Shown: positions 1-64,000 of the stretch, one piece after another | Layout of the letters: each line of letters begins with the position of its first letter | How positions within the stretch are numbered: position 1 is the stretch's first letter | Origin: Actinoallomurus bryophytorum | Lineage (GTDB): Bacteria > Actinomycetota > Actinomycetes > Streptosporangiales > Streptosporangiaceae | Assembly: GCF_006716425.1 (NCBI RefSeq) | Contig: NZ_VFOZ01000001.1 | Location: 3,224,001-3,288,000 of the forward strand | Direction of reading: 5' to 3' | Length of the DNA stretch: 64,000 nt | Translations under genes and position numbers: made by a program | Notes under the pieces: generated by a model | Databases searched by the model: none | The model's input: the letters and a program-made list of their open reading frames with translations, nothing else | What the model was told of the DNA's origin: nothing

Positions 1-431
1 ATGCTCACCGACGAGGCGAGCACCCCGCATCCGGCGTACGGCACGTCCAGAGCCTCCAGGAACCCCTGGAGCACCCCGTCCTCGCCGTACGGCCCGTGCA
101 TGGCCGGGAAGACGACGTCGATCTGGGCCAGCGGCGCGTCCGGGGCGTCCGGCGAGATGAGCAGGCCGCCACGCCGCAGCTCGACCTCGGTCCCCTCGAC
201 GACGAACCCGTCCTTGATGGCCGGGCCGCTGCTCTCCCGCGCGACGTGCTCCCGCACCGTCTCGGGCGGGACCAGCACCCAGCGCCCGTCCTTGGCGACT
301 CCGATGACGACCGGGGTGTACAGGTCAGGCCGGAGCCCGCGTACGACGGACAGGGCCGACGCGGCCGACACGTCGCCTTCCGCGGACGGTCCGCCGAAGA
401 CGACGCCTACACGGATCGGTTGCTCAGGCAT
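1..431 (-). CDS. D-alanine-D-alanine (or D-Ala-D-X) ligase, N-terminal part
   Basis: The first 143 residues of an ATP-grasp D-Ala ligase, which joins two D-amino acids into the terminal dipeptide of peptidoglycan precursors. The N-terminal pre-ATP-grasp domain is clear: [19 protein letters not shown] near residue 8, with the conserved Glu of the SAE segment, and [12 protein letters not shown] near residue 112. The gene runs off the left edge. The omega-loop residue that separates D-Ala-D-Ala from D-Ala-D-Lac ligases (Tyr or His) is therefore not visible, and specificity is open. The ATG at 431 overlaps the end of the VanX-type gene by 8 bases, so the two are translationally coupled. Confidence 0.9.
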
Positions 432-1080
432 GTCCCGCCGTCTCCTGGATCAAGGTGATCGCGTCATGCAGCGCGGCCGGCGCGCCCGTTTGGAGCGCCC
501 AGTACCTGTCGCCGTAGGACCAGTGCCACCACTCAGTGGGGTAGTTCACGAGGCCCGCGGCAATGAGGACCTTGCTCAGCAGCTCTCGGTTACGTTGTGC
601 GTCGGCGGGGATCCCGGGCGCCTCGGTGTAGCAGGCACCGCCGCTCTCCTCGGGCGTGGCGTTGACCTCGGTGCCCATCGCGAGCTCGGTCCCGTCCGGG
701 TCGCACAGCGTCAGATCCACGGCGGCCCCTGCCACGTGCGGCGCGACGTTCAAGGGCGCGACGTACCGGCTGGCCTGCTCTTTCACCCATGACTGCGGCT
801 GCTCGGGGTTGTGCCGGGCCAGCTCTTCGGAGTAGTCGCCGAAGTAACGGCGCTGGAGCGCGGGCGGCCGATAGGCCTCGACGACGAGAAGCCGGAGGCC
901 GTCGGGAAGAAGGCTCTGCGCCTCCAGGAGCCGCGTCGCGACGGTCGCGCGCACATGGGCGTACGCCCCGAGTGGATCGGCGAGCCGGTCGTCGAGCATG
1001 AGCTCGGCGTGACTCCTCAGGTCGACGAAGGACTCGCCCGTGTCCGCCACCGGGATGCCGGCCACGCGGGCGTCCGACAT
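424..1080 (-). CDS. VanX-type D-alanyl-D-alanine dipeptidase
   Basis: Peptidase family M15D zinc dipeptidase that cleaves D-Ala-D-Ala. It has 218 aa, against about 202 for VanX. Zinc ligands fit His115 and Asp122 in [13 protein letters not shown], and the EWWHWSYGD segment supplies the catalytic Glu183 and ligand His186. Arg71 in EAYRPP sits at the same number as the VanX catalytic Arg. The start is the ATG at 1080, with GGAG nine bases upstream; a GTG at 1107 and an ATG at 1197 are alternatives with poorer ribosome sites. It lies directly upstream of the ligase gene. That pairing occurs in glycopeptide-resistance operons, but no VanH, VanR or VanS is visible here. It could equally recycle D-Ala-D-Ala. 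Confidence 0.88.
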
Positions 1081-1279
1081 CAGGGTGATCTCCGTCAACG
1101 TCTCCACTCGCCTCTCTGAACAGGCCGGTTTCGGCGTCACCCTAGACGGAGGCGCGCCACGGGTATACCGGGCATTTCGGGGGTGCACACCGGGCAATCC
1201 GGATCACCACACCCGGCGATTTTCGCCTAAGACCTGTACATGACATAACCGGCACTAGAACGCGGCCACTCTGAACCGC

Positions 1280-2434
1280 ATGGACTCGCTGATCCGCCAC
1301 CCGGACGCGGCCCGAATCGCCCAGGGCACGCACGCACGCATCGACCTGGCGGCGATCTCCGCCAACACCGCGACGATGGTGTCCAACGCCGGCGGCACGC
1401 CGGTCATGGCGGTCGTGAAGTCCAACGCGTACGGCCATGGCCTCGTACCCTCGGCCCGCGCGGCGCTCGCGGGTGGAGCGAGCCGGTTCGGCGTGGCCGT
1501 GATCGAAGAGGCTCTGACGTTGCGCCGCGCGGGCATCACCGAGCCGATCCTGGCCTGGCTCCCCATCCACCAGGCCGACTACGACGCCGCGATCATGGCC
1601 GACGTCGAACTCGGCGTCGAGGCGCCCTGGCGGCTTGCGGCGATCGCCGAGGCGGCCGAGCGGACCGGACGCCGCGCCCGGATCCATCTCGAGATCGACA
1701 CCGGCATGTCCCGTGGCGGATCGACCGGCGACGACTGGGCGATGCTGGTCGAATCGGCACGCGACACCCTGGCCGGCGGCCACATCACGGTGACCGGGAT
1801 CTTCTCCCACTTCGCCTGCTCGGACACGCCCGGAGACCCGTCCATCGCCTTGCAGCTCAAGGCCTTCGCCGAGGCCGTGGCGTACGCGGAGGCGTCCGGC
1901 GTACAGCCGGAACTACGGCACGTGTCCAACACGGCGGCGGTGCTCACACTGCCGGAGGCCCGCTATGACCTGGTGCGCTCCGGGCTGGCGTTGTACGGCC
2001 TCAACGAGGTCGAGGCCCTCGGCGACGCCGGGCTCCGGCCCGCCATGACGCTGCGCTCCAGGGTCAACGTGGTCAAGCGGATCTCCGCCGGCACCGGGGT
2101 CATGTACGGCCTCACGTACCGGGCCCCGACGGACACGACGGTCGCCGTCATCCCCATCGGCTACGCCGACGGGCTGCTCCGCAACTCCAGCAAGGCCGGC
2201 GTCGAGCTCCTGGTCGGGGGCCGCCGCCATCCGATCGTCGGGGTGGTCGGAATGGAACAGACCGTGCTGGACGTGGGACAGGACCTTCCCAGCCCCAACG
2301 ACGAGGTGGTGGTGTTCGGCCCGGGTGACGACGGCGAGCTGACCGTCTCGGAGTTCGCCCACCTGCTCGGCACCGTACCCGCCGAGATCGTCGCCCGGAT
2401 CCCCGCCTCGCTGCCGCGGATCTACGAACCCTGA
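1280..2434 (+). CDS. alr: Alanine racemase
   Basis: Fold-type III PLP enzyme interconverting L- and D-alanine, 384 aa. The PLP lysine is Lys47 in VMAVVKSNAYGHG. IDTGMSRGG, GVMYGLTY (which contains the catalytic Tyr region) and PIGYADGL are all family signatures. There is no membrane domain as in VanT serine racemases. It is transcribed away from the dipeptidase/ligase pair across a 199-base gap and meets the MurG-like gene head-on 7 bases after its stop. No strong ribosome site precedes the ATG. Whether this is the only alr or a second copy cannot be judged from the window. Confidence 0.93.
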   Translation: MDSLIRHPDAARIAQGTHARIDLAAISANTATMVSNAGGTPVMAVVKSNAYGHGLVPSARAALAGGASRFGVAVIEEALTLRRAGITEPILAWLPIHQADYDAAIMADVELGVEAPWRLAAIAEAAERTGRRARIHLEIDTGMSRGGSTGDDWAMLVESARDTLAGGHITVTGIFSHFACSDTPGDPSIALQLKAFAEAVAYAEASGVQPELRHVSNTAAVLTLPEARYDLVRSGLALYGLNEVEALGDAGLRPAMTLRSRVNVVKRISAGTGVMYGLTYRAPTDTTVAVIPIGYADGLLRNSSKAGVELLVGGRRHPIVGVVGMEQTVLDVGQDLPSPNDEVVVFGPGDDGELTVSEFAHLLGTVPAEIVARIPASLPRIYEP

Positions 2435-2441
2435 CGCACGC

Positions 2442-3647
2442 TCATCGCGCGTTCGTGGCGCAGAGCGCGAGCATCTCGTTGGTCAGGGCGATGGCGGCCT
2501 GCGGGTGCCCCATGCCGCGCGCGATCGCGACCATCTCGGCGCGCCGTGCCGGGTCGGCGAGGAGCGCGAAGAGCTCTTCGGCCAGGCGCGCCGGAGTGGC
2601 GTCCTCGCCGATCAGCACGCGGGCGGCGCCGCGTTCGGCGAGGTGTTTGGCGTTGCGGACCTGCTCGTCCCCGCCGGTGGGGATGAGCGGGATGAGCACC
2701 GAGGGCTTGCCCACGACCGTCAGCTCGCTGATGGTGCCGCCACCGCTCCGCGCGATGACGACGTCGGCGAGAGCCAGCAGGTCGGGGAGCTCGGGACCGA
2801 TGAAGCCGCGCACGAGGTAGCGCGACCGCAGCTCGGGGTGCAGCGTCTCGGCCAGGGCCAGCGCCTCCCCCTCCATCTGCTTGCCCGCCTGGTGGAAGAC
2901 GTTGGCGCGCTGCAGCAGGTCGGGCAGGATCGCGCCGACCAGCTGGTTGACCTGCCGTGCGCCGAGCGAACCGCCGGTGACATAGACCGTCGGCAGCGAC
3001 GGGTTGTAACCCGTCCAGCCGAGCTTGCCCGGCGCCGCGGCGGCGTCACCCTCCCGCAGTCCGGGACGGATCGGGTTGCCGGTCACCACCGCGCGTTCGC
3101 GCAGGCGCTCCGGGAGGAGGTCGAGAGCCGGCTCGGCGCTGAGCGCGATGCGCGTGGCGCCGCGCATGGTGATCCGGTTGGCGAGGCCCACGCGTACGGT
3201 CTGCTCGTGGACGAGCAGGGGCCGATGGCAGACGCGCGCGGCAAGGCCGACGGGGACCGAGACGTAGCCGCCGGTGCACAGCACGGCGTCGGGCCGGATG
3301 TTGCGGACCACGCCGATCGCCTCGGTGACGCCGGCCGGAACCTTGCCCGCGTCGCGGATGTTGGCCGCCGACAGCATGGCCAGGGGGTTGCGGGCCCGCC
3401 GGAGCTTGCCGGTGGGGATCGCGGTGAACGGCACGCCCTCGTCCGTGGCGATGCCGGCCTCGATGCCGGCGGCGCTGCCCACCCAGAAGGGCTGGAACTC
3501 GAGGCCGTGGGCTTCGAGGGCCGCACGGGCCGCACGGACGACCGTTACGGCCGGAAAGGTGTGGCCGCCGCTGCCACCGCCACTGACGATGAGCCGCACC
3601 GGGCTGCGGCGGTCGATCAGAGCTTGGGGAACGACGACTTGCACCAT
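2442..3647 (-). CDS. MurG-like UDP-GlcNAc:lipid I GlcNAc-transferase
   Basis: GT28 glycosyltransferase resembling MurG, which converts lipid I to lipid II on the inner membrane face. It has 401 aa. The N-terminal GGGSGGHTFPA loop (residues 23-33) corresponds to MurG GGTGGHxxPA, GGSLGARQVNQ to GGSxGA, and ARSGGGTISEL to the UDP-GlcNAc-binding SRAGAMTxxE region. The start at 3647 has AGGAG five bases upstream; longer frames to 3812 have no such site. MurG normally sits in the division/cell-wall cluster. Its presence here beside racemase, dipeptidase and ligase genes suggests a second, specialised copy, which is an inference. Confidence 0.8.
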   Translation of the reverse strand: MVQVVVPQALIDRRSPVRLIVSGGGSGGHTFPAVTVVRAARAALEAHGLEFQPFWVGSAAGIEAGIATDEGVPFTAIPTGKLRRARNPLAMLSAANIRDAGKVPAGVTEAIGVVRNIRPDAVLCTGGYVSVPVGLAARVCHRPLLVHEQTVRVGLANRITMRGATRIALSAEPALDLLPERLRERAVVTGNPIRPGLREGDAAAAPGKLGWTGYNPSLPTVYVTGGSLGARQVNQLVGAILPDLLQRANVFHQAGKQMEGEALALAETLHPELRSRYLVRGFIGPELPDLLALADVVIARSGGGTISELTVVGKPSVLIPLIPTGGDEQVRNAKHLAERGAARVLIGEDATPARLAEELFALLADPARRAEMVAIARGMGHPQAAIALTNEMLALCATNAR

Positions 3648-3868
3648 GCGGACTCCTGGCTGGGGAATGACCTGGTGGCCGGGGCCCGGGAAACCTCTGG
3701 CGGCGCGCCGACGCGAGCGGGTCAGGCGTGAGGTTCGCTTACGGCCGGGCAGCATTCTCTCATGCGGTGAGCGCCCGCAGGACCGCGCCGGAGAATGCCG
3801 TCCGCGCGACACTTGAAGATCCAGGTAGTCGGCCTTTCCCGCCGGCGATCACGAAGGAGCATCGAGAC

Positions 3869-4327
3869 ATGAACAGTCGTCCTCCGTTCCCGCCCTTCTC
3901 CTCGGAGACCGCGGCACAGAAGGTCCAGGCGGCCGAGGACGCCTGGAACACCCGCGATCCCGCCAAGGTGGCGCTCGCCTACACCGAGGACTCGGTCTGG
4001 CGTAACCGCGGCACGTTCCTCGAAGGCCGGGACGCCATCGTCGCCTTCCTCACCGCCAAGTGGGAGCGTGAGCTCGACTACGCCCTGCGCAAGGAGTTGT
4101 GGGCGTTCGAGGCGAACCGGATCGCGGTGCGCTTCCAGTACGAGTGTCACGACGCCGAGGGCCGGTGGTGGCGCAGCTACGGCAACGAGCTGTGGGAGTT
4201 CGACCAGCACGGGCTCATGCGCCGCCGCGAGGCGAGCATCAACGACGTGCCGATCGAAGAAGGGGACCGGCGCGTCTTCGGCACGCGTCCACAGGAGGAG
4301 CACGGGGTCCCGTTCCCGATCCGGTAA
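3869..4327 (+). CDS. DUF1348 / NTF2-like protein
   Basis: 152 aa, the usual length of the DUF1348 family in the SnoaL/NTF2-like fold. Recognisable stretches are [58 protein letters not shown] and SYGNELWEF. Function is unknown; the fold is a small alpha+beta cone often used as an enzyme or ligand pocket. The ATG at 3869 is preceded by AAGGAG. It stands alone between the MurG-like gene (divergent) and a GNAT gene. Confidence 0.82.
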
Positions 4328-4367
4328 CCGGTTGCGCCTTCGGTGAGCCTCTGGTCGGCTGACCGGC

Positions 4368-5123
4368 ATGGATTCAGCAGCGGTGCTCGCCGCCTTCGAC
4401 GATCAGGTACGGCGGCGTCCGGAGCCCGACCCGCCGGACGGGCAGGTCGAGGACGACGGTCACGTCGTACGCATGATCGGCCCGGTGAACACCGTCGTCT
4501 GGTCCGATCTGGACGGAACCGACGTGGACGCGGTCATCGCCGAACAGGTCCGGCGGTTCGCGGGACGGCCGTGGGAGTGGAAGTACTACTCCTACGACCG
4601 TCCCGTCGAGCTCCCGGAACGCCTGCTCGCCGCGGGACTGGCGCCCCAGCCGGACGAGGCGCTGCTCGTCGCCGACATCGCGGACCTCGAGATGGACGTG
4701 AAACCGCCTCCAGGCGTCGAGCTGCGGGCCGTCGAGGACGAGCGCGGCGTGGAGACCTTCGTGAAGGTGCACGAGGAGGTCTTCGGCGGGGACTACTCCG
4801 ACCTGGGCGCGATCCTGCTGGCGACTCTCACGCGACGGCCGGACCGGGCCGCGGCCGTGATCGCCTGGGCCGACGGGACACCGGTCTCCGCCGCCCGCGT
4901 CGAGTTCCACCCCGGCACCGACTTCGCCGGCCTCTGGGGCGGCGGCACGGTCCCCGCCTGGCGAGGCCGTGGCGTGTTCCGCTCACTGGTCGCCTACCGG
5001 GCCGCGCTGGCCAGGGCCGCCGGCCACCGCTACCTCCAGGTCGACGCCCTCCCCGCCAGCCGCCCGATCCTGCTGCGCCTCGGCTTCACGGAGCTGGCCA
5101 CCACGACGCCGTTCACGGCCTGA
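4368..5123 (+). CDS. GNAT family N-acetyltransferase
   Basis: 251 aa. The C-terminal half carries the GNAT fold, with the acetyl-CoA pyrophosphate loop WRGRGVFRSLVAYR near residues 198-211 (Q/RxxGxG type) followed by YLQVDALPASRPILLRLGF, typical of motif B. The N-terminal half is a poorly conserved region, as in other two-part GNATs. Substrate is unknown. It follows the DUF1348 gene by 40 bases and may share its transcript. No clear ribosome site is seen before the ATG. Confidence 0.75.
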   Translation: MDSAAVLAAFDDQVRRRPEPDPPDGQVEDDGHVVRMIGPVNTVVWSDLDGTDVDAVIAEQVRRFAGRPWEWKYYSYDRPVELPERLLAAGLAPQPDEALLVADIADLEMDVKPPPGVELRAVEDERGVETFVKVHEEVFGGDYSDLGAILLATLTRRPDRAAAVIAWADGTPVSAARVEFHPGTDFAGLWGGGTVPAWRGRGVFRSLVAYRAALARAAGHRYLQVDALPASRPILLRLGFTELATTTPFTA

Positions 5124-5367
5124 CCGGACGCCGTACGGGACGAGGGCACGCGTGTACCCGCCGCCCTGGTGCGCCCCGCTGCTCGTCACGGCCCAGCGGC
5201 GCATCCCGATTCCGCCGAGGGCATATGCGCTGACGGCGAAATTGGATTGACCTGTGACTTTCCGCGGATTACGGCGAGAAAAATGCGGTCCGCCCACGGC
5301 GAAAAACGTTCTCCACAGGAAGGACCTCGGTTAATGTCGCGGTGAGCAACAGACGATTGGATGGTGA

Positions 5368-5973
5368 ATGATGACGTCCCAGACCCTGGGCCGGCCGTCG
5401 CCTGCCGACACGAGCGACCAGCTATATCAACGGCTCCTGAACAACCGGATCGTCTTTTTGGGGCAGGAGGTCGATGACGAGATCTCCAATCGCATCTGCT
5501 CGGAGTTGCTCCTGCTGTCCGCCGAGGACCCTCGCCAGGACATCCGCCTCTACATCAACTCGCCCGGCGGCTCGGTGACGGCCGGCATGGCGATCTACGG
5601 GATGATGCAGTACGTCCCGAACGACATCGTCACCGTCGCGATGGGCTTCGCCGCGTCGATGGGCCAGTTCCTGCTGTGCGCGGGCACGGCCGGCAAACGG
5701 TACGCGCTGCCGTATACGCAGGTCGTCATGCATCAGCCGCATGGTGGCCTCGGCGGGACGGCCACCGATGTCAAGATCATGGCCGAGCAGATGCTGCACA
5801 CCAAGCGCACGCTGGCCGAGCGGATCGCCTTCCACACCGGCCAGCCGGTGGAGCAGATCACGGCCGACTCCGACCGCGACCGGTGGTTCACCGCCGAGGA
5901 GGCCAGGGAATACGGCTTCATCGACCACGTTGTCCACAGTGCAGACCAGGTCGCCGACGGGTCGCTGTCATGA
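5368..5973 (+). CDS. clpP: ATP-dependent Clp protease proteolytic subunit (active)
   Basis: 201-aa ClpP, the barrel-forming serine peptidase that degrades substrates fed by ClpX or ClpC. The full triad is present: Ser97 in [11 protein letters not shown], His122 in VVMHQPHGG, and Asp171 in [24 protein letters not shown] is also typical. The ATG at 5368 or 5371 follows a GGATGGTGA stretch. It overlaps the second clpP by ATGA, so both are coupled and probably form one mixed barrel. Actinobacteria often carry extra clpP pairs, such as clpP3/clpP4 of Streptomyces. No clpX and no obvious regulator gene lie next to it. Confidence 0.95.
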
Positions 5974-6617
5974 ACCGAGAAGAGCGATTTCCAGTGGAAA
6001 ACCGTCAGATCCTTCCGTCGTTCTCCGAACGAACGTCGTACGGCACCCAGGAGACCACCCCGTACAACAAACTGTTCGAAGAGCGAATTATCTTTCTGGG
6101 CACCGACGTCGACGACATCTCTGCCAATGATGTGATGGCTCAGCTGTTCACGTTGGAGTCCATCGATCCGGATCGTCCCATCAGTCTCTACATCAATTCT
6201 CCGGGTGGTTCGCATACGGCCATGACGGCGATCTACGACACGATGCAGTTCATCCGTCCTGAGATTCAGACGGTCTGCGTCGGCCAGGCGGCGGGTGCGG
6301 CCGCGGTGCTCCTCGCCGCTGGCACGCCCGGCAGCCGCGCGGCGCTCCCGCACTCGCGGATCCTGATCCATCAGCCGTCCATCGAAGGCATCCAAGGGCA
6401 GGTCAGCGACCTGGAGATCCAGGCCAACGAGATCCTGCGCATGCGCGCCCAGACGGAGACGATGTTCGCCCGGCACACCGGTCTGGACATCGAGCAGGTC
6501 CGCCGGGACATCGACCGGGACCAGTTCCTCACCGCCGAGAAGGCCAGGACCTACGGCATCGTCGATGACGTCATCGCCAGCCGCAAACGGCACGCGTACG
6601 AGGGTGCCGTCGCGTAG
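5970..6617 (+). CDS. ClpP paralogue lacking the catalytic serine
   Basis: 215-aa ClpP-family protein. The fold motifs are intact ([23 protein letters not shown] with His134, [12 protein letters not shown] with Asp184). The nucleophile segment reads [11 protein letters not shown], where active ClpP2-type subunits have GQAASAAAVLL: Gly109 (codon GGT) replaces the serine. The subunit should be proteolytically dead on its own, like ClpR of chloroplasts and cyanobacteria. It is coupled to the intact clpP by a 4-base overlap, so a structural or regulatory role in a mixed barrel is likely. A GTG at 5994 is an alternative start. Confidence 0.92.
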
Positions 6618-6627
6618 CCGGCAGCGG

Positions 6628-7026
6628 CTACATGTCGGGCGCGAAACGGATGACCTTCTCGGGGATCACCCTGACGATCAACCGGACCTCTCCGGGTTCG
6701 GCTTTCGGCGGATCCTCGCCGAGATACTTGTGCGAGAGCTCACGGGGGAGCCACTTGTCCTCGTCCACGGTCAGCTCCGCGTTGCCACGGATCTCCACGG
6801 ACTCGTACGGGTTGGCGAGGTCGTAGATCGAGACGCTCACGCGCGGATCCGCGGTGAGGTTCTTCGCCTTCTGCCGGCCCGCCGTGGTGGAGAACAGGAC
6901 CGTGTCCTCGTCACGTTTGACCCACACCACGGACACCTGCGGCGCCCCGTCCGCCCGCACCGTCGCCACGCTGGCGAAGTTCGTGCCATCCAGAATCCGG
7001 CGCACGGCCTCGTCGAGAGTCGCCAT
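6628..7026 (-). CDS. PPOX-class F420/FMN-dependent enzyme
   Basis: 132-aa split-barrel flavin/deazaflavin protein of the pyridoxamine-phosphate-oxidase-like group. FASVATVRADGAPQVSVVW (residues 17-35), LFSTTAGRQKAKNL and DPRVSVSIYD are characteristic of actinobacterial F420-binding members. The exact substrate is not predictable. The ATG at 7026 has AGGGAGG six bases upstream. Its stop faces the end of the clpP operon 10 bases away. A short palindrome, ATAGACAATCTAT (7077-7089), lies in its upstream region. Confidence 0.82.
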   Translation of the reverse strand: MATLDEAVRRILDGTNFASVATVRADGAPQVSVVWVKRDEDTVLFSTTAGRQKAKNLTADPRVSVSIYDLANPYESVEIRGNAELTVDEDKWLPRELSHKYLGEDPPKAEPGEVRLIVRVIPEKVIRFAPDM

Positions 7027-7076
7027 GTGAAGCCTCCCTTGTCCCGTCAAGAGAGACCTTAGTGGATGGTTTCGTT

Positions 7077-7089
7077 ATAGACAATCTAT
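7077..7089. promoter_or_regulatory. Palindrome upstream of the PPOX gene
   Basis: ATAGACAATCTAT has 5-base arms around CAA in an A/T-rich island within very G/C-rich DNA, between the PPOX gene and the PadR-type gene. Position and symmetry suit an operator, possibly for that PadR-type protein. This is inference only. Confidence 0.3.
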
Positions 7090-7119
7090 TGTGGACTCAA
7101 TTGCTCGACGGGCCGGGTG

Positions 7120-7464
7120 TCACGAAGTCCCCTCCGGGCGAGGCGGCTCCGACCAGGGCAGGCGGGCCGAGGGGCGCCTTGCCTGGTCGACCCGGGCCAG
7201 GGCGGTGCGCGCCCGGTCGGCGCCGTCACCGGTGAGCCGGTAGTACCGGCGGCGAGGGCGGCCTTCGGTGATGTGCTCGGCCGGGTCCTCCCAGCGAGAC
7301 TCGATCCAGCCGTGGCGTTCCAGCCGCGAGATGATCGGATACACCGTCCCCGAGGGGAGGCCGGTGACGTCGCACATCTGCAGGCCGTACCACTCCCGTG
7401 CCGGCTCCTGAAGCGCCGCGCGCAGCACACGCTGGGTCTGCAAGGTCATCCGCGGGCCGTCCAT
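7120..7464 (-). CDS. PadR-family transcriptional regulator
   Basis: 114-aa winged-helix protein. The N-terminal wHTH reads LQTQRVLRAALQEPAREWYG ... LPSGTVYPIISRLERHGWIE, followed by the wing (GRPRRRYYRLTGDGADRAR). It is short, without the long C-terminal dimer helix, as in PadR subfamily 2. It lies upstream of the PPOX gene in the same direction, so it may regulate that gene. The ATG at 7464 is chosen; the ATG at 7449 is possible. Confidence 0.82.
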   Translation of the reverse strand: MDGPRMTLQTQRVLRAALQEPAREWYGLQMCDVTGLPSGTVYPIISRLERHGWIESRWEDPAEHITEGRPRRRYYRLTGDGADRARTALARVDQARRPSARLPWSEPPRPEGTS

Positions 7465-7734
7465 AAGCAGAACTCTACATAGGCCTGGTTCAAGCGCCGG
7501 ATGTCGACGACAGCGGCGATGGGCCAGGCACCCGTCGCCGAGCGCGGATTCGCCGCCGTGGTGACCGCGCGGCGGCCTTTCCCGGGCGCCCTGACGCCGC
7601 GCGCCGAAGCCCGTCTTCCCTGGTCGTGATGTGAATGTGTCCAGCTTGTTGCGAATCGGGTGTTTGATCACGTTTCCTGCGGAGATCTCTGGTGCAGCTC
7701 GGGGGAGACGTTCGATCCAAATGGAGGTAATGAG
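7465..7734. other. Non-coding stretch between PadR and a small membrane gene
   Basis: No credible gene. It contains the upstream regions of two divergent genes; the only clear signal is GGAGG at 7723-7727 serving the downstream small gene. Confidence 0.5.
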
Positions 7735-7914
7735 ATGCTCGCCATAATCGCCGCTGTCGTCTTCGCCATCGCACTGGTCTGCGACTGGGCCGGTGTCGGC
7801 TCTGACTTTTTCAACTACCAGACGCTCGACACCATCGGCTTCCTCCTGATCGCTCTGCACCTGGCCGGAGTCGGCTCGGGCTACAACTGGCGCGGTCGCG
7901 GAAGACGCCGCTGA
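7735..7914 (+). CDS. Small two-helix membrane protein
   Basis: 59 aa with two hydrophobic helices (about residues 2-16 and 33-46) and a basic C-terminus ending RGRGRRR. This suggests both helices are membrane-embedded with the tail in the cytoplasm. The ATG at 7735 has a perfect GGAGG seven bases upstream, and a strong hairpin terminator follows. Similar tiny actinobacterial proteins have no assigned function. Confidence 0.7.
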   Translation: MLAIIAAVVFAIALVCDWAGVGSDFFNYQTLDTIGFLLIALHLAGVGSGYNWRGRGRRR

Positions 7915-7933
7915 CAAGAGCCGTACAGATCAT

Positions 7934-7975
7934 CAGCAGGGGGCCGGTACCCGTTCGGGTATCGGCCCCCTGCTG
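7934..7975 (+). terminator. Hairpin terminator
   Basis: CAGCAGGGGGCCG pairs perfectly with CGGCCCCCTGCTG around a GTACCC/GGGTAT inner stem. It lies 19 bases after the 59-aa gene. There is no long T-run, as is common in actinobacteria. Confidence 0.75.
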
Positions 7976-8060
7976 ATTCGTACCCTGCAGGTCCGATATC
8001 GAGCAAAATCTGATGCAGACCAGGAGCACAACAAGTGGCGTGATCACCGGCATCGCGGCC

Positions 8061-8066
8061 TAAACT
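8061..8066 (+). promoter_or_regulatory. -10 box of a leaderless promoter
   Basis: TAAACT ends 7 bases before the GTG at 8074, and no ribosome site lies between. The spacing is that of actinobacterial leaderless transcripts. Confidence 0.5.
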
Positions 8067-8073
8067 GCATGAC

Positions 8074-8394
8074 GTGATCTTCAAGGCCGTTGGGGAGGGG
8101 CGCCCATACCCGGAGCACAGTCTCAGCTCCCGGGACTGGGCGAGTGTTCCTCCCCGCCAGGTACGCCTCGACCAATTGATCACCACGAAAGCCGGCCTTG
8201 ACCTGAACTCCCTGCTCGCCGAGGATTCGACGTTCTATGGCGACCTGTTCCCGCACGTCGTGCAGTGGCGCGGTCAGCTCTATCTCGAGGACGGCCTGCA
8301 CCGGGCGCTGCGCGCGGCGCTGCACCAGCGCATCGTTCTGCACGCCCGGGTGCTCGACCTCGATGTCGTCGACGTCGCGCCCTCGTCGTCATAG
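8074..8394 (+). CDS. Conserved actinobacterial protein, ParB-like substrate loop
   Basis: 106 aa, with VRLDQLITTKAGLDLNSLL in the middle and LYLEDGLHRALRAALHQRIVLHARVL at the C-terminus. The DGLHR stretch resembles the DGxHR nucleotide-binding loop of ParB/sulfiredoxin-like folds, but no family function can be assigned. Starts with GTG at 8074, apparently leaderless. It converges on the esterase gene, whose stop is 3 bases away. Confidence 0.72.
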   Translation: MIFKAVGEGRPYPEHSLSSRDWASVPPRQVRLDQLITTKAGLDLNSLLAEDSTFYGDLFPHVVQWRGQLYLEDGLHRALRAALHQRIVLHARVLDLDVVDVAPSSS

Positions 8395-8397
8395 GCC

Positions 8398-9492
8398 CTA
8401 CACCTGCGACGTCGCCCACTCGAACATCTTCGGGAACGCCTCGCGCCACGCGACGTAGTTGTGCTGACCACCCTTGATGACCAGGAACGGCGCACCCGGC
8501 TCGTACTGCTTTACCAGATCCACGAACGCCTGGGCCTGCACCATGTCGCTCTGAACCGCGTTGCCGGACATCACCCAGAAATGCGGCAGCGGCGACGGAG
8601 GCAGGGCACTGGCCAGTACCTTCAACGGTGAGTTCGCGGCACGCAGCGTCCGGTCTCCCGCGAACGGATCGATCACCCGGGGCAGGTGGTTGGTGCGCAG
8701 CGGCTCGAAGTAGCCGCTCAGCGAGGCCGCGGCACCGTACCGGTCCGGATGGCGCAGCGCGAGGTTCGCAGCGCAGAAGCCGCCTTCGGAGAAGCCCGCG
8801 ATGCCCCAGGCGGCGCCGGGCCGCTCCACGCGGAGCCGGCCCGAGATGTCGTCGGGGACGTCGAGCGCGAGGTAGGTCTCGTCCTGTTCGCCATGGACGG
8901 TGTTGAGGCACTGGGTGGAGCGGTCGAGCCCCCCGTTGGCGTCCGGGATGACCAGGACCACCGGTTTGGCCTTGTGCGTGGAGATCAGTTTGCGCAGCAT
9001 GCCCGAGATCTTGAGCCGGCCCTCGTAGTCGCTCGGCGTGCCCGGCGAGCCGTGGATGAGCTCGATGACGGGGAAGCGCCGGTCGGCGTACGGCTGCTGG
9101 AAGTACTGCGGCGGCAGGTAGACGACGCCCTGACGGCTGATCCGGCTCTGGGGTCCGGGCAACGTGGTCTCCAGCGCGAAGCCGTTCTTGCGCGCCTGCC
9201 GTTTGTGCACCGCCTCACGCAGCACGCGGTCCAGGCGGCCACCCAGGTCCGGCACTCTGGCGACGCTCGCCGGAGCCTGGTTGGTGAGTTCGCGCCACGC
9301 GTCGTCCCAGCTCTCGTAGTAGCCGTAGAAGTTGTTGACGAGCGCGACCCCGAACATCATCGCCGGTGGGAACGCCAGCACCCCGGCGACCACCTTGAAC
9401 GCCGTGTGCCTCGCCCGGACGAGCCAGAACAGGGCACCCGCGAAGAGCAGCACGAGCAGCGCGAAGAGGACGAAGCCCTGCGGACCGAACAT
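8398..9492 (-). CDS. Membrane-anchored alpha/beta-hydrolase, antigen 85-type esterase
   Basis: 364 aa. Two N-terminal hydrophobic helices (residues 5-24 and 31-53) anchor an extracytoplasmic esterase domain of the esterase D/antigen 85 type. The nucleophile elbow is GFSEGGFCA and the C-terminal histidine lies in GGQHNYVAWREAFP; ELIHGSPGTPSDY is the oxyanion-hole region. The start at 9492 has GGGGAGG four bases upstream; longer frames to 9594 lack support. Substrate unknown; relatives act on cell-envelope esters. Confidence 0.82.
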   Translation of the reverse strand: MFGPQGFVLFALLVLLFAGALFWLVRARHTAFKVVAGVLAFPPAMMFGVALVNNFYGYYESWDDAWRELTNQAPASVARVPDLGGRLDRVLREAVHKRQARKNGFALETTLPGPQSRISRQGVVYLPPQYFQQPYADRRFPVIELIHGSPGTPSDYEGRLKISGMLRKLISTHKAKPVVLVIPDANGGLDRSTQCLNTVHGEQDETYLALDVPDDISGRLRVERPGAAWGIAGFSEGGFCAANLALRHPDRYGAAASLSGYFEPLRTNHLPRVIDPFAGDRTLRAANSPLKVLASALPPSPLPHFWVMSGNAVQSDMVQAQAFVDLVKQYEPGAPFLVIKGGQHNYVAWREAFPKMFEWATSQV

Positions 9493-9651
9493 GATCCTCC
9501 CCTCGCCGAAGGGCCAGCTGGCCTGCGCATCGCTCTGCCAGCATGACCGCCGCAAACGGTGGGCTATATCGATCCGAGCCATTCCGATCGTCAAGTTTTC
9601 TTTACCCTGAGTGATCGTATGGTCGCGTTGAGTGTGGCGACGCGAGGCGCG

Positions 9652-9692
9652 GAGGGAAAAAAGAGACCGCCGACCGGTGTACGGTCGGCGGT
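9652..9692 (-). terminator. tRNA-Ser terminator
   Basis: ACCGCCGACCG and CGGTCGGCGGT form an 11-bp stem (9665-9692). On the minus strand it is followed by TCTCTTTTTTCCC, a classical intrinsic terminator. Confidence 0.85.
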
Positions 9693-9696
9693 GCGG

Positions 9697-9786
9697 TGGC
9701 GGTGGAGGTGGGATTTGAACCCACGGATGAGTTGCCCCATCACACGCTTTCGAGGCGTGCGCCCTCGGCCACTAGGCGACTCCACC
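9697..9786 (-). tRNA. tRNA-Ser(CGA)
   Basis: 90-nt class II tRNA on the minus strand. The acceptor GGTGGAG pairs with CTCCACC, the discriminator is G and the CCA is encoded (9697-9699). The anticodon loop CTCGAAA gives CGA, decoding UCG. There is a long variable arm (GATGGGGCAACTCATC region) as in serine tRNAs, and a T-loop GGTTCAAATCCC. It is followed by an intrinsic terminator. Confidence 0.96.
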
Positions 9787-9818
9787 AAGACGCGAGCCTA
9801 CCGGAACCATGCACCCGT

Positions 9819-10274
9819 TCAATCCCGCCTTCGGGCGAAGAATTCGGTGAGCAGGGCCCCGCACTCGTCGGCGAGCACGCCCGCGACCACCTCGGGGCGG
9901 TGGTTGAGGCGCCGGTCGCGTACGACGTCCCACAGCGACCCGACGGCCCCGGCCTTGGGGTCGATCGCCCCGTACACGATGCGTTCGACACGGGAGAGCA
10001 CGGCGGCGCCCGCGCACATCGTGCACGGCTCCAGGGTGACCACCAGGCTGCATCCGCTCAGCCGCCACTCGCCGAGGCGTGCGGCGGCCTGGCGCAGCGC
10101 CACGATCTCGGCGTGCGCGGTCGGGTCGCCGGTCCGTTCGCGTTCGTTGCGACCGGCGCCGACGAGCTGGCCCGCGGAGTCGAGGACGACGGCGCCGACC
10201 GGCACGTCACCGGCCGCCCGGCGGGCCTCCCGCAGGGCGAGCCGCATGGCCTCTCGCATGGCCGGCTCTCGCAT
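9819..10274 (-). CDS. tadA: tRNA-specific adenosine deaminase
   Basis: 151-aa zinc deaminase converting A34 to inosine in tRNA-Arg(ACG). HAE (His54, catalytic Glu56) and PCTMC (Cys84, Cys87) form the zinc site. The N-terminus has three possible ATGs within a 15-bp tandem duplication (CTCTCGCATGGCCGG twice, near 10251-10280); the longest is given, and 10259 is an alternative. It follows two TadA-associated protein genes closely, in one transcription unit. Confidence 0.95.
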   Translation of the reverse strand: MREPAMREAMRLALREARRAAGDVPVGAVVLDSAGQLVGAGRNERERTGDPTAHAEIVALRQAAARLGEWRLSGCSLVVTLEPCTMCAGAAVLSRVERIVYGAIDPKAGAVGSLWDVVRDRRLNHRPEVVAGVLADECGALLTEFFARRRD

Positions 10275-10281
10275 GGCCGGG

Positions 10282-10734
10282 CTATCTGAGCCTGTCGTAG
10301 TCCTCGGCGAACCCGGCCCGCTCGGCGATGACCGACAGCGCGTCGCCGGGGAACCTGCGCTCTCCCAGCTCTGTCAGTCGTGCCGGCTCGGTGCCGAGGT
10401 CGGCCAGGAGGCCGGGATCGCCGACGGGATCGTCGGTGGGAACCTCGTCGATCTCGCCGATCTGGTCGTGGAGCATGTGCGCGAGATCACTCGTCTGGGT
10501 CGCCCGGGGGTCGGAGAGGAAGACCCGGGCATCTCCGCCGTCGTCGAGGCGCACGACGGCGAACCACTCGTCCTCCTGTTCGATGAGGAGGACGACCGTG
10601 TCACCCGCCGTCTCAACGGCGGTTTCTCGCATGATGTCGGTGATGTCATCGACACCGGCGACCTCGGCGAGGTCGGTCTCGGTCCCGATCCATCCGGCGT
10701 CGCTGCGCGCGAAGGCCACGGAGAAGTACGGCAC
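10282..10734 (-). CDS. TadA-associated protein, copy 1
   Basis: 150-aa member of the actinobacterial tRNA-adenosine-deaminase-associated family, named for its constant place beside tadA. It begins YFSVAFARSDAGW and contains AVVRLDDGGDARVFLSDPRA and a FPGDALSVIAERAGFAEDYDRLR-like C-terminus. Biochemical role is unknown. It ends 7 bases before the tadA start. The downstream copy of the family next to it (10762-11238) shares the layout. Confidence 0.82.
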   Translation of the reverse strand: MPYFSVAFARSDAGWIGTETDLAEVAGVDDITDIMRETAVETAGDTVVLLIEQEDEWFAVVRLDDGGDARVFLSDPRATQTSDLAHMLHDQIGEIDEVPTDDPVGDPGLLADLGTEPARLTELGERRFPGDALSVIAERAGFAEDYDRLR

Positions 10735-10761
10735 GCCTTCATTCTCTCCAAAAGACGTCGG

Positions 10762-11238
10762 TTATTCGATCGCCCGCTCGAAAGCGGCACCGAATCCGAG
10801 GCGTGAGGCGATGCTGGACAGCATCTCGTCGGGGAAAAGATCGAGATCGCCGCTCAGAGCGCCGAGCTCCATCTCGTCGAGGCCCAGGTCCGAGAAGATC
10901 GACATGTCGCCGGCCGGGAGCACCTGGTCGAGATCCTCGTCGTCGGGGATGTCCAGCTCGAGGTATTCGACCACCTGCCCGGCCAGCGGCCAGTCCAGGG
11001 ACGCCGTGACGTCCGACAGGAAGATCATCACCTCGTCCGCCAGCACCCGCAGCGCGACGAAGAAATCGTCTCCGATCGAGGCCAGCCCGATCGTGCCCGC
11101 CATGCTGGGCTGCTGCCTCAGGGCATGGATCAGCCCCGCCAGGTCCTCGGTCAACGCGATGGGAAGCTGTTCTACTTCCCACGCATCGTCCTCTCGGGAG
11201 ACCACGACGGCGAAGTCCGCCGTATCGAGTTCCGTCAT
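10762..11238 (-). CDS. TadA-associated protein, copy 2
   Basis: 158-aa paralogue of the neighbouring TadA-associated protein. AVVVSREDDAWEVEQLP at the start, VALRVLADEVMIFLSDVTAS in the middle and FPDEMLSSIASRLGFGAAFE at the end align with the same elements of copy 1. The two are only moderately similar, so this looks like an old duplication. The ATG at 11238 is preferred; an in-frame GTG lies two codons upstream. First gene of the tadA unit. Confidence 0.75.
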   Translation of the reverse strand: MTELDTADFAVVVSREDDAWEVEQLPIALTEDLAGLIHALRQQPSMAGTIGLASIGDDFFVALRVLADEVMIFLSDVTASLDWPLAGQVVEYLELDIPDDEDLDQVLPAGDMSIFSDLGLDEMELGALSGDLDLFPDEMLSSIASRLGFGAAFERAIE

Positions 11239-11332
11239 CTTCACCCCACCGCCGCGCGTCCTGCTCGGGCATCTTGACAGATGTGGGGCTGCGAAAGTCG
11301 CGGCACGGGGAAACCAGCGCGCGGGAACCCCT

Positions 11333-11521
11333 CTAGTTCGCCCGGAACGTGCGCATGCGAACCGTGGCGCGGATGCGCTCCTGCCGCCATCGCCGGGGAC
11401 TCACTCTCTTGCGGAGCTCACGCGCCTCTGCCAGCTCCCGCAAGAACACCGCCCGGCGGCGAAGTCGATCTCGAACCTCCTCAGGACTCATGCGATCGTC
11501 CATGCGAACTACGTTCCCCAT
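11333..11521 (-). CDS. Small basic helical protein
   Basis: 62 aa, very Arg-rich (RDRLRRRAVFLRELAEARELRKRVS), predicted to be one long amphipathic helix with a basic tail. No family recognised. It is transcribed away from upp and its coding look (G/C third positions, no rare codons) is consistent. ATG 11521 or 11503. It could be a nucleic-acid-binding mini-protein, but that is a guess from composition. Confidence 0.5.
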   Translation of the reverse strand: MGNVVRMDDRMSPEEVRDRLRRRAVFLRELAEARELRKRVSPRRWRQERIRATVRMRTFRAN

Positions 11522-11554
11522 GCTCAGGTATCCATTCGGCTACCGTGATCCAAT

Positions 11555-12193
11555 ATGAAAACCCTCGTCGCCGATCATCCCCTCGTCGCCCACAAGCTCA
11601 CCACGCTTCGTGACGAGACCACAGATTCCCCAACATTCCGCCGCCTGGCCGACGAGCTCGTGACGCTCCTCGCCTACGAGGCGACCCGCGACGTACGCGT
11701 CGCCGATGTGACCGTTACCACACCGGTCGGCCCGGCCGAGGGCGTGCGCCTGACCCGGCCGCAGCCGCTCGTGGTGCCCATCCTCCGCGCCGGCCTCGGC
11801 ATGCTGGACGGCATGACCCGGCTCCTTCCCACCGCGGAGGTGGGTTTCCTGGGCATGGTCCGCGACGAGGGCACGCTCAAGGCGACGACGTACGCCACCC
11901 GCCTGCCCGACGACCTGTCCGGACGGCAGTGCTACGTCCTGGACCCGATGCTCGCCACCGGCGGCACCCTGGCGGCGGCGATCCAGCTCCTGCTGGACCG
12001 CGGCGCCGACGACGTCACGGCGATCTGCCTGCTGGCCGCGCCCGAGGGCATCGCCCACCTGGAGGAGGCACTGGTGAACGTCGAGGTGCCGGTCCGCGTC
12101 GTGACGGCCGCGGTCGATGACCACCTCAACGAGAACGGCTTCATCGTCCCCGGGCTCGGCGACGCCGGCGACCGCCTCTACGGGGTCGTCTAG
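11555..12193 (+). CDS. upp: Uracil phosphoribosyltransferase
   Basis: 212-aa UPRTase making UMP from uracil and PRPP in pyrimidine salvage. The PRPP loop is [14 protein letters not shown] (about residues 129-142), and the uracil-binding C-terminus is [31 protein letters not shown] is also diagnostic. Its stop overlaps the stop of the convergent LtrA gene by 4 bases. Confidence 0.96.
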
Positions 12194-13362
12194 GGAGCCG
12201 GCGTCCTGCGGCGGCCCAGCGTCGCGGTGATCGCGACCAGGACGGTGAGCAGACCCGCCACAACGTGCACTGGTGCGGGGCCCAGCGGCGCCAGCAGCGT
12301 CAGAGCGGCCCCCACCAGGTAGGCCACCACCAGCGGCCGCCGCCGGTGCGGACGGATGTGCAACAGCCACACGAAGAACAGGTAGAGGGCGACAGGGACC
12401 GCGACGGCGTACCCGGCCACGACGGCCGTGACGTGCGCCGGGTGGCTGTAGTGGTCGACCGCGACCGACAGGCCCGCCCCGACCGCCGCGGCGGACGCGA
12501 GGATGAAGTAGTGGCCGTACCCCCACAGCATCGCCACCCGCAGCGAGGTCAGCAGGCCACCGGCCGACCGGTCGAAGTAGAGCCACCACAGCGCGAACAC
12601 GATCACCAGCCCGGCCACCGCGAGCGAGACCAGCGCCGGCACGTGCTCGCCGAGGTCCAGCCCGGTACGGATCGCGATCGTCGCGGCGGAGACCGCCTCG
12701 CCCAGCATGATGATCGTGAACAGGCCGTACCGCTCGGCGATGTGGTGCGGATGCCAGGTCGTGGGTCCGCCGGGCGCACGCTCGGCGATGACCGGGACCA
12801 GCAGTTCCGCGGCCACGAGCAGCAGGAACGCCGGCACCAGCCAGTCCTCGGGTAGCGCCAGCCGGACCAGCCAGCCGATCTGGACTCCTGTGATGCCCGC
12901 GGCATATCTCAGCGCGGTCGCGCGGCGCGGCGCGTCGCTGCGCGCGGCACGCGTCCACTGCACCACCATCGCCAGCCGCATGATCACGTAACCGATGGTG
13001 ATCACGACGAAGTCGCCGCCGTCGAACGCCGGTTTCACGCCGGCCGCGAGCACGAGGGCGCCCGCGATCTGTACGAACGCCGTGATCCGGTACACGTCGT
13101 CATCGGTGTCGTACGCGGAGGCGAACCAGCTGAAGTTCATCCACGCCCACCAGATCGCGAAGAACACCAGCAGGAACGACGAGACGCCATGCCGGCCGTG
13201 GCCCTCGGAGATGTCGTGGTGCAACGGCGCCACCATCTGGGCGACCGCCGCGACGAAACACAGGTCGAAGAAGAGCTCCAGCGGCGTGGAGACACGATGC
13301 CGTTCCTCCGCGGAACGCGCACGCATGGGGGTCAGCCAACCGCGCTCGGCCTCTGTGGTCAT
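12190..13362 (-). CDS. Low temperature requirement protein A (LtrA) family membrane protein
   Basis: 390 aa with about ten hydrophobic helices. The LtrA signatures are [19 protein letters not shown] (residues 25-43), [20 protein letters not shown] and [19 protein letters not shown]. Function is unknown in the family beyond a cold-growth phenotype of the Listeria founder. The ATG at 13362 has GGGG just upstream. Confidence 0.85.
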
Positions 13363-13546
13363 AACCCCAGGTTCTACCGGGTACGGCCACGTCCGGCCAC
13401 GCCCGATGGAGGGGATTGCGCGGCCCGTGACGCCCCAAAGGTGTCCGCGTTCAAGATCCGGACGCGGAGGGTAATAGCCTGCTACGGATTGTGACGAGGG
13501 GGCTCGGCGGCGCACACCCGCCGCGAGCGGTGATTCGGGGAGCGTT

Positions 13547-13759
13547 ATGGCGTGGACATTTGAGGCGGTTGCCGAGAGCCTCGCGCTGGAGTTCGGCGAG
13601 GTGCATCCCGCCGAGATGGTCATTCGATGCGTCGAGGCGGCGCGGCACAGCGCCGAGGAGGTGATCGGCGAAGCCTCCCCTGAGCTGGTCGAACGCATCG
13701 CGCGTAAACACCTCGAGGTGCTCGCGCTCGCGGCGGCCGAAGGCAACGCCGGCGGCTGA
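13547..13759 (+). CDS. Small three-helix dimerisation protein (DUF3562-like)
   Basis: 70 aa. HPAEMVIRCVEAARHSAEEV and PELVERIARKHLEVLA match actinobacterial three-helix-bundle proteins grouped near DUF3562. GGGGAG precedes the ATG at a proper distance. Probably cytosolic; role unknown. It stands alone between LtrA (divergent) and the 50-aa/PH-domain pair. Confidence 0.7.
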   Translation: MAWTFEAVAESLALEFGEVHPAEMVIRCVEAARHSAEEVIGEASPELVERIARKHLEVLALAAAEGNAGG

Positions 13760-13844
13760 GCCCTCCTGACCGCCTGAGTCATGGAGATTTCGGCGCGCAG
13801 ATACGGCCACGAACCTCTTTGCAGCCAGATCCACTACTGGTGTA

Positions 13845-13861
13845 CAACTTGAGTTGGGTTA
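13845..13861 (+). promoter_or_regulatory. Possible operator shared with the HTH-TPR promoter
   Basis: CAACTTGAGTTG (arms CAACT/AGTTG, 13845-13856) runs into AGTTGGGTTA. The AGTTG...GGGTTA element recurs at 14727-14740, and its complement GTAACCCAA at 14779, in front of the HTH-TPR gene. The HTH-TPR protein could bind both; this is inference. Confidence 0.35.
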
Positions 13862-13888
13862 GTGGGTCAGGCTTCGGGAGGCAAGTCC

Positions 13889-14041
13889 TTGAAGAAGTAC
13901 CTCACTTGGGCACTGGGGGCCTTTGTGGTCTTCTACCTGCTCAAGTCGCCGGGGGGCGCGGCCCAGATCGTCCACAACACGGCCAGCAGTCTCGCGTCGG
14001 CCGGTGACTCCCTGTCTCAGTTCGTGAACGCGCTGACATGA
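13889..14041 (+). CDS. 50-aa single-helix membrane peptide (TTG start)
   Basis: Starts at TTG with GGGAGG seven bases upstream and encodes a 50-aa protein. A short basic start (LKKY) is followed by one hydrophobic helix (residues 4-18) and an amphipathic tail rich in Ala, Ser and Gln. The stop overlaps the ATG of the PH-domain gene (ATGA), so the two are coupled. Easily missed because of its start codon. Function unknown; the coupling suggests it acts with the PH-domain membrane protein. Confidence 0.65.
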   Translation: MKKYLTWALGAFVVFYLLKSPGGAAQIVHNTASSLASAGDSLSQFVNALT

Positions 14042-14661
14042 GACTCGTGACTCCCGGCGACTCCGCGCCGGCCTCAATCCACCGCTATCTCCTGCCACAT
14101 GAGCAGCAGGTGATCACGGTACGCCGGCATCCCGCCGTCCTGATGACCCCGATCGCCTTCGTGCTCGGTGGACTCGTGGTCGCGGGCGTGCTGAGCAACG
14201 TGGTCGTCGACCGCAACGGTTCACTGGTCAACTACATCTGGTGGGCATGGCTGATCCTCCTGGCGTGGTTCGTCTGGAAGGTCGCGACGTGGTCGGTCGA
14301 CTACTTTGTGATCACCAACCAGCGCATGCTCCTGACCACTGGGCTGCTCACTCGTAAGGTGGCCATGATGCCTCTGGCCAAAGTCACCGACATGAGCTTT
14401 CAACGCTCAATCAGTGGCCGGATGCTGGGCTATGGCGAGTTCGTCCTCGAGTCCGCCGGTCAAGACCAAGCCTTCCGTGTCGTCAGCTTCCTGCCTTACC
14501 CCGAGCAGCTGTACCTCGAGGTCTGCAGCATGATCTTCCCGACCAAGGACAAGGAACCCGACGACCCCATCGAAAAGCGACGTCCCAAGCGGGACCCCAA
14601 GCCCAACGGCCAGGGTGGGGATCCGCCTCCCGAGGGCAACCCGGACAACCCGGATGCTTAA
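14038..14661 (+). CDS. Membrane protein with bacterial PH domain (DUF304-like)
   Basis: 207 aa. Two transmembrane helices (about residues 36-54 and 64-82) are followed by a bacterial pleckstrin-homology-like domain: DYFVITNQRMLLTTGLLTRK, MMPLAKVTDMSFQRS, GYGEFVLESAGQDQ. The tail is charged, Pro/Lys/Asp-rich and probably disordered. Proteins of this type sit in the membrane with the PH domain in the cytoplasm; ligands are unknown. Preceded and coupled to the 50-aa gene, followed by the HTH-TPR regulator. Confidence 0.85.
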   Translation: MRLVTPGDSAPASIHRYLLPHEQQVITVRRHPAVLMTPIAFVLGGLVVAGVLSNVVVDRNGSLVNYIWWAWLILLAWFVWKVATWSVDYFVITNQRMLLTTGLLTRKVAMMPLAKVTDMSFQRSISGRMLGYGEFVLESAGQDQAFRVVSFLPYPEQLYLEVCSMIFPTKDKEPDDPIEKRRPKRDPKPNGQGGDPPPEGNPDNPDA

Positions 14662-14819
14662 AGAACGACCCTCGGGACAACTGATCACTACTCAGTAACT
14701 TGACCCGCACTCCTACACCTTGTCCAAGTTGTTTGGGTTACCCTCCTTCTGTGAGGTAGTGCAACCCACAATCAGGACGTAACCCAATCCGCGTGAAGCC
14801 CTTCGGTAAGTGAGTCGAG

Positions 14820-16145
14820 ATGCCGGGTCAAGGAAGCGTTGGTGAGCGAGTCCGCAACCTGCGCCTGAGTAAGCACCTCTCTCAGGCCCAGCTTGCCGGG
14901 ACCGAGTTGTCCGACAGTTACATCTCATTGATCGAGTCCGGGAAGCGAACACCGACTCCCGCGGTCGTACGGCTGTTGGCGAGCCGGTTGGGCTGTCTGC
15001 CGGAATACCTCTCCGAGGGCATCGAGCCGGAAGAGCGGCTCCACCTGCAGGTACGCGCACGCCACGCGGAGCTCGCGCTCCTCGGCGACGACGCCCCGCA
15101 GGCTCTCGCATGGTTCGGTGAGATCCTCGAGGCGGTCGACAACGACCCCGAGTTGATGAAGCGCGCACGCTGGGGCCGGGCACGGGCGCTGGAGACCCTG
15201 GGACGCGGCGAAGAGGCGATCAAGGCCCTTGAGGAGCTCCGCGAGGAGGCCTCACGCGACCGGGGACGGGCCGGCTGGCTGCCGGTGACCATCGTGTTGT
15301 CCCGTTGCTACCGCGTCGCCGGCGACCTGGGCCGCACCCTCGCACTGGGCGAGTCCGCGCTCAACCGCCTCACCGAGCTCAGCCTGCTCGGCGGAGAGGA
15401 CGCGGCCGAGATCGGCCGCACGCTGATCGCCACCTACCTGGACCGTGGCGAGCCCACACCCGCGTACGAGCTCGCCGAGCGGCTCCTGACCGCCAGCGAG
15501 CCCGACCCCGCGATCATGATCTCGGCCTACGTCGACGCCAGTAAGCAGGCTCTCGACGAGGGCGAGGGTGGCGAGTCGCTGTACCTCGCGGAGCAGGCAC
15601 TGGCCCTGCACGCCGGCGGCGACCAGGCCAAGGCACAGGCGCGGCTGCGGGTCACCGCCGCACGCACCCTCCTGCCGTCGGGCGCGTCCCCGGTGGACGC
15701 CGGCAAGGCGCTCGAGCTGCTGAACGCCGCCGAGCCGATGCTCACCGGCATGGACGCGGCCGAGTGTCAGATCGAGATGGCCCGCTCGAAGGTGCTGATC
15801 GGCGAGCCCGCCTCGGCCGTGACGATCACCGAGCAGGTGCTGGCCGACCTCGGCGCCCGGCCGGAGACCACGGTCACGACCATCCGCGCCCGGCTCATGC
15901 TGGCCCAGGCGCTCATCGCGACCGCCGACCGCGAAGCGGCGCTCGCCGCACTGCGCGCCGCCCGTGACGAGCTGGCCGATCTCGAGACCTCGCGGGCGAC
16001 CGCACGGGTCTGGCGCGAGCTCGGCGACCTGTTCGGCACCGCCGACGACTCGGCGGCGATGATGGACGCCTACCGCAAGGCGCTGGAGTCCGCCGGACTG
16101 CGTTCGAGCCCGCAGCACTCCGACATCGTCGTCAACCTCCACTGA
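14820..16145 (+). CDS. XRE-type HTH regulator with TPR repeats
   Basis: 441 aa. The N-terminal helix-turn-helix (residues 4-60: GERVRNLRLSKHLSQAQLA ... SDSYISLIESGKRTPTPAVV) is followed by TPR-like helical repeats across the rest (ALAWFGEILEAVDN, AEIGRTLIATYLDRGEPTPA, MMDAYRKALESAG). This is the layout of actinobacterial XRE-TPR regulators, in which the repeats bind a peptide or protein partner. AGTTG/GGGTTA elements in the 158-base upstream gap also occur before the 50-aa/PH pair, hinting at co-control. A strong terminator follows. Confidence 0.85.
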   Translation: MPGQGSVGERVRNLRLSKHLSQAQLAGTELSDSYISLIESGKRTPTPAVVRLLASRLGCLPEYLSEGIEPEERLHLQVRARHAELALLGDDAPQALAWFGEILEAVDNDPELMKRARWGRARALETLGRGEEAIKALEELREEASRDRGRAGWLPVTIVLSRCYRVAGDLGRTLALGESALNRLTELSLLGGEDAAEIGRTLIATYLDRGEPTPAYELAERLLTASEPDPAIMISAYVDASKQALDEGEGGESLYLAEQALALHAGGDQAKAQARLRVTAARTLLPSGASPVDAGKALELLNAAEPMLTGMDAAECQIEMARSKVLIGEPASAVTITEQVLADLGARPETTVTTIRARLMLAQALIATADREAALAALRAARDELADLETSRATARVWRELGDLFGTADDSAAMMDAYRKALESAGLRSSPQHSDIVVNLH

Positions 16146-16152
16146 GTCCGCA

Positions 16153-16181
16153 CCAGGGCGTGTCCGACGGACACGCCCTGG
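16153..16181. terminator. Bidirectional hairpin terminator
   Basis: CCAGGGCGTGTCCG and CGGACACGCCCTGG form a perfect 14-bp stem with a one-base loop between two convergent genes. Confidence 0.8.
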
Positions 16182-16205
16182 GTCGGCACGTCGCCGGCCG
16201 GGAGC

Positions 16206-17045
16206 TCAGCCCGACGTGACGAGGCCGACCCCGGCCACCGCGATGGCCAGGCCGACGCGCTGGATCGGCCGGAGCCGCTCGCCGTACACCACCCTGGCCA
16301 GCAGCACGGTGCTCGCCGGATACAGCGAGCTCAGGACGCCCGCGACACTCAGCATCCCGGCGCGCGCCGCGAGGACGTACAGCGCGTTGCCCAGCACGTC
16401 GAGCGAGCCCGCCAGCATGGCGATGCCGATCGTGACGCGGTCACGCAGCAGCGCCGCCGGTCCACGGCCGGACACCGCCGCGGCGGCGACGACCATCAAG
16501 ACGCCGACCGCCTTGGAGGCCGCGAGTGGCCACAACGTGCCGTCGTCGCCCTGCTTGATGAGGACGAAAAAGGCCCCGAAACCCATCCCGGCGAGCACCG
16601 CCAGCACGGGCCCGCTCATCCGCCGTCGTACCCGCCCGGCGCTCTTCTCCACGCTCACGAAGCAGATCGCCACCAGGCACAACCCGATCCCGGCGTACGC
16701 GGTGAGCGACAGCCGGTCGCCGCGCGCCACGCCGACGGCGGCGGGCAGCACGGCGGCCATGAGCCCCGACACCGGCGCGACCACGCTCATCGGCCCTTCG
16801 GCCAGGGCGCGGTAGAACATCAGCATTCCGCCACCACCGGCCAGACCGGACGCGGCGCCCCAGGCCAGCGCGCCCGGATGTGTCGTGCCGCCCAGGCCCA
16901 CGGCCACGATCAGCAGCAGGCCCAGTCCGGTCGGCAGGCTGAACATGAGTACGGGCGTCGACCCGCCCCGACGCGACGCGGCTCCGCCGCAGAAGTCGCC
17001 GGCGCCGAACACGATCGCCGACGCGAGCGCGAGTGTGATGATCAC
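16206..17045 (-). CDS. EamA/DMT-family transporter
   Basis: 279 aa with ten hydrophobic helices in two EamA repeats, of the drug/metabolite transporter superfamily. Typical elements are LMFYRALAEGPMSVVAPVSGL in the first repeat and ALYVLAARAGMLSVAGVLSSLYPASTVLLARVVYGER in the second. Substrate cannot be predicted. Starts at GTG 17045, overlapping the stop of the B3/B4 gene (GTGA), so the two form an operon. Confidence 0.85.
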   Translation of the reverse strand: MIITLALASAIVFGAGDFCGGAASRRGGSTPVLMFSLPTGLGLLLIVAVGLGGTTHPGALAWGAASGLAGGGGMLMFYRALAEGPMSVVAPVSGLMAAVLPAAVGVARGDRLSLTAYAGIGLCLVAICFVSVEKSAGRVRRRMSGPVLAVLAGMGFGAFFVLIKQGDDGTLWPLAASKAVGVLMVVAAAAVSGRGPAALLRDRVTIGIAMLAGSLDVLGNALYVLAARAGMLSVAGVLSSLYPASTVLLARVVYGERLRPIQRVGLAIAVAGVGLVTSG

Positions 17046-17689
17046 GGCTCGACCAGCCGGGTGGCGATGGCCACCTCCGGGGTGATCGCGCGCAGAAGTG
17101 CGGCCAGCTCGGTGCCCGCGGCGGTGAGCCGGTCGAGCGGGTAGGGCTCCAGGCGTTCGAGGATGAACAGCGCGTTCTTGGTCCGCTCGGTGATGTGGGT
17201 GCGGGTGCACTGGCGCCAGTTCCAGCGACGGCAGGTGACGCCCGCGTCGTCGCGCCAGACGACCTCGCCGGGCTCGGGATGCTCCACGACCGGCTCGCCG
17301 TTCTTGACCGTGTCGAACGGCTCGCCGCCCTCGGCCCGGACCAGCCGGGCCGGTCCGTCATAGGCGTCGAGGTCCTCGCCGCCGATGGGCAGGCCGTACC
17401 GGACGCTGACCGCGTTGTAGGCGTCCACGACCCGGTTGATCCCGGGCAGCTCGGCACGGCGCAGCAGGGCGTCGACGGAGGGCCGCGCGCGCTTGGGGTT
17501 CACGCCGAAGCCGCGGTACGCCTCGCGCCATGCCTCCACGTGCGGAGCCGCGGACTCGGCCAGGCCATCGGTGTGCGGGACATCGCCGGAAGAAGCCGTG
17601 TTCACCAGGCCCTCCGCGGTCATCAGCAGCACCGCGAAGTCGGGACGCAGACCGCGTACCGTGTCATCGACGAAGATCCGATCCAGCAT
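17042..17689 (-). CDS. B3/B4 tRNA-binding-domain protein
   Basis: 215-aa stand-alone version of the B3/B4 domain of phenylalanyl-tRNA synthetase beta. GFGVNPKRARPSVDALLRR and LPGINRVVDAYNAVSVRYGLP are the hallmark core, with CTRTHITERTKNALFILE near the end. Stand-alone members may edit or hydrolyse aminoacyl adducts; the role here is unknown. GGAAGGGG precedes the ATG. It heads the operon with the DMT transporter and is divergent from an XRE-cupin regulator. Confidence 0.85.
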   Translation of the reverse strand: MLDRIFVDDTVRGLRPDFAVLLMTAEGLVNTASSGDVPHTDGLAESAAPHVEAWREAYRGFGVNPKRARPSVDALLRRAELPGINRVVDAYNAVSVRYGLPIGGEDLDAYDGPARLVRAEGGEPFDTVKNGEPVVEHPEPGEVVWRDDAGVTCRRWNWRQCTRTHITERTKNALFILERLEPYPLDRLTAAGTELAALLRAITPEVAIATRLVEP

Positions 17690-17723
17690 GAGTGGGCCCC
17701 TTCCCGCCTTCGGTCGGAATATC

Positions 17724-17737
17724 GTACCGTGCAGTAC
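17724..17737. promoter_or_regulatory. Palindrome between divergent B3/B4 and XRE-cupin genes
   Basis: GTACCGTGCAGTAC: two GTAC half-sites six bases apart with a symmetric GCAGTAC/GTAC context, in the 75-base divergent gap. A likely operator for the XRE-cupin protein, by position. Confidence 0.45.
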
Positions 17738-17764
17738 ATTCTAATGACCATGCGGGGTGGGCCC

Positions 17765-18322
17765 ATGACGGACCAGGTCGGCGACGCGGTGGCCCGCACC
17801 GTGCGCTCCCTGCGCGGCGCGCACGGCTGGAGCCTGGACCAGCTCGCCGCGCGCGCCGGAGTCAGCAAGGGCGTTCTCGTCGCCCTGGAGCAGGTGCGCG
17901 GCAACCCCAACCTCGGCACGCTCACCCGTGTCGCCGACGCCCTGGGCGTGCCCCTCACCCGGCTCGTCCAGGTCGAGGAGGAGCCGCCGATCCAGCTGTT
18001 CCCGGCCGGACGTCACGTGGTGCTCTGGCACGGTCCCCACGGCGGTAGCGGCACGCTGCTGGCCGGCAGCGACCCACGTCCGTCGGTGGAGCTTTGGCGA
18101 TGGGAGCTGCGGCCCGGCGAGCGCCGCGACAGCGAGGCGCACACCTCCGGCACACGGGAGATCGCCGCCGTCGAGTCGGGCGTGCTGAGCCTGGTCGTGG
18201 GCGAGAGCCGTACGGAGGTGGCGACCGGCGACGCTGCCGTGTTCCAGGGCGACCGGCCGCACTCGTACGCGAACGAGAGCGATGAGGACGTGCGTTTCGT
18301 CCTCGCCGTGATGGACCTCTGA
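17765..18322 (+). CDS. XRE-family regulator with C-terminal cupin
   Basis: 185 aa. The N-terminal HTH is VRSLRGAHGWSLDQLAARAGVSKGVLVALEQVRGNPNLGTL; the C-terminal cupin barrel ends VVGESRTEVATGDAAVFQGDRPHSYANESDED. Such proteins usually sense a small molecule in the cupin and control a neighbouring catabolic or transport gene. The likely target is the divergent B3/B4-DMT operon. ATG 17765 follows GGGGTGGG; in-frame ATGs at 17744 and 17750 would make it leaderless or nearly so. Confidence 0.85.
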   Translation: MTDQVGDAVARTVRSLRGAHGWSLDQLAARAGVSKGVLVALEQVRGNPNLGTLTRVADALGVPLTRLVQVEEEPPIQLFPAGRHVVLWHGPHGGSGTLLAGSDPRPSVELWRWELRPGERRDSEAHTSGTREIAAVESGVLSLVVGESRTEVATGDAAVFQGDRPHSYANESDEDVRFVLAVMDL

Positions 18323-18420
18323 GCCTCGGGTACGACGCGCCGGACGGCTCTCACGGGTGACGCGGACCACGCGGTGCGGTATCTAGCGTGACGACTCCCA
18401 GATGATCGAGGGAGGACCAC

Positions 18421-19578
18421 GTGATCCGGTACACACGTGCGCTCGCCGGCGCACTCACCCTGGCCCTGGCGGCCGGCGTCGCATCGTCCGCGGTGACGCC
18501 ACATGCGGACGCCACGGACCGGCCCGCGCTCCGGCAGGTGCTGCGGCGTCTGACCACCGAGGACGGGGCGCCCGGGGCGCTCGCCGAGATCGAAGACGGG
18601 CACGGGAGAACGGTGCTGACCAGCGGCGTCGCCGACCTGGACACCGGCGCGCCGATGCGCGGCGACAGCAGGTTCCGTATCGGCAGCATGACCAAGCCGT
18701 ACGTCGCGACCGTCATCCTGCAACTCGTCGGCGAGCACCGCGTCTCGCTGGACGCTCCGGTGGAGCGCTACCTGCCGGGCGTGGTGCGGGGCCACGGCAA
18801 CGACGGCCGCGAGATCACCGTGCGCGAACTCCTCCAGCACACGAGCGGGCTGCCCGACTATCTGGCCTACCTGTCGTTCCCGGACTTCATCGCCGACCGC
18901 TATGCCCACCACGATCGGGCGGAGCTGCTGTCGCTCGCCCTCGGCCATCCTCCGGTCTTCAAGCCGGGCACGGGCTGGGGCTACTCCAACACCGAATACC
19001 TGCTGGCCGGGATGCTCATCGAGAAGGTGACCGGGCACCCGTACGGCGAGGAGGTCCGCCGGCGCATCCTGGTACCTCTCGGCCTGCGCGCGACGTACGT
19101 GCCCGGCGACAGCCCCACGATCCCCGGTCCGCACCCACGCGGCTACATACGACCCGACGACGGCACACCGATCGTGGAGATGACGGAGTTCAACCCCTCG
19201 ATCGCGATCGCCTCGGGCGACATGATCTCCAGCGGCGCCGACATGTCGCGGTTCTTCGACGCGCTCCTGCACGGGCGGCTACTCCACCCGGCCGAGCTGC
19301 GGGAGATGATGACGACGCGGCCGACCGGTGGCGCGAACGGAAGAGCGTACGGCCTCGGCCTCGAGAGCAGGACGCTGCCCTGCGGAGGTGTGTACTGGGG
19401 CCACGGCGGCGACATCTTCGGCTTTGAGACGCTCGGCGGCGCGACCACCGACGGGCGGAGTGCGACGGTCATGGTGAACCTCGACCCCGGCGGCACGGAC
19501 GCCCAGGACGATGACGCCACGGCCGCGATCGGGGCGGCACTCTGCGACGACCCCGGACGGAGCCCGGCGTCCCGGTGA
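18421..19578 (+). CDS. Secreted serine hydrolase, class C beta-lactamase/D-Ala-D-Ala carboxypeptidase fold
   Basis: 385 aa with an N-terminal signal peptide (about 30 residues, cut near the Ala-rich VTPHADA). The active site has SMTK (Ser-x-x-Lys), YSNTEY (Tyr-x-Asn) and a C-terminal GHGGDIFGFE box replacing KTG, as in serine hydrolases of the AmpC/DD-peptidase family. It acts outside the membrane; substrates could be peptidoglycan stem peptides or esters. GTG start with GGGAGG six bases upstream. Monocistronic. Confidence 0.87.
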   Translation: MIRYTRALAGALTLALAAGVASSAVTPHADATDRPALRQVLRRLTTEDGAPGALAEIEDGHGRTVLTSGVADLDTGAPMRGDSRFRIGSMTKPYVATVILQLVGEHRVSLDAPVERYLPGVVRGHGNDGREITVRELLQHTSGLPDYLAYLSFPDFIADRYAHHDRAELLSLALGHPPVFKPGTGWGYSNTEYLLAGMLIEKVTGHPYGEEVRRRILVPLGLRATYVPGDSPTIPGPHPRGYIRPDDGTPIVEMTEFNPSIAIASGDMISSGADMSRFFDALLHGRLLHPAELREMMTTRPTGGANGRAYGLGLESRTLPCGGVYWGHGGDIFGFETLGGATTDGRSATVMVNLDPGGTDAQDDDATAAIGAALCDDPGRSPASR

Positions 19579-19579
19579 C

Positions 19580-21262
19580 CTACCCGGCCTCGTCCTCGGG
19601 CGGTTCGGGCCGGACCGCGGGCCGCTTCGGGGACTTGGGCCGCGCCGGGATCGACGGTAGCGCCGGGGTCGCCGGCGTTGCCGGGGTCATCGCTCTCCCG
19701 GATGCCGGCTTCGCCGGGGTCAACGGCCTCCCTGGAGTCAGCGGAGAGAGCGGCAGCCCCAGAGCGGGCCGCGCCAACGGCGACGCCACCGCCGGCGGGC
19801 GGCCGGCCTGCACGCTCCACAACACCGCGCCATCCGGGGCGCGCAGCGCGACACCGTCGTCCTGCACGGTGAGCACGCTTTCCGGGTGGCCCGCGGTGTC
19901 GGTGGACCAGACGACGCGCGCCTCCCGGTCATAAAGCGCGAGGTTTCCGTCCGGGTGAAGAACCAGCCGGCCGGTCCCACGCCACTGGGTGCCGGACGAC
20001 CACACGGCGCCGCGGCCCGCGTTGTCGTAGAGGACGAGGTTCCCGTCGTCCTGGTGGACGAACGTGTACCGGCCCGAGGCCGAGGTGAGGGACTGCCGTC
20101 CGAGCGTCTGGCCGGGGAGCATCCGATCGCCCATGGCGACCGGTCCCTCCGGCACCGCGGCCTCGGCGGTCCCCGACGACCAGACCGCCGTGCCGGTGGA
20201 GTCCTCCACGGTGATGTCGCCGTCGTCGCGCACGACCAGCCGGGCCGCGGTGCCGCCCTCGGTGCCAGAGGACCAGACCCGTCCGCCGTCACCGTCGAGG
20301 AGGACGAGCCCGTGGGTCCCGTGCAGGGTGCAGACCCGGGCCTGTGTTCCGTCGGTACCGGCCGCCCACAGCGAGCGGAACTCGGTGTTGTGGTAGAGCA
20401 CGAGGTTTCCGTCGTCCTGGTGGACGAGGGTGTATCTCCCCGACGGCGAGGTGAGCGACTGCCTCCGCAACGCCTGCCCGGCGTGCAGCCGGTCGCCCTG
20501 GGCGAAGTCGCCGAGAGCGATGTGCGTGCTCTCCTCCGGAGACTCGTCGTCCTCGTCGTCCTCGTCGTCCTCGTCGTCCTCGTCGTCCTCGTCGTCCTCG
20601 TCGTCCTCGTCGGGGAGAAGGAAGAAGTCGGTGAGCAGGCACGCCACCTCGCCATCGGCGGTACGCCCGACCCAGGTCGGGTAGTGCCCGTCGCCACCGC
20701 CGGAGGAGAACGCGACCACGACCGGCTCGGATTCGGCATCGGTCAGGGTCACCGGCGCGGTGTAGTCGTTGTCACGCTCGCCGAGGGCCTCCAGCAACCG
20801 GTCGAGATACTCCCCGTCGGCGTCCAGGGACGGGATGACCTGTGCGTCGACGAAGCCGCCGGTGCCACCGTCCACGGGGTAGCCGAAGTACTCGTCGTCG
20901 CCGAGCTTCGCCACGTCCTGGCCGTCGTAGACCGCCATCTCCCATGAGGCGACGGGCTCGTCCCGGATGACGAGGCGAGCCGCGGCGATGGTCGCGTGGG
21001 CGATGGCGTCCTCGCCGTCCTCGCCGCCGAAGACCCCGAGGATGAGCACGACCGGGTAGTGACCGGGCGGCACCCGCTGGACGAACCCGTCCGAGGCGTC
21101 CCCGGCGAAGTACATGAACGGCTCACCGGCGACGACGCGGCCGGAGGGCAGCCACAGGGAGGCGCCCGTACGCAGCCGGATCGTGACCTCGCGCCCACCC
21201 CAGATGGTGTGGCGGGTGCCGGGAGCGAAGAGTCGCTCGAAGTCGGGGGCGGGCAGGGGCAT
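19580..21262 (-). CDS. DUF4241 - acidic linker - tandem B-lectin fusion protein
   Basis: 560 aa. Residues 15-215 match DUF4241 (VVLILGVFGGEDG, ASWEMAVYDGQDVAKLGDDEYFGYPVDGGTGGFVD). Residues 218-242 are an Asp/Asp/Glu run encoded by a 9-bp repeat. Residues 246-490 hold two bulb-type (mannose-binding) lectin domains, each with one intact QxDxNxVxY site (QDDGNLVLY near 284 and 406) and degenerate copies (HPDGNLALY, RDDGDITVE). The tail is Pro/Thr/Ala-rich. There is no signal peptide. ATG 21262 has AAGGAG five bases upstream. Role unknown; lectin sites imply binding of mannose-like glycans. Confidence 0.8.
   Translation of the reverse strand: MPLPAPDFERLFAPGTRHTIWGGREVTIRLRTGASLWLPSGRVVAGEPFMYFAGDASDGFVQRVPPGHYPVVLILGVFGGEDGEDAIAHATIAAARLVIRDEPVASWEMAVYDGQDVAKLGDDEYFGYPVDGGTGGFVDAQVIPSLDADGEYLDRLLEALGERDNDYTAPVTLTDAESEPVVVAFSSGGGDGHYPTWVGRTADGEVACLLTDFFLLPDEDDEDDEDDEDDEDDEDDEDDESPEESTHIALGDFAQGDRLHAGQALRRQSLTSPSGRYTLVHQDDGNLVLYHNTEFRSLWAAGTDGTQARVCTLHGTHGLVLLDGDGGRVWSSGTEGGTAARLVVRDDGDITVEDSTGTAVWSSGTAEAAVPEGPVAMGDRMLPGQTLGRQSLTSASGRYTFVHQDDGNLVLYDNAGRGAVWSSGTQWRGTGRLVLHPDGNLALYDREARVVWSTDTAGHPESVLTVQDDGVALRAPDGAVLWSVQAGRPPAVASPLARPALGLPLSPLTPGRPLTPAKPASGRAMTPATPATPALPSIPARPKSPKRPAVRPEPPEDEAG
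20543..20613 (-). repeat. 9-bp coding repeat (Asp-Glu-Asp run)
   Basis: About eight copies of GTCGTCCTC (plus strand) encode the acidic linker of the DUF4241/B-lectin protein. Unit length keeps frame, so copy number can vary without breaking the gene. Confidence 0.8.
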
Positions 21263-21341
21263 GGCCACTCCTTGAGGGGAGTTCGGGGGGCATGACGGGA
21301 CGCGCGGCGAAGGGCACCACGGTCCTGGAACTGCGGACCGC

Positions 21342-22286
21342 TCAGTAGCGGGCGCCGACCGGCGGCGGCACGGCGTCCAGCTCGGCGAGGTCTTCGTCGG
21401 TCAGGTCGACGCCGGCGGCCATGGTGTTCTCGTGGAGGTATCTGCGCTTCTTCGTCCCGGGGATGGGGATGACGTGGTCGCCCTGTGCGAGGGTCCAGGC
21501 GATGGCGACCTGCGCCGGGGTGGCGCCGTGCCGGTCGGCGACCGTACGGACGACGTCGACGATACGGAAGTTCTGCTCCAGGACGCCCTTCTGGAAGCGC
21601 GGCAGCCCGGCGCGGAAGTCGTTGTCCTCGAAACTCGTCTTCGTGACCGCGCCGGTGAGGAATCCACGTCCGAGCGGCGAGAACGGCACGAACGCCGCGC
21701 CGCTGGCGGCGCACCAGCCCACGACGCCACCGGCGGCGAGCGGGTCGCGGGTCCACAGCGACAGCTCGGACTGGATCGCCGAGACGGGATGGACTCCGTG
21801 CGCCTCCTCGGCCTGCGCGACGGTCACCTCCGACAGGCCCAGCCGGCCTACCTTGCCCTCCGCCACCAACTCCGACATCGCGCCCCACGTCTCGACGAGC
21901 GGGACCTCCGGGTCGATCCGGTGCAGGTAGTACAGGTCGATGACGTCGGTGCCGAGCCGCCGCAGGCTGGCCTCGACCGCCTCGCGTACGTGCCCGGGTG
22001 AGCCGTCGCGGACCATGTCGCCGGTCGCCGGGTCGACCACCAGGCCGACCTTGCTGCCGAGCACGACTTTGTCGCGTACACCGCCCAGAGCACGGCCGAC
22101 GAGCTGCTCGTTGTGGCCGGCACCGTAGACGTCGCTCGTGTCCAGGAACGTCACGCCGAGGTCGACGGCCTCCCTGATCAGGGCGACCGACTCGCGGTCA
22201 TCGCGCTCGGACTCGGTGTAGGCCCAGCTCATGCCCATGCAGCCGAGACCGACCGCACCCACATAGCGGTCCGCGAACATCCTCAT
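21342..22286 (-). CDS. Aldo/keto reductase
   Basis: 314-aa NADPH-dependent AKR with a TIM barrel. LGCMGMSWAY at the start, FLDTSDVYGAGHNEQLVGRAL (catalytic Asp and Tyr), KVGL (catalytic Lys), DLYYLHRIDP (catalytic His) and the C-terminal PIPGTKKRRYLHENT cofactor loop are all present. It resembles the AKR13/YakC group; physiological substrate unknown. GAGAGGAA precedes the ATG. Confidence 0.9.
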   Translation of the reverse strand: MRMFADRYVGAVGLGCMGMSWAYTESERDDRESVALIREAVDLGVTFLDTSDVYGAGHNEQLVGRALGGVRDKVVLGSKVGLVVDPATGDMVRDGSPGHVREAVEASLRRLGTDVIDLYYLHRIDPEVPLVETWGAMSELVAEGKVGRLGLSEVTVAQAEEAHGVHPVSAIQSELSLWTRDPLAAGGVVGWCAASGAAFVPFSPLGRGFLTGAVTKTSFEDNDFRAGLPRFQKGVLEQNFRIVDVVRTVADRHGATPAQVAIAWTLAQGDHVIPIPGTKKRRYLHENTMAAGVDLTDEDLAELDAVPPPVGARY

Positions 22287-22626
22287 GGCGGGGGTTCCTC
22301 TCCGGATCGCGTCGGACGCAACGTGACCCTCGCGGCGCCCAACCGAAGCCTACGACCGGGCGGCAGGGCACCGGGGCGAGAACTACGCGCCGTGTACCAC
22401 TTCGTGAAGTGGATCACCGCGTACGGGGCCGCCCCATGACCCTTTGACCACGGCGCCGCCCGCCCGTCGGGGCCGGTCGAGGCCGGGCTCTTCCAGCCTG
22501 CACCACCTCGATGTTGCAGGGCGCTGGAGCGTTGTCGAGCAGGCTGCGGGAGCGACCCGGCAGGGGCGCCGATGGTGCGATGTACCTGTTCGCAGAACCC
22601 CCCTGCCAGCGATGGAGGCCCGACCG
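22287..22626. other. 340-base non-coding gap
   Basis: Divergent upstream regions of the AKR and CPBP genes. The only structure seen is CCACTTCGTGAAGTGG (22396-22411), six-base arms around CGTG, which could be an operator. No gene is supported. Confidence 0.45.
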
Positions 22627-23580
22627 ATGAGTACGCCGACCGCGGTGAAGTCACCCGACACCGCACCCCGCACCCCGGCTCCCACGCCACGCCCCGGTAA
22701 CCGGGGTGGGCCGATCGGGGCCGTCCGGCGACACCCGCTGATCGCGTTCTTCGTCCTGGCGTACGCGGCGAGCTGGCTGGCCTGGACGCCGTACGTGCTG
22801 TCCGCCGACGGGCTGGGGGTGCTGAGCTTCCGTTTCCCGATGCTGCTGGGCAGCACCCAGCTCTCCGGTGTCCTGCCCGGCGCCTACATCGGGCCGCTCG
22901 GGTCGGCGCTGGTGGTCACGGCGATCACCGGCGGGCGGGACGGGCTGCGCGCCTGGCGGCAGCGCCTGTTCCGGATGCGGGTGGGCTGGTACTGGTACCT
23001 GATCGTGCTGACCGGCGTGCCGATCCTGCTGCTGGGCGGCACGCTCCTGATGCCCGGCGCCACCGGAGTCCTCCACGCACCCCCGGTCATGGCCGCCGCC
23101 GCCTACCTGCCCATGCTCTTCGTCCAGATCCTGACGACCGGACTGGCCGAAGAACCCGGCTGGCGCGACTACGCCCTCCCGCTGATCCAGCGCCGGCACG
23201 GCCCGGCCCTGGGTACTCTCATCCTCGGCCTGGTCTGGGCCTGCTGGCACCTGCCCCTGTTCTTCACCACCTGGTCCCTCGCCGGCACACGGCCGGACAC
23301 GGCGCACTGGTGGCTCTACCTCGGCGTCTTCATTCTCTCCGCCGTGTCGATCAGCTACCTCATCACCTGGGTCTTCAACCACACCAGGGAGAGCCTGCCC
23401 GTCGCCCTGCTGCTGCACGCGAGCAACAACACCGTCGCCAGCCTCCTCCTGCCGGCCATGTTCACCCACGTTCACGAGTCGTGGCTGCTGACCTCGGGCG
23501 CCATCGGCTACGGCGCCACCACAGCCGTACTCCTCATCGCCACCCGCGGCCGCCTCGGATACCGCGGCCCCCGCGACTGA
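22627..23580 (+). CDS. CPBP-family intramembrane glutamic endopeptidase (Abi/Rce1-like)
   Basis: 317 aa with about eight hydrophobic helices after a disordered Pro-rich start. The CPBP motifs are present in order: LAEEPGWRDYALP (EExxxR), WACWHLPLFF (FxxxH-type His) and LLHASNNTVAS. These form the membrane-embedded glutamate protease site known from Rce1 and bacteriocin-immunity proteins. The ATG at 22627 uses GGAGG eight bases upstream. Target unknown. Confidence 0.88.
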   Translation: MSTPTAVKSPDTAPRTPAPTPRPGNRGGPIGAVRRHPLIAFFVLAYAASWLAWTPYVLSADGLGVLSFRFPMLLGSTQLSGVLPGAYIGPLGSALVVTAITGGRDGLRAWRQRLFRMRVGWYWYLIVLTGVPILLLGGTLLMPGATGVLHAPPVMAAAAYLPMLFVQILTTGLAEEPGWRDYALPLIQRRHGPALGTLILGLVWACWHLPLFFTTWSLAGTRPDTAHWWLYLGVFILSAVSISYLITWVFNHTRESLPVALLLHASNNTVASLLLPAMFTHVHESWLLTSGAIGYGATTAVLLIATRGRLGYRGPRD

Positions 23581-23635
23581 CGCCCTCCGACCGCGGTGGG
23601 AGCGGGTGCGGGCGGCACCGCCGGTACGCAGCGCC

Positions 23636-23641
23636 TAGGCT
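23636..23641 (+). promoter_or_regulatory. -10 box, leaderless epimerase gene
   Basis: TAGGCT ends 8 bases before the ATG at 23650, with no ribosome site between. Confidence 0.5.
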
Positions 23642-23649
23642 TGCCCGAC

Positions 23650-24591
23650 ATGCGGACTCTCGTGACCGGCGGTGCCGGGTTCATCGGCTCTCATGTGACC
23701 GACGCCTTTCTCGCCGACGGCGACGAGGTCGTCATCCTGGATGATCTGTCCCGCGGGCGGCCGGGGCGGGTGGATCCCTCGGCCACCGTCCACAAGGTCG
23801 GCATCTCCGACGCGGACGGGCTGAAGTCGGTCGTCGAGCGGACGCGCCCGCAGGTGATCTGCCACCTCGCGGCGCAGATCGACGTACGTGTCTCGGTCGA
23901 CTCGCCGGCGGCCGACGCGGCGATCAACATCGTCGGCACGGTCAACGTGCTGGAGGCCGCGCGCGCCGTCGGGGCCCGGGTCGTGTTCGCCAGTACGGGC
24001 GGGGCGATCTACGGTGCCGGTGTTCCGGTGCCCTCCTCCGAGGACGAACTCCCCGGGCCGGAGGCGCCGTACGGGACGGCGAAGTACTGCGCCGAGCAGT
24101 ACCTCGGCCTCTACAACCGGCTGTACGGCACCACGCACGCGGCGCTGCGGCTCGCGAACGTCTACGGTCCCCGGCAGGACCCGACCGGTGAGGCCGGTGT
24201 CGTCGGGATCTTCTGCGGCCGCGCTCTGCAGGGCGAGCGGCCGTTGGTCTACGGCGACGGTGGCCAGACCCGCGACTACGTCTACGTCGGCGACGTGGCA
24301 CAGGCGTTCGTCACCGCGGCCCGTACCGACCTGGCCGGCATCTGGAACATCGGCACCAGCCGGGAGACCAGTGTGCTGGAGCTGATCGACGTGGTCGGCA
24401 AGGCCGCAGGCCGCAGGCTCGACCCGGAGTTCGCGCCGGCGCGTCCCGGTGAGGTGCTACGCAGCGCCCTCGCGGTCGAACGCGCACGCGCCGAGCTGGG
24501 CTGGACCGCACGCACCGACCTGGCCGACGGCGTACGCGAGGTCTACCGCTGGATCGAGGCGAGCTCTCCCGACCGCGGGCTCACGGCTTGA
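23650..24591 (+). CDS. NAD-dependent nucleotide-sugar epimerase/dehydratase
   Basis: 313-aa extended short-chain dehydrogenase. The Rossmann motif is TGGAGFIGSH (residues 6-15), the active site is YGTAK (Tyr-xxx-Lys), with ASTGGAIYG supplying the Ser/Thr. It is closest in look to UDP-glucose 4-epimerase-like proteins (YGDGGQTRDYVYVGDVA). The precise sugar is not predictable. Apparently leaderless. Its end overlaps the convergent arginase-GNAT gene by 11 bases. Confidence 0.88.
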   Translation: MRTLVTGGAGFIGSHVTDAFLADGDEVVILDDLSRGRPGRVDPSATVHKVGISDADGLKSVVERTRPQVICHLAAQIDVRVSVDSPAADAAINIVGTVNVLEAARAVGARVVFASTGGAIYGAGVPVPSSEDELPGPEAPYGTAKYCAEQYLGLYNRLYGTTHAALRLANVYGPRQDPTGEAGVVGIFCGRALQGERPLVYGDGGQTRDYVYVGDVAQAFVTAARTDLAGIWNIGTSRETSVLELIDVVGKAAGRRLDPEFAPARPGEVLRSALAVERARAELGWTARTDLADGVREVYRWIEASSPDRGLTA

Positions 24592-26080
24592 TCCGGTAGT
24601 GATACCCGTGTGACCGGACGAAGCCGGCACGCGTGTAGAGGCCGAGCGCGGGGTCGTTGCCCTCCTCGACCTGGAGGTAGAGCCGGGCCGCGCCCTGGTC
24701 CGCGGCCCATCGCGCGCCGGCTCCGAGCACCGCGCGCGCGACGCCCTGGCCACGCGATGACGGGCGGGTCGCCATCGCGAAGACGCCGGCCCATCCCGAG
24801 TCGGCGGCGAACAGGCCCATCCCGGCCGCCCGGCCATCGCGCGTCACGCTCACGAACGCGGCGGGTGCGGCGATGCGGGCGATGACCTTCTCGCCGACCA
24901 GAGTGCTGTCGGTGTGCTCGTCCAGCTCGGTGAAGGTCTTCAGCCAGGCGTCCGGCCGCTCGCTCAGCGAGACCGGCGCGGGTTCGGTCGCCGCCACGAC
25001 ATCGGCGGTGAAGGCCGTCATCACCGACGTCGGCGCGTCGATCCGGTAGCCGCGGCCCGCCAGCGCCGCGTCCAGCGGCTGGTCAGGGCCGAGCTGCACC
25101 ATGACGGGCCGGTCCCGGTCGCGGTAGAACGCCTCGACGTGGTCGATCGGTGCGCCCGGATCCCACGCCGCCGGCGGGATGGCGGAGTTCGAACGCCGTC
25201 GCCGGATGCCGGGCGTGTGCCGCAGCAGCCAGCCCGACTCCTCGCGTACGAGACCGGCGGGCCAGGCCGCGAAGGCCCGGCGCTCGACCTCGCGGACCAC
25301 CGACGTCTCGCAGGCGTCCACCACGGCGCCGACCAGCCCGGCGAGCGTCTCCTGGTCCTCGGCTCGCGCGGGTTCGTACTCGGTGATGCCGAGCCCGGCG
25401 ATCTCGAAGCGCCCGGCGAGGGCGGTGACCATCTCGATCACCTGGCCGGGCGTCAGGCCACCGGGCTCGGGCGCGCCGACGGACGCGAACGAGCCGGGGT
25501 CCAGGACGTCGAGGTCGAGGTGGACGTACACCGCCTCCGCGTCGCCGACCGCGTTCATCAGCGCGGCCGTGTCGAACGCGATCGGGAGACCGTCCGCGTA
25601 CGCGCGCTCGGCCGGGTCGAGGGCGCGTGCGCCGGCGAGCACGACCTGTTCGCGACGGAGCGGCCGGTCCGGCACCAGGCCGCCCGGTCCCTCGCCCAGA
25701 AGTGTGCGGAGCACCATGCCGTGGAACGCCCCCGACGGCGACGACTCCGGGGTGTTGAGGTCGCCGTGCGCGTCGAACCAGACCACCGCGAGCCGGTCGC
25801 CGTGCCGCCGTACGGCCGCCGCGACCGGCTCCAGCTCCACCCCGCAGTCACCGCCCGCGACCAGCGTCAGACCTCGGCGGCCTTCGAGCGCGGCCCTGAT
25901 CTTCGCGGCGTTCGCCGCCAGCACGTGGTCGCCCGTCTCGTCCGTGATGTCCACGCGTACGCGCTCGGCGGCGGCCGGAACGAGGCCGGCCAGCAGCCGG
26001 GCACCCTCACGCAGCCGGCGCGCGGTGCCCGAAGCGGAGCCCTGCCACTGGGGTGCCTCCACGACGGTGATCTCGGGCAA
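24581..26080 (-). CDS. Arginase-family protein fused to a GNAT acetyltransferase
   Basis: 499 aa in one uninterrupted frame. Residues 1-270 are a ureohydrolase (arginase/agmatinase) domain: WFDAHGDLNT and HLDLDVLDP supply manganese ligands. The usual GGDH reads GGDC, so the first His ligand is a Cys. Residues 280-499 are a GNAT module (RRRSNSAIPP entry segment, ATRPSSRGQGVARAVLGAG acetyl-CoA loop, LYTRAGF). TTG start at 26080 with GGGAGG seven bases upstream. The product could process and acetylate a guanidino compound, or be a bifunctional pairing of unrelated reactions; unproven. Confidence 0.83.
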   Translation of the reverse strand: MPEITVVEAPQWQGSASGTARRLREGARLLAGLVPAAAERVRVDITDETGDHVLAANAAKIRAALEGRRGLTLVAGGDCGVELEPVAAAVRRHGDRLAVVWFDAHGDLNTPESSPSGAFHGMVLRTLLGEGPGGLVPDRPLRREQVVLAGARALDPAERAYADGLPIAFDTAALMNAVGDAEAVYVHLDLDVLDPGSFASVGAPEPGGLTPGQVIEMVTALAGRFEIAGLGITEYEPARAEDQETLAGLVGAVVDACETSVVREVERRAFAAWPAGLVREESGWLLRHTPGIRRRRSNSAIPPAAWDPGAPIDHVEAFYRDRDRPVMVQLGPDQPLDAALAGRGYRIDAPTSVMTAFTADVVAATEPAPVSLSERPDAWLKTFTELDEHTDSTLVGEKVIARIAAPAAFVSVTRDGRAAGMGLFAADSGWAGVFAMATRPSSRGQGVARAVLGAGARWAADQGAARLYLQVEEGNDPALGLYTRAGFVRSHGYHYRIKP

Positions 26081-26202
26081 CGGCGTTCCCTCCCGGCAGA
26101 CGCGGCGTCCACGCCGGACGCATCTTCGCCGGGAGCCTAACGCCCGTCGCGTCCGGTCACCTACGGGATTTCGGCACCTCACGGGGCGTGCCGGGGCCTA
26201 CG

Positions 26203-27123
26203 TCAGGGCCGGAGCACGATCTTGCCGCGGGTGTGACGGCGTTCGAGCTCCCGGTACGCCTCGCGCACCTCGGTGAGGGGGTAGGCGTTGGCGATCGGCA
26301 CCTCGAGCCGCCCATCGGCGATCAGGCCGGCCAGCTCGGTGAGGACCTCGGCGCTCGCTCCGGCCATGTTGCCCTCGGCCTTCACGCCGAACTTCTCCAC
26401 GGCGGCGAAGTCGATGATCGTGTCGATGCGCTCGGTCTCGACGCCGAGTTCGAGGGCCAGCTCGACGTAGCCGTCGCCGTAGGTGTCGATGAACGCGTCG
26501 ATCCGGCCGGACGCCGCGGTGCGGATGCGCTCGGCCACTCCATCGCCGTACGCCACCGGGACCACCCCGTGGGCGGAGAGCCACTCGTGGTTGGCCTCGC
26601 TCGCCAGGCCGATGACCGTGGCTCCCGCGGCCTTGGCGAGCTGGACGGCCAGCGAACCCACGCCACCGGCGGCGCCGGAGACCACGACGATGTCGCCCTC
26701 TCCGACCGCGACCGCGCGTACCGCGGCCCACGCCGTCGTACCGGCGACGAACAGGGCGCCGGCCACGTCCCAGGGGACACCGGCGGGCCGGCGGGCGAGA
26801 TCGGCGCTCTCCACCACGACCAGCTCCGCCTGGCCGGCCCGGTTGTGGGTGAAGCCGATCACCTCGTCGCCGGCCGCGAAGTCGCCGACGCCCTCGCCGA
26901 CCTCCTCGATCACACCGGCGAGATCACTGCCCTGACCGGACGGGAACGTCGAGGGCCACCTCTCGGCGAACGCCCCCTTGCGGATCGCCGCCTCGCCCGG
27001 GTTGATACCGGCCGCCTTCACCCGCACCAGAACCTGGCCGGGTCCCGGGACCGGCCGGTCCACCTCCACGACCTGCAACACGTCGATTCCGCCGTACTCA
27101 TCGAATCTGACCGCCTGCGGCAT
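26203..27123 (-). CDS. Zinc-free medium-chain dehydrogenase / quinone oxidoreductase
   Basis: 306-aa NADPH:quinone-reductase-like MDR protein. The N-terminal GroES-like domain contains AGINPGEAAIRKG; the Rossmann nucleotide site is VSGAAGGVGSLAVQLAK. No structural-zinc cysteines. Ends with the usual RGKIVLRP. The ATG at 27123 has GGGGAG at five bases. Monocistronic. Confidence 0.9.
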   Translation of the reverse strand: MPQAVRFDEYGGIDVLQVVEVDRPVPGPGQVLVRVKAAGINPGEAAIRKGAFAERWPSTFPSGQGSDLAGVIEEVGEGVGDFAAGDEVIGFTHNRAGQAELVVVESADLARRPAGVPWDVAGALFVAGTTAWAAVRAVAVGEGDIVVVSGAAGGVGSLAVQLAKAAGATVIGLASEANHEWLSAHGVVPVAYGDGVAERIRTAASGRIDAFIDTYGDGYVELALELGVETERIDTIIDFAAVEKFGVKAEGNMAGASAEVLTELAGLIADGRLEVPIANAYPLTEVREAYRELERRHTRGKIVLRP

Positions 27124-27374
27124 TTGTCTCCCCTTTGACGCCCGATGGCTGTGCACAACAGCGAAAACCTCGACGATCTTCCATATTCAGGCACAAAGTC
27201 ACCCGTAGGTGTACGTACATGTGTCAACCATGGGGAACCGCGCGACCTGGGCTTACCGGCATAGCCTGATGAAGATCGGACGACTTTCACGAGCTTTGTA
27301 CGGCCCCGGAACCGAGCGGCTCATCAGGTGTGTGCCGACGGGGCTGGCCGTGAAAAGGACCGAGGGGGGTCTCA

Positions 27375-27653
27375 ATGAGAATCCGGACACGGATGGCAGG
27401 GGCCATAGCCGGCTCCGCCTTCGCTGGTCTCGCCGCACTCGCGGTGGGCGCGGCCGCACCGGCCGGCGCACAGCAGCTCCGTCCCGCCGCCCAGACCGTC
27501 AGCGCCGCACCCGCGCCCGCACAGGTCGCGGTCGCCCCGCAGTGCTGGGACGGTGACTGTGGCTGGGGCGACGGCGGCTGGGGTGACGACGACTGGGGTG
27601 ACGACAGCTGGGGCGGCGGCTGGGACAGCTGGAATGGCGGCTGGGGCTGGTGA
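27375..27653 (+). CDS. Secreted Trp/Gly/Asp-rich small protein
   Basis: 92 aa. Signal peptide over residues 1-32 (basic start, Ala/Gly-rich core, cut near PAGAQQ), then an Ala/Pro/Gln linker, then a 38-residue tail with CWDGDC followed by repeats of the WGDDxWG type; about ten Trp, mostly spaced by Gly and Asp. The two cysteines could form a small disulfide loop. No family recognised. GGGGGG precedes the ATG. It could be a cell-surface adhesin-like or metal-binding peptide; unknown. Confidence 0.65.
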   Translation: MRIRTRMAGAIAGSAFAGLAALAVGAAAPAGAQQLRPAAQTVSAAPAPAQVAVAPQCWDGDCGWGDGGWGDDDWGDDSWGGGWDSWNGGWGW

Positions 27654-28019
27654 CCCGCACCTAGAGATGTTCGCCAAGGCTCACATCCGGGCGTAGGCCC
27701 GGAACGGCCTGTGTGGTCGCCGCCGTTGGTGGTTCTCACCGCGGGGACGCCGCGACAGCCGGTGGGCCTGTGGCCGGGCCGGGGCCGAGAGGTGTGATCG
27801 AGCACCTCGCCGCGAGAGGCGGGCGGCTTCGCGACGACGCCGGGCATTCCGGCGCTCTTCGCGGTCACCCGCTCATCGCAACGGCCCCGACCTGGCTTTC
27901 CGCCTTCTGGCCGTACGGGCTTCCGGGCCGATGGCGGAATCGCCTGTTGGACAGGATCCGTATTCCTGTGTCACCATTCTCGACATGATCGTGAGAAAGG
28001 ACGACGTCACCTTCATCTG
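27654..28019. other. 366-base non-coding gap
   Basis: No gene is supported. A 12-codon frame (ATG 27985 to TGA 28021) overlaps the GTG start of the next gene by GTGA and could act as a leader peptide, but it has no ribosome site. Confidence 0.4.
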
Positions 28020-29102
28020 GTGAGCGTTCGTGTGCAGCGCGAAGCTGCCGAAATCCGCGAAGAATGGCTGGGCTGGGCGTTGTCCACGCTGCCCGCCGAC
28101 CGTACGGCCGCAGAGGCCGCCATCTCCGGCCTGTACCACCTGATCGGGCTGGACCCACCGCGTTTCCACTGGGTGTCCTCACCGGTCACCGCCCTGACGA
28201 CCGTCCCGCCGGGTCTACGTCCACGGCCTTCGGAGACCATCGAGCAGGTAGCGGAATGGCCACTGCCGCGACGCCTCTCCGCACTGATGAGCGCGCTGTC
28301 GGTGGAGCTCGACAGGCGGTTCGGAGTCGCCTACCACCCAATGGATCGACTCGCCCATCACGAAATCCGCGCCCCGATTCGACTGTCCGTCATCAACGCA
28401 CTCCTCACACCACTCCGAGCCGCCCACGACTCGCCGCTTCACATGAGATTCGCCTGGTACGACGTGCCGTGCGTCTCGAAGGTCGCCCACTACGACGCCC
28501 TCCGCCGGCTGACCGGCCTGCCCTTCACCCCCGAACAGACCCGGCAGTTCGAGCTGTGGGCGACGCTTGCCCGTACGTGCGGATGGTGGTGGCCCCGCGA
28601 GGACGTGTGCGTCGTCTCCGAGCGGCCCGTCGCGATGCAGACCGAGGCGTCGGTCGACGAACGCGCGGTGCGCCTGCACCATCCGGACGGCCCCGCGCTG
28701 CGTTATGCGGACGGGTGGGACGTACACGCCTGGCACGGGACGCAGGTGCCCCCGTGGGTGATCACTGATCCCACCGCCTGGCGGATCACGCAGGAGGCCA
28801 ACGTCGAGGTCCGGCGATGCGCGATCGAGCGGATCGGCTGGGCGTCCTACATCGACCAGGCCTGCCTGCGGCCGGTCGCCTCCGCGCCGGACCCTGGCAA
28901 TCCGGACTCGCAGCTCCACCTCTATGACATGCGCAAGGAGACCAGGGTGCTCCTCGCGGTCAACGGCTCCCTCGAACGTGACGGCCGCCGCCGCCGGTAC
29001 GGCCTGACCGTGCCGGGCTTCCTCAATGACCCGATCGCCGCCGCCGGCTGGACCTACGGGCTGTCCGCCGAGCAGTACTCCCTTCTTCTCCGCCGAACCT
29101 GA
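28020..29102 (+). CDS. DUF6745-type protein
   Basis: 360 aa. The central stretch HHPDGPALRYADGWDVHAWHGTQVPPWVI, followed by NVEVRRCAIERIGWASYI, resembles proteins grouped as DUF6745, which occur in several copies in actinobacteria and myxobacteria, often next to short partner genes. No catalytic residues are evident and there is no signal peptide. GTG start; the ribosome site is weak. The next gene begins 10 bases after its stop. Confidence 0.65.
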   Translation: MSVRVQREAAEIREEWLGWALSTLPADRTAAEAAISGLYHLIGLDPPRFHWVSSPVTALTTVPPGLRPRPSETIEQVAEWPLPRRLSALMSALSVELDRRFGVAYHPMDRLAHHEIRAPIRLSVINALLTPLRAAHDSPLHMRFAWYDVPCVSKVAHYDALRRLTGLPFTPEQTRQFELWATLARTCGWWWPREDVCVVSERPVAMQTEASVDERAVRLHHPDGPALRYADGWDVHAWHGTQVPPWVITDPTAWRITQEANVEVRRCAIERIGWASYIDQACLRPVASAPDPGNPDSQLHLYDMRKETRVLLAVNGSLERDGRRRRYGLTVPGFLNDPIAAAGWTYGLSAEQYSLLLRRT

Positions 29103-29112
29103 GGTGACCTTC

Positions 29113-29550
29113 ATGACTGTGACTCTTGGCTCCCTTTCCGAACAGACCGGCCTCGCCGTGCTCGACCATCTCGAGCGGTCGGTGAGCATCCCCGTCGTCG
29201 ACGGGCTTCAGGCCCAGGGCGACCTCATCGTCATCCCGTACTCCGTGATCGCCTCGTCGGTACGGCTCTGGCCGACGGCCGTCTGGACGAGCGTCCCCTC
29301 CGAAGGAGTCGAGCTGCTCCGCGGCGCGGCCGGGGGCAACCCGCACACGCTGGTCGCCGAGCCGGGCACGTGCCGGTGGACGACCACGATGACGGACGCC
29401 GACGGCCTCGCGATCGGCGCCTTCGATGCCTCGGCCGTCGTCTACCTGCTCCACCCGGAACACGGTGCCACCGGCTGCGCGCCGGGCACGTATGTCGTCC
29501 GCCGCCAGCGCGAGCGGGAAGGACAGCGGGCGCGCCTCGTCGCGGACTGA
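29113..29550 (+). CDS. Unknown protein paired with the DUF6745-type gene
   Basis: 145 aa, not recognised. Soluble mixed alpha/beta composition; contains GDLIVIPYSVIASSVRLWP, HTLVAEPGTCRW and VVYLLHPEHGATGCAPGTYV. GAGGTGA, overlapping the stop of the upstream gene, provides the ribosome site, so the two are one operon and probably one functional unit. Confidence 0.6.
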   Translation: MTVTLGSLSEQTGLAVLDHLERSVSIPVVDGLQAQGDLIVIPYSVIASSVRLWPTAVWTSVPSEGVELLRGAAGGNPHTLVAEPGTCRWTTTMTDADGLAIGAFDASAVVYLLHPEHGATGCAPGTYVVRRQREREGQRARLVAD

Positions 29551-29622
29551 TCGCGGCTCATGTGGGGGGCCGGCCGCGGCAGGGCGCATGGGGGCCCCTG
29601 CCGCGGCCGGTCCGCTGTGGGC

Positions 29623-30483
29623 CTACCGGGAGGCCCCGGTCGCCGGCCGGTTCCAGTGGCCCGCGGCGGCGGTCTCGGCGACGTAGTCCTCGAATGGCCT
29701 GGGTGGCCGGCCGAGGGCCCGTTCCACGCCGTCAGAGACCGGGGCGCCCCGGCCGTCGCGGATGGCCACGTGGAGGCCGGTGAGCAGCCGGGCGACGTCG
29801 ACGGGGACGCCGTGGGCGACCTGGCGCTCGGTGAAGACCTCGGGGTCGACGTCGACGTGACGGATCGCGCGCCCGGTGGCCTTGCCGATGAGGTCGGCCG
29901 CCTCGCCGAAGCCGATCGCCCGCGGGCCGGTCAGCTGGTAGGTCTGGCCGCCATGGCGGTCCTCGGTCAGCGCCGACGCGGCGACCTCGGCGATGTCCTC
30001 GGCGTCGACGAACGGCGTGCACCCGTCACCGGTGGGCAGGGACAGGGTCCCGGCGAGGACCTGTGGCAGCCAGAAGGTCTCACCGAAGTTCTGCGAGAAC
30101 CAGTCCGGTCGCAGGATGGTCCATTCGACACCGGAGCCGCGTACGGCCTGTTCGGCGGCCTTGAGGGGATGACTGTCGTCGGCCGCACCGACGCCGTGGG
30201 CCGACAGCAGGACCAGCCGCCGTACTCCCGCTGCGACCGCCGCGGCCACGAATCTGGGAACGCGCGACCGGCCGTCGGTGTCCGTCCGCAGGCGGGGTTC
30301 CAGGACATAGGCGGCGGTGACTCCGTCGAGCGCGGGCGCCCAGGTCGCCGGGTCGTCCAGGTCGAGGGGGATGTCGGCGCCGGTGCGGGACGCCGTCCGT
30401 ACAGGCCGGCCGCCGGCCTGAAGACGCCGGGCGATGCGGCGGCCGGTCGTGCCGGTGCCGCCGAGGATGAGAGTGTTCTTCAC
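29623..30483 (-). CDS. NmrA-like NAD(P)-binding protein
   Basis: 286-aa atypical short-chain dehydrogenase. GGTGTTGRRIARRL (residues 8-21) is the nucleotide loop and LRPDWFSQNF is typical of the NmrA/HSCARG group, which lack the active Tyr-Lys pair and can act as redox sensors or reductases. GTG start at 30483. Divergent from an AraC-type regulator 83 bases away, which probably controls it. Confidence 0.82.
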   Translation of the reverse strand: MKNTLILGGTGTTGRRIARRLQAGGRPVRTASRTGADIPLDLDDPATWAPALDGVTAAYVLEPRLRTDTDGRSRVPRFVAAAVAAGVRRLVLLSAHGVGAADDSHPLKAAEQAVRGSGVEWTILRPDWFSQNFGETFWLPQVLAGTLSLPTGDGCTPFVDAEDIAEVAASALTEDRHGGQTYQLTGPRAIGFGEAADLIGKATGRAIRHVDVDPEVFTERQVAHGVPVDVARLLTGLHVAIRDGRGAPVSDGVERALGRPPRPFEDYVAETAAAGHWNRPATGASR

Positions 30484-30566
30484 ATCTCCCAGAGAACTCT
30501 CGGACTCAAAGACGATCCATGGGAGAATGTCGTCAATACATTTGTGATCGTCTACCGGTGGGTGGC

Positions 30567-31499
30567 GTGGACGTTCTGAGCGACCTGCTGCACCGGGCCC
30601 GCGCCCGAAACGCACCGGTCAGGCAGCTGATCCAGCGACCGCCGTGGTCGCTCACCTTCGCCGACGCTCCTCCGCTGACGGTCATGGCCACGCTCGGCGG
30701 CCACGCCTCGATCCGGCTCGACGACGCCGCGGCCGTGCGTCTCGCCGCCGGTGACATCGCCCTCATCAGCACCGTCGGCCGGTACACGATCGCCGACGAC
30801 CCATCCACCCCACCCCAGGTCGTCATCCGGGGACAGAGGAAATACGTCGTCGGCGGAGACGATGAGGTGGCGACGGAGCGAAGTCTGGCCCCCCGCACGT
30901 ACGGCGACGGTCTGCCGGGGGCCACGATCATGCTCCGGGGCGCTTACGAACTCCGCGGCGACGTGGGCGACCGCCTGCTGGACATGCTCCCGCCGCTGGC
31001 AATCGTGCCCGCCGGGCCGCGGACCCGTGCGGCGCTGGATCTGCTCGCCACCGAGGTCGCCTGTGACGAACCCGGTCAGGACGCCATCCTCGACCGGCTA
31101 CTGGACTTCGTGCTCGTGCTGGCATTGCGAGCATGGTGCGCCAGGCCGGAGTCGGCGCCCGCCTGGTATCGGGCGCTGGCCGATCCCGCCATCGGCGACG
31201 CGCTGCGCTTCCTGCATGCCGATCCCGCCCACCGGTGGACGGTCGCCGCACTGGCCGCCGAGGTCGGCATGTCCCGCGCCGCCTTCGCCGCACGCTTCAC
31301 CGGGCTGGTCGGCGAGCCTCCGCTCACCTACCTCACCGGCTGGCGGATGACCTTGGCGGCGGACCTGCTCCGCGACACCGAGGCGACCATCGCCACCGTG
31401 GCCCGCAAGGTCGGCTACGAGGACGCCTTCGCCTTCAGCGTGGCGTTCAAACGCGCCCGCGGCGTCACCCCCTCGGCCTGGCGCCGGCAGGTGCGCTGA
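30567..31499 (+). CDS. AraC-family regulator (cupin sensor)
   Basis: 310 aa. The N-terminal half is a cupin-like sensor (LIQRPPWSLTFADAPPLTVM, LAAGDIALIS). The C-terminal half has two AraC HTHs: AALAAEVGMSRAAFAARFTGLVGEPPLTYLTGWRM and TIATVARKVGYEDAFAFSVAFKRARGVTPSAWR. GTG at 30567 is preferred. Likely regulator of the divergent NmrA-like gene. Confidence 0.85.
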   Translation: MDVLSDLLHRARARNAPVRQLIQRPPWSLTFADAPPLTVMATLGGHASIRLDDAAAVRLAAGDIALISTVGRYTIADDPSTPPQVVIRGQRKYVVGGDDEVATERSLAPRTYGDGLPGATIMLRGAYELRGDVGDRLLDMLPPLAIVPAGPRTRAALDLLATEVACDEPGQDAILDRLLDFVLVLALRAWCARPESAPAWYRALADPAIGDALRFLHADPAHRWTVAALAAEVGMSRAAFAARFTGLVGEPPLTYLTGWRMTLAADLLRDTEATIATVARKVGYEDAFAFSVAFKRARGVTPSAWRRQVR

Positions 31500-31559
31500 C
31501 TCCGCATCGCGTGGACCACCGGCGCGGTATCGGACCGGGCCGCAGGCCGTGCGTCCTCG

Positions 31560-32912
31560 TCAGTGGGCCATGTCGACGAAGCGGCTGTAGTGGCCCTGGA
31601 AGGCGACCGTGACCGTCGCGGTGGGGCCGTTACGGTGCTTGGCCACGATCAGGTCCGCCTCACCCGCGCGCGGGGACTCCTTCTCGTACGCGTCCTCACG
31701 GTGCAACAGGATCACAACGTCGGCATCTTGCTCAATTGACCCAGACTCACGCAAGTCGGACACCATCGGTTTCTTGTCCGTGCGTTGCTCGGGACCTCGG
31801 TTGAGCTGGGAGAGGGCGATGACCGGGACCTCCAGCTCCTTGGCGAGGAGCTTCAACGACCGGGAGAACTCCGAGACCTCGACCTGGCGGCTTTCGACGC
31901 GCTTACCGGACTGCATCAGCTGCAGATAGTCGATGATGACCATGCGCAGGTCGTGCTGCTGCTTGAGGCGGCGGCACTTGGCCCTGATCTCCATCATCGA
32001 CATGTTGGGTGAGTCGTCGATGAACAGCGGCGCCTCGGCGACCTCGCTCATCCGGCGGGCCAGGCGGGTCCAGTCCTCGTCGTTCATCGAGCCCGAGCGC
32101 ATCGCGTGCAGCGCGACCCGCGCCTCCGCCGACAGCAGGCGCATGGTGATCTCGTTGCGCCCCATTTCGAGGCTGAAGACCACCGTGGCGAGCTGATGCT
32201 TGATCGCCGCCGCCCGTGCCAGGTCCAGTGCAAGTGTTGACTTACCGATGGCGGGCCTGGCCGCGATGATGACCATCTGGCCGGGGTGCAGGCCGTTGGT
32301 CAGGGCGTCCAGGTCGGTGAAGCCGGTGGGGACGCCGACCATCTGGCCGCCGCGGCTGCCGATGGCCTCGATCTCGTCCAGGGCGCCCGGCATGATGTCG
32401 CTCAGCGGGGCGTAGTCCTCGCCGGTGCGCTTGTCGGCGATCGCGTACACCTCGGCCTGGGCGCGGTCGAGCAGGTCGTCCGCGTCGGCGCCGTCGGTGC
32501 TGTAGCCGAGCTGGGCGATGCGGGTGCCCACCTCGACCAGCCGCCGGAGGATGGCCTTCTCCTCGACGATCTTCGCGTAGTAACCGGCGTTGGCCGCCGT
32601 GGGAACCGAGGCGACCAGGGTGTGGAGGTAGGGCGCGTCGCCGATGCGGCTGAGCTCGCCGCGCTTGAGCAGCTCGTCCTTGATGGTGATGGCGTCGACC
32701 GGGTCGCCCCGGCCGTACAGGTCGAGGATGCGGTCGTAGACGGTCTGGTGTGCCGGCCGGTAGAAGTCGCGGCTCTGGAGCAGCTCGATGACCTCGGCGA
32801 CGGAGTTTTGGGAGATCAGCATGCTGCCGAGCACGCACTGCTCGGCCGCCAGGTCGTGGGGCGGCGTGCGCTCGAACTCGCGCTCGTGGGATGACATCTC
32901 GGTGACACTCAC
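31560..32912 (-). CDS. dnaB: Replicative DNA helicase
   Basis: 450-aa hexameric 5'-3' helicase of the replication fork. The N-terminal domain (PPHDLAAEQCVLGSML) binds primase. The RecA-like C-terminal domain has Walker A ARPAIGKST, Walker B VIIDYLQLM and the DnaB arginine-finger end (AKHRNGPTATV). There is no intein. GTG 32912 or ATG 32897. It is divergent from a MATE gene across a 322-base gap rich in DnaA-box-like sequences. Confidence 0.97.
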   Translation of the reverse strand: MSVTEMSSHEREFERTPPHDLAAEQCVLGSMLISQNSVAEVIELLQSRDFYRPAHQTVYDRILDLYGRGDPVDAITIKDELLKRGELSRIGDAPYLHTLVASVPTAANAGYYAKIVEEKAILRRLVEVGTRIAQLGYSTDGADADDLLDRAQAEVYAIADKRTGEDYAPLSDIMPGALDEIEAIGSRGGQMVGVPTGFTDLDALTNGLHPGQMVIIAARPAIGKSTLALDLARAAAIKHQLATVVFSLEMGRNEITMRLLSAEARVALHAMRSGSMNDEDWTRLARRMSEVAEAPLFIDDSPNMSMMEIRAKCRRLKQQHDLRMVIIDYLQLMQSGKRVESRQVEVSEFSRSLKLLAKELEVPVIALSQLNRGPEQRTDKKPMVSDLRESGSIEQDADVVILLHREDAYEKESPRAGEADLIVAKHRNGPTATVTVAFQGHYSRFVDMAH

Positions 32913-33008
32913 ATCCGCACCCCCCGTCGCCCCAACCGCTCACATCCTCCACGTCTATCTCACCGCTACGACAGTTTGGGTGCTGTGCGGCCCGTACGCA
33001 AAGGCGGC

Positions 33009-33176
33009 TGTGGAGCCCGCTGTGGACGGCCTGTGCAACACGCCGACACGGCTGTGCACAGCGCCTGTGGACAGCCTGTGGATTTCTCTGTCACCTCGCC
33101 GAATTACCTGCTTGAGCTGCGGAAACGCCGTCCACCACCTGTGAGTTGAAGAAACCACAGACGCCCGTCATCCACA
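33009..33176. promoter_or_regulatory. Cluster of DnaA-box-like sequences
   Basis: TGTGGA-type nonamers (complement of TTNTCCACA) at 33009, 33021, 33066 and 33077, TGTGCA variants at 33032 and 33053, and TCATCCACA at 33168 (one mismatch to TTATCCACA). Seven near-boxes in 168 bases of the dnaB/MATE gap. No A/T-rich unwinding element and no dnaA or dnaN nearby, so it is not the origin. DnaA-responsive control of dnaB is plausible. Confidence 0.45.
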
Positions 33177-33234
33177 GGTCGCCCACAGTGCCCGGTAAGC
33201 GACCGCTGTCGCCGGTGCCCTACGGTTTCGAGTC

Positions 33235-34551
33235 ATGGCACTTCGGCACCCGCACGACCCGGAGATCCTGCGCCTCGCACTCCCGGCGTTCGGGGCGCTC
33301 GTGGCCGAGCCGCTGTTCCTGCTGACGGATTCGGCGATCATCGGTCATCTGGGCACGGTCCCCCTCGGCGCGCTCGGCGTCGCCGGTCAGATCCTGTCGA
33401 CGTTCGTGAGCCTGTGCATCTTCCTCGCGTACACCACCACGGCGTCCGTCGCGCGGCAGATCGGCGCCGGGAACGTACGGGAGGCCGTCCGGCAGGGTGT
33501 CGACGGCATCTGGCTCGCCGCGGTCATCGGAGTGCTGATCATCGCGGTGGGCTGGCCGCTCACGCCGGCCCTCGTCGACGCCTTCGGCGCGTCGGCTTCG
33601 GTGGCGCCGCAGGCGGAGACCTACCTTCACATCAGCCTCTTCGGCGTACCGGGCATGCTCATCGTGCTGGCCGGCACCGGCGTGCTGCGCGGCATGCAGG
33701 ACACCCGTACGCCGCTGTACGTCTCTGTCGGCATGTTCGCGCTCAACGGCGCCCTGGGCGCGCTGTTCGTGCTCGGCCTCGGCTGGGGCATCGCCGGTTC
33801 CGCCTGGGGGACCGTGCTCGCGCAGACGGGCGGAGCGGTCCTGTACGCCGCCGCGGTCGCGCGCGGCGCCCGGCGTCACGGCGCGCCGCTGCGGCCGGAC
33901 GCCAAGGGGCTGCGGGCATCGACGAGCGCCGGCTTCAACCTGATGATCCGCACGCTGAGCCTGCGGGTCGTCCTGGTCATCGGCACGGCCGTGGCGGCGC
34001 GCATGGGCGACGTCCAGATCGCCGCCCACCAGATCGCCTCGAACGTCTGGTCGCTGCTGGCCTTCGCGCTGGATGCCATCGCGATCGCCGGGCAGGCCAT
34101 CACCGGCCGCTACCTCGGCGCCGAGGACGTGGCGGGCGCCCGGGCGGCCACCCGGCGGATGATCGAGTGGGGGATCGCGTCCGGCGTGGTGTTCGCCCTG
34201 CTCGTCCTGGCCGGCCGGCCGTGGCTGCCGGCGGTGTTCACCTCCGACCCGGCGGTACGTTCGCAGCTGCTGGCCGCCCTCATCGTGGTGGCGCTGCTCG
34301 AACCCATCGCGGGTGTGGTGTTCGTGCTGGACGGCGTTCTGATCGGCGCCGGTGACCAGGCGTACCTCGCGGTGGCGGGTGTCATCCAGACGGCGGCGTT
34401 CCTGCCCGTCGCCTGGCTCGTGCACGTCTACGGCGGCGGGCTGGTCGCCCTCTGGCTCGCGATCGGGGTGTGGATGGCCGCCCGCCTGATCACGCTCGGC
34501 CTGCGCGCGCGCAACGACGCGTGGCTGGTTACCGGGGCCGTACGGCGCTGA
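33235..34551 (+). CDS. MATE-family efflux transporter (DinF-like)
   Basis: 438 aa with twelve hydrophobic helices in two bundles. AEPLFLLTDSAIIGHLGTVPLGALGVAGQI is the MATE N-lobe signature, and FNLMIRTLSLRVVLVIGTAVAARMGDVQIAAHQIA the matching C-lobe element. It exports cations or drugs by antiport. A MATE gene between rplI and dnaB is known in Streptomyces, so this is core synteny. Its end overlaps the convergent TetR gene by 23 bases. Confidence 0.9.
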   Translation: MALRHPHDPEILRLALPAFGALVAEPLFLLTDSAIIGHLGTVPLGALGVAGQILSTFVSLCIFLAYTTTASVARQIGAGNVREAVRQGVDGIWLAAVIGVLIIAVGWPLTPALVDAFGASASVAPQAETYLHISLFGVPGMLIVLAGTGVLRGMQDTRTPLYVSVGMFALNGALGALFVLGLGWGIAGSAWGTVLAQTGGAVLYAAAVARGARRHGAPLRPDAKGLRASTSAGFNLMIRTLSLRVVLVIGTAVAARMGDVQIAAHQIASNVWSLLAFALDAIAIAGQAITGRYLGAEDVAGARAATRRMIEWGIASGVVFALLVLAGRPWLPAVFTSDPAVRSQLLAALIVVALLEPIAGVVFVLDGVLIGAGDQAYLAVAGVIQTAAFLPVAWLVHVYGGGLVALWLAIGVWMAARLITLGLRARNDAWLVTGAVRR

Positions 34552-35149
34552 GCTGGGCGCGCATACCGTCGAGCATCCTCTGCAGGCCGTACTCGAACAG
34601 GGTGTCGCGGTCGAGTGCGACCGCTCCGCCGGCGGCGAGAAGGGGGAGCTCGCCGGGATCAAGGGCGGGTGGCGCGTCGTCCTCGCGTTCGGGGTCGGCC
34701 TGCTCGTCCAGGGCGAAGCCGCTCACGTAGTGCCCGAGGACGATGATGGCGCGTACCGCGTCCTGGGGGTCGAACCCCGCCTCGACCAGCACGCTCAGGG
34801 TGCGCTCGATGCGCGGCAGGCTGTCGGCGGTGGGCCGGTTGCCGGCGGCGAGCCGCGCGCCGTCGCGGTGGGCCAGCATCGTGCGGCGGCGTATCCGCAT
34901 CCCCTCGGCGAGCCACTCGTCCCAGGACTGGCCGGGCTCGGGACGCCCGCTGGAGCCGCGGTCGGCGCGTTCGACGGCGGCGGCGGCGAGGTGGTCGAGA
35001 AGGTCCTGTTTGCTGGCGAAGTGCCAGTACAGGGCCGGCGCCTGGACGCCGAGCTCCTTGGCCAGCCGTCGTAGCGACAGGCCGTCGAGCCCGACCTCGT
35101 CGATGAGGCGCAGGGCGGTGTCCAGCACGGTCTCGCGATCGAGGGCCAT
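34529..35149 (-). CDS. TetR-family repressor (TetR class C-terminal domain)
   Basis: 206 aa. HTH DEVGLDGLSLRRLAKELGVQAPALYWHFASKQDLLDHL (residues 17-54), and a C-terminal domain like true TetR proteins (ARLAAGNRPTADSLPRIERTLSVLVEAGF). GGGAGG precedes the ATG. Divergent from a flavin monooxygenase, with three TTAAC-type palindromes between them: the classic arrangement for a drug- or polyketide-sensing repressor and its target. Confidence 0.9.
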   Translation of the reverse strand: MALDRETVLDTALRLIDEVGLDGLSLRRLAKELGVQAPALYWHFASKQDLLDHLAAAAVERADRGSSGRPEPGQSWDEWLAEGMRIRRRTMLAHRDGARLAAGNRPTADSLPRIERTLSVLVEAGFDPQDAVRAIIVLGHYVSGFALDEQADPEREDDAPPALDPGELPLLAAGGAVALDRDTLFEYGLQRMLDGMRAQLSAVRPR

Positions 35150-35168
35150 CCTCGCCTCCCTTCTCCGC

Positions 35169-35174
35169 TTGACA
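35169..35174 (+). promoter_or_regulatory. -35 box of the monooxygenase promoter
   Basis: TTGACA, a perfect -35 hexamer, lies directly beside the first TTAAC operator. No clean -10 can be assigned. Confidence 0.45.
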
Positions 35175-35175
35175 A

Positions 35176-35228
35176 TTTAACACCGTTCAATCAACCTTAA
35201 CGACGTTAAGGACTTAACACCGTTAAGG
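35176..35228. promoter_or_regulatory. Three TetR-type operators
   Basis: TTTAACACCGTTCAA (35176-35190, imperfect), CCTTAACGACGTTAAGG (35195-35211, perfect 8-bp arms) and CTTAACACCGTTAAG (35213-35227, perfect 6-bp arms). Consensus CTTAAC-N3-GTTAAG. They fill the gap between the TetR gene and the monooxygenase start, where binding would block both genes. Confidence 0.75.
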
Positions 35229-35235
35229 GGGCATC

Positions 35236-36753
35236 ATGAAGTACGACGTGGTCATCTCGGGAGGGGGCCCGATCGGGCTGTTCCTCGCCTGCGAGCTGCG
35301 GGCGCACGGGGTCAGTACGGTCGTGCTGGAGCGCCGGTCCGGGATCGACCCGACGCTCAAGGCCGGCGGGGTGAGCGGCCGGGGCGCGGACATCCTCACT
35401 CGGAGGGGCATCGTCGATCTCCTCGGCCCGCTGCCGACGATCGCCGACCTCATGGGCGACCGAAAGCCCGGTGGCGAAGGTCCGCGAGCAGGCGCCGCAC
35501 GGGGCTCTCTGCCCACGGGGCACTTCGCGGGGCTCTGGATCCTGCGCGGCGGATCGTCCTCGTCCACCGCGCTGATCTTCGCTCAGCAGCAGCGGGTCGA
35601 GGAGGTCCTGGAGAAGCGCGCGGTCGAGCTCGGCGTCGACGTACGCCGCGGTCACACCGTCGTCGGGCTGGACCAGGACGACTCCGGCGTCACGGTCGCG
35701 GTCGAGGGACCGCGAGGGCCGTACGACCTGCATACGGAATGGCTGGTCGGCTGCGATGGAGGGCGCAGCGCCGTGCGCAAGATGGCGGGCTTCGCCTTCC
35801 CGGGCCTGGACGGAGTGATCACCGGGCGCCAGGCTCTCGCCGACTTCGATGACCCGGACTTCTTCCCGATGGGCTGGCACCGGACCGAACACGGCCTGAT
35901 CGCCCGTGGCCCGATGCCGAAGCGCGTCTTCACGGTGGAGTTCGACGGACCACCGGCCGACCGTGACGCGCCCATCACCCGCGAAGAGATCCAGGAGTCG
36001 GTACGGCGCGTGACCGGCACCTCCGTCACCATCACCGGCATGCACTCGGTGACCCGCTTCACCGACAACACCCGGCAGGCGTCGACGTACCGGCTCGGCC
36101 GGGTGCTGCTGGCCGGCGACGCGGCGCACGTCCACCCCCCGTTCGGCGGCCAGGGCCTCAACCTCGGACTGAGCGACGCGGTCAACCTGGGCTGGAAGCT
36201 CGCCGCGTCCGTACACGGCTGGGCGCCCGAGGGTCTCCTGGACACCTACTCGACCGAGCGCCATCCGGTCGCGGAGCGCGTGCTGCACAACACACGGGCG
36301 CAGGTGGCGCTGATGCAGCCGGGCCCCTGGGTGGACGCGTTGCGCGACATCTTCACCGCACTCGCCGAGACCCCGGAGGCCAATCGGCTGCTCTCGGACC
36401 TGATGGGGGCGCTCGACGTCCGCTATGAGGCGAGCGGCGACCATCCGCTGGCCGGGCAGTACTGTCCCGACTTCACGCTGAAGACCTCTCTCGGGGAGAC
36501 GCGGGTGAAGGACCTGTCGCGCGGCGGACGGGGACTGCTGCTCGACCTGGCCGACCGCGAGGACGTGCGCGACGCCGTACGGCCGTGGGCGGACCGGATC
36601 GAGGCCGTCACCGGCGCCACCGAGACGCCGTCCGATGCCGCCGACGCCGTCCTCGTACGGCCGGACGGTTACGTCGCGTGGGCCGGTGAGGATGTCGGTG
36701 GCCTGCGAGAGGCTGTACGGCGGTGGTTCGGCGAGGCGCCTGCCGCCCCATGA
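35236..36753 (+). CDS. FAD-dependent aromatic hydroxylase / monooxygenase
   Basis: 505-aa class A flavoprotein monooxygenase. FAD site GGGPIGLFLACEL (residues 9-21), DG motif WLVGCDGGRSAVRKMAGF, GD motif LLAGDAAHVHPPFGGQGLNLGLSDAVNLGWKLA, and a C-terminal thioredoxin-like domain (from about 390) as in polyketide hydroxylases and rifampicin-inactivating Rox proteins. AAGGGGG precedes the ATG. Substrate is probably an aromatic natural product or drug sensed by the TetR partner. Confidence 0.9.
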   Translation: MKYDVVISGGGPIGLFLACELRAHGVSTVVLERRSGIDPTLKAGGVSGRGADILTRRGIVDLLGPLPTIADLMGDRKPGGEGPRAGAARGSLPTGHFAGLWILRGGSSSSTALIFAQQQRVEEVLEKRAVELGVDVRRGHTVVGLDQDDSGVTVAVEGPRGPYDLHTEWLVGCDGGRSAVRKMAGFAFPGLDGVITGRQALADFDDPDFFPMGWHRTEHGLIARGPMPKRVFTVEFDGPPADRDAPITREEIQESVRRVTGTSVTITGMHSVTRFTDNTRQASTYRLGRVLLAGDAAHVHPPFGGQGLNLGLSDAVNLGWKLAASVHGWAPEGLLDTYSTERHPVAERVLHNTRAQVALMQPGPWVDALRDIFTALAETPEANRLLSDLMGALDVRYEASGDHPLAGQYCPDFTLKTSLGETRVKDLSRGGRGLLLDLADREDVRDAVRPWADRIEAVTGATETPSDAADAVLVRPDGYVAWAGEDVGGLREAVRRWFGEAPAAP

Positions 36754-36818
36754 GACACCGGCTCGGAACGCACGCTTCATCCGTCTCACAAAGCCACTCG
36801 AATGTCGGTGGATCACGC

Positions 36819-36840
36819 TAGACTTCGAACATGTGTTCTA
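36819..36840 (+). promoter_or_regulatory. Leaderless promoter and LexA-type SOS box
   Basis: TAGACT (36819-36824) is followed at once by TCGAACATGTGTTCTA (36825-36840). This differs by one base from the actinobacterial LexA consensus TCGAAC-N4-GTTCGA. The ATG of the mini-gene lies inside the box, so LexA would cover the transcription and translation start. Confidence 0.65.
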
Positions 36841-37019
36841 CTCATGGCGAGCGCCTCGCCAGCCTCACTCGGGCGATCGACGATCTCGCGGCCGAGGGTC
36901 TGGGCGGCCTTCCACCTGATGCCTGGGCCGAGCGGGTCGCGGGCATCTGGGCTCTCGTCGAAGGGCTCGACCCCGACGTCGCGCGCCGTCGCGCCCGCTA
37001 CACGACCGTCGAGACCTGA
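36831..37019 (+). CDS. 62-aa SOS-box-controlled protein, DUF222-like N-terminus
   Basis: The sequence LTRAIDDLAAEGLGGLPPDAWAERVAGIWALVEGLDPDVARRRARY looks like the helical start of DUF222/13E12-type proteins, whose full versions carry a C-terminal HNH nuclease and are LexA-controlled in mycobacteria. Here a TGA follows at once and no HNH segment is found downstream, where an IS remnant begins. It may be a truncated 13E12 gene or a genuine mini-protein. Leaderless, with the LexA box over the start codon. Confidence 0.55.
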   Translation: MCSTHGERLASLTRAIDDLAAEGLGGLPPDAWAERVAGIWALVEGLDPDVARRRARYTTVET

Positions 37020-37511
37020 CCGGCGATGCTTCAGTGCCTGGTCGCACCAGACGATCACCGATGCCCGCCATGGCCCGGTCGAGGCCATGCGCGGTGCACG
37101 ACCAGGCACAACCCTCGACCTTCACGACCTGACCATCGGGACGCGACGGCCCGCGGGTGTCTGACAGATCGCACTCGTGGCGAGTGGTGTTCGGTCGGCG
37201 TGCCGTGCGGCGGACGTGGGAGTCGGCCTGGTGTCGGCCGGCGCCCGGCGACAACGCGGCGAGGTGCCGTCTTGGCGTCGCGCGGCAGGACGGGGATTTG
37301 TCAGATCCCCTCCGGATCGCCTCGGGAGTCGCGGCGAACGGCAGTGCGACCGCGGACGTTACACGACTGAGCGAGACCCTTGATGTACGGCGGTCCGGTG
37401 ACGGCGATGCGACGGCGAAGGACGCCGAGTGGCGTCCAACGGCGGAGCATCGCCGCCACCCCTCTTGGCTGACGACACCGGCGACGCGAACCCCTACGAG
37501 GCGCCTTCCCG
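37020..37511. other. Decayed region beside the IS remnant
   Basis: No intact gene. Bases 37388-37457 are a 90%-identical copy of 37742-37811, which is the 3' end of the peptidoglycan-recognition gene. The rest shows no recognisable coding content. Confidence 0.55.
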
Positions 37512-37811
37512 CCGCGACCGATTCGTGTTCGCGAGACAACCAACGGCAAGGTCGAACGCCTCAACCGCGCTTTGCTGGAGGAATGGGCCTACACCCGCCC
37601 CTACCGGTCAGAGACCGAACGACGCGACGCCTTTCCCGCCTGGCCTCCACACCTGCAATCACCACTGCGGACACACCGCGCTGAAGGGCCGACCACCCGC
37701 CAGCCGCGTCCCCGACCTCACAGGACAGAACACCTAGTGCCCGGCGGTCCGGTGACGGCGATGCGACAGCAAAGAACGCCGGGTGGTGTCCGACGGCGGA
37801 TCATCGCCGCC
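37388..37811. repeat. 70-bp imperfect direct repeat flanking an IS481 remnant
   Basis: Copies at 37388-37457 and 37742-37811 differ at about 7 of 70 positions. Both contain CGGCGGTCCGGTGACGGCGA and end TCGCCGCC or the like. The second copy lies inside the amidase gene's 3' end; the IS481 fragment lies between the two. Confidence 0.75.
37512..37737 (+). pseudogene. IS481-family transposase remnant (C-terminal end)
   Basis: The frame from about 37533 reads TNGKVERLNRALLEEWAYTR and then PYRSETERRDAFPAW, the C-terminal rve-domain end of IS481-type transposases. One extra base after the TGG at 37641-37643 shifts it; the next frame then reads LHTCNHHCGHTALKGRPPAS and RVPDLTGQNT to the TAG at 37735. 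The N-terminal two thirds are missing. No terminal inverted repeats found. Confidence 0.8.
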
Positions 37812-38492
37812 GTCCGGATCGCCGGTCTCCCGGCCGATGACATGGGCGACCTGCTTGCGGAGGCGGGGGAGCCGCCGGTACAGCACGTCGCCGGGGCAGT
37901 CGGTGCTGTTGTAGTCGCGGTGGCCGACGATCGCGGTGGCCGGATCGAGATCATGCGCGACGCACAGCCAGGCGCAGACCTCGACCAGTGACCTCCAGAG
38001 CTTGGCCGGCACGTCATCCTTGATGTAGGTGCCTTCGTTCTCGATCCCGAGAGTGTGCTGGTTGTGGTGCAGCGACTGTGCACCGATCACGAGTCCGTTG
38101 CGCGCGACGGCCTGCAGGCTGCCCGCCCGTCCCTCCATGATGAGCCCGCCCCGGCTGATCGTCAGCTGCTCCCCGATGTCGTCCCAGCCGCGGGTCTGCA
38201 TGTGAAACCGCTGAATCTGCCGCGACAGCCCGAACGCGTGCGCCCGCGACGTCTCACTCGTGTTGGGTGACGCGGTGTGGTGGACGATGATGTGATCGGG
38301 TGGCCGGTCGAGCAACCGCGGCGGCCGTTTGGGCGAGACCGCTCCCCAGTCCTTGCGCGTGTATATCTTCGGCACGTCGTCAGCATTGGCCCGCATCGCA
38401 CCTCCGGCAAGCATCACGTCCGCGGCGGCGACCCCGATCGCCGTACGCAGCAGATTCCGGCGGAGTATCCCCTCGGCGCCGATCCCGATCAC
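37734..38492 (-). CDS. Peptidoglycan-recognition / N-acetylmuramoyl-L-alanine amidase, exported
   Basis: 252-aa amidase_2/PGRP protein. A twin-arginine-like start (LRRNLLRTAIG, then a hydrophobic stretch cut near RANA) suggests Tat export. Zinc ligands: first His of IIVHHTASPN, and His and Cys of GHRDYNSTDCPGD; HTLGIENEGTY is the family core. It cleaves the MurNAc-L-Ala bond. GTG 38492 is preferred, because a longer frame to 38567 would run through the parS-like site. Its stop shares CTAG with the transposase remnant, and the last 60 or so bases are duplicated at 37388, so the C-terminus may have been rebuilt. Confidence 0.82.
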   Translation of the reverse strand: MIGIGAEGILRRNLLRTAIGVAAADVMLAGGAMRANADDVPKIYTRKDWGAVSPKRPPRLLDRPPDHIIVHHTASPNTSETSRAHAFGLSRQIQRFHMQTRGWDDIGEQLTISRGGLIMEGRAGSLQAVARNGLVIGAQSLHHNQHTLGIENEGTYIKDDVPAKLWRSLVEVCAWLCVAHDLDPATAIVGHRDYNSTDCPGDVLYRRLPRLRKQVAHVIGRETGDPDGGDDPPSDTTRRSLLSHRRHRTAGH

Positions 38493-38560
38493 CCCCGCTC
38501 CCGCGACTGATCGCCAGCGTAATGAGACGACTACAGAAAGCGAGAACGTCAGCTTCGGGC

Positions 38561-38574
38561 GTTTCACGTGGAAC
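38561..38574. other. parS-like ParB-binding site
   Basis: GTTTCACGTGGAAC differs by one base from the core GTTTCACGTGAAAC bound by ParB near actinobacterial origins. Intergenic and within the rpsF-dnaB neighbourhood, where parS sites are expected. Confidence 0.65.
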
Positions 38575-38766
38575 GACGAATAAAACGACCAGCCCCCGCG
38601 GGGTCGCCTTGTAGAAGGAGGTGGGGTTGGAGCTCACGCGGTCGGGACGCGCGTGGCGCGCCGGCCTGGCGCCTTCGAGCCGACGGATCGGCTCTCGAGA
38701 CCTGACACTTGTGACCACTCGTCCGCGACACGACGCATCACAGGCCAGGGTGTGGAGGCTGGTCCG

Positions 38767-39013
38767 GGGCTCGGGCGCAGGGCTCGGGCGCAGGGCTCGG
38801 GCGCAGGGCTCGGGCGCAGGGCTCGGGCGCAGGGCTCGGGCGCAGGGCTCGGGCGCAGGGCTCGGGCGCAGGGCTCGGGCGCAGGGCTCGGGCGCAGGGC
38901 TCGGGCGCAGGGCTCGGGCGCAGGGCTCGGGCGCAGGGCTCGGGCGCAGGGCTCGGGCGCAGGGCTCGGGCGCAGGGCTCGGGCGCAGGGCTCGGGCGCA
39001 GGGCTCGGGCGCA
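38767..39013. repeat. 13-bp tandem repeat, 19 copies
   Basis: Nineteen head-to-tail copies of GGGCTCGGGCGCA, essentially identical. Thirteen is not a multiple of three, so long frames through it are artefacts. It lies 3' of the five-gene STAND/protease operon. Confidence 0.9.
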
Positions 39014-39255
39014 GGGCGCCCTGCGCCCGGAAACCGGAAACCGCGTGCCGCGTGCCGCGTGCCGAGAGGTAGGAACCCGGTGTCTAGAGCCGGGAACCGC
39101 GTGCCGCATGCGGGGAGTTGGGAGCCGCGGCGGCCGAATGGCTGGGCCGGGGACGCCCTCCAAGTCGTCCCCGGACCAGCCCAAGGCCCCAGAACGACGC
39201 GATCTCGTCCGCGTCGCCGCAGGCCCCCGTCACCTCATGGGTGACCTCGCCCCCG

Positions 39256-40116
39256 CTACACCGGGTGCGTCTCCACCCAGGCGAATCTCAGCGTCGTGTC
39301 CAGCCAGCCGCCGGCGACGCCGTCGCCGAGAGAGACGATGACCGAGGAGTTCTCCGCCGCGCACTCCATCCAGGACCCGATCCGTACGACGGTCGGCTGG
39401 CTCGGGTCGACGTTGAAGCTGAGCCACATGTCCGTCACCTTGTCCTCGCCCTCCGCGTTGTGCGGAGCCGAGTCCGCCGACTCGAAGAAGAGTTGCCGGG
39501 TGTTCTCCACATGGAAGGTGCCGCCGCCGCCCAGACCACCGCCGCCCCAGCCCTGGAAGCCGGTCGCCGTGATCTTCACCCCGCCCCTGATGTGCGCGGA
39601 GCCGAGTCCGATCTTCCCCAGCACGTACGCCCAGGAGTACTGCAGCCACGGCCGGACCTCGACTCTCACCGGGTGGTCGGTGGTCATGACGAGGCTCCAG
39701 CCCATGCCGCCGCCGTGGGTCCCGTACGACGCTCCGGGTGTCGCGCCGGCGCCGCAGCGCAGGTAGAGACGTCCGGTGTCGGCCCACTGCTCGTGTTGCA
39801 GCATCTCCCCCTCGACCCACAGGTCACCGTACGGCGGTGGCTGGAGCACCACGCCCTCGGCATAGGTCAGCGAGGCGAGTCCCGCGTCATCCAGGCCGAA
39901 CGGCACCGGCTGGAGAGCGGCCAGACCACGTACGTCCGCGAGGCTCGCTCCCGGTACGGCGCCCGCGACCCGCCCGAGCACCGCCTCCACCTCGTCGCGT
40001 GACTCCGAACGCCGTTTCGTGGTGGCGAGGTACCTCTCGTCGGTCATCTCCGTGACGCGGTCGACGAGCCGCCGGGCCCGTTCGTCGTTCACGAGCTCGA
40101 TCTTCGCGTGCTTCAT
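39256..40116 (-). CDS. Unknown protein, last gene of the STAND/protease operon
   Basis: 286 aa, not recognised. The N-terminal 60 residues are charged and helical (NDERARRLVDRVTEMTDERY). The rest looks like a beta-sandwich rich in Gly and Trp (YGTHGGGMGWSLVMTTDHPV, GFQGWGGGGLGGGGTFHVEN). No signal peptide. AGGAGG lies six bases before the ATG. It starts 15 bases after the metzincin-like gene ends, so it belongs to that unit. It could be an effector, inhibitor or substrate of the proteases; nothing in the sequence decides. Confidence 0.7.
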   Translation of the reverse strand: MKHAKIELVNDERARRLVDRVTEMTDERYLATTKRRSESRDEVEAVLGRVAGAVPGASLADVRGLAALQPVPFGLDDAGLASLTYAEGVVLQPPPYGDLWVEGEMLQHEQWADTGRLYLRCGAGATPGASYGTHGGGMGWSLVMTTDHPVRVEVRPWLQYSWAYVLGKIGLGSAHIRGGVKITATGFQGWGGGGLGGGGTFHVENTRQLFFESADSAPHNAEGEDKVTDMWLSFNVDPSQPTVVRIGSWMECAAENSSVIVSLGDGVAGGWLDTTLRFAWVETHPV

Positions 40117-40131
40117 GGCAGAACCTCCTGG

Positions 40132-41196
40132 TCAGTGCAGGGAAATGAGGGCTCGATGGACGCCGGACGCCGTCGCGACCTGTTCGACGACCACGCGGTG
40201 GCCGCCGAAGGGGTGACCCGCGAGGTCCGTGCCGTTCAGGACGAGCGCCGAGGCGCCGGCCTGGGGCTCGACGGTCGCCTCGAACCACGGCGGGTCCACC
40301 TCGTGGTGACCGGCGCCAGGCGACCTGGCGCCGATGGTCTGGATGACGACCGCGGGCGGGACGCCGGCATCGTCGCCGGTGTTGTTGCGGTACTCCACCG
40401 CGAGGACGCCGCCCTCGGGGATGGGCATCACGGCCAGCACCGGCTCGGCCCCGGACGACTCGCTCAGCGCGGTCAGCCAGACGGCCTCGCCCGTACGGAC
40501 GTGCGCGACATGGGGGTCGAAGAAGCCGGCGGCGCCCTGCCCGGAGTCCAGGGCGCCGCTGCCGCCGAACTCCGGGCGCACGAACAGCCGGTACAGCGAC
40601 GCCGCGGCGACCCTGCGGCCGCTGCGCCAGAAGTCGGTCGCGATCGTCGTCAGCCGTGCGAACTCCGGTGGCCGCGCGATGTCATGCGCCCACAGGCCGG
40701 TGTAACCCATGACGCAGTACGGGTCCTCGTACACGCCGTTCCTGCCCCACACGTGCTCGAACCCGAGCAGATGGCCGATCTCGTGCTGGAACATCTCCAG
40801 GCTGCCGCCCTGGTCGAGGACCACGTCTCCAGGAGCGCCGATCGCGCCGGCGTTGCAGGGAGGAGGGTTCACGAAGCAGACGACGCGGTCATAGCCCGCG
40901 AGTGAGTAGTCGTTCTCCTCCGCGGCCGCCCGGCAGGCCGCGATCATCCCGCCGCGGTCGTCGCGGAGCGAGGACTGTTCGCGTTCGAGAAGCCACCACA
41001 GGTTCGCGAGATCGAACCTCAGGTCGAGGAGGCCGAACGTGACCCTGGACCAGTAGTCCCGGATGCTCCATCCATTGGGGGCGCGGAAGACCGCGTCGAA
41101 GAAGGCGGTCGGCCAGATCAGACTGCCCGTGGCGTCGGGGCTGACCGTCTGCCACATGAACCGGGGAATCATCACTCGGATCGGACTGGGGAACAT
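40132..41196 (-). CDS. Metzincin-like zinc metallopeptidase
   Basis: 354 aa. HEIGHLLGFEH (about residues 138-148) is a complete HExxHxxGxxH zinc site, with the Met-turn CVMGYTG about 14 residues later, so this is a metzincin. Upstream: YDRVVCFVNPPPCNAGA; downstream a beta-rich domain of some 180 residues. No signal peptide is evident, which is unusual. ATG 41196 (GGAGG four bases upstream) or 41199. The start abuts the stop of the membrane-anchored gene, so the two are coupled. Confidence 0.85.
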   Translation of the reverse strand: MFPSPIRVMIPRFMWQTVSPDATGSLIWPTAFFDAVFRAPNGWSIRDYWSRVTFGLLDLRFDLANLWWLLEREQSSLRDDRGGMIAACRAAAEENDYSLAGYDRVVCFVNPPPCNAGAIGAPGDVVLDQGGSLEMFQHEIGHLLGFEHVWGRNGVYEDPYCVMGYTGLWAHDIARPPEFARLTTIATDFWRSGRRVAAASLYRLFVRPEFGGSGALDSGQGAAGFFDPHVAHVRTGEAVWLTALSESSGAEPVLAVMPIPEGGVLAVEYRNNTGDDAGVPPAVVIQTIGARSPGAGHHEVDPPWFEATVEPQAGASALVLNGTDLAGHPFGGHRVVVEQVATASGVHRALISLH

Positions 41197-41206
41197 CATT
41201 CCTCCA

Positions 41207-42016
41207 TCAGGGCTGGTTGCCGGAGTCGCTGTCCGGCGCGGCGGGTGCGGGCGTGATGGGCGCGGGTGAGCCGCCTCCGGTGCCCTGGAGCGTGATGCGG
41301 TTGGCAGGTCCGGGCAGGTTCTGGTGCAGGACCAGGACGGCCTGTCTCGGGCCCGCGGACGCCGGGTGGAACTCCACCGAGACCGAGCACGAGCCGTTCG
41401 GCGGGAGTGGCGCCGGACAGTCCGCCGTCGCGCGGAACTCCCCGTCCGACCCACCCTCGATCTCCACACTCGTGACCTGCAGGTCCGTCGTCCCGACACT
41501 GCGTACGTCGAGGGACGGGCAGGTTCCGGTGCCGCCGACCGCGGTGTCGGAGCACGTGATCACGGCCGGGGAGGTCGCGATCGCCGGGCCCGTCTGCGGC
41601 ACCGGTGTCGTCGGCGGAGGCGACGGCGGGGTGGACGGCGGGGTGGACGGCGGGGTCGACGTGCCACTCTCCTCGGTGGGCACGAAGGTGCCGGAGCGGT
41701 CGGCGATCAGGGACTTGCCGCCCCGGATGAGCTCGGGCACGGTGAAGCCGGTCACGGTCAGCGCGACGGCCAGGAGTGTGACCAGCGCGATGCCGAACGA
41801 CCGCGTCCTGCCCCTGCCGCTGGTGGTGAACAGCGCGGTGATCAGCGGACCCATGGCCGCGCTGAGCAGCGCGCCCGTACGGCCGGTCCCGAACGCCGAG
41901 GCCATCACGGTGCCGACGACGGACGCGAGGACGGCGAGCGGCAGCGTACGGAGCCGCAGGGCGTCGGAGTCCTTGATCTGCCGTCCGAGGCGTACCCGTA
42001 CGGTCTCCTCTGACAT
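41207..42016 (-). CDS. Membrane-anchored protein with C-terminal beta-sandwich (ASH/CARDB-like)
   Basis: 269 aa. A cytoplasmic start (residues 1-25), then hydrophobic segments over 25-65 and 74-95, a Ser/Thr/Pro linker (TPPSTPPSTPPSPPPTTP), and a C-terminal domain. In that domain, TTDLQVTSVEIEGGSDGEF and NGSCSVSVEFHPASAGPRQA match immunoglobulin-like choice-of-anchor/ASH domains. ATG 42016 has GGGAGGA about six bases upstream; a longer start at 42091 would overlap the S8 gene but has no ribosome site. Likely the membrane platform of this operon. Confidence 0.75.
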   Translation of the reverse strand: MSEETVRVRLGRQIKDSDALRLRTLPLAVLASVVGTVMASAFGTGRTGALLSAAMGPLITALFTTSGRGRTRSFGIALVTLLAVALTVTGFTVPELIRGGKSLIADRSGTFVPTEESGTSTPPSTPPSTPPSPPPTTPVPQTGPAIATSPAVITCSDTAVGGTGTCPSLDVRSVGTTDLQVTSVEIEGGSDGEFRATADCPAPLPPNGSCSVSVEFHPASAGPRQAVLVLHQNLPGPANRITLQGTGGGSPAPITPAPAAPDSDSGNQP

Positions 42017-42087
42017 CGGAGTCCTCCCGGGCGGGCTCGGGATGAACGTGCGCTCTTCGGGACGGACCCAGCCGCCTGGTCGCGTGT

Positions 42088-44490
42088 TCATCGGATTCGG
42101 GTGAGGGACGTGCCGCCCGCGACGACGATGGCGAAGTCCTGCCGCTCACCGACCGCGGAGGTCACGCGTGTCGAGGTCGTGATGACCGACGTGCCGAAGA
42201 CGCGAATGACGTGGGCGCCGGCCGCCGGAGCCGGGATGACGACCCGCTGGACGTTGTTGACCGGGTTGGGGAAGGGGCTGACGTCGCCGTCGAGGTAGGT
42301 CCCGTCGGGTGTCTGGACGCTCAGGTAGAGCTGGTTGACCAGCCCGCCGAGCGCGGACGGCGCGTCGGTCCACACCAGTGTCACGACGAGCGGCGCGTCC
42401 GGGTCCACCTCCTCGATCCGGTAGATCCGCCGCTCTCCGCTCATGACGGCGTCGGCGGGATCGTCGGCGAACACCGTCCGCTTGGAGGACAGTGCCGCGA
42501 CGGTGCTCGCGACGTCGACACGTCCGAACCCGCTGACGTCGTTGCTGCCCGTGGGCACCTCTCCGGCGAACTGCCCGGTCATGGGGGCCGCGCCGGTCAC
42601 CAGGAACGCCTTGACCAGGGCGCTGGACGGCTCGTGACCGTGGTCACGGACCAGCTGCTGGCGGACCAGCGCCGCCGCGCCCGCGACGAGGGGCGTCGCC
42701 ATGCTGGTCCCGCCGCTCCAGCAGTAGAAGCGCCGCAGCGGGTGTTCCGCCGGCAGGCGTCCCCACAGCGGGTTGAAGTCGGCCGGCAGGGCCGAGGACA
42801 GCGTCGACAGGATGTTCGTGCCCGGCGCGACCACGTCGGGCTTGATCCGGTCGCCGTCGACCGGACCGCGTGAGGAGAACGCGGCCATCCCGTCGGCATT
42901 GTCAGAGATGTGGCCGGCCGCCCCGAGGTGAGGCCACCGCAGGGTGCCGTCTTTGGCCTTGAGCTGATCCCATCGGCCGTCACGGCCGGGCGGAGGTGTC
43001 GAGCCAGAGGGCCGGGTGTTCTCGCCGGCGCCAACGGTCAGGCAGTTCTTCGCGCTGCCGGGAGAGGACACCGAGTCCTCGTCGATGACGCCATCGATGT
43101 CCGTGTCCACGCCGTCGTTGCCGGCCGAGAAGAGGATCAGCATGTCCGGGTGGTGCCAGGCGAAGTCGTCCACGGCACGGGCCTCGTTGGTGTAGCTGCC
43201 GGCGACCGAGGACCCCCAGGAGTTCGTGTGGACACGCGCTCCGGCCCGGTACGCCTGCTGGAACAGAACGGCCAGGTCGAGCGGGAGGCCCCAGAGTCCC
43301 TCCTCGGCGGGCGGCCACGGGTCGTCGGGCACCTCTTTGCCCTCGGCGACGAGCTGCTCGGCGGACTTCCAGTGCAGCCGCTGGCTCACGGCCTGGAAGA
43401 AGACCTGCGCCTCGGGCGCGACGCCCGCCGGCACCACGGTCGCCCCGGCGTCGCGTGCGGCGGACCCGTCGCCCAGCACCGAGCCCGTCACGTGGGTGCC
43501 GTGACCGGAGTCCACGTCGGACGGGCCGTCGTCGTGTTCCGGTGGGTCGGTGACCAGGTCGGCGAGGTCCGGCCGGGTCGGCCAGCTGATGATGCCGGCC
43601 ACCCTGCCGCGTATGTCGGCATGAAGGGTCTCCGGGTCTCCCGTGTCGAGCCCGGAGTCGGCGATGGCGACGATCTGTCCCGCACCGGTGAGACTGTGGC
43701 CGGCGAACGAGTTGTCCGGCGGAACCCCCAGCACCCGGCGGGCCTGGTCGTTGTGCGGCCGCGGGAACGCGTACGGCAGGATCGCCACGACGCCCTGCAG
43801 TCCGGCGAGCCGCGCCACGGCGCCGGACGGCACGCTCGCGACGAGCGCGCGGCCCGTGGTGGACAGCACGGTGCCGCCGGATCCGCGCACCTGGGCGACC
43901 GCGTCCTGGAGGCTTTCGCCGGCGAAGACCGACACCTCCACGAGCTGACGCTCGCTCCCGTCCCTCTCGGGCAGGTTCGCGAGATCGGCGATGCCGAGAT
44001 TCGACCGGGCGGTGGAGTGGACCTTGGGCGAGACCTTCATGGCCGGCCGGTACGGTGTCACGTCCTCGACCCAGGACAGCGCCTCGAGCTCGCCCAGGTG
44101 CTCGGGCCGTATCCCGACGAGCAAGGTGAAGCCCGGCAGGCTGTCGTGGACCTGCGCGCCGAGCGCTCCCAGCTCGCGCAGCCACTCGGCCGCGGGCGGC
44201 CCCGCGAGCCTCGCCAGGTAGTACGCGGGCCGGTCCGGCGCCGGCTCGACGGCGGCGACCTCCTGCGCGCGGACGGCGTCCGCGAAGGAGAACGCGTTGC
44301 CGGTCGTGACGACCGGCCGATCGGCCAGCGGGATGGTCTCCATCCCCAGCCGCTCCAGGCTCCCGGCCTGTTCGTGAGTCCCCCGGACGAGAATCGCGTC
44401 CGGGTACCGCGCGAGGACCTCGATCCCCGTCTCGCGGACCGCGGCGTCCTCGTCGTCGGACTGGACGGTCAAAAGCAGTGTGGTCGACAT
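42088..44490 (-). CDS. Subtilisin-like S8 serine peptidase without signal peptide
   Basis: 800 aa. Catalytic Asp278 (IADSGLDTG), His330 (GHGTHVTG) and Ser596 (GGTSMATP), with oxyanion Asn in FSAGNDG. Residues 1-260 are a long N-terminal region with two possible propeptide-like repeats; residues 660-800 form a beta-rich P-domain-like end (TVFADDPADAVMSGERRIYR). The start, STTLLLTVQSDDEDA, is not a signal peptide, so the enzyme may act in the cytosol. GGGGAG precedes the ATG. It follows the STAND gene by 84 bases. Confidence 0.9.
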   Translation of the reverse strand: MSTTLLLTVQSDDEDAAVRETGIEVLARYPDAILVRGTHEQAGSLERLGMETIPLADRPVVTTGNAFSFADAVRAQEVAAVEPAPDRPAYYLARLAGPPAAEWLRELGALGAQVHDSLPGFTLLVGIRPEHLGELEALSWVEDVTPYRPAMKVSPKVHSTARSNLGIADLANLPERDGSERQLVEVSVFAGESLQDAVAQVRGSGGTVLSTTGRALVASVPSGAVARLAGLQGVVAILPYAFPRPHNDQARRVLGVPPDNSFAGHSLTGAGQIVAIADSGLDTGDPETLHADIRGRVAGIISWPTRPDLADLVTDPPEHDDGPSDVDSGHGTHVTGSVLGDGSAARDAGATVVPAGVAPEAQVFFQAVSQRLHWKSAEQLVAEGKEVPDDPWPPAEEGLWGLPLDLAVLFQQAYRAGARVHTNSWGSSVAGSYTNEARAVDDFAWHHPDMLILFSAGNDGVDTDIDGVIDEDSVSSPGSAKNCLTVGAGENTRPSGSTPPPGRDGRWDQLKAKDGTLRWPHLGAAGHISDNADGMAAFSSRGPVDGDRIKPDVVAPGTNILSTLSSALPADFNPLWGRLPAEHPLRRFYCWSGGTSMATPLVAGAAALVRQQLVRDHGHEPSSALVKAFLVTGAAPMTGQFAGEVPTGSNDVSGFGRVDVASTVAALSSKRTVFADDPADAVMSGERRIYRIEEVDPDAPLVVTLVWTDAPSALGGLVNQLYLSVQTPDGTYLDGDVSPFPNPVNNVQRVVIPAPAAGAHVIRVFGTSVITTSTRVTSAVGERQDFAIVVAGGTSLTRIR

Positions 44491-44545
44491 CCCGGCTCCC
44501 CGTTCTGAGTTCCCCTTACCGGGAGTTTCCGGGGGCCTGGACCCT

Positions 44546-44572
44546 GGTTGACGAAAGCTGACGAAAGCGGCC
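44546..44572 (+). repeat. STAND-flanking motif, copy A
   Basis: GGTTGACGAAAGCTGACGAA plus AGCGGCC; it contains TGACGAAAGC twice in tandem. It matches copy B (47690-47716, opposite strand) at 22 of 27 positions. It lies between the STAND stop and the S8 peptidase start. Confidence 0.65.
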
Positions 44573-44574
44573 AG

Positions 44575-47500
44575 TCAGTCCTGATCGAGCGCCGCGAGGA
44601 GTTCGTGCGTCTCGGCCGCCTCGGGCACACCGAGCGTGTCGTAGAACGCCGCGGCGACCCGCCACGCCCGCCGGGCCCCCTCGAGGTCGCCGGCGGCGCG
44701 GCTCAGCCGGCCCAGCCCGGACAGCGCGCGGGCACGTTCGTACCGGTCACCGGTCTGTTCGGCCAGTGCCAGCGCGGACCGGTACGCCGCGGCGGCGTCG
44801 TCGTCCTTGCCGATGGCGCGAAGGGCCTCGCCGAGGTCGACGAGCGCGCTGGTCTCGACGTCGGCCTCGCCGATCTCGTGGGCGAGCGCGATCGAGCGCC
44901 GCAGGTGGTCCAGCGCCTCGTCGTGCCGGCCGGTCAGGTGATGGAGGGTGCCGAGGCAGTGCAGCGCGTCGGCCAGCCCGACCCGGTTGCCGATCTCGCG
45001 GTACAGCGGCAGCGCGTTCTCCTGGTGGACGAGCCCTTCGGCGAATCGTCCGAGCCGGGCGGTGACCGCGCCGAGGTTGGTCAGCGCGACGGCCTCACCG
45101 AGCCGGTTGCCGATCTCGCGATTGATCGTGAGTGCGCGTTCGTAGTGGTCGAGGGCCTCGTCGTACCCGCCGACCCGCTCGATGGTGGCGCCGAGGTTGA
45201 TGAGCACCCGGCTTTCGCCGATCTGGTCGCCGCACTCACGGTAGATCGCCAGTGCGCGGCGCTGATGGTCCATCGCCTCGCCGTAGTCGCCCACCTGCCG
45301 GTACACCGTGCCCAGTCCGTACAGGGCCGCGCCCTCGCCGGGCAGGTCACCGAGCTGGCGCCTGATCCCCAGCGCGGCCTCCAGGTGCTCGCGTGCCTCG
45401 TCGTAGCGGCCGAGCCGCCAGGCCACGGTGCCCAGGCCGTGCCGGGCGCGGCCCTCTGCGGCCAGGTCACCGAGCTCACGGTGGATCGCGAGCGCCCGCC
45501 GGTGGTGGTCGATGGCCTCCGGGTAGGACCCGGTCCTCATGTACGCGATCCCGAGCCGGTCGAGCGCGTCGCCCTCACCGGCCCGATCGTGGCGCGCCCG
45601 CATGGCACGCAGGGCCAGGCGGTGGAGGCTGAGCCCGTCGCGGTACCGCGCGCGCGTGTCGAGGTGGTGGGCGAGGCAGTCGGACAGCTCGATGGTGTGC
45701 CGGGGTGAGACGTCGACGGCCGCCGCCGCCACCGCGATCAGGTTGGCACCCTCGGCGGTCAGCCAGGGATCGTGCGGCCGGGCCAGCTCCACGGCGCGTA
45801 CGGCGGTGTGCAGGTAGTGGTCGAACAGCCGGGTCAGTGCGGCGTGCCGGTCGTCCCGCCGCGCGGCCTGCTCCGCCGCGTACGCGCGCAGCAGGTCGTG
45901 CATGCCGAATCGGCCTCTGCCGGTCTCCTCCACGAGATGGGCGCGGCACAAGAGGTCGAGGAGCCGCCGCGTCGCCGTCCGGTCCGAGCCGAGCAGGGCA
46001 GCGGTCGCATCGAGGTCGATGTCGCGGCCCGGGTGCAGCCCGAGCAGCTGGAACGCCGACAGTGCGTCGTCGGACAGGTGCCGGCACGACCAGGAGAACA
46101 CCGTACGCACCGTCGTGTAGTCGTCCTCCTCGGTGGCCAGCAGGTCGAGCCGGCGCGACTCGTCGCCGAGCTCGTCCACCAGCTGGGACAGAGGCACCGA
46201 TGGTCGTGCGGCGGCCAGCTCGGCCGCGATCCGGATCGCCAGCGGCAGCCGGGCACAGCGCTCGACCAGCGCCGCCGCCTGCTCGGGCTCGTCGTCCAGC
46301 CGCGAACCGACGAGGCGGCGGAGCAGGGTGATGGCGTCCTCGCTGGTCAAGACGTCGAGGTTGATGCGCACGGCGCCGTGGCGTACGACCAGGCCGGGCA
46401 GGGTGCCACGGCTCGTCACCAGCACAAGGCAGGACGGGCTGCCCGGCAACAGGTCACGGACCTGGTCGACCGAGTGGGCGTTGTCGAGCAGCACCAGCAT
46501 CTTCCGGTCCGCGAGCAGGGTGCGGTACCGCGCGGCACGCTCGTCCAGCCGGTGCGGGATGGCCGCCGCCTCGACGCCGAGCGTACGCAGGAACACCTCC
46601 AGCGCCTCGGCCGCCTGCATCGGCCGATCAGGGTCGTATCCCCGCAGGTTGAGATAGAGCTGCCCGTCGGGGAACGCCTTGGCGACCCGATGTCCCCAGT
46701 GCACGGCCAGCGCGGTCTTGCCGACGCCCGCGGTACCGGAGACCGCGGAGATCACGACGGCGGTGGCGTTGACGGTGGACTCGGCGAGTAAGCGGTCCAG
46801 GTCGGCGAGCTGGGTACGGCGGCCGGTGAACGCCGCCACGTCACCGGGAAGCTGACGCGGCGGGGGCGTGAGGCTGACGGGCAGCCGAGCCCCGTACGAC
46901 GCGGCCGCCACCTCACCCGCCGCCGGCTCGTCCCGCTGAACGAGGGGTGCGGTCACGAGTGGTGCCGTCCCGGGCCAAGCTGGCTCGGGTGGTGCCGTCG
47001 CGGGCGGTGCTGTCGCGGGCGGTGTCGTCGCGGGCGGTGTCGTCGCGGGCGGTGTCGTCGCGGGCGGTGTCGTCGCGGGCGGTGTCGTCGCGGGCGGTGT
47101 CGTCGCGGGCGGTGTCGTCGCGGGCGGTGTCGTCGCGGGCGGTGTCGTCGCGGGCGGTGTCGTCGCGGGCGGTGTCGTCGCGGGCGGTGTCGTCGCGGGC
47201 GGTGTCGTCGCGGGCGGTGTCGTCCCGGATGGTTCCGTTCCGAGTGGGGCCGTCGCGGGCAGGGCCGTCCCGGGCGGTGCTGTTCCAGGTGGTGCCGTCG
47301 CGGGTGGTGCTGTTCCGGATGGTGCCGTCTCGGCTAGTGGCCGGCGGACCGTCAGCGTGGCGCTGCTGGCCGCGAGCCACAGCTCGTGGAACCGGCTGGT
47401 GTCGCCGCCCAGCGCCTCGACGATCAGCTCGACGAGGCCCCACCGCGGCACGGATGCCCCGGAGAACGCGACCGATACCGTCGTGTGGCTACAGCCGACC

Positions 47501-47616
47501 TCCCGCGCCATGTCCCGCAGACTCGGCCAGCCCGCCCGATGGTGCAGGTCGTGCAGGCCGTCGAAGAACTCCCGGATCGGCCCCTCGGGCACCTTTGGTC
47601 TCGGCAGCGCTCCCAC
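44575..47616 (-). CDS. HTH - NB-ARC - TPR STAND-type protein
   Basis: 1013 aa. Residues 1-86 hold an HTH-like domain (SLRDMAREVGCSHTTVSVAFSG). Residues 87-225 are a Thr/Pro/Ala linker made by a 15-bp DNA repeat. Residues 255-560 are the NB-ARC NTPase: P-loop GTAGVGKT (294-301), KMLVLLDNA Walker B, LVTSRG sensor and GLHPGRDID winged helix. From about 640 on there are some eight TPRs (EGDALDRLGIAYMRTGSYPEAIDHHRRAL and onward). Such proteins are signal-transducing switches, either transcriptional (AfsR-like, but with no SARP domain) or conflict/defence. First gene of a five-gene unit with two proteases. Confidence 0.9.
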   Translation of the reverse strand: MGALPRPKVPEGPIREFFDGLHDLHHRAGWPSLRDMAREVGCSHTTVSVAFSGASVPRWGLVELIVEALGGDTSRFHELWLAASSATLTVRRPLAETAPSGTAPPATAPPGTAPPGTALPATAPLGTEPSGTTPPATTPPATTPPATTPPATTPPATTPPATTPPATTPPATTPPATTPPATTPPATTPPATTPPATTPPATAPPATAPPEPAWPGTAPLVTAPLVQRDEPAAGEVAAASYGARLPVSLTPPPRQLPGDVAAFTGRRTQLADLDRLLAESTVNATAVVISAVSGTAGVGKTALAVHWGHRVAKAFPDGQLYLNLRGYDPDRPMQAAEALEVFLRTLGVEAAAIPHRLDERAARYRTLLADRKMLVLLDNAHSVDQVRDLLPGSPSCLVLVTSRGTLPGLVVRHGAVRINLDVLTSEDAITLLRRLVGSRLDDEPEQAAALVERCARLPLAIRIAAELAAARPSVPLSQLVDELGDESRRLDLLATEEDDYTTVRTVFSWSCRHLSDDALSAFQLLGLHPGRDIDLDATAALLGSDRTATRRLLDLLCRAHLVEETGRGRFGMHDLLRAYAAEQAARRDDRHAALTRLFDHYLHTAVRAVELARPHDPWLTAEGANLIAVAAAAVDVSPRHTIELSDCLAHHLDTRARYRDGLSLHRLALRAMRARHDRAGEGDALDRLGIAYMRTGSYPEAIDHHRRALAIHRELGDLAAEGRARHGLGTVAWRLGRYDEAREHLEAALGIRRQLGDLPGEGAALYGLGTVYRQVGDYGEAMDHQRRALAIYRECGDQIGESRVLINLGATIERVGGYDEALDHYERALTINREIGNRLGEAVALTNLGAVTARLGRFAEGLVHQENALPLYREIGNRVGLADALHCLGTLHHLTGRHDEALDHLRRSIALAHEIGEADVETSALVDLGEALRAIGKDDDAAAAYRSALALAEQTGDRYERARALSGLGRLSRAAGDLEGARRAWRVAAAFYDTLGVPEAAETHELLAALDQD
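47026..47220 (-). repeat. 15-bp coding minisatellite, 13 perfect copies
   Basis: Thirteen identical copies of CGTCGCGGGCGGTGT (plus strand), with degenerate flanks from about 46980 to 47330, encode the TTPPA repeats of the STAND linker. The unit keeps frame, so linker length can change without loss of the gene. Confidence 0.9.
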
Positions 47617-47689
47617 CGTGGCCTCCCACCAGAATCCCCCGGGTCAAGGTTCCTCGCCGCGTTCGTCGCTGTAAAGGCGGTTTCGCGGC

Positions 47690-47716
47690 GGCCAGTTCTG
47701 TCAGCTTCCGTCAACC
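47690..47716 (-). repeat. STAND-flanking motif, copy B
   Basis: On the minus strand it reads GGTTGACGGAAGCTGACAGA plus ACTGGCC, 22/27 identical to copy A. It lies 74 bases upstream of the STAND start and 53 bases upstream of the divergent 170-aa gene, so it could be an operator for both. Confidence 0.65.
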
Positions 47717-47768
47717 CCCCGTAGCCACCTCGAATAGTTGAGTCATCACCACCGAAAGGAATGACGCC

Positions 47769-48281
47769 ATGACCACATTCGAGGATGCGACAGAGCTGGG
47801 CTTCGCCGTCAAGGGCTTCCTCGCCCGGCCACCGATCGACGCGCTGCTGGACCCCTCCCTCCCGGAGGACGTGCTGAAGCAGCGGCTCGAGATGTCGCTG
47901 CACCACCTGGAGAAGCTCGACGCCGTCACCGAGCCCGAGGCCACGGCGATCCGTGACTACATCAGGCACGGCAAGCTCCCGGCCCCGCCGTCCGGCCCGG
48001 CCCTGCTGACGGTGGGCTCGACGCTGATCACCGTCGTACTGTTCCTGCACGCCGTCGGCCCGGGAAGCCTGTTCGGGGGCATGCTTCAGGGCCTGGACCA
48101 CGTCGTCGACGCGACGTTGGACGGGAGACTGCACGGCGGCAACGACGCGGCGGTGACCTGCGCCGCGATCGCCACGACGCAGGTACTCCAGGGACTCAAG
48201 AGCGTGGTGGTGGAGGTCGACACCTTCGCCGTGACCGGCCTGAAGAGCGGCCTCAAGAGCGCACTCGGCCTCAAGAGCTGA
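47769..48281 (+). CDS. 170-aa membrane protein divergent from the STAND gene
   Basis: Not recognised. Residues 1-72 are charged and helical (DVLKQRLEMSLHHLEKLDAV). Residues 78-100 form one good transmembrane helix (ALLTVGSTLITVVLFLHAVG), followed by weaker hydrophobic stretches and a Lys/Gly/Leu-rich amphipathic tail (VTGLKSGLKSALGLKS). The repeated GLKS tail resembles membrane-active helices. AAAGGAA precedes the ATG. It shares the 152-base divergent gap and copy B of the motif with the STAND gene, so it may be a partner. Confidence 0.65.
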   Translation: MTTFEDATELGFAVKGFLARPPIDALLDPSLPEDVLKQRLEMSLHHLEKLDAVTEPEATAIRDYIRHGKLPAPPSGPALLTVGSTLITVVLFLHAVGPGSLFGGMLQGLDHVVDATLDGRLHGGNDAAVTCAAIATTQVLQGLKSVVVEVDTFAVTGLKSGLKSALGLKS

Positions 48282-48373
48282 CGTCCGCTCCGGCCCTGAC
48301 CCGGACCGGCGCCCGCGAACAGCCGAACCGACCCGGCGGGGTGCAACCAGGCGACCGCGCCGGGTCGTCCACG

Positions 48374-48438
48374 CCCTGCCCTGCCCTGCCCTGCCCTGCC
48401 CTGCCCTGCCCTGCCCTGCCCTGCCCTGCCCTGCCCTG
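48374..48438. repeat. 5-bp tandem repeat (CCCTG x13)
   Basis: Thirteen perfect CCCTG units followed by four ACGTCC units. Likely slippage-prone; no function visible. Confidence 0.9.
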
Positions 48439-48635
48439 CACACGTCCACGTCCACGTCCACGTCCCTGCCCGCGTCCACACCCTGTGGCCGTGCCTACGC
48501 CTACGCCTGGCCGCCGCCCGCGATCTGCGCCTGCGCCTGCGCCTCCGAAGCGTCCGCAACCGCAGGGAACCCCGCTCCCTGGACACACCGCTGGAAGCCA
48601 TCGCCACCCCGGACCCCCGTCTGGGGTTCGACAGC

Positions 48636-48671
48636 ATGAAGGGCCGGTCCCCGAGGGGGCCGGCCCTTCAT
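48636..48671 (-). terminator. rplI operon terminator
   Basis: ATGAAGGGCCGG and CCGGCCCTTCAT form a perfect 12-bp stem with an inner CCCC/GGGG pair, 17 bases past the rplI stop. Confidence 0.8.
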
Positions 48672-48687
48672 GGATCGTGCTCGTGAT

Positions 48688-49134
48688 TCAGCCCTTGACG
48701 ACCTCAAGGTCGATCTTGGCGCTGACCTCCGGGTGGAGGCGGACGGCGACGCTGTGGGCGCCGACCGTCTTGATCGGGTTGCGGACCTCGATGCGCCGCT
48801 TGTCGAGCTGCGGGCCACCGGCCGCCTTGACGGCACCGGCGATGTCGGCCGGCGTGACGGCGCCGAACAGGCGGCCGCTCTCGCCGGCGCGGCTGGGCAG
48901 CCGGACCTTCAGACGCTCGATGTCGCCGCGGATGGACTCCGCCTGCTCGATGCTGGCGATCTCGCGGGCGCTGCGGGCCTTGCGGATCGAGTCGATCTGC
49001 TTTTCGGCACCGCGGCTCCACAGCATGGCGAAGCCGCGCGGGATCAGGTAGTTACGGCCGTAACCGTCCTTGACCTCCACGACCTCGCCGGGGGCGCCGA
49101 GACCGGAGACCTGCTGAGTAAGGATGAGCTTCAT
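48688..49134 (-). CDS. rplI: 50S ribosomal protein L9
   Basis: 148 aa, standard length. [20 protein letters not shown] and [16 protein letters not shown] are the L9 N-terminal domain; a long connecting helix leads to the C-terminal domain. Last gene of rpsF-ssb-rpsR-rplI. Confidence 0.98.
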
Positions 49135-49151
49135 GATCGGTGTCCCCCTTC

Positions 49152-49388
49152 TCAGCGGGCCGTGCTGGTGTAAGGCAGCAGCGCCATCTCGCGGGCGTTC
49201 TTGATCGCCGTGGCGACGTCACGCTGGTGCTGGGTGCAGTTGCCCGTCACCCGGCGAGCGCGGATCTTGCCGCGGTCGGAGATGAACTTGCGCAGCAGCG
49301 CCGTGTCCTTGTAGTCGACGTAGGAGAGTTTCTCCTGGCAGAACAGGCAAACCTTCTTCTTCGGCTTGCGCGGTGGTGGTTTCGCCAT
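49152..49388 (-). CDS. rpsR: 30S ribosomal protein S18 (zinc-binding type)
   Basis: 78 aa. [20 protein letters not shown] and [20 protein letters not shown] are S18. The CLFC pair plus Cys and His in GNCTQH make a complete zinc site (C+ form). Many actinobacteria also carry a zinc-free S18 induced by zinc shortage; this one is the zinc-replete form. Downstream of ssb by 72 bases. Confidence 0.97.
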
Positions 49389-49460
49389 CGTGGTGCTCCT
49401 CCTAGGAGAGCCCCGCTCGCGCGGGAATGGTCGGTTGGATGATGAAGGGTGCGGTGAAGG

Positions 49461-50033
49461 TTAGAACGGCGGGTCGTCGGAGAATCCTCCGCCCCCGCCA
49501 CCGCCTCCGGTGGCCCACGGGTCGTCGGCAGGCTGGCTGGCGCCGCCTCCGCCGCCCTGGCCGCCCTGGCCGCCGCCGAAGCCACCGCCGCCCTGGTTGC
49601 CGCCGCCGAAGCCGCCGCCACCACCTTGGCCGCCGCCGCCGAAACCGCCGCCGCCCCCGCCCTGCCGCTGGGTCTTGTTGACCTTCGCGGTGGCGTTCTT
49701 CAGGGACGGACCGACCTCGTCGGCCTCGATCTCGTAGACGGTGCGCTTCTCACCCTCGCGGGTCTCGTACGACCGCTGCTTGAGCCGGCCCTGGACGATG
49801 ACCCGCATGCCGCGCTGGAGGCTCTCGGCGCAGTTTTCGGCCGCCTGCCGCCAGACGTTGCAGGTGAGAAAGAGGCTCTCGCCGTCCTTCCACTCGTTCG
49901 TCTGCCGGTCGAGGAATCGCGGAGTGGAGGCGATGCGGAACTTCGCGACCGCCTGGCCGTTGGGGGTGAAGCGGAGTTCCGGGTCGTCGACCAGGTTGCC
50001 GACGAGCGTGATCTGGGTGTCGCCTGCTGCCAT
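49461..50033 (-). CDS. ssb: Single-stranded DNA-binding protein
   Basis: 190 aa. OB fold at residues 1-115 ([39 protein letters not shown]), a long Gly-rich linker encoded by GGN repeats, and the acidic protein-binding tip DDPPF. Usual length for actinobacterial SsbA. Sits between rpsF and rpsR. Confidence 0.98.
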
Positions 50034-50083
50034 GCGGCTCTCCAGCTAGCTACAGATTCGATTACGTGGGCCGGACGGAAGGC

Positions 50084-50374
50084 TCAGTGGGCCTCGGGCC
50101 GGATGACCTTCGTGCGCAGAATGGTGTCCTGAAGGTTCAGCTGCCGGTCGAGTTCCTTGACCGTGGCAGGGGTCGCCGTCAGGTCGATCACCGCGTAGAC
50201 ACCTTCGGACTTCTTCTCGATGTCATACGACAGGCGCCGGCGGCCCCAGACGTCGACCTTCTCGACGCTGCCACCGTCGGTCTTCACGACGTTGAGGAAC
50301 TGGTCGAGCGACGGCGCGACAGTGCGGTCTTCGGTGCTGGGGTCGAGGATGACCATGAGTTCGTAACGACGCAT
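50084..50374 (-). CDS. rpsF: 30S ribosomal protein S6
   Basis: 96 aa, [20 protein letters not shown] to VIRPEAH. AAAGGAGG lies upstream of the ATG at 50374, about 11 bases off. First gene of the rpsF-ssb-rpsR-rplI operon. Confidence 0.97.
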
Positions 50375-50513
50375 GCGGATCCCAACCTCCTTTGGACTGG
50401 TGCGGTCACGGTCTTTCCGTGACAGGAGGGCCTTGCGTCTCGCAGCGGATCGGCTCCGCGCGATCGACACAGGCTATCAACAACCAGCAGCTCACTCGTC
50501 CGATCTCGCCGAC

Positions 50514-50651
50514 TCAGCTCGCTCGCCGTCGGTCGAGCTCGGACATGATGTCGGCCATCCGCGACCGCATCCGCGCGGTCTGGGTGGTCAGCATGGACAG
50601 CTCCTCGATCAACTCGACGTCGTCGACGGCCATCAGCTCACGAGTCATCAT
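50514..50651 (-). CDS. 45-aa helical mini-protein upstream of rpsF
   Basis: Two adjacent ATGs (50651, 50648) follow GGAGG at six bases. The product (LMAVDDVELIEELSMLTTQT then ARMRSRMADIMSELDRRRAS) is all helical and could form a small coiled coil. Same strand as rpsF, 139 bases before it. No family recognised; the strong ribosome site is the main support. Confidence 0.5.
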   Translation of the reverse strand: MMTRELMAVDDVELIEELSMLTTQTARMRSRMADIMSELDRRRAS

Positions 50652-50785
50652 CAGCAACCTCCGTTCGAAACCGCGTTCGACATTATCGCGTGGGTCCGAC
50701 AGAAGGGATGAGGGCAGGCCGGACGTGGCACCTGCTTGACCTGCCATATCGGGGGAATCACACAGGAAGCTACACAAAGGGGGGT

Positions 50786-51082
50786 ATGCACGTAATGCCG
50801 CATGTACTCGCACGACATCAGATCCGGCGCCACAGCGCCCACCCGCGCGAGACCTCGCTCGCGGTGACCACACTCGTGGGCGGCCTGATCGCGGCCGTCT
50901 CGGGCATCGTGCACGCCGGACATTTCGTCGCGGTCTGCGTCGGCGTCGCGACCATCATCTTCGGCCTGTACTCCCAGCTCGTCTCGGCCACGACCAGTGA
51001 GCGCTGGATCAACGTCATCGGTATCGGGCTCGCGTTCGTCGGGGTCGGACTGGGCCTCTCGCACGGCGGCTTCACGCTCTGA
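50786..51082 (+). CDS. Small three-helix membrane protein
   Basis: 98 aa with three hydrophobic helices (about residues 27-43, 47-63, 75-92). LSHGGFTL at the end and YSQLVSATTSERWINVIGIG in the middle look conserved in actinobacteria, but no function is known. AAAGGGGGG precedes ATG 50786; ATG 50795 is possible. It precedes the endonuclease IV gene by 17 bases. Confidence 0.65.
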   Translation: MHVMPHVLARHQIRRHSAHPRETSLAVTTLVGGLIAAVSGIVHAGHFVAVCVGVATIIFGLYSQLVSATTSERWINVIGIGLAFVGVGLGLSHGGFTL

Positions 51083-51086
51083 CGGT

Positions 51087-51092
51087 TAGGCT
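51087..51092 (+). promoter_or_regulatory. -10 box, leaderless endonuclease IV gene
   Basis: TAGGCT lies 7 bases before the ATG at 51100, with no ribosome site. Confidence 0.5.
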
Positions 51093-51099
51093 CGTCCGC

Positions 51100-51861
51100 A
51101 TGGTGCGTATCGGAGCCCACGTCGACCAGACCGACCCTCTCGCCGCGGCCGCCGCGAAGAAGGCCGAGGCGGTGCAGTTCTTCCTCGGCGATCCGCAGGG
51201 GTGGAAAGCACCCGTGCTGCCCGAAAAACACGAGGAGATCCGCGACTCCGACGTCGACGTCTACGTGCACTCGCCGTACGTCGTCAACGTGGCGACCTCC
51301 AACAACCGCATCCGGATCCCGAGCCGCAAGATCCTCACCCAGCAGCTCGAGGGCGCGGCGAAGATCGGCGCGAAGGGCCTGATCGTCCATGGCGGCCACG
51401 TGCTCAAGAACGACGACCCGCAGGTCGGCTTCGACAACTGGCGCAAGGTCTTCGAGCGGATGGAGACCCCGACCCCCGTCCCGGTCCTGATCGAGAACAC
51501 CGCCGGCGGCGACAACGCCATGGCCAGGATGCTGGAGCGCATCGCCCGGCTCTGGGACGCGCTGGACGGCTTCGACGTGGGGTTCTGCCTCGACACGTGT
51601 CACGCGCACGCGGCCGGCGAGGACCTCGTCGACGTCGTCGCCCGTGTGAAGGCCATCACCGGCCGGATCGACCTCGTCCACTGCAACGACAGCCGGGACG
51701 CCTTCGGCTCCGGCGCCGACCGCCACACCAACCTCGGTGACGGTCAGATCGACCCTGACCTGATCCTGGGCGTCGTACGCGAGGCGGGCGCACCGGTCAT
51801 CGTGGAGACTCCCGGCGACGGCCAGGCGGCCGACATCGCCTGGCTACGCGACAACCTCTGA
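51100..51861 (+). CDS. nfo: Deoxyribonuclease IV (AP endonuclease)
   Basis: 253-aa TIM-barrel enzyme of base-excision repair that cuts DNA at abasic sites. Zinc ligands appear in LIVHGGHV, VLIENTAGG, FCLDTCHAHAAG and DLVHCNDSRDAFGSGADRHTNLGDG (three-metal centre). Apparently leaderless, which suits a stress gene. Its end overlaps the convergent barstar gene by 18 bases. Confidence 0.93.
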   Translation: MVRIGAHVDQTDPLAAAAAKKAEAVQFFLGDPQGWKAPVLPEKHEEIRDSDVDVYVHSPYVVNVATSNNRIRIPSRKILTQQLEGAAKIGAKGLIVHGGHVLKNDDPQVGFDNWRKVFERMETPTPVPVLIENTAGGDNAMARMLERIARLWDALDGFDVGFCLDTCHAHAAGEDLVDVVARVKAITGRIDLVHCNDSRDAFGSGADRHTNLGDGQIDPDLILGVVREAGAPVIVETPGDGQAADIAWLRDNL

Positions 51862-52257
51862 GTCGAGCAGGACCACCGCCATCGGCGTCGGCGTCGGCCG
51901 CCAGTAGGCGACGGCCGACGCGAGGACGTCCACGAGGGTGCGGTGGATCTCGGCCTCGGCCAGGTCCTGCCAGTGGTCGTACACCACGAGGTACCCGCGC
52001 GTGGCCGGCGCCCACGACAGGTCCTTGAGGCTGTCCTCCAAGGCGTCCCAGTTGTGGCCGAAGTAGGAGGGCAGCGCGAACTCCTCCTGGCACCGTTCGA
52101 GCAGCGCCGCCTTGTCGCGTACGCCGGTCGCGTCGAGCCAGAAGACCCGCCAGCCCGCCCGCTCGGCCTCGGTCACCCCGCGCGCCGCCTCGCGGCGGTC
52201 GGCGTGCCACGTGTGCATCCCGGGCTGCGTACGCCCGGTGAGCAGTTCCTCGATCAT
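51844..52257 (-). CDS. Barstar-family ribonuclease inhibitor
   Basis: 137 aa. The barstar core is SYFGHNWDALEDSLKDLSW (residues 64-82), preceded by VFWLDATGVRDKAALLERCQ; in barstar the Asp after NW plugs the barnase active site. No barnase or other toxin gene lies in the window. Actinobacteria often carry lone barstar homologues, so it may protect against foreign toxins or have another partner. Confidence 0.85.
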   Translation of the reverse strand: MIEELLTGRTQPGMHTWHADRREAARGVTEAERAGWRVFWLDATGVRDKAALLERCQEEFALPSYFGHNWDALEDSLKDLSWAPATRGYLVVYDHWQDLAEAEIHRTLVDVLASAVAYWRPTPTPMAVVLLDSEVVA

Positions 52258-52306
52258 CCGGTCACCATCCCTACCTCGATCATGCTCCCGGAGGCCGGAA
52301 TCCGCC

Positions 52307-53428
52307 TCATCCGGCCCATGAGCCGGAGGTGAACAACACGATCTCCCAGACGAGCAGCGGCACGGACAACAGGATCACCACGGCGTACACCGGGCGGCGG
52401 GAGGCCCCGATCGCGAGCCAGAGCGGCCACCACAGCAGTGTCGCCCGCCCGATCGACAGGTAGAAGGCGGACGTGAGCAGTGACGCCAGCGGCAGCCCGA
52501 CGTACACCGCCTCCGGCCAGCGCCGCCGGAAGAGGAGCCAGCAGGTCAGCGCGACACCGACGACCGCCCCGGCGAGCTCCACCCGGAAGGCCCCGGTGAA
52601 CTCGTTGTGCTCGCCGAACGCCGCCTGCCACGTGGTGTGGAACGCCTCCCACGGCCAGGCCAGCGAGCGCCCCCACCCCTCCTGCTGGGCGTGCTGCCAG
52701 GCCAGCCAGTCGCCCGTACGGCGCCACTGGTAGAGCGTGTAGACGGCGACGGGCAGGAACGGCATCACCAGCAGCGGGCTCAGCCGCCACCGCCGGTCGT
52801 TCACCAGGAACTCCACGATGAGCGCCACGGCCAGGAAGATCCCGGTGACGCGTACGCACGCCGCGCCCATCGCGCAGAGCATGGCGGCTTCCCAGCGATG
52901 CTGCCGGGCCAGTAGCCACGCCGGTATGGCGAACGCCAGGAACAGCGACTCGGAGTAGCCGGCGAACAGGAACACCGCGTACGGGCTGAGCAGCAGCGCG
53001 AGCACGGCCTTGGGCCCGGTCCCCGCGCCACCAAGGCGCGCCAGCGCGACCATCGCCACCCCGCCGGCCACGAGGCTGATCAGTAGCGCCGAGAGTTCCC
53101 AGCTCGGGACCGCGTAGTGGACCGTGCGGATCAGTATCGGCAGACCGGGGAAGAACGCCGGCAGCCCGGCGTCCGGCGGCCTGCCGGGATCGCCCCGGTA
53201 GCCGTACTTGGCGATCTCGATGAACAGGTCGACGTCCCACTGCGTCCATCGTTCGAGGAAGGAGTCCTTGAAGTCGCCGTACGACCAGATCGCCGCGACG
53301 CTCACGGACAGGACGAGGACGCCGAGGCGGGTGCCGGCCCAGGCGCCGAGCGCCGGCCGGTCGAGGCGGTGAGGGACCGGCGCGCGGCTTCGGGTACCGG
53401 CCGGGCCCCCACCCGTACGAGCCGCCAC
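52307..53428 (-). CDS. PIG-V-like membrane mannosyltransferase
   Basis: 373 aa with about ten hydrophobic helices. After the first helix comes the luminal/extracytoplasmic loop with WDVDLFIEIAKYGY, where the acidic pair is the likely catalytic site of GT-C enzymes; AFFPGLPILIRTV and FLFAGYSESLFLAFAI also match PIG-V-type proteins. It uses polyprenyl-phosphate sugars at the outer face. GTG 53428 follows the stop of the GT87-like gene with no gap, so both are one unit. Confidence 0.8.
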   Translation of the reverse strand: MAARTGGGPAGTRSRAPVPHRLDRPALGAWAGTRLGVLVLSVSVAAIWSYGDFKDSFLERWTQWDVDLFIEIAKYGYRGDPGRPPDAGLPAFFPGLPILIRTVHYAVPSWELSALLISLVAGGVAMVALARLGGAGTGPKAVLALLLSPYAVFLFAGYSESLFLAFAIPAWLLARQHRWEAAMLCAMGAACVRVTGIFLAVALIVEFLVNDRRWRLSPLLVMPFLPVAVYTLYQWRRTGDWLAWQHAQQEGWGRSLAWPWEAFHTTWQAAFGEHNEFTGAFRVELAGAVVGVALTCWLLFRRRWPEAVYVGLPLASLLTSAFYLSIGRATLLWWPLWLAIGASRRPVYAVVILLSVPLLVWEIVLFTSGSWAG

Positions 53429-54847
53429 TCAGGCTGCCTGCGGTGCCAAGCGTCTCAGCATGAACCGGTCCGTGGCACCGTCCAGGACGCCGCCGGCCGG
53501 ATCGTCCACGCCGTCGACGCGGACGATGTCGAGCCGGGGAACGAGTATGTCGATGACGACCAGCACGGCCAGCATCAGGACGGTCAGGAACCTCGCGAGC
53601 AGCGCGATGTAGTAGACGCCGTCGTCGATTCCGAGGGCCGGGGCGTGACCGGAGAACACCGCGGACAGCGTGTCGGACAGGCCCATGCCCGGCTGTTCGA
53701 GCGAGCCGGCCAGCAGGTACCACCAGATGCCGAAGAAGTAGATGATCTCCCCGGCCTGCCACACCAGGTACGCCGGCAGCTTGGGCCTGGCCAGCGCGAT
53801 CACGGGCAGCAGCCACAGGATGTACTGCGGCGACCAGACCTTGTTGGTGAGCAGGAACGCCGCGAGGACCAGGAAGAGCACCTGCGGCAGCCGCGGGCGC
53901 CGGGGCGCGAGGAGCACGAGGGCGGCGATCCCCACCGCCAGCACCCCGAACCCGGCCTCGCCCATGAGGTTGAGCGTCGGCACGTTGTCGACCGACGTCA
54001 GTCCCTTGCGGCCGGCCATGAAGAAGATCGAGCCCCAGTCGACCGGCCGCTGCTGGTTGAACGTGTAGAAGCGGCTCCAGCTGTCGAAGGCCAGCAGCAT
54101 GATCGGCACATTCACGACGAGCCAGGCGATGACCGCCCCCGCGAGAAGGCGGCCGAACTCCCGCAGTTTGCCGGCCCGCAGGCAGAGCAGGAACAGCGGG
54201 CCCAGGAACAGCAACGGGTAGAACTTGGCGGCCACGCCGAGGCCGAGCAGCACCCCGGCCGTGGCGACATGACGTCGCGCCCACGCCACCACGGCGAGCG
54301 CGGACAGGGCGACGGCCAGCAGGTCCCAGTTGATGTATGCCGACAGCAGCAGCGCCGGAGACGCGGCGACGAGCAGGCCGGTCCGCATCCCGTGCCGGCC
54401 CGAGGAGTACGCCACGGCGAGCACGGTGGCCAGGGCACAGAGCATCAGGCCGACGACGGTGAGGTCGTAGAACCACATGCCGCGCGAGACGGCGTCCGGC
54501 CCGCCGAACCAGCGCGAGATCACCGCCATGACGTGCATGAACCCGCCGGTGAGCACGGGGTACTCCACCGGTTCCGGGATCTTGTCGAGGTAGGGGATCT
54601 TGCCGTCGGCCAGCCCGCGCCCGAAGTAGAGCGGATAGATGTCGGTGTAGCAGGCGTTGCGGACCGTCGGCACGAAGTCGAAGCCGGCCCCGCGACAGGG
54701 CAGCTTCTGCACATACCCGAGGACCGAGACGACCACAGTGGTGGCGAAGAGCGCGGGCACCAGATGCCACGGCCCGGTACGTACGGCGGCGGGGCCGGAG
54801 GAGCCCGCGGCTCCTCCGGCCCCGTCGATCAGCTGGGGCTCGCCCAT
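53429..54847 (-). CDS. GT87-type (DUF2029) polyprenol-phosphate mannosyltransferase-like protein
   Basis: 472 aa with about eleven transmembrane helices. DIYPLYFGRGLADGKIPYLD and EPVEYPVLTGGFMHVM form the first extracytoplasmic loop, with the acidic residues expected in GT-C enzymes; LVAASPALLLSAYINWDLLAVAL and GLGVAAKFYPLLFLGPLFLL are GT87 features. Next to a class A PBP and upstream of the PIG-V-like gene, suggesting envelope glycan or lipoglycan synthesis. Ten bases after the PBP stop. Confidence 0.83.
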   Translation of the reverse strand: MGEPQLIDGAGGAAGSSGPAAVRTGPWHLVPALFATTVVVSVLGYVQKLPCRGAGFDFVPTVRNACYTDIYPLYFGRGLADGKIPYLDKIPEPVEYPVLTGGFMHVMAVISRWFGGPDAVSRGMWFYDLTVVGLMLCALATVLAVAYSSGRHGMRTGLLVAASPALLLSAYINWDLLAVALSALAVVAWARRHVATAGVLLGLGVAAKFYPLLFLGPLFLLCLRAGKLREFGRLLAGAVIAWLVVNVPIMLLAFDSWSRFYTFNQQRPVDWGSIFFMAGRKGLTSVDNVPTLNLMGEAGFGVLAVGIAALVLLAPRRPRLPQVLFLVLAAFLLTNKVWSPQYILWLLPVIALARPKLPAYLVWQAGEIIYFFGIWWYLLAGSLEQPGMGLSDTLSAVFSGHAPALGIDDGVYYIALLARFLTVLMLAVLVVIDILVPRLDIVRVDGVDDPAGGVLDGATDRFMLRRLAPQAA

Positions 54848-54857
54848 GACGGTGGCG

Positions 54858-57470
54858 CTAGTCCTTCAGCGGCCTTGCGGCCTGCGCTTGTGTGTCCTGG
54901 CCACCGCCGCCGCCACCGCCGCCACCGCCGCCACCGGGGCCGCCGGGGCGAGGCGGCGTCGACTGGCAACCCACGATGCCGCAGGTCGGGTGGTCCGTCG
55001 GGTCGCCGGTCGGCGGTGGGCACCCTGGTCGGTTCGGATGCAGCTGGCAGTTCTGCCCCTGGTCGCCGCCGTTCGGGTCCTGCTTGCAGTGATCCCTCAT
55101 CGGGTTCTGGTTCGGCAGACACGTCGGCGTCTCCGTCGGTGTCGGCGTCGCGGACGGGGGCGGCGTCTGGCCCTGGTCGGTGTCGCCCACGTAGGCCGGC
55201 GGTTCGAAGTGCGTGACGTCGCTGTACTTGCTCTCGCTCAGAGCCCCGGTCATGTAGTCATGCCAGATCTGCGCCGGGAGATCTCCACCGTTGACCAACG
55301 CGTAGTCGCCGACATGCTGAAGGGGGTACGAATGAGCCTTGATGTGGCGCTTCGGGTCCTTGTCCCTGTAGCGCCACATGCCGACGGTCGTCACCATCTG
55401 CTTCGGCGTGAAGCCGGAGAACCAGGCCGCGACGTTGTCGTTGGTGGTACCGGTCTTGCCCGCGATCTCCCGGCCGGGGATGGCCGCCCTCTTGCCGGTC
55501 CCCTTACTCACCACGGCCTGCATGGCGTACTGCACGTCGCGCGAGACATCGTCGCTGAAGGCCGTCCGCTTCTCGAGCTTGGGCGAGGTCCTCTTTCCGC
55601 TGGGCTCGATGACGTACCGGATGCTGTGCGGGGTGATGTACTGCCCGCCGTTGGCGATGGTGGAGTAGCCACTGGCCTGGTTGATCGGGGCGAAGTCCGA
55701 CTGGCCGAGGAAGAAACCACCTTCGCCGCGATGTCCGTCATCCAGCCCGTGCACGGGCAGTCCCGCGTCCTTTGCGAGGTTGTAGACGTTCTGCGACCCC
55801 GCCTTGAAGCCCAGCGGTACGTAGACCGTGTTGAGGGAGTCCGCCGTCGCATCGACAAGGTTGACGTACGGGTTCGGTGAGTTCGCCTCGTCGTTGCTGA
55901 ACTCACTCGCACCGGGGGTGTGCGCCGCGACCCGGTCACCATCGGTGTTGAACCACCCTGGTGACAGGCCGTTGAACTGGGTCTTGAGACTGATGCCGCT
56001 CTTCAGCGCGGCGGCCAGCACATACGGCTTGAAGGACGATCCGACCTGAGCCGTCGAGTAGTAGGCGTCGTCCACCTGGCGTTTGATGAAGTCCGATCCG
56101 CCGTAGGCGGCAAGGATCTCGCCCTTGGTCGGATCCATCGAGACCAGGCCCACACGGGTGTAGGGCGGCATGTTGTGGGCGTGCAGGTCCTGCTCGACGG
56201 TGCTCTGGGCCTTGGCCTGGAGCTTCTTGTCCCAGCTCGTGTAGACCTTCAGGCCGCCATTCTCGATCTTCGTGTCGGAGTACCCGAGTCCGCTGAGGGC
56301 GTTGTGCACGCGTTCGTACATAAAGCCCTTCTGGCCCGCGTTGGCGTTGCCCTTCTTGACCGCGATGACCTTCGGCAGATGGTCCTTGTATTTCAGGAAG
56401 TCGGCCTGGGAGAGCTTGCCGATCTTGACCATGCCGTCGAGGACGAAGTTGTACCGCTCGATGGTGTCGTTCAGGTGACCCTTTTCGGCGGGGTCGTAGT
56501 AGCCCGGCTGCTTGACCGTGGCGGCGAGCACCGCGGCCTGCGGAACCGTGAGGTCCTTGGCGTGGACGCCGTAGTAGGCCTCGGCCGCGGCCTCGACGCC
56601 GTTCGCCCCACGGCCGAAGAAGATCGTGTTCAGGTAGTTCTGCAGGATCATGTCCTTGTCCTGCTGCTTGCCCACCTTGACCGAGATGAAGATCTCTTTG
56701 AACTTACGAGTGATCGTCTGTTCTTGGCTCAGGTAGGCGTTCTTGACGTACTGCTGGGTGATGGTCGAGCCACCCTGCGTGTCGCCGCCGGAAAGGTCGT
56801 TGATGACCGCGCGGCCGATGCCCGTGGGCGAGATCGCCGACTCGTGGTAGAACTTCCGGTCCTCCGCGGCGAGCACCGCGGCCTGCATGTTCGGCGAGAT
56901 CTTGCTGAGCGGGACGATCGTACGGGAGCTGCCGATCTTCATCATCGGGCTGCCGTCGCTCCAGTAGACCTGCGCGCCCTGCTCCGTGCTGTCCTCGTTG
57001 ACCGTGGGCACCTTCACCATCGCGTACGCGACGCCGACCATGCAGATGGTCGCGAGTGTGCCGATGCCGAACGCGGCGAGCAAGATCTTCCAGGAGGGGA
57101 CGAAACGGCGCCAACCGGTCTTCTTCGGCTTCCCGCGTCCACGACGACCACCGCCACTACCGCTACCACTGCCGCTGTCGGCACGCCGGCGACCAGGTCC
57201 GCCGGGGCCACCCGGGCCACGTGGACCGCCGGGCCTTCCAGGGCCTCCGGGACCCCCGGGCCCGCCGGGGCCTCCAGGGCCGCCCGTACGACGCGGGGGG
57301 CCGCCGCCCTGGCCCGGCGGGCCGCCGAGCCGGTCAACGCCACCCGAAGGTGAGCCGCTGGGCAACTGCGGCAGGTTGGACCGCCCGACCGGCGTCTGCG
57401 GCCGGGTCGGTGCAGGCCTATCAGATCCCGATGGCCCGTACTCTGGCCCGTAATCGCCTCTGTAACTCAC
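54858..57470 (-). CDS. Class A penicillin-binding protein (transglycosylase/transpeptidase)
   Basis: 870 aa. Residues 1-120 are Gly/Pro-rich cytoplasmic sequence and 127-152 the anchor. The GT51 domain has Glu203 in EDRKFYHES and QGGSTITQQYVKNAYL. The transpeptidase has SSFK, SLN and KTGTT. The C-terminus is a long Pro/Gly/Thr-rich tail. It polymerises lipid II and cross-links stem peptides outside the membrane. GTG start with GAGG upstream. It heads a unit with two membrane glycosyltransferases, an order also found near rpsF in other actinobacteria. Confidence 0.95.
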   Translation of the reverse strand: MSYRGDYGPEYGPSGSDRPAPTRPQTPVGRSNLPQLPSGSPSGGVDRLGGPPGQGGGPPRRTGGPGGPGGPGGPGGPGRPGGPRGPGGPGGPGRRRADSGSGSGSGGGRRGRGKPKKTGWRRFVPSWKILLAAFGIGTLATICMVGVAYAMVKVPTVNEDSTEQGAQVYWSDGSPMMKIGSSRTIVPLSKISPNMQAAVLAAEDRKFYHESAISPTGIGRAVINDLSGGDTQGGSTITQQYVKNAYLSQEQTITRKFKEIFISVKVGKQQDKDMILQNYLNTIFFGRGANGVEAAAEAYYGVHAKDLTVPQAAVLAATVKQPGYYDPAEKGHLNDTIERYNFVLDGMVKIGKLSQADFLKYKDHLPKVIAVKKGNANAGQKGFMYERVHNALSGLGYSDTKIENGGLKVYTSWDKKLQAKAQSTVEQDLHAHNMPPYTRVGLVSMDPTKGEILAAYGGSDFIKRQVDDAYYSTAQVGSSFKPYVLAAALKSGISLKTQFNGLSPGWFNTDGDRVAAHTPGASEFSNDEANSPNPYVNLVDATADSLNTVYVPLGFKAGSQNVYNLAKDAGLPVHGLDDGHRGEGGFFLGQSDFAPINQASGYSTIANGGQYITPHSIRYVIEPSGKRTSPKLEKRTAFSDDVSRDVQYAMQAVVSKGTGKRAAIPGREIAGKTGTTNDNVAAWFSGFTPKQMVTTVGMWRYRDKDPKRHIKAHSYPLQHVGDYALVNGGDLPAQIWHDYMTGALSESKYSDVTHFEPPAYVGDTDQGQTPPPSATPTPTETPTCLPNQNPMRDHCKQDPNGGDQGQNCQLHPNRPGCPPPTGDPTDHPTCGIVGCQSTPPRPGGPGGGGGGGGGGGGQDTQAQAARPLKD

Positions 57471-57570
57471 GCGACCTCGTTCACTGGGGTACGGCGTTCA
57501 ATCCGTCCGACAGTACTGGGGTGGGCAAGTCGGCGTGACCGCCTGTCGGGGTTTCCACGTCAGAACGTGG

Positions 57571-57969
57571 CTATGTCCGTGCGGTTCGACCCTCGTCAGA
57601 CTCGGCTTCCCCATGTCCAAGTACGTACGAGAGAGTCAAGTGGTTCCAGCCACAACTTTGGCATACTTCGACCACATACGCCCGGAACTCCCCGAATTCC
57701 CGGGCCATCTCCTGTAGCTCGTGCGTGGCCTTGACGCGCCCCGCGTAGCGACCCAGTTGGTCGCCGTACACGTAGGTCACATGGGTCAGGCGTTCCTTCT
57801 CACACACCGGGCAGGTCGCCTCAGTCGGCTCACCGTGGTACTTCGCCGCCCTGAGCAGGTATGGATGCGCGTCGCAGGCGTCATCGACGGTCAGCCCGCC
57901 GGAGAAAAGGTCGGCCAGCGTGGCTCGCCGGGCGAGCCCGTAGTCGACCACCATTCGCTGCGACCACAT
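57571..57969 (-). CDS. DUF5318 zinc-ribbon protein
   Basis: 132 aa. Two CxxC pairs (CPVCEKERLTHVTYVYGD and VVEVCQSCGWNHL) build a zinc ribbon; the VDYGLARRATLADL start is typical. Actinobacteria-specific family of unknown role, usually beside the PBP gene. Divergent from the PadR gene. Confidence 0.87.
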   Translation of the reverse strand: MWSQRMVVDYGLARRATLADLFSGGLTVDDACDAHPYLLRAAKYHGEPTEATCPVCEKERLTHVTYVYGDQLGRYAGRVKATHELQEMAREFGEFRAYVVEVCQSCGWNHLTLSYVLGHGEAESDEGRTART

Positions 57970-58091
57970 GCCAGCAGACTACGACGGCCCGCAAGACCCC
58001 GGCCTCCCGGTCATGCCCTCGATCTCCACCCGTCACGGGCGACTCGCGGAACCCGCGCTTGCGACGGACAGGCGTCGGACGTATCTTTGCG

Positions 58092-58110
58092 ATGTATCGA
58101 CTCGATACAT
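58092..58110. promoter_or_regulatory. PadR operator (perfect 19-bp palindrome)
   Basis: ATGTATCGACTCGATACAT: nine-base arms around a single C. A second GATACATCGAG half-site lies at 58117-58127. It sits 41 bases before the PadR gene and suits PadR autoregulation and control of ino1. Confidence 0.8.
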
Positions 58111-58150
58111 TCGAGCGATACATCGAGACGAGTGGTCGAGCGGAGGATCC

Positions 58151-58720
58151 ATGAGAAGCAAGGGTGGCGTGCTCGAGCTCGCCGTGCTCGGGCTGCTTCA
58201 TGAGTCTCCGATGCACGGGTACGAGCTGCGCAAGCGGCTCAACACCCTGCTCGGGGTGTTCCGCGCGTTCTCCTACGGCTCGCTCTACCCGTGCCTGAAG
58301 CAACTGCTCGGGCAGGGGCTGATCATGGAGGAGGACCAGGAGACCGTCGCGGTGCGTCCGGCCGCCACGCGCCGCTCAAAAATCGTCTACAAGCTCACCG
58401 CCGAAGGGAAGGAGCGCCTGCAGGAGCTCCTCTCCGAGGCAGGCCCCGCCTCCTGGGAGGACGAGGGCTTCGGAGTGCACTTCGCCTTCTTCGCTCACAC
58501 CCGCGCCGACGTACGGTTGCGGATTCTCGAAGGCCGGCGCAGCCGCCTCGAAGAACGACGGGAAGGCGTACGCGCCGCGCTGGCCCGCACTCGGGAACGC
58601 GTCGACAACTACACGCTCGAGCTGCAACAGCACGGGCTGGAGTCGGTCGAGCGCGAGGTCCGGTGGCTCAACGAGCTGATCGGGCGCGAGCGCGCACAAC
58701 AAGACGAAGAGAACCGCTGA
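58151..58720 (+). CDS. PadR-family transcriptional regulator
   Basis: 189 aa. wHTH at residues 1-90 ([53 protein letters not shown]) and a long C-terminal helical domain ending [20 protein letters not shown], as in full-length PadR/Vir proteins. GGAGG precedes the ATG at four bases. It lies 47 bases upstream of ino1; this pair is conserved in Streptomyces and relatives. Probably controls itself and ino1 through the 19-bp palindrome. Confidence 0.92.
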
Positions 58721-58767
58721 GAGACGCGAGCGCGTCCCGGCATCTAGAGAAAAAAGGAGCACCCCGC

Positions 58768-59847
58768 ATGGGTTCAGTGCGCGTCGCCATTGTCGGTGTA
58801 GGCAACTGCGCGAGCTCGCTCGTTCAGGGAGTCGAGTACTACAAGGACGCCTCGACCGACCTGCGCGTCCCCGGCCTGATGCACGTCCAGTTCGGCGAGT
58901 ACCACGTCGGTGACGTGGAGTTCGTCGCGGCGTTCGACGTGGACGCCAAGAAGGTCGGCCGTGACCTGTCCGAGGCGATCGTGGCCAGCGAGAACAACAC
59001 GATCAAGATCTGTGATGTCCCGCCCTCCGGCATCACGGTGCAGCGTGGCCACACCTTCGACGGTCTCGGCGAGTACTACCGCGAGATCATCCAGGAGTCC
59101 GACGAGTCGCCGGTGGACGTCGTCCAGGTGCTCAAGGACACCCAGGCCGACGTGCTCGTGTCCTACCTGCCGGTGGGTTCCGAGGCGGCCGACCGCTTCT
59201 ACGCCCAGGCCTGTCTGGACGCCAAGGTCGCGTTCGTCAACGCGCTGCCGGTCTTCATCGCCAGCGACCCGACGTGGGCCCAGAAGTTCACCGACGCCGG
59301 CGTGCCGATCGTCGGTGACGACATCAAGTCCCAGGTCGGCGCCACCATCACGCACCGCGTCATGGCCAAGCTGTTCGAGGACCGCGGCGTTGAGCTGCTG
59401 CGCACGTACCAGCTCAACTTCGGCGGCAACATGGACTTCATGAACATGCTGGAGCGCAAGCGCCTACAGTCCAAGAAGATCTCCAAGACCCAGTCGGTCA
59501 CCTCCCAGATCCCGCACGAGATGGCAAAGGCCGACGTGCACATCGGCCCGTCGGACCACGTGCCGTGGCTGGACGACCGCAAGTGGGCCTACGTCCGCCT
59601 CGAGGGCCGTTCCTTTGGTGACACCCCGCTGAACCTGGAGTACAAGCTCGAGGTCTGGGACTCCCCGAACTCCGCCGGCGTCATCATCGACGCCGTGCGC
59701 GCCGCGAAGATCGCCAAGGACCGCGGCATCGGCGGCCCGATCCTGTCGGCGAGCTCGTACTTCATGAAGTCGCCCCCCATTCAGTACAACGACGACGAGG
59801 CCCGCCAGGCGGTAGAGGACTTCATCGCCGGCGACGTGGAGCGGTAA
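58768..59847 (+). CDS. ino1: Inositol-3-phosphate synthase
   Basis: 359-aa NAD-dependent enzyme making 1D-myo-inositol 3-phosphate from glucose 6-phosphate, the entry to mycothiol and phosphatidylinositol. [20 protein letters not shown] is the Rossmann start. [25 protein letters not shown] and [12 protein letters not shown] are core motifs of the actinobacterial form. AAAAAGGAG lies eight bases before the ATG. A strong terminator follows. Confidence 0.96.
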
Positions 59848-60307
59848 CGACCTCGCGAACCAACGCGAGCGCTGGAACAACGAGGAGGCCCGTACGCCAT
59901 GGCGTACGGGCCTCCTCGTGTCTGCTACCTGCGATAACGGCATACAATCCCGTTTGACAGATGGCCGCGGCCGACGAACCACGGGGTTCGGGGTGCGAGC
60001 ACGAGCGGTCCCGGGCCACCCCGTCACCAACGAGATGTGGGAGCGGATGAGCTCGAGCGGAGCGACGGCACCGTTCATGTGGAGTACTCGCCTACGACAC
60101 GTAGGGCAATGTCCTTTAACGGTATGTCATCACTTGTCACGGACTTGTCTCACGATCCGAACGGTTGAGTAACCAGTACCACTCTTTACCATTCTGAGCT
60201 GGACAGCGACCCCGGCTCAGGGGTGTTCTCGCACCTTGAGGCGTGCCTGCCCCGGCATGCTTTGACCCCATAAGGTAAGACGGCCGCAGGGCCGGAGGAG
60301 GACGTAC
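59848..60307. other. 460-base gap with ino1 terminator
   Basis: After the terminator, no gene is supported. The last 200 bases are the upstream region of the binding-protein gene; CTTGTCACGGACTTGTCTC (near 60132) carries a short direct repeat, but no convincing promoter can be assigned. Confidence 0.5.
59881..59918 (+). terminator. ino1 terminator
   Basis: A 38-base perfect palindrome: CGAGGAGGCCCGTACGCC and its complement around AT. Follows ino1 by 33 bases. Confidence 0.85.
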
Positions 60308-62116
60308 ATGACTGGGAGAACGACGGGGTTGAAGGCAGCGGCCGCGATCGGCGTGCTGGCTGTCGCCCTTGCCGCGTGTGGCGGCGGGAGCGGCGACAGC
60401 GATAGCTCCGATAGCGGTACGCCCGTCAAGGGTGGCACACTCAAGATCGTCGGCGCTGGAGATGTCGACCACCTTGACACCGCCTCTGGCTACACGACTG
60501 TGGCCGACTCTTTGGCACGTGCGTGGGCTCGCCGGCTCTTCAGCTACAAGTCGAGCAACGACCAGGCCGAAGGCAGCCAGGTCGTGCCGGACATCGCCAC
60601 GGAGGTGCCGACGACCGCCAACGGCGGTATCAGCGCCGATGGCAAGACGTACACGGTCAAGATGCGTCCCGGTGTCCAGTGGAACACCCAGCCGCCGCGT
60701 GACGTGGTCGCCGACGATGTGGTGCGCGGCCTCAAGCGGCTGTGCAACCCCAACCCGAACGGCACTTCCGGCGGGGCCGGCTACTACAAGCAGACCATCG
60801 TGGGAATGTCCGCGTACTGCGACGGCTTCGCCAAGGTGAAGAAGGACGACGCCAAGGCGATCGCCGACTACCAGAACGGCCACGACATCAGCGGCCTCTC
60901 GGCCAAGGACGACCACACCGTGGTGTTCAAGCTGACGCAGCCGGCGACGGACTTCCTCAACATCCTCGCGATGTCGTTCGCCACCCCGGCGCCCAAGGAA
61001 TACGACGCCTACGTTCCGGACAGCGACGAGTTCCGCCAGCACACGATCTCCAACGGCCCGTACCAGATCACGAAGTACGTGGCCACCAAGGAGATCGACC
61101 TGGGGCGCAACCCGGCGTGGAAGCCCGAGACCGACACGCTGCGCAAGGCCTACGTCGACGGGATCCAGGTCACTGAGGGCCAGGCCTCCCCGGACGCGGC
61201 CGAGCAGCAGGTCGAGGCCGGCACGGCGGACCTGCTCTGGGACCACGCGGTCCCGACGACCACCATCGCCACGATGAAGGCATCGAAGGACAAGCGCCTC
61301 GGCATCTTCCCGGGTGCGAACTCCAACCCGATGCTGCGGTTCAACTTCCAGAGCCCGAACAACAACAAGGCGATGGCGAACCTCAAGGTCCGTCAGGCGA
61401 TCGAGTACGCGGTCAACAAGGACGCGCTCGCGAAGATCTACGGCGGCACGGCCATCAACAAGCCGCTGTCGACGGTGCTTCCCCCCGGCAGCACCGGCTA
61501 CCAGGCGTCGGACATCTACCCCTCGCCGAACTACCAGGGCGATATCGCCAAGTGCAAGGCCACCCTGGCCGAGGGCCTCAAGGAGGTCGGCGTCAGCAAC
61601 CTGTCGCTGACCTACGTCTACCGCAACTCCAGCAACCACCCCAAGGTGACGCAGTCGGTCGCGGACAACCTGAAGGCCTGCGGGATCCAGACCAAGCTGG
61701 TCTCGACGACGCCGGACGACTTCTACGGCAAGTTCCTGTCGGCCACGGCTCCGTCCAAGGAAGGCAAGTGGGACATCGCCGCCCCCGGCTGGGTCGCCGA
61801 CTGGCCCGGCAACAACGCGCGCGCGTTCCTGGTGCCGCTGTTCGACGGCCGTACCTGCGGTGAGGGTTCGACCAACTACGGCTGCTACAACAGCCCGACC
61901 ACCAACAAGCTGATCGACCAGGCGCTCAAGGCCAAGACCCAGCAAGAGGCTGCCGGTCTTTGGACGCAGGCCGACCAGCAGATCATGAAGGACGCGGCGT
62001 TCGTGCCCTTCATGGTGCAGCTGACCCCGCTGACTCGCTCGAACCGGGTGCACAACGCCCTGTTCTCGCAGACGGCGCAGCTGTACGACTACACCAACAT
62101 TTGGCTGAGCAAGTAG
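60308..62116 (+). CDS. Oligopeptide-type ABC transporter substrate-binding lipoprotein
   Basis: 602-aa SBP_bac_5 protein. Lipobox LAAC at residues 21-24 gives a lipid-anchored extracellular protein. DHLDTASGYTTVADSLARAW and VRQAIEYAVNKDAL (near residue 362) are family features, with FNFQSPNNNKAMANLKVRQA just before. GGAGGAGG precedes the ATG. A hairpin after the stop separates it from the ATPase genes; such binding proteins are normally made in excess over the transporter. Confidence 0.93.
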   Translation: MTGRTTGLKAAAAIGVLAVALAACGGGSGDSDSSDSGTPVKGGTLKIVGAGDVDHLDTASGYTTVADSLARAWARRLFSYKSSNDQAEGSQVVPDIATEVPTTANGGISADGKTYTVKMRPGVQWNTQPPRDVVADDVVRGLKRLCNPNPNGTSGGAGYYKQTIVGMSAYCDGFAKVKKDDAKAIADYQNGHDISGLSAKDDHTVVFKLTQPATDFLNILAMSFATPAPKEYDAYVPDSDEFRQHTISNGPYQITKYVATKEIDLGRNPAWKPETDTLRKAYVDGIQVTEGQASPDAAEQQVEAGTADLLWDHAVPTTTIATMKASKDKRLGIFPGANSNPMLRFNFQSPNNNKAMANLKVRQAIEYAVNKDALAKIYGGTAINKPLSTVLPPGSTGYQASDIYPSPNYQGDIAKCKATLAEGLKEVGVSNLSLTYVYRNSSNHPKVTQSVADNLKACGIQTKLVSTTPDDFYGKFLSATAPSKEGKWDIAAPGWVADWPGNNARAFLVPLFDGRTCGEGSTNYGCYNSPTTNKLIDQALKAKTQQEAAGLWTQADQQIMKDAAFVPFMVQLTPLTRSNRVHNALFSQTAQLYDYTNIWLSK

Positions 62117-62137
62117 TACGCCCAGATCAGTGACCAC

Positions 62138-62172
62138 GTGGGCGGGCAGCCCGACGAGGGCTGCCCGCCCAC
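62138..62172 (+). terminator. Hairpin between binding protein and ATPase genes
   Basis: GTGGGCGGGCAGCCC pairs with GGGCTGCCCGCCCAC around GACGA. It follows the lipoprotein stop by 21 bases and probably works as a partial terminator. Confidence 0.75.
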
Positions 62173-62272
62173 ACTGGTGTGTGAGAAGTCCCGAGTCACC
62201 CTCGTGACAGCGTCGTACACCACCTAATCTGGGACGACGCAAAATTTTCAACAATCCCTCAAGGGGAGATGC

Positions 62273-63373
62273 ATGAGCCTTCTCGAGGTCACCGACCTAC
62301 AGGTCTCATTCAATACCTCGGACGGCGTGGTTCAGGCGGTTCGCGGTATCAGCTTCAGCATCGAGCCCGGCCGGACACTCGGCATCGTGGGCGAGTCGGG
62401 ATCGGGCAAGAGCGTCTCTACACAGACGCTGCTCGGACTCAACTCCGGTGCTCGTGTCAGCGGTAGTGCCCTCTTCGAGGGGCAGGACCTGCTCGCGATG
62501 AATCCTGATCAGCTGCGCCGGATCCGCGGAGCCCAGATCAGCATGATCTTCCAGGATCCTCTGTCCAGTCTGCACCCTCTGTACAAAGTGGGCTGGCAGA
62601 TCGTTGAAATGATCCGCACCCACGAGCCGGAGGTGGGCAAGGCCGCGGCGCGCAAGCGTGCGGTCGAGCTCCTCGCCATGGTCGGGATCCCGCAGCCGGA
62701 CCGGCGCGTCGACGACTTCCCCCACCAGTTCTCCGGCGGCATGCGGCAGCGCGCGATGATCGCGATGGCACTCGCGCTCAGCCCCAAGCTGATCATCGCT
62801 GACGAGCCGACCACGGCGCTGGACGCAACGGTCCAGGCGCAGATCCTCGACCTCATGCAGCGGCTGCAGCGGGAGTTCGACACGGCGCTCATCATGATCA
62901 CGCACGACCTGGGCGTGATCGCCGACATCGCGGACGACGTGCTCGTGATGTACGCGGGAAAGCCGGTCGAGCACACCGACCGCCGGTCGCTCTACTACCG
63001 GCCGCATCACCCCTATACCAAGGGCCTGCTCGAGTCGATCCCCCTGTCCACCGGTGCGAGCGAGCGCCTGACCCCCATCCCCGGCCAGCCTCCGAGCCTG
63101 ATCAACCTGCCCACCGGCTGCTCGTTCCATCCGCGATGTGCCTACGTCATGGACAAGTGCATCACCGATGGGCCGGAGCTGCGTGCGGTGGGCGCCGAGG
63201 CCGACGACGGAGTACGCCACGACTCGGCCTGCTGGCTGCCCAGAGCGGCGACCGGCCTCACCGCCGAAGCCGAGCAGCTCCGCACCAATGCCGCCCTCGA
63301 GGGTCGTACGGGCGCGGCGAAGAAGATCGCCGATCAGATCGCCGGCGAAGTGAAGGGACCGGTCGCCTCATGA
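62273..63373 (+). CDS. Oligopeptide ABC transporter ATPase, OppD/DppD-type
   Basis: 366 aa. Walker A GESGSGKS (residues 42-49), Q-loop MIFQDPLSSLHPLYKVG, signature FSGGMRQR, Walker B LIIADEPTTALD, and the C-terminal oligopeptide region with CSFHPRCAYVMDKC, a Cys-rich segment that binds an Fe-S cluster in some members. GGGGAG precedes the ATG. No permease genes (OppB, OppC) lie between it and the binding protein. Confidence 0.93.
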   Translation: MSLLEVTDLQVSFNTSDGVVQAVRGISFSIEPGRTLGIVGESGSGKSVSTQTLLGLNSGARVSGSALFEGQDLLAMNPDQLRRIRGAQISMIFQDPLSSLHPLYKVGWQIVEMIRTHEPEVGKAAARKRAVELLAMVGIPQPDRRVDDFPHQFSGGMRQRAMIAMALALSPKLIIADEPTTALDATVQAQILDLMQRLQREFDTALIMITHDLGVIADIADDVLVMYAGKPVEHTDRRSLYYRPHHPYTKGLLESIPLSTGASERLTPIPGQPPSLINLPTGCSFHPRCAYVMDKCITDGPELRAVGAEADDGVRHDSACWLPRAATGLTAEAEQLRTNAALEGRTGAAKKIADQIAGEVKGPVAS

Positions 63374-64000
63374 GCGATGTCACCGGAGGCGGTGACGTCC
63401 TCGTCAACATCGAGGACGTGTACAAGCACTTCCCCATCAAGCAGGGGATCGTCTTCCAGCGGGAGGTCGCTCGCGTTCATGCCGTCGACGGCGTGAACCT
63501 CGAGGTCCGCCGCGGCGAGACGCTCGGCATCGTCGGCGAGACGGGCTGTGGCAAGTCGACCCTGGCACGCTGCATCACCGGGCTGCACCCGGTCACCAAG
63601 GGCCGGATCGTCTTCGACGGCACCGACATCACCGAGCTCGGCCGCCGGCAGATGAAGACCTTCCGCCGCGACGTGCAGATGATCTTCCAGGACCCGTACG
63701 GCTCGCTGAACCCGCGCCGCCGCGTCGGCTCGATCATCGGTGACCCGTTCACCATCCACAACATCGCCGATGGCGCGGAGCGCAAGAAGCGCGTCCAGGA
63801 GCTCATGGAGCTGGTCGGGCTCAACCCCGAGCACTTCAACCGTTTCCCGGCGGAGTTCTCCGGCGGACAGCGGCAGCGCATCGGCGTCGCCAGGGCGCTG
63901 GCGCTGCGTCCCAAGCTGATCGTCTGCGACGAGCCGGTGTCGGCGCTGGACGTGTCGATCCAGGCCCAGGTCATCAACCTGCTCAAGGATCTGCAGCGCG
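63370..64000 (+). CDS. Oligopeptide ABC transporter ATPase, OppF/DppF-type, partial
   Basis: The first 210 residues are visible. Walker A GETGCGKS, Q-loop MIFQDPYGSLNPRRRVG, signature FSGGQRQRIGVARAL and Walker B LIVCDEPVSALD. Coupled to the OppD-type gene by an ATGA overlap. Cut by the right edge; any permease genes would lie beyond. Confidence 0.93.
   Translation, partial: MSDVTGGGDVLVNIEDVYKHFPIKQGIVFQREVARVHAVDGVNLEVRRGETLGIVGETGCGKSTLARCITGLHPVTKGRIVFDGTDITELGRRQMKTFRRDVQMIFQDPYGSLNPRRRVGSIIGDPFTIHNIADGAERKKRVQELMELVGLNPEHFNRFPAEFSGGQRQRIGVARALALRPKLIVCDEPVSALDVSIQAQVINLLKDLQR

What the first reader, a model, noticed from the sequence alone, without database searches (positions are those of the whole stretch)
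19580..21262. DUF4241 joined to tandem mannose-type lectin domains by an acidic repeat
A domain of unknown function is linked through a 9-bp-repeat Asp/Glu run to two B-lectin domains, each with an intact QxDxNxVxY site, plus a Pro/Thr tail; no signal peptide. Tandem B-lectins occur in lectin-like bacteriocins and DUF4241 is unstudied, so the combination is novel in appearance.
Basis: partly seen in the sequence, partly recalled or inferred. Interest (0 to 1): 0.5.

Follow-up and report, generated by a model that had tools for sequence, protein, structure and literature searches.

The report
Immunity-type domain joined to tandem lectins
A soil actinomycete gene joins a domain of a kind that bacteria seem to use against rivals' toxins to sugar-binding lectin domains in one protein without a recognisable export signal; similar lectins carry other immunity-type domains, which may be a new form of toxin protection, though no function is shown.

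Summary
The minus-strand gene 21262..19580 encodes 560 aa: DUF4241 (134 bits), an acidic linker with a local 9-bp repeat, two B-lectins and a Pro/Ala-rich tail, with no export signal recognised. Each lectin keeps one of three QxDxNxVxY sites; so do all 16 lectin copies of eight such proteins compared, the window's included (Actinoallomurus, Saccharopolyspora). The bacteriocin reading is weak: the lectins resemble putidacin and pyocins, but the family cut-off is missed (121 against 275 bits) and the architecture differs. In other phyla DUF4241 lies beside toxin or immunity genes in 4 of 9 plasmid contexts judged (Fic, RHS, SUKH, Imm22, Tdi1) and fits 'Imm13' of a 2012 survey. Related lectins are fused instead to SUKH (two genomes) or, more distantly, DUF6461 and DUF6924, again without a recognisable signal. 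Best reading: an orphan, lectin-tethered immunity-type protein. Against it: no toxin gene recognised nearby, no clear toxin or immunity enrichment around 15 actinobacterial DUF4241 loci, and signal-like N-termini on two proteobacterial DUF4241 proteins. No paper in the library searched names DUF4241. Function is inferred, not shown.

The parts
19580..21262 (-). whole gene, 560 aa, DUF4241 + acidic linker + two B-lectins + Pro/Ala tail
   Evidence: translation; Pfam; full-length orthologues
21268..21273 (-). Shine-Dalgarno AAGGAG, five bases before the ATG (a GTG at 21268 would add two codons)
   Evidence: sequence
20630..21157 (-). DUF4241 (PF14025), residues 36-211; conserved Asp131, Asp139, Asp191 and GDGxY motif
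   Evidence: Pfam; 14-row diverse alignment
20507..20620 (-). acidic linker, residues 215-252; flexibility inferred from composition
   Evidence: alignment; sequence
20543..20612 (.). perfect 9-bp repeat CTCGTCGTC x 7.8 coding for the Asp/Glu run
   Evidence: Tandem Repeats Finder
20162..20497 (-). B-lectin domain 1, residues 256-367
   Evidence: lectin HMM (171.6 bits; the HMM was trained on this family)
20393..20419 (-). intact QxDxNxVxY site of domain 1 (QDDGNLVLY, residues 282-290)
19802..20131 (-). B-lectin domain 2, residues 378-487
   Evidence: lectin HMM (172.2 bits); Pfam best stretch 431-470
20027..20053 (-). intact QxDxNxVxY site of domain 2 (QDDGNLVLY, residues 404-412)
19583..19801 (-). 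Pro/Ala-rich tail, residues 488-560, variable between orthologues
   Evidence: alignment; dN/dS; composition
21342..22286 (-). aldo/keto reductase upstream on the same strand, 79 bp away; same order in L055 and L201, not seen in L056/L202; probably a neighbour rather than a partner
   Evidence: Pfam; ORF maps read by eye

Best explanation
The gene makes a cytosolic, orphan (toxin-less) immunity-type protein. Its DUF4241 domain most likely binds and blocks a toxin domain delivered by a competing bacterium (inferred). The two lectin domains, each with one conserved sugar pocket, act as a second recognition arm that concentrates the immunity domain on a mannose-like glycan carried by the toxin or by the envelope where it enters (inferred, weakest step). 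The acidic linker and Pro/Ala tail are flexible spacers (inferred from composition). Shown here: the architecture, its conservation, the lack of a recognisable export signal, the one-site-per-lectin pattern, and related lectins fused to SUKH, DUF6461 and DUF6924. Not shown: toxin binding, sugar binding, localisation.
For: (1) DUF4241 in toxin/immunity arrays: Nostoc plasmid, RHS-repeat gene (weak C-terminal Endonuclea_NS_2, E 0.0099, 16.5 bits, below its cut-off of 27), then DUF4241, T6SS_Tdi1_C, an unidentified gene, DUF4241; Phocaeicola, Imm22 (two stretches in one protein) - unidentified - SUKH-1 - Imm22 (two stretches) - DUF4241 - DUF4265; Subdoligranulum, SUKH-3 before and SUKH-1 after DUF4241; Fusobacterium, Fic gene 8 bases upstream. 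(2) 'Imm13' in the 2012 survey PMC3482391 is alpha+beta with four Asp, partnered with Tox-Doc in fusobacteria, present in polyimmunity loci and moved to eukaryotes (passages); this fits the Fic neighbour, two invariant and one nearly invariant Asp and giant-virus structural matches. (3) The lectins closest to these outside DUF4241 proteins are fused to SUKH: L120 (SMI1_KNR4 E 2.8e-9) and L121 (6.8e-11), both over cut-off; they score 107-134 bits against 58-81 for secreted lectins (the HMM was trained on the DUF4241 lectins). (4) First site complete in 16 of 16 DUF4241-lectin and 9 of 10 SUKH-lectin domains, second and third in none of these 26. (5) No signal-like segment in the first 50 residues of 17 of 17 fused proteins tested. 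(6) dN/dS below 1 in every domain of five pairs, lowest in lectin 2 (0.14-0.36).
Against: No toxin gene was recognised beside the window gene (Pfam of three flanking genes) or its orthologues' genes (ORF maps read by eye). Around 15 actinobacterial DUF4241 loci (93 ORFs) the 25 commonest Pfam families shown hold no immunity family and no toxin family, apart from the generic ATPase model AAA_21 ('putative AbiEii toxin', 4 members, one of them an ABC transporter); 93 control ORFs show none (88 and 133 families in all, the rest not displayed). SUKH lies within 10 kb of DUF4241 in 1 of 19 genomes. Five of the nine plasmid contexts judged lack a clear toxin or immunity family over cut-off, among them Rhizobium, where DUF4241 sits in a 2-oxoglutarate dehydrogenase operon; Streptomyces chromosomal copies sit by eye beside gltX-like and leuCD-like genes. 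The Rhizobium and Methylobacterium DUF4241 proteins begin with signal-like segments by eye, so not every DUF4241 is cytosolic. The lectins of L041, L042, L047, L155 and L057 have no complete site, and the lectin scores of L041, L042, L047 and L057 (30-80 bits) overlap or fall below those of secreted lectins. DUF6461 and DUF6924 have no known function. PADLOC gives no match. No ALF repeat was found in the own genome, but no control rang. That DUF4241 is Imm13 is my inference: the paper text held does not name DUF4241.
Confidence: 0.4

Rival explanations
1. Cytosolic glycan or sugar-metabolite sensor: DUF4241 has a UTRA/chorismate-lyase-like ligand-binding fold and works with the lectins to read sugars, with no role in toxin conflict.
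For: The DUF4241 model (pLDDT 85) has 21 top second-look rows that are effector domains of GntR-type regulators (PhnF, DasR, YvoA and others), a DUF98 protein or chorismate lyase, Z 4.1-4.9, then a drop to 3.3 (the fold name UTRA is recalled). DasR and YvoA entries are complexes with sugar phosphates (entry titles). Some DUF4241 genes sit with metabolic genes.
Against: Z below 5 over about 100 residues at 3-4 A may be only a common arrangement by the tool's own note; Foldseek gave no match at E <= 0.001. It does not explain the immunity arrays or the swap with SUKH.
Confidence: 0.2
2. Surface agglutinin or adhesin released without a Sec signal (lysis or an unknown route) that binds envelope glycans of actinobacteria, with DUF4241 as a passive module.
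For: Conserved sugar sites. The first structural row of the lectin part, tied within 1 Z with plant and fungal lectins, is the umbrella-toxin protein UmbA4 bound to a teichuronic acid (9oee, Z 16.4, rmsd 1.6 A, 113 residues).
Against: No signal-like segment in 17 of 17 fused proteins, while 10 of 11 lectins labelled secreted have one, and the secreted copies fall in another tree group. L041, L042 and L047 lectins have lost their sites, so sugar binding is not needed throughout the class.
Confidence: 0.15
3. Lectin-like bacteriocin: the tandem lectins kill related strains and DUF4241 is an accessory or toxic domain.
For: Best PDB sequence match is putidacin L1, E 3.6e-20; NCBIfam LLB_putidacin matches at E 4.6e-35; LlpAs mostly lack a Sec signal (PMC6240691, passages).
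Against: NCBIfam LLB_putidacin 121.3 bits against a cut-off of 275. Extra N-terminal domain and long tail. LlpAs keep motifs mainly in the C-terminal lectin, here both domains keep one equally. LlpA targets BamA, which actinobacteria are not known to have (recalled). Related lectins carry SUKH, an immunity domain.
Confidence: 0.06

Closest known systems
Polymorphic-toxin immunity proteins and polyimmunity proteins (Zhang et al. 2012, PMC3482391, passages read; Imm13, SUKH, Imm22)
   Same: DUF4241 lies in arrays with SUKH, Imm22 and Tdi1 and beside Fic and RHS genes in other phyla; patchy (19 of 150 genomes in the order; 5 of 396 in the phylum; own genome counted in both).
   Different: One immunity-type domain fused to lectins; no toxin or immunity neighbour recognised at this locus; the passages read put bulb-lectins on toxins and say nothing of them on immunity proteins.
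SUKH + B-lectin proteins found here (L120, L121)
   Same: Immunity-type N-terminal domain, then a tandem of closely related B-lectins with one complete site each (9 of 10), no signal-like segment.
   Different: SUKH in place of DUF4241; six or four lectins in place of two.
Lectin-like bacteriocins (putidacin L1, pyocins L1 and L2)
   Same: Tandem B-lectins; best sequence match among solved structures.
   Different: No DUF4241, no acidic linker; family cut-off missed; Gram-negative outer-membrane target.
Secreted actinobacterial B-lectins (this genome's L002; M. smegmatis lectin 4oit)
   Same: Same domain family and phylum.
   Different: In 25 copies from 11 secreted lectins, sites 1, 2 and 3 are complete in 19, 18 and 19; signal-like N-termini in 10 of 11; another tree group.
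Umbrella toxin subunit UmbA (PMC11062931 and PMC13274773, passages read)
   Same: Actinobacterial conflict protein with lectin-type domains, one of the 41 UmbA-associated families being a bulb-lectin; UmbA4 is the first structural row.
   Different: UmbA has a trypsin-like domain and belongs to a secreted particle; the UmbDs named in the passages are Imm1 and Imm88, not DUF4241. UmbA4 was not in the sequence search.

Membership tests
DUF4241 (PF14025) | Pfam gathering score | tested here: met
   134 bits against 27, residues 36-211
B_lectin (PF01453) | Pfam gathering score and sugar-site motif | tested here: met
   42.9 bits against 32.4; one QxDxNxVxY per domain
Lectin-like bacteriocin | NCBIfam NF033557 cut-off | tested here: not met
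   121.3 bits against 275, though E 4.6e-35
Lectin-like bacteriocin | two B-lectins plus a short C-terminal extension | tested here: not met
   N-terminal DUF4241 and 73-residue tail; definition from the abstract
Lectin-like bacteriocin | killing of relatives through BamA | not testable with these tools
   needs a killing assay
Polymorphic-toxin immunity protein | gene next to a toxin cassette | tested here: not met
   none recognised at the window or by eye at orthologues; met for some other DUF4241 genes
Polymorphic-toxin immunity protein | lies in a polyimmunity array | tested here: not met
   not at this locus; other DUF4241 genes do
Polymorphic-toxin immunity protein | binds and neutralises a toxin domain | not testable with these tools
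   needs a rescue or binding assay
Imm13 | alpha+beta, four conserved Asp, Tox-Doc partner in fusobacteria | tested here: inconclusive
   Fic neighbour in one Fusobacterium record; three Asp clear, a fourth not; paper text held does not name DUF4241
Polyimmunity protein | two or more immunity domains in one polypeptide | tested here: not met
   one in the window protein; L057 and L047 carry two DUFs each, of unproven role
UmbA (umbrella toxin) | trypsin-like domain before the lectin, exported | tested here: not met
   no trypsin match in Pfam, no signal-like segment

The most novel reading that the evidence does not exclude
A mirror image of polymorphic toxins: where toxins swap toxic tips on a constant delivery stalk, actinobacteria here swap immunity-type domains (DUF4241, SUKH, perhaps DUF6461 and DUF6924) on a shared branch of lectins with one sugar pocket per domain, giving lectin-guided immunity against glycan-targeting toxins such as umbrella particles.
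Probability: 0.2. Interest if true: 0.75.

Novelty: new variant of a known kind. Interest (0 to 1): 0.5.

Why it matters
If right, it gives DUF4241 a testable role and shows that immunity domains can be combined with sugar recognition in one unexported protein. It also links bulb-lectins, one of the domain families that umbrella toxins use to bind actinobacterial surfaces, to the defending side of such conflicts, and supplies concrete protein pairs (Fic or RHS with DUF4241) to test the immunity role.

Tried and rejected
Bacteriocin membership: rejected on the family cut-off and architecture. Phage origin of DUF4241: no match in phage records, and none of 42 candidate stretches in viral contigs confirmed; but BFVD lists 7 viral models at Foldseek E <= 0.001, giant-virus and phage-labelled, down to 4e-7. 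Defence-system database: no match for 4 proteins. Fold of DUF4241: no confident relative in the PDB; the UTRA-like rows are kept only as a rival. Full-length model: mean pLDDT 48, with DUF4241 itself mostly under 50, so neither the lectin-to-lectin arrangement against LlpA (rmsd about 18 A) nor disorder of linker and tail is argued from it. Co-location tests in actinobacteria: negative. Operon with the aldo/keto reductase: same order in window, L055 and L201 but not in L056/L202, so not treated as a partner. ALF repeats (umbrella stalks) in the own genome: none, but no control rang. Literature: DUF4241 in 0 papers; DUF4241, DUF6461, DUF6924 and DUF6928 in 0 papers; 'PF14025' in 8 papers, mostly on Plasmodium by title; SUKH with lectin and related terms, 12 papers of which 10 were listed, none on such fusions by title or abstract start; B-lectin, SMI1, KNR4 and related terms, 0 papers with four of five; Imm13 together with 'immunity protein' in one paper.

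Choices that bear on counts. One search used 31 proteins picked by me; of the 19 lectin regions taken were used and 5 (L122, L156, L158, L160, L165) left out. The lectin HMM was trained on the DUF4241 lectins, so its scores favour them. Three of 72 lectin units, under 25 bits, were dropped before the 69-row tree. My first script mis-scored the third site; one search recounted all three. L057 (DUF4241 + DUF6924) was counted with the DUF6461/6924 group, not with the 16 DUF4241 copies; its single lectin unit lacks a complete site. L197 (S. mirabilis) was not scored. 'Secreted' labels were given by eye, and the starts of several proteins there are my choice. The neighbour pool covers 15 of the 22 other genomes with a DUF4241 match; left out were G017, G020, G055, G117, G130, G139 and G190. 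Of 107 ORFs picked, 8 DUF4241 genes and 6 further ORFs at the DUF4241 match were left out; one ORF kept (L185:5698-6429) lies antisense to a DUF4241 match and is probably spurious. The control pool left out the 4 ORFs of L179 by oversight, so it rests on 14 regions. No matched control was run for the nine plasmid contexts.

Full report
What is there. The minus-strand gene 21262..19580 encodes 560 residues with a Shine-Dalgarno AAGGAG five bases before the ATG. Pfam assigns DUF4241 to residues 36-211 (134 bits, cut-off 27) and B_lectin over its cut-off with two stretches. The acidic run is coded by a perfect 9-bp array of 7.8 copies, the only array found in the 5 kb searched. The family search finds one DUF4241 gene in the 9.47-Mb genome. 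The genus is Actinoallomurus by its nearest named relatives.

Conservation. Full-length proteins of this make-up exist in 4 of the 8 genus genomes searched, the window's own included, and in four Saccharopolyspora genomes. In the alignment of seven the N-terminus, DUF4241 and both lectins are conserved (53-71% identity to the window protein). The linker is acidic in all but varies in length, and the tail varies freely. dN/dS by my own Nei-Gojobori script in five chosen pairs is 0.22-0.56 for DUF4241, 0.23-0.73 for lectin 1, 0.14-0.36 for lectin 2, 0.39-0.95 for the linker and 0.36-0.77 for the tail. The 9-bp repeat itself therefore looks like a local expansion in a linker kept for composition rather than for sequence.

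Lectin sites. In the 69-unit comparison the first QxDxNxVxY site is complete in 16 of 16 lectin copies from eight DUF4241 proteins and in 9 of 10 copies from two SUKH proteins; the second and third are complete in none of these 26. In 25 copies from 11 secreted lectins, sites 1, 2 and 3 are complete in 19, 18 and 19. In 13 copies from seven proteins with DUF6461 and/or DUF6924 (L057 among them) only 2 have a complete first site and none a second or third. So the DUF4241 and SUKH lectins keep one pocket per domain, while most of the DUF6461/6924 lectins have lost it: sugar binding is not general to the wider class.

Which lectins are kin. With an HMM built from the DUF4241 lectins (a bias to keep in mind), SUKH-fused lectins score 107-134 bits, the best copies of L034 and L039 102-108, L155 94, two lectin proteins of other architecture 91-96, secreted lectins 58-81, and the best copies of L041, L042, L047 and L057 61-80, inside the secreted range. 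The tree puts the secreted copies, with four other rows, in one group (support 94/90, just short of the tool's star) and the SUKH copies in one (92/93); the five labels need 7 changes against 38 on shuffled labels. Few columns and near-copies limit what the tree can say. The partners are established by Pfam: SUKH (SMI1_KNR4) in L120 and L121, over cut-off; DUF6461 in L034 and L039 over cut-off, and at or just under it in L041, L042 and L047; DUF6924 over cut-off in L057, L041, L042 and L047; and by eye DUF6924 in L155. A Streptomyces mirabilis plasmid carries a further DUF4241 protein whose C-terminal half reads like the lectin part of L057 (by eye). None of 17 fused proteins has a signal-like segment in the first 50 residues (highest 1.22), against 10 of 11 secreted ones at 1.88 or more and one at 1.38.

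What DUF4241 does elsewhere. Fifteen plasmid records hold a DUF4241 gene. I fetched the surroundings of 12 and judged neighbours in 9. Four show families tied to toxins or immunity over their Pfam cut-offs: Nostoc (RHS-repeat gene, Tdi1_C), Phocaeicola (Imm22, SUKH-1), Subdoligranulum (SUKH-3, SUKH-1) and Fusobacterium (Fic directly upstream). Two related Streptomyces plasmids have two DUF4241 genes, one with DUF1877 between them. Dyadobacter has an Imm11 match below cut-off. Rhizobium and Tsukamurella show nothing of the kind. In Rhizobium and Methylobacterium the DUF4241 protein itself starts with a signal-like segment by eye, which does not fit a uniformly cytosolic family. There was no matched control for these nine. 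The 2012 survey of polymorphic toxins (PMC3482391, passages read; 300,000 of 357,715 characters are held) lists Imm13 as alpha+beta with four Asp, with Tox-Doc in fusobacteria, in polyimmunity loci and laterally moved to eukaryotes. That fits the Fusobacterium Fic pair, the invariant Asp139 and Asp191 and near-invariant Asp131 in a 14-row alignment, and giant-virus structural matches. I take DUF4241 = Imm13 as likely, not proven.

Negative tests. In Actinomycetota the association is not seen. Among the 25 commonest families shown for 93 neighbours of 15 DUF4241 loci there is no immunity family; the only toxin-labelled one is AAA_21 ('putative AbiEii toxin', 4 members), a model that also matches ordinary ABC ATPases, as its first member here shows. 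The 25 shown for 93 control ORFs from 40 kb away hold none, AAA_21 included. The lists are cut at 25 of 88 and 133 families. SUKH lies within 10 kb of DUF4241 in 1 of 19 genomes, 17 of which have SUKH at all. No toxin was recognised beside the window gene. Its reading as an immunity-type protein therefore rests on the family's context in other phyla and on the SUKH swap.

Structure. The DUF4241 model is good (pLDDT 85, pTM 0.85) but finds no confident PDB relative; the best second-look rows are GntR effector domains, a DUF98 protein and chorismate lyase at Z 4.1-4.9. The full-length model is poor (pLDDT 48), yet its lectin part matches B-lectins clearly; top rows, tied within 1 Z, are UmbA4 of the umbrella toxin (9oee, Z 16.4, rmsd 1.6 A, 113 residues), Gastrodia lectin and Marasmius lectin. 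UmbA4 did not appear in the sequence search, so this is shared fold, not shown kinship.

Judgement. The bacteriocin reading is unlikely. The most economical account is an orphan immunity-type protein in a modular set where immunity-type domains are joined to a particular branch of B-lectins. What the lectin arm binds, and whether DUF4241 blocks a toxin, are open and testable. On re-reading the calls I lowered the best explanation from 0.42 to 0.40, because the signal-like N-termini of two DUF4241 proteins and the overlapping scores of some fused lectins had been left out.

Noticed in passing
L058-L063, 6001-6645 and surroundings: A DUF4241-only gene (64-65% identical to the window domain) lies in a stretch 99.96-99.98% identical over 9.7-12.6 kb in Saccharopolyspora, Amycolatopsis and Prauserella genomes: recent mobile element or cross-contamination.
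   Followed up: partly
L042:85-3255 (+): One Actinoallomurus protein combines an OAA-type lectin, weak discoidin, B-lectin and DUF6461 matches (below cut-off) and DUF6924.
   Followed up: no
L007, L009, L015, L017, L076, L088, L089: Other actinobacterial DUF4241 proteins carry about 190 or more N-terminal residues that Pfam does not name; some starts are uncertain.
   Followed up: no
window 18421-19578 and 19580-21262: A beta-lactamase-family (PF00144) gene converges on the finding with only one base between the two stop codons.
   Followed up: no
L164:1987-3390 (-): Protein with a trypsin-like look (by eye) followed by a B-lectin, no signal-like segment at the start used; a possible UmbA relative.
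   Followed up: no
L080:5123-6615 (+): Fusobacterium vincentii Fic gene and DUF4241 gene 8 bases apart, a candidate toxin-immunity pair.
   Followed up: partly
L077:4815-5561 (+), L198:5842-6639 (+): Rhizobium and Methylobacterium DUF4241 proteins start with signal-like hydrophobic segments, read by eye.
   Followed up: no
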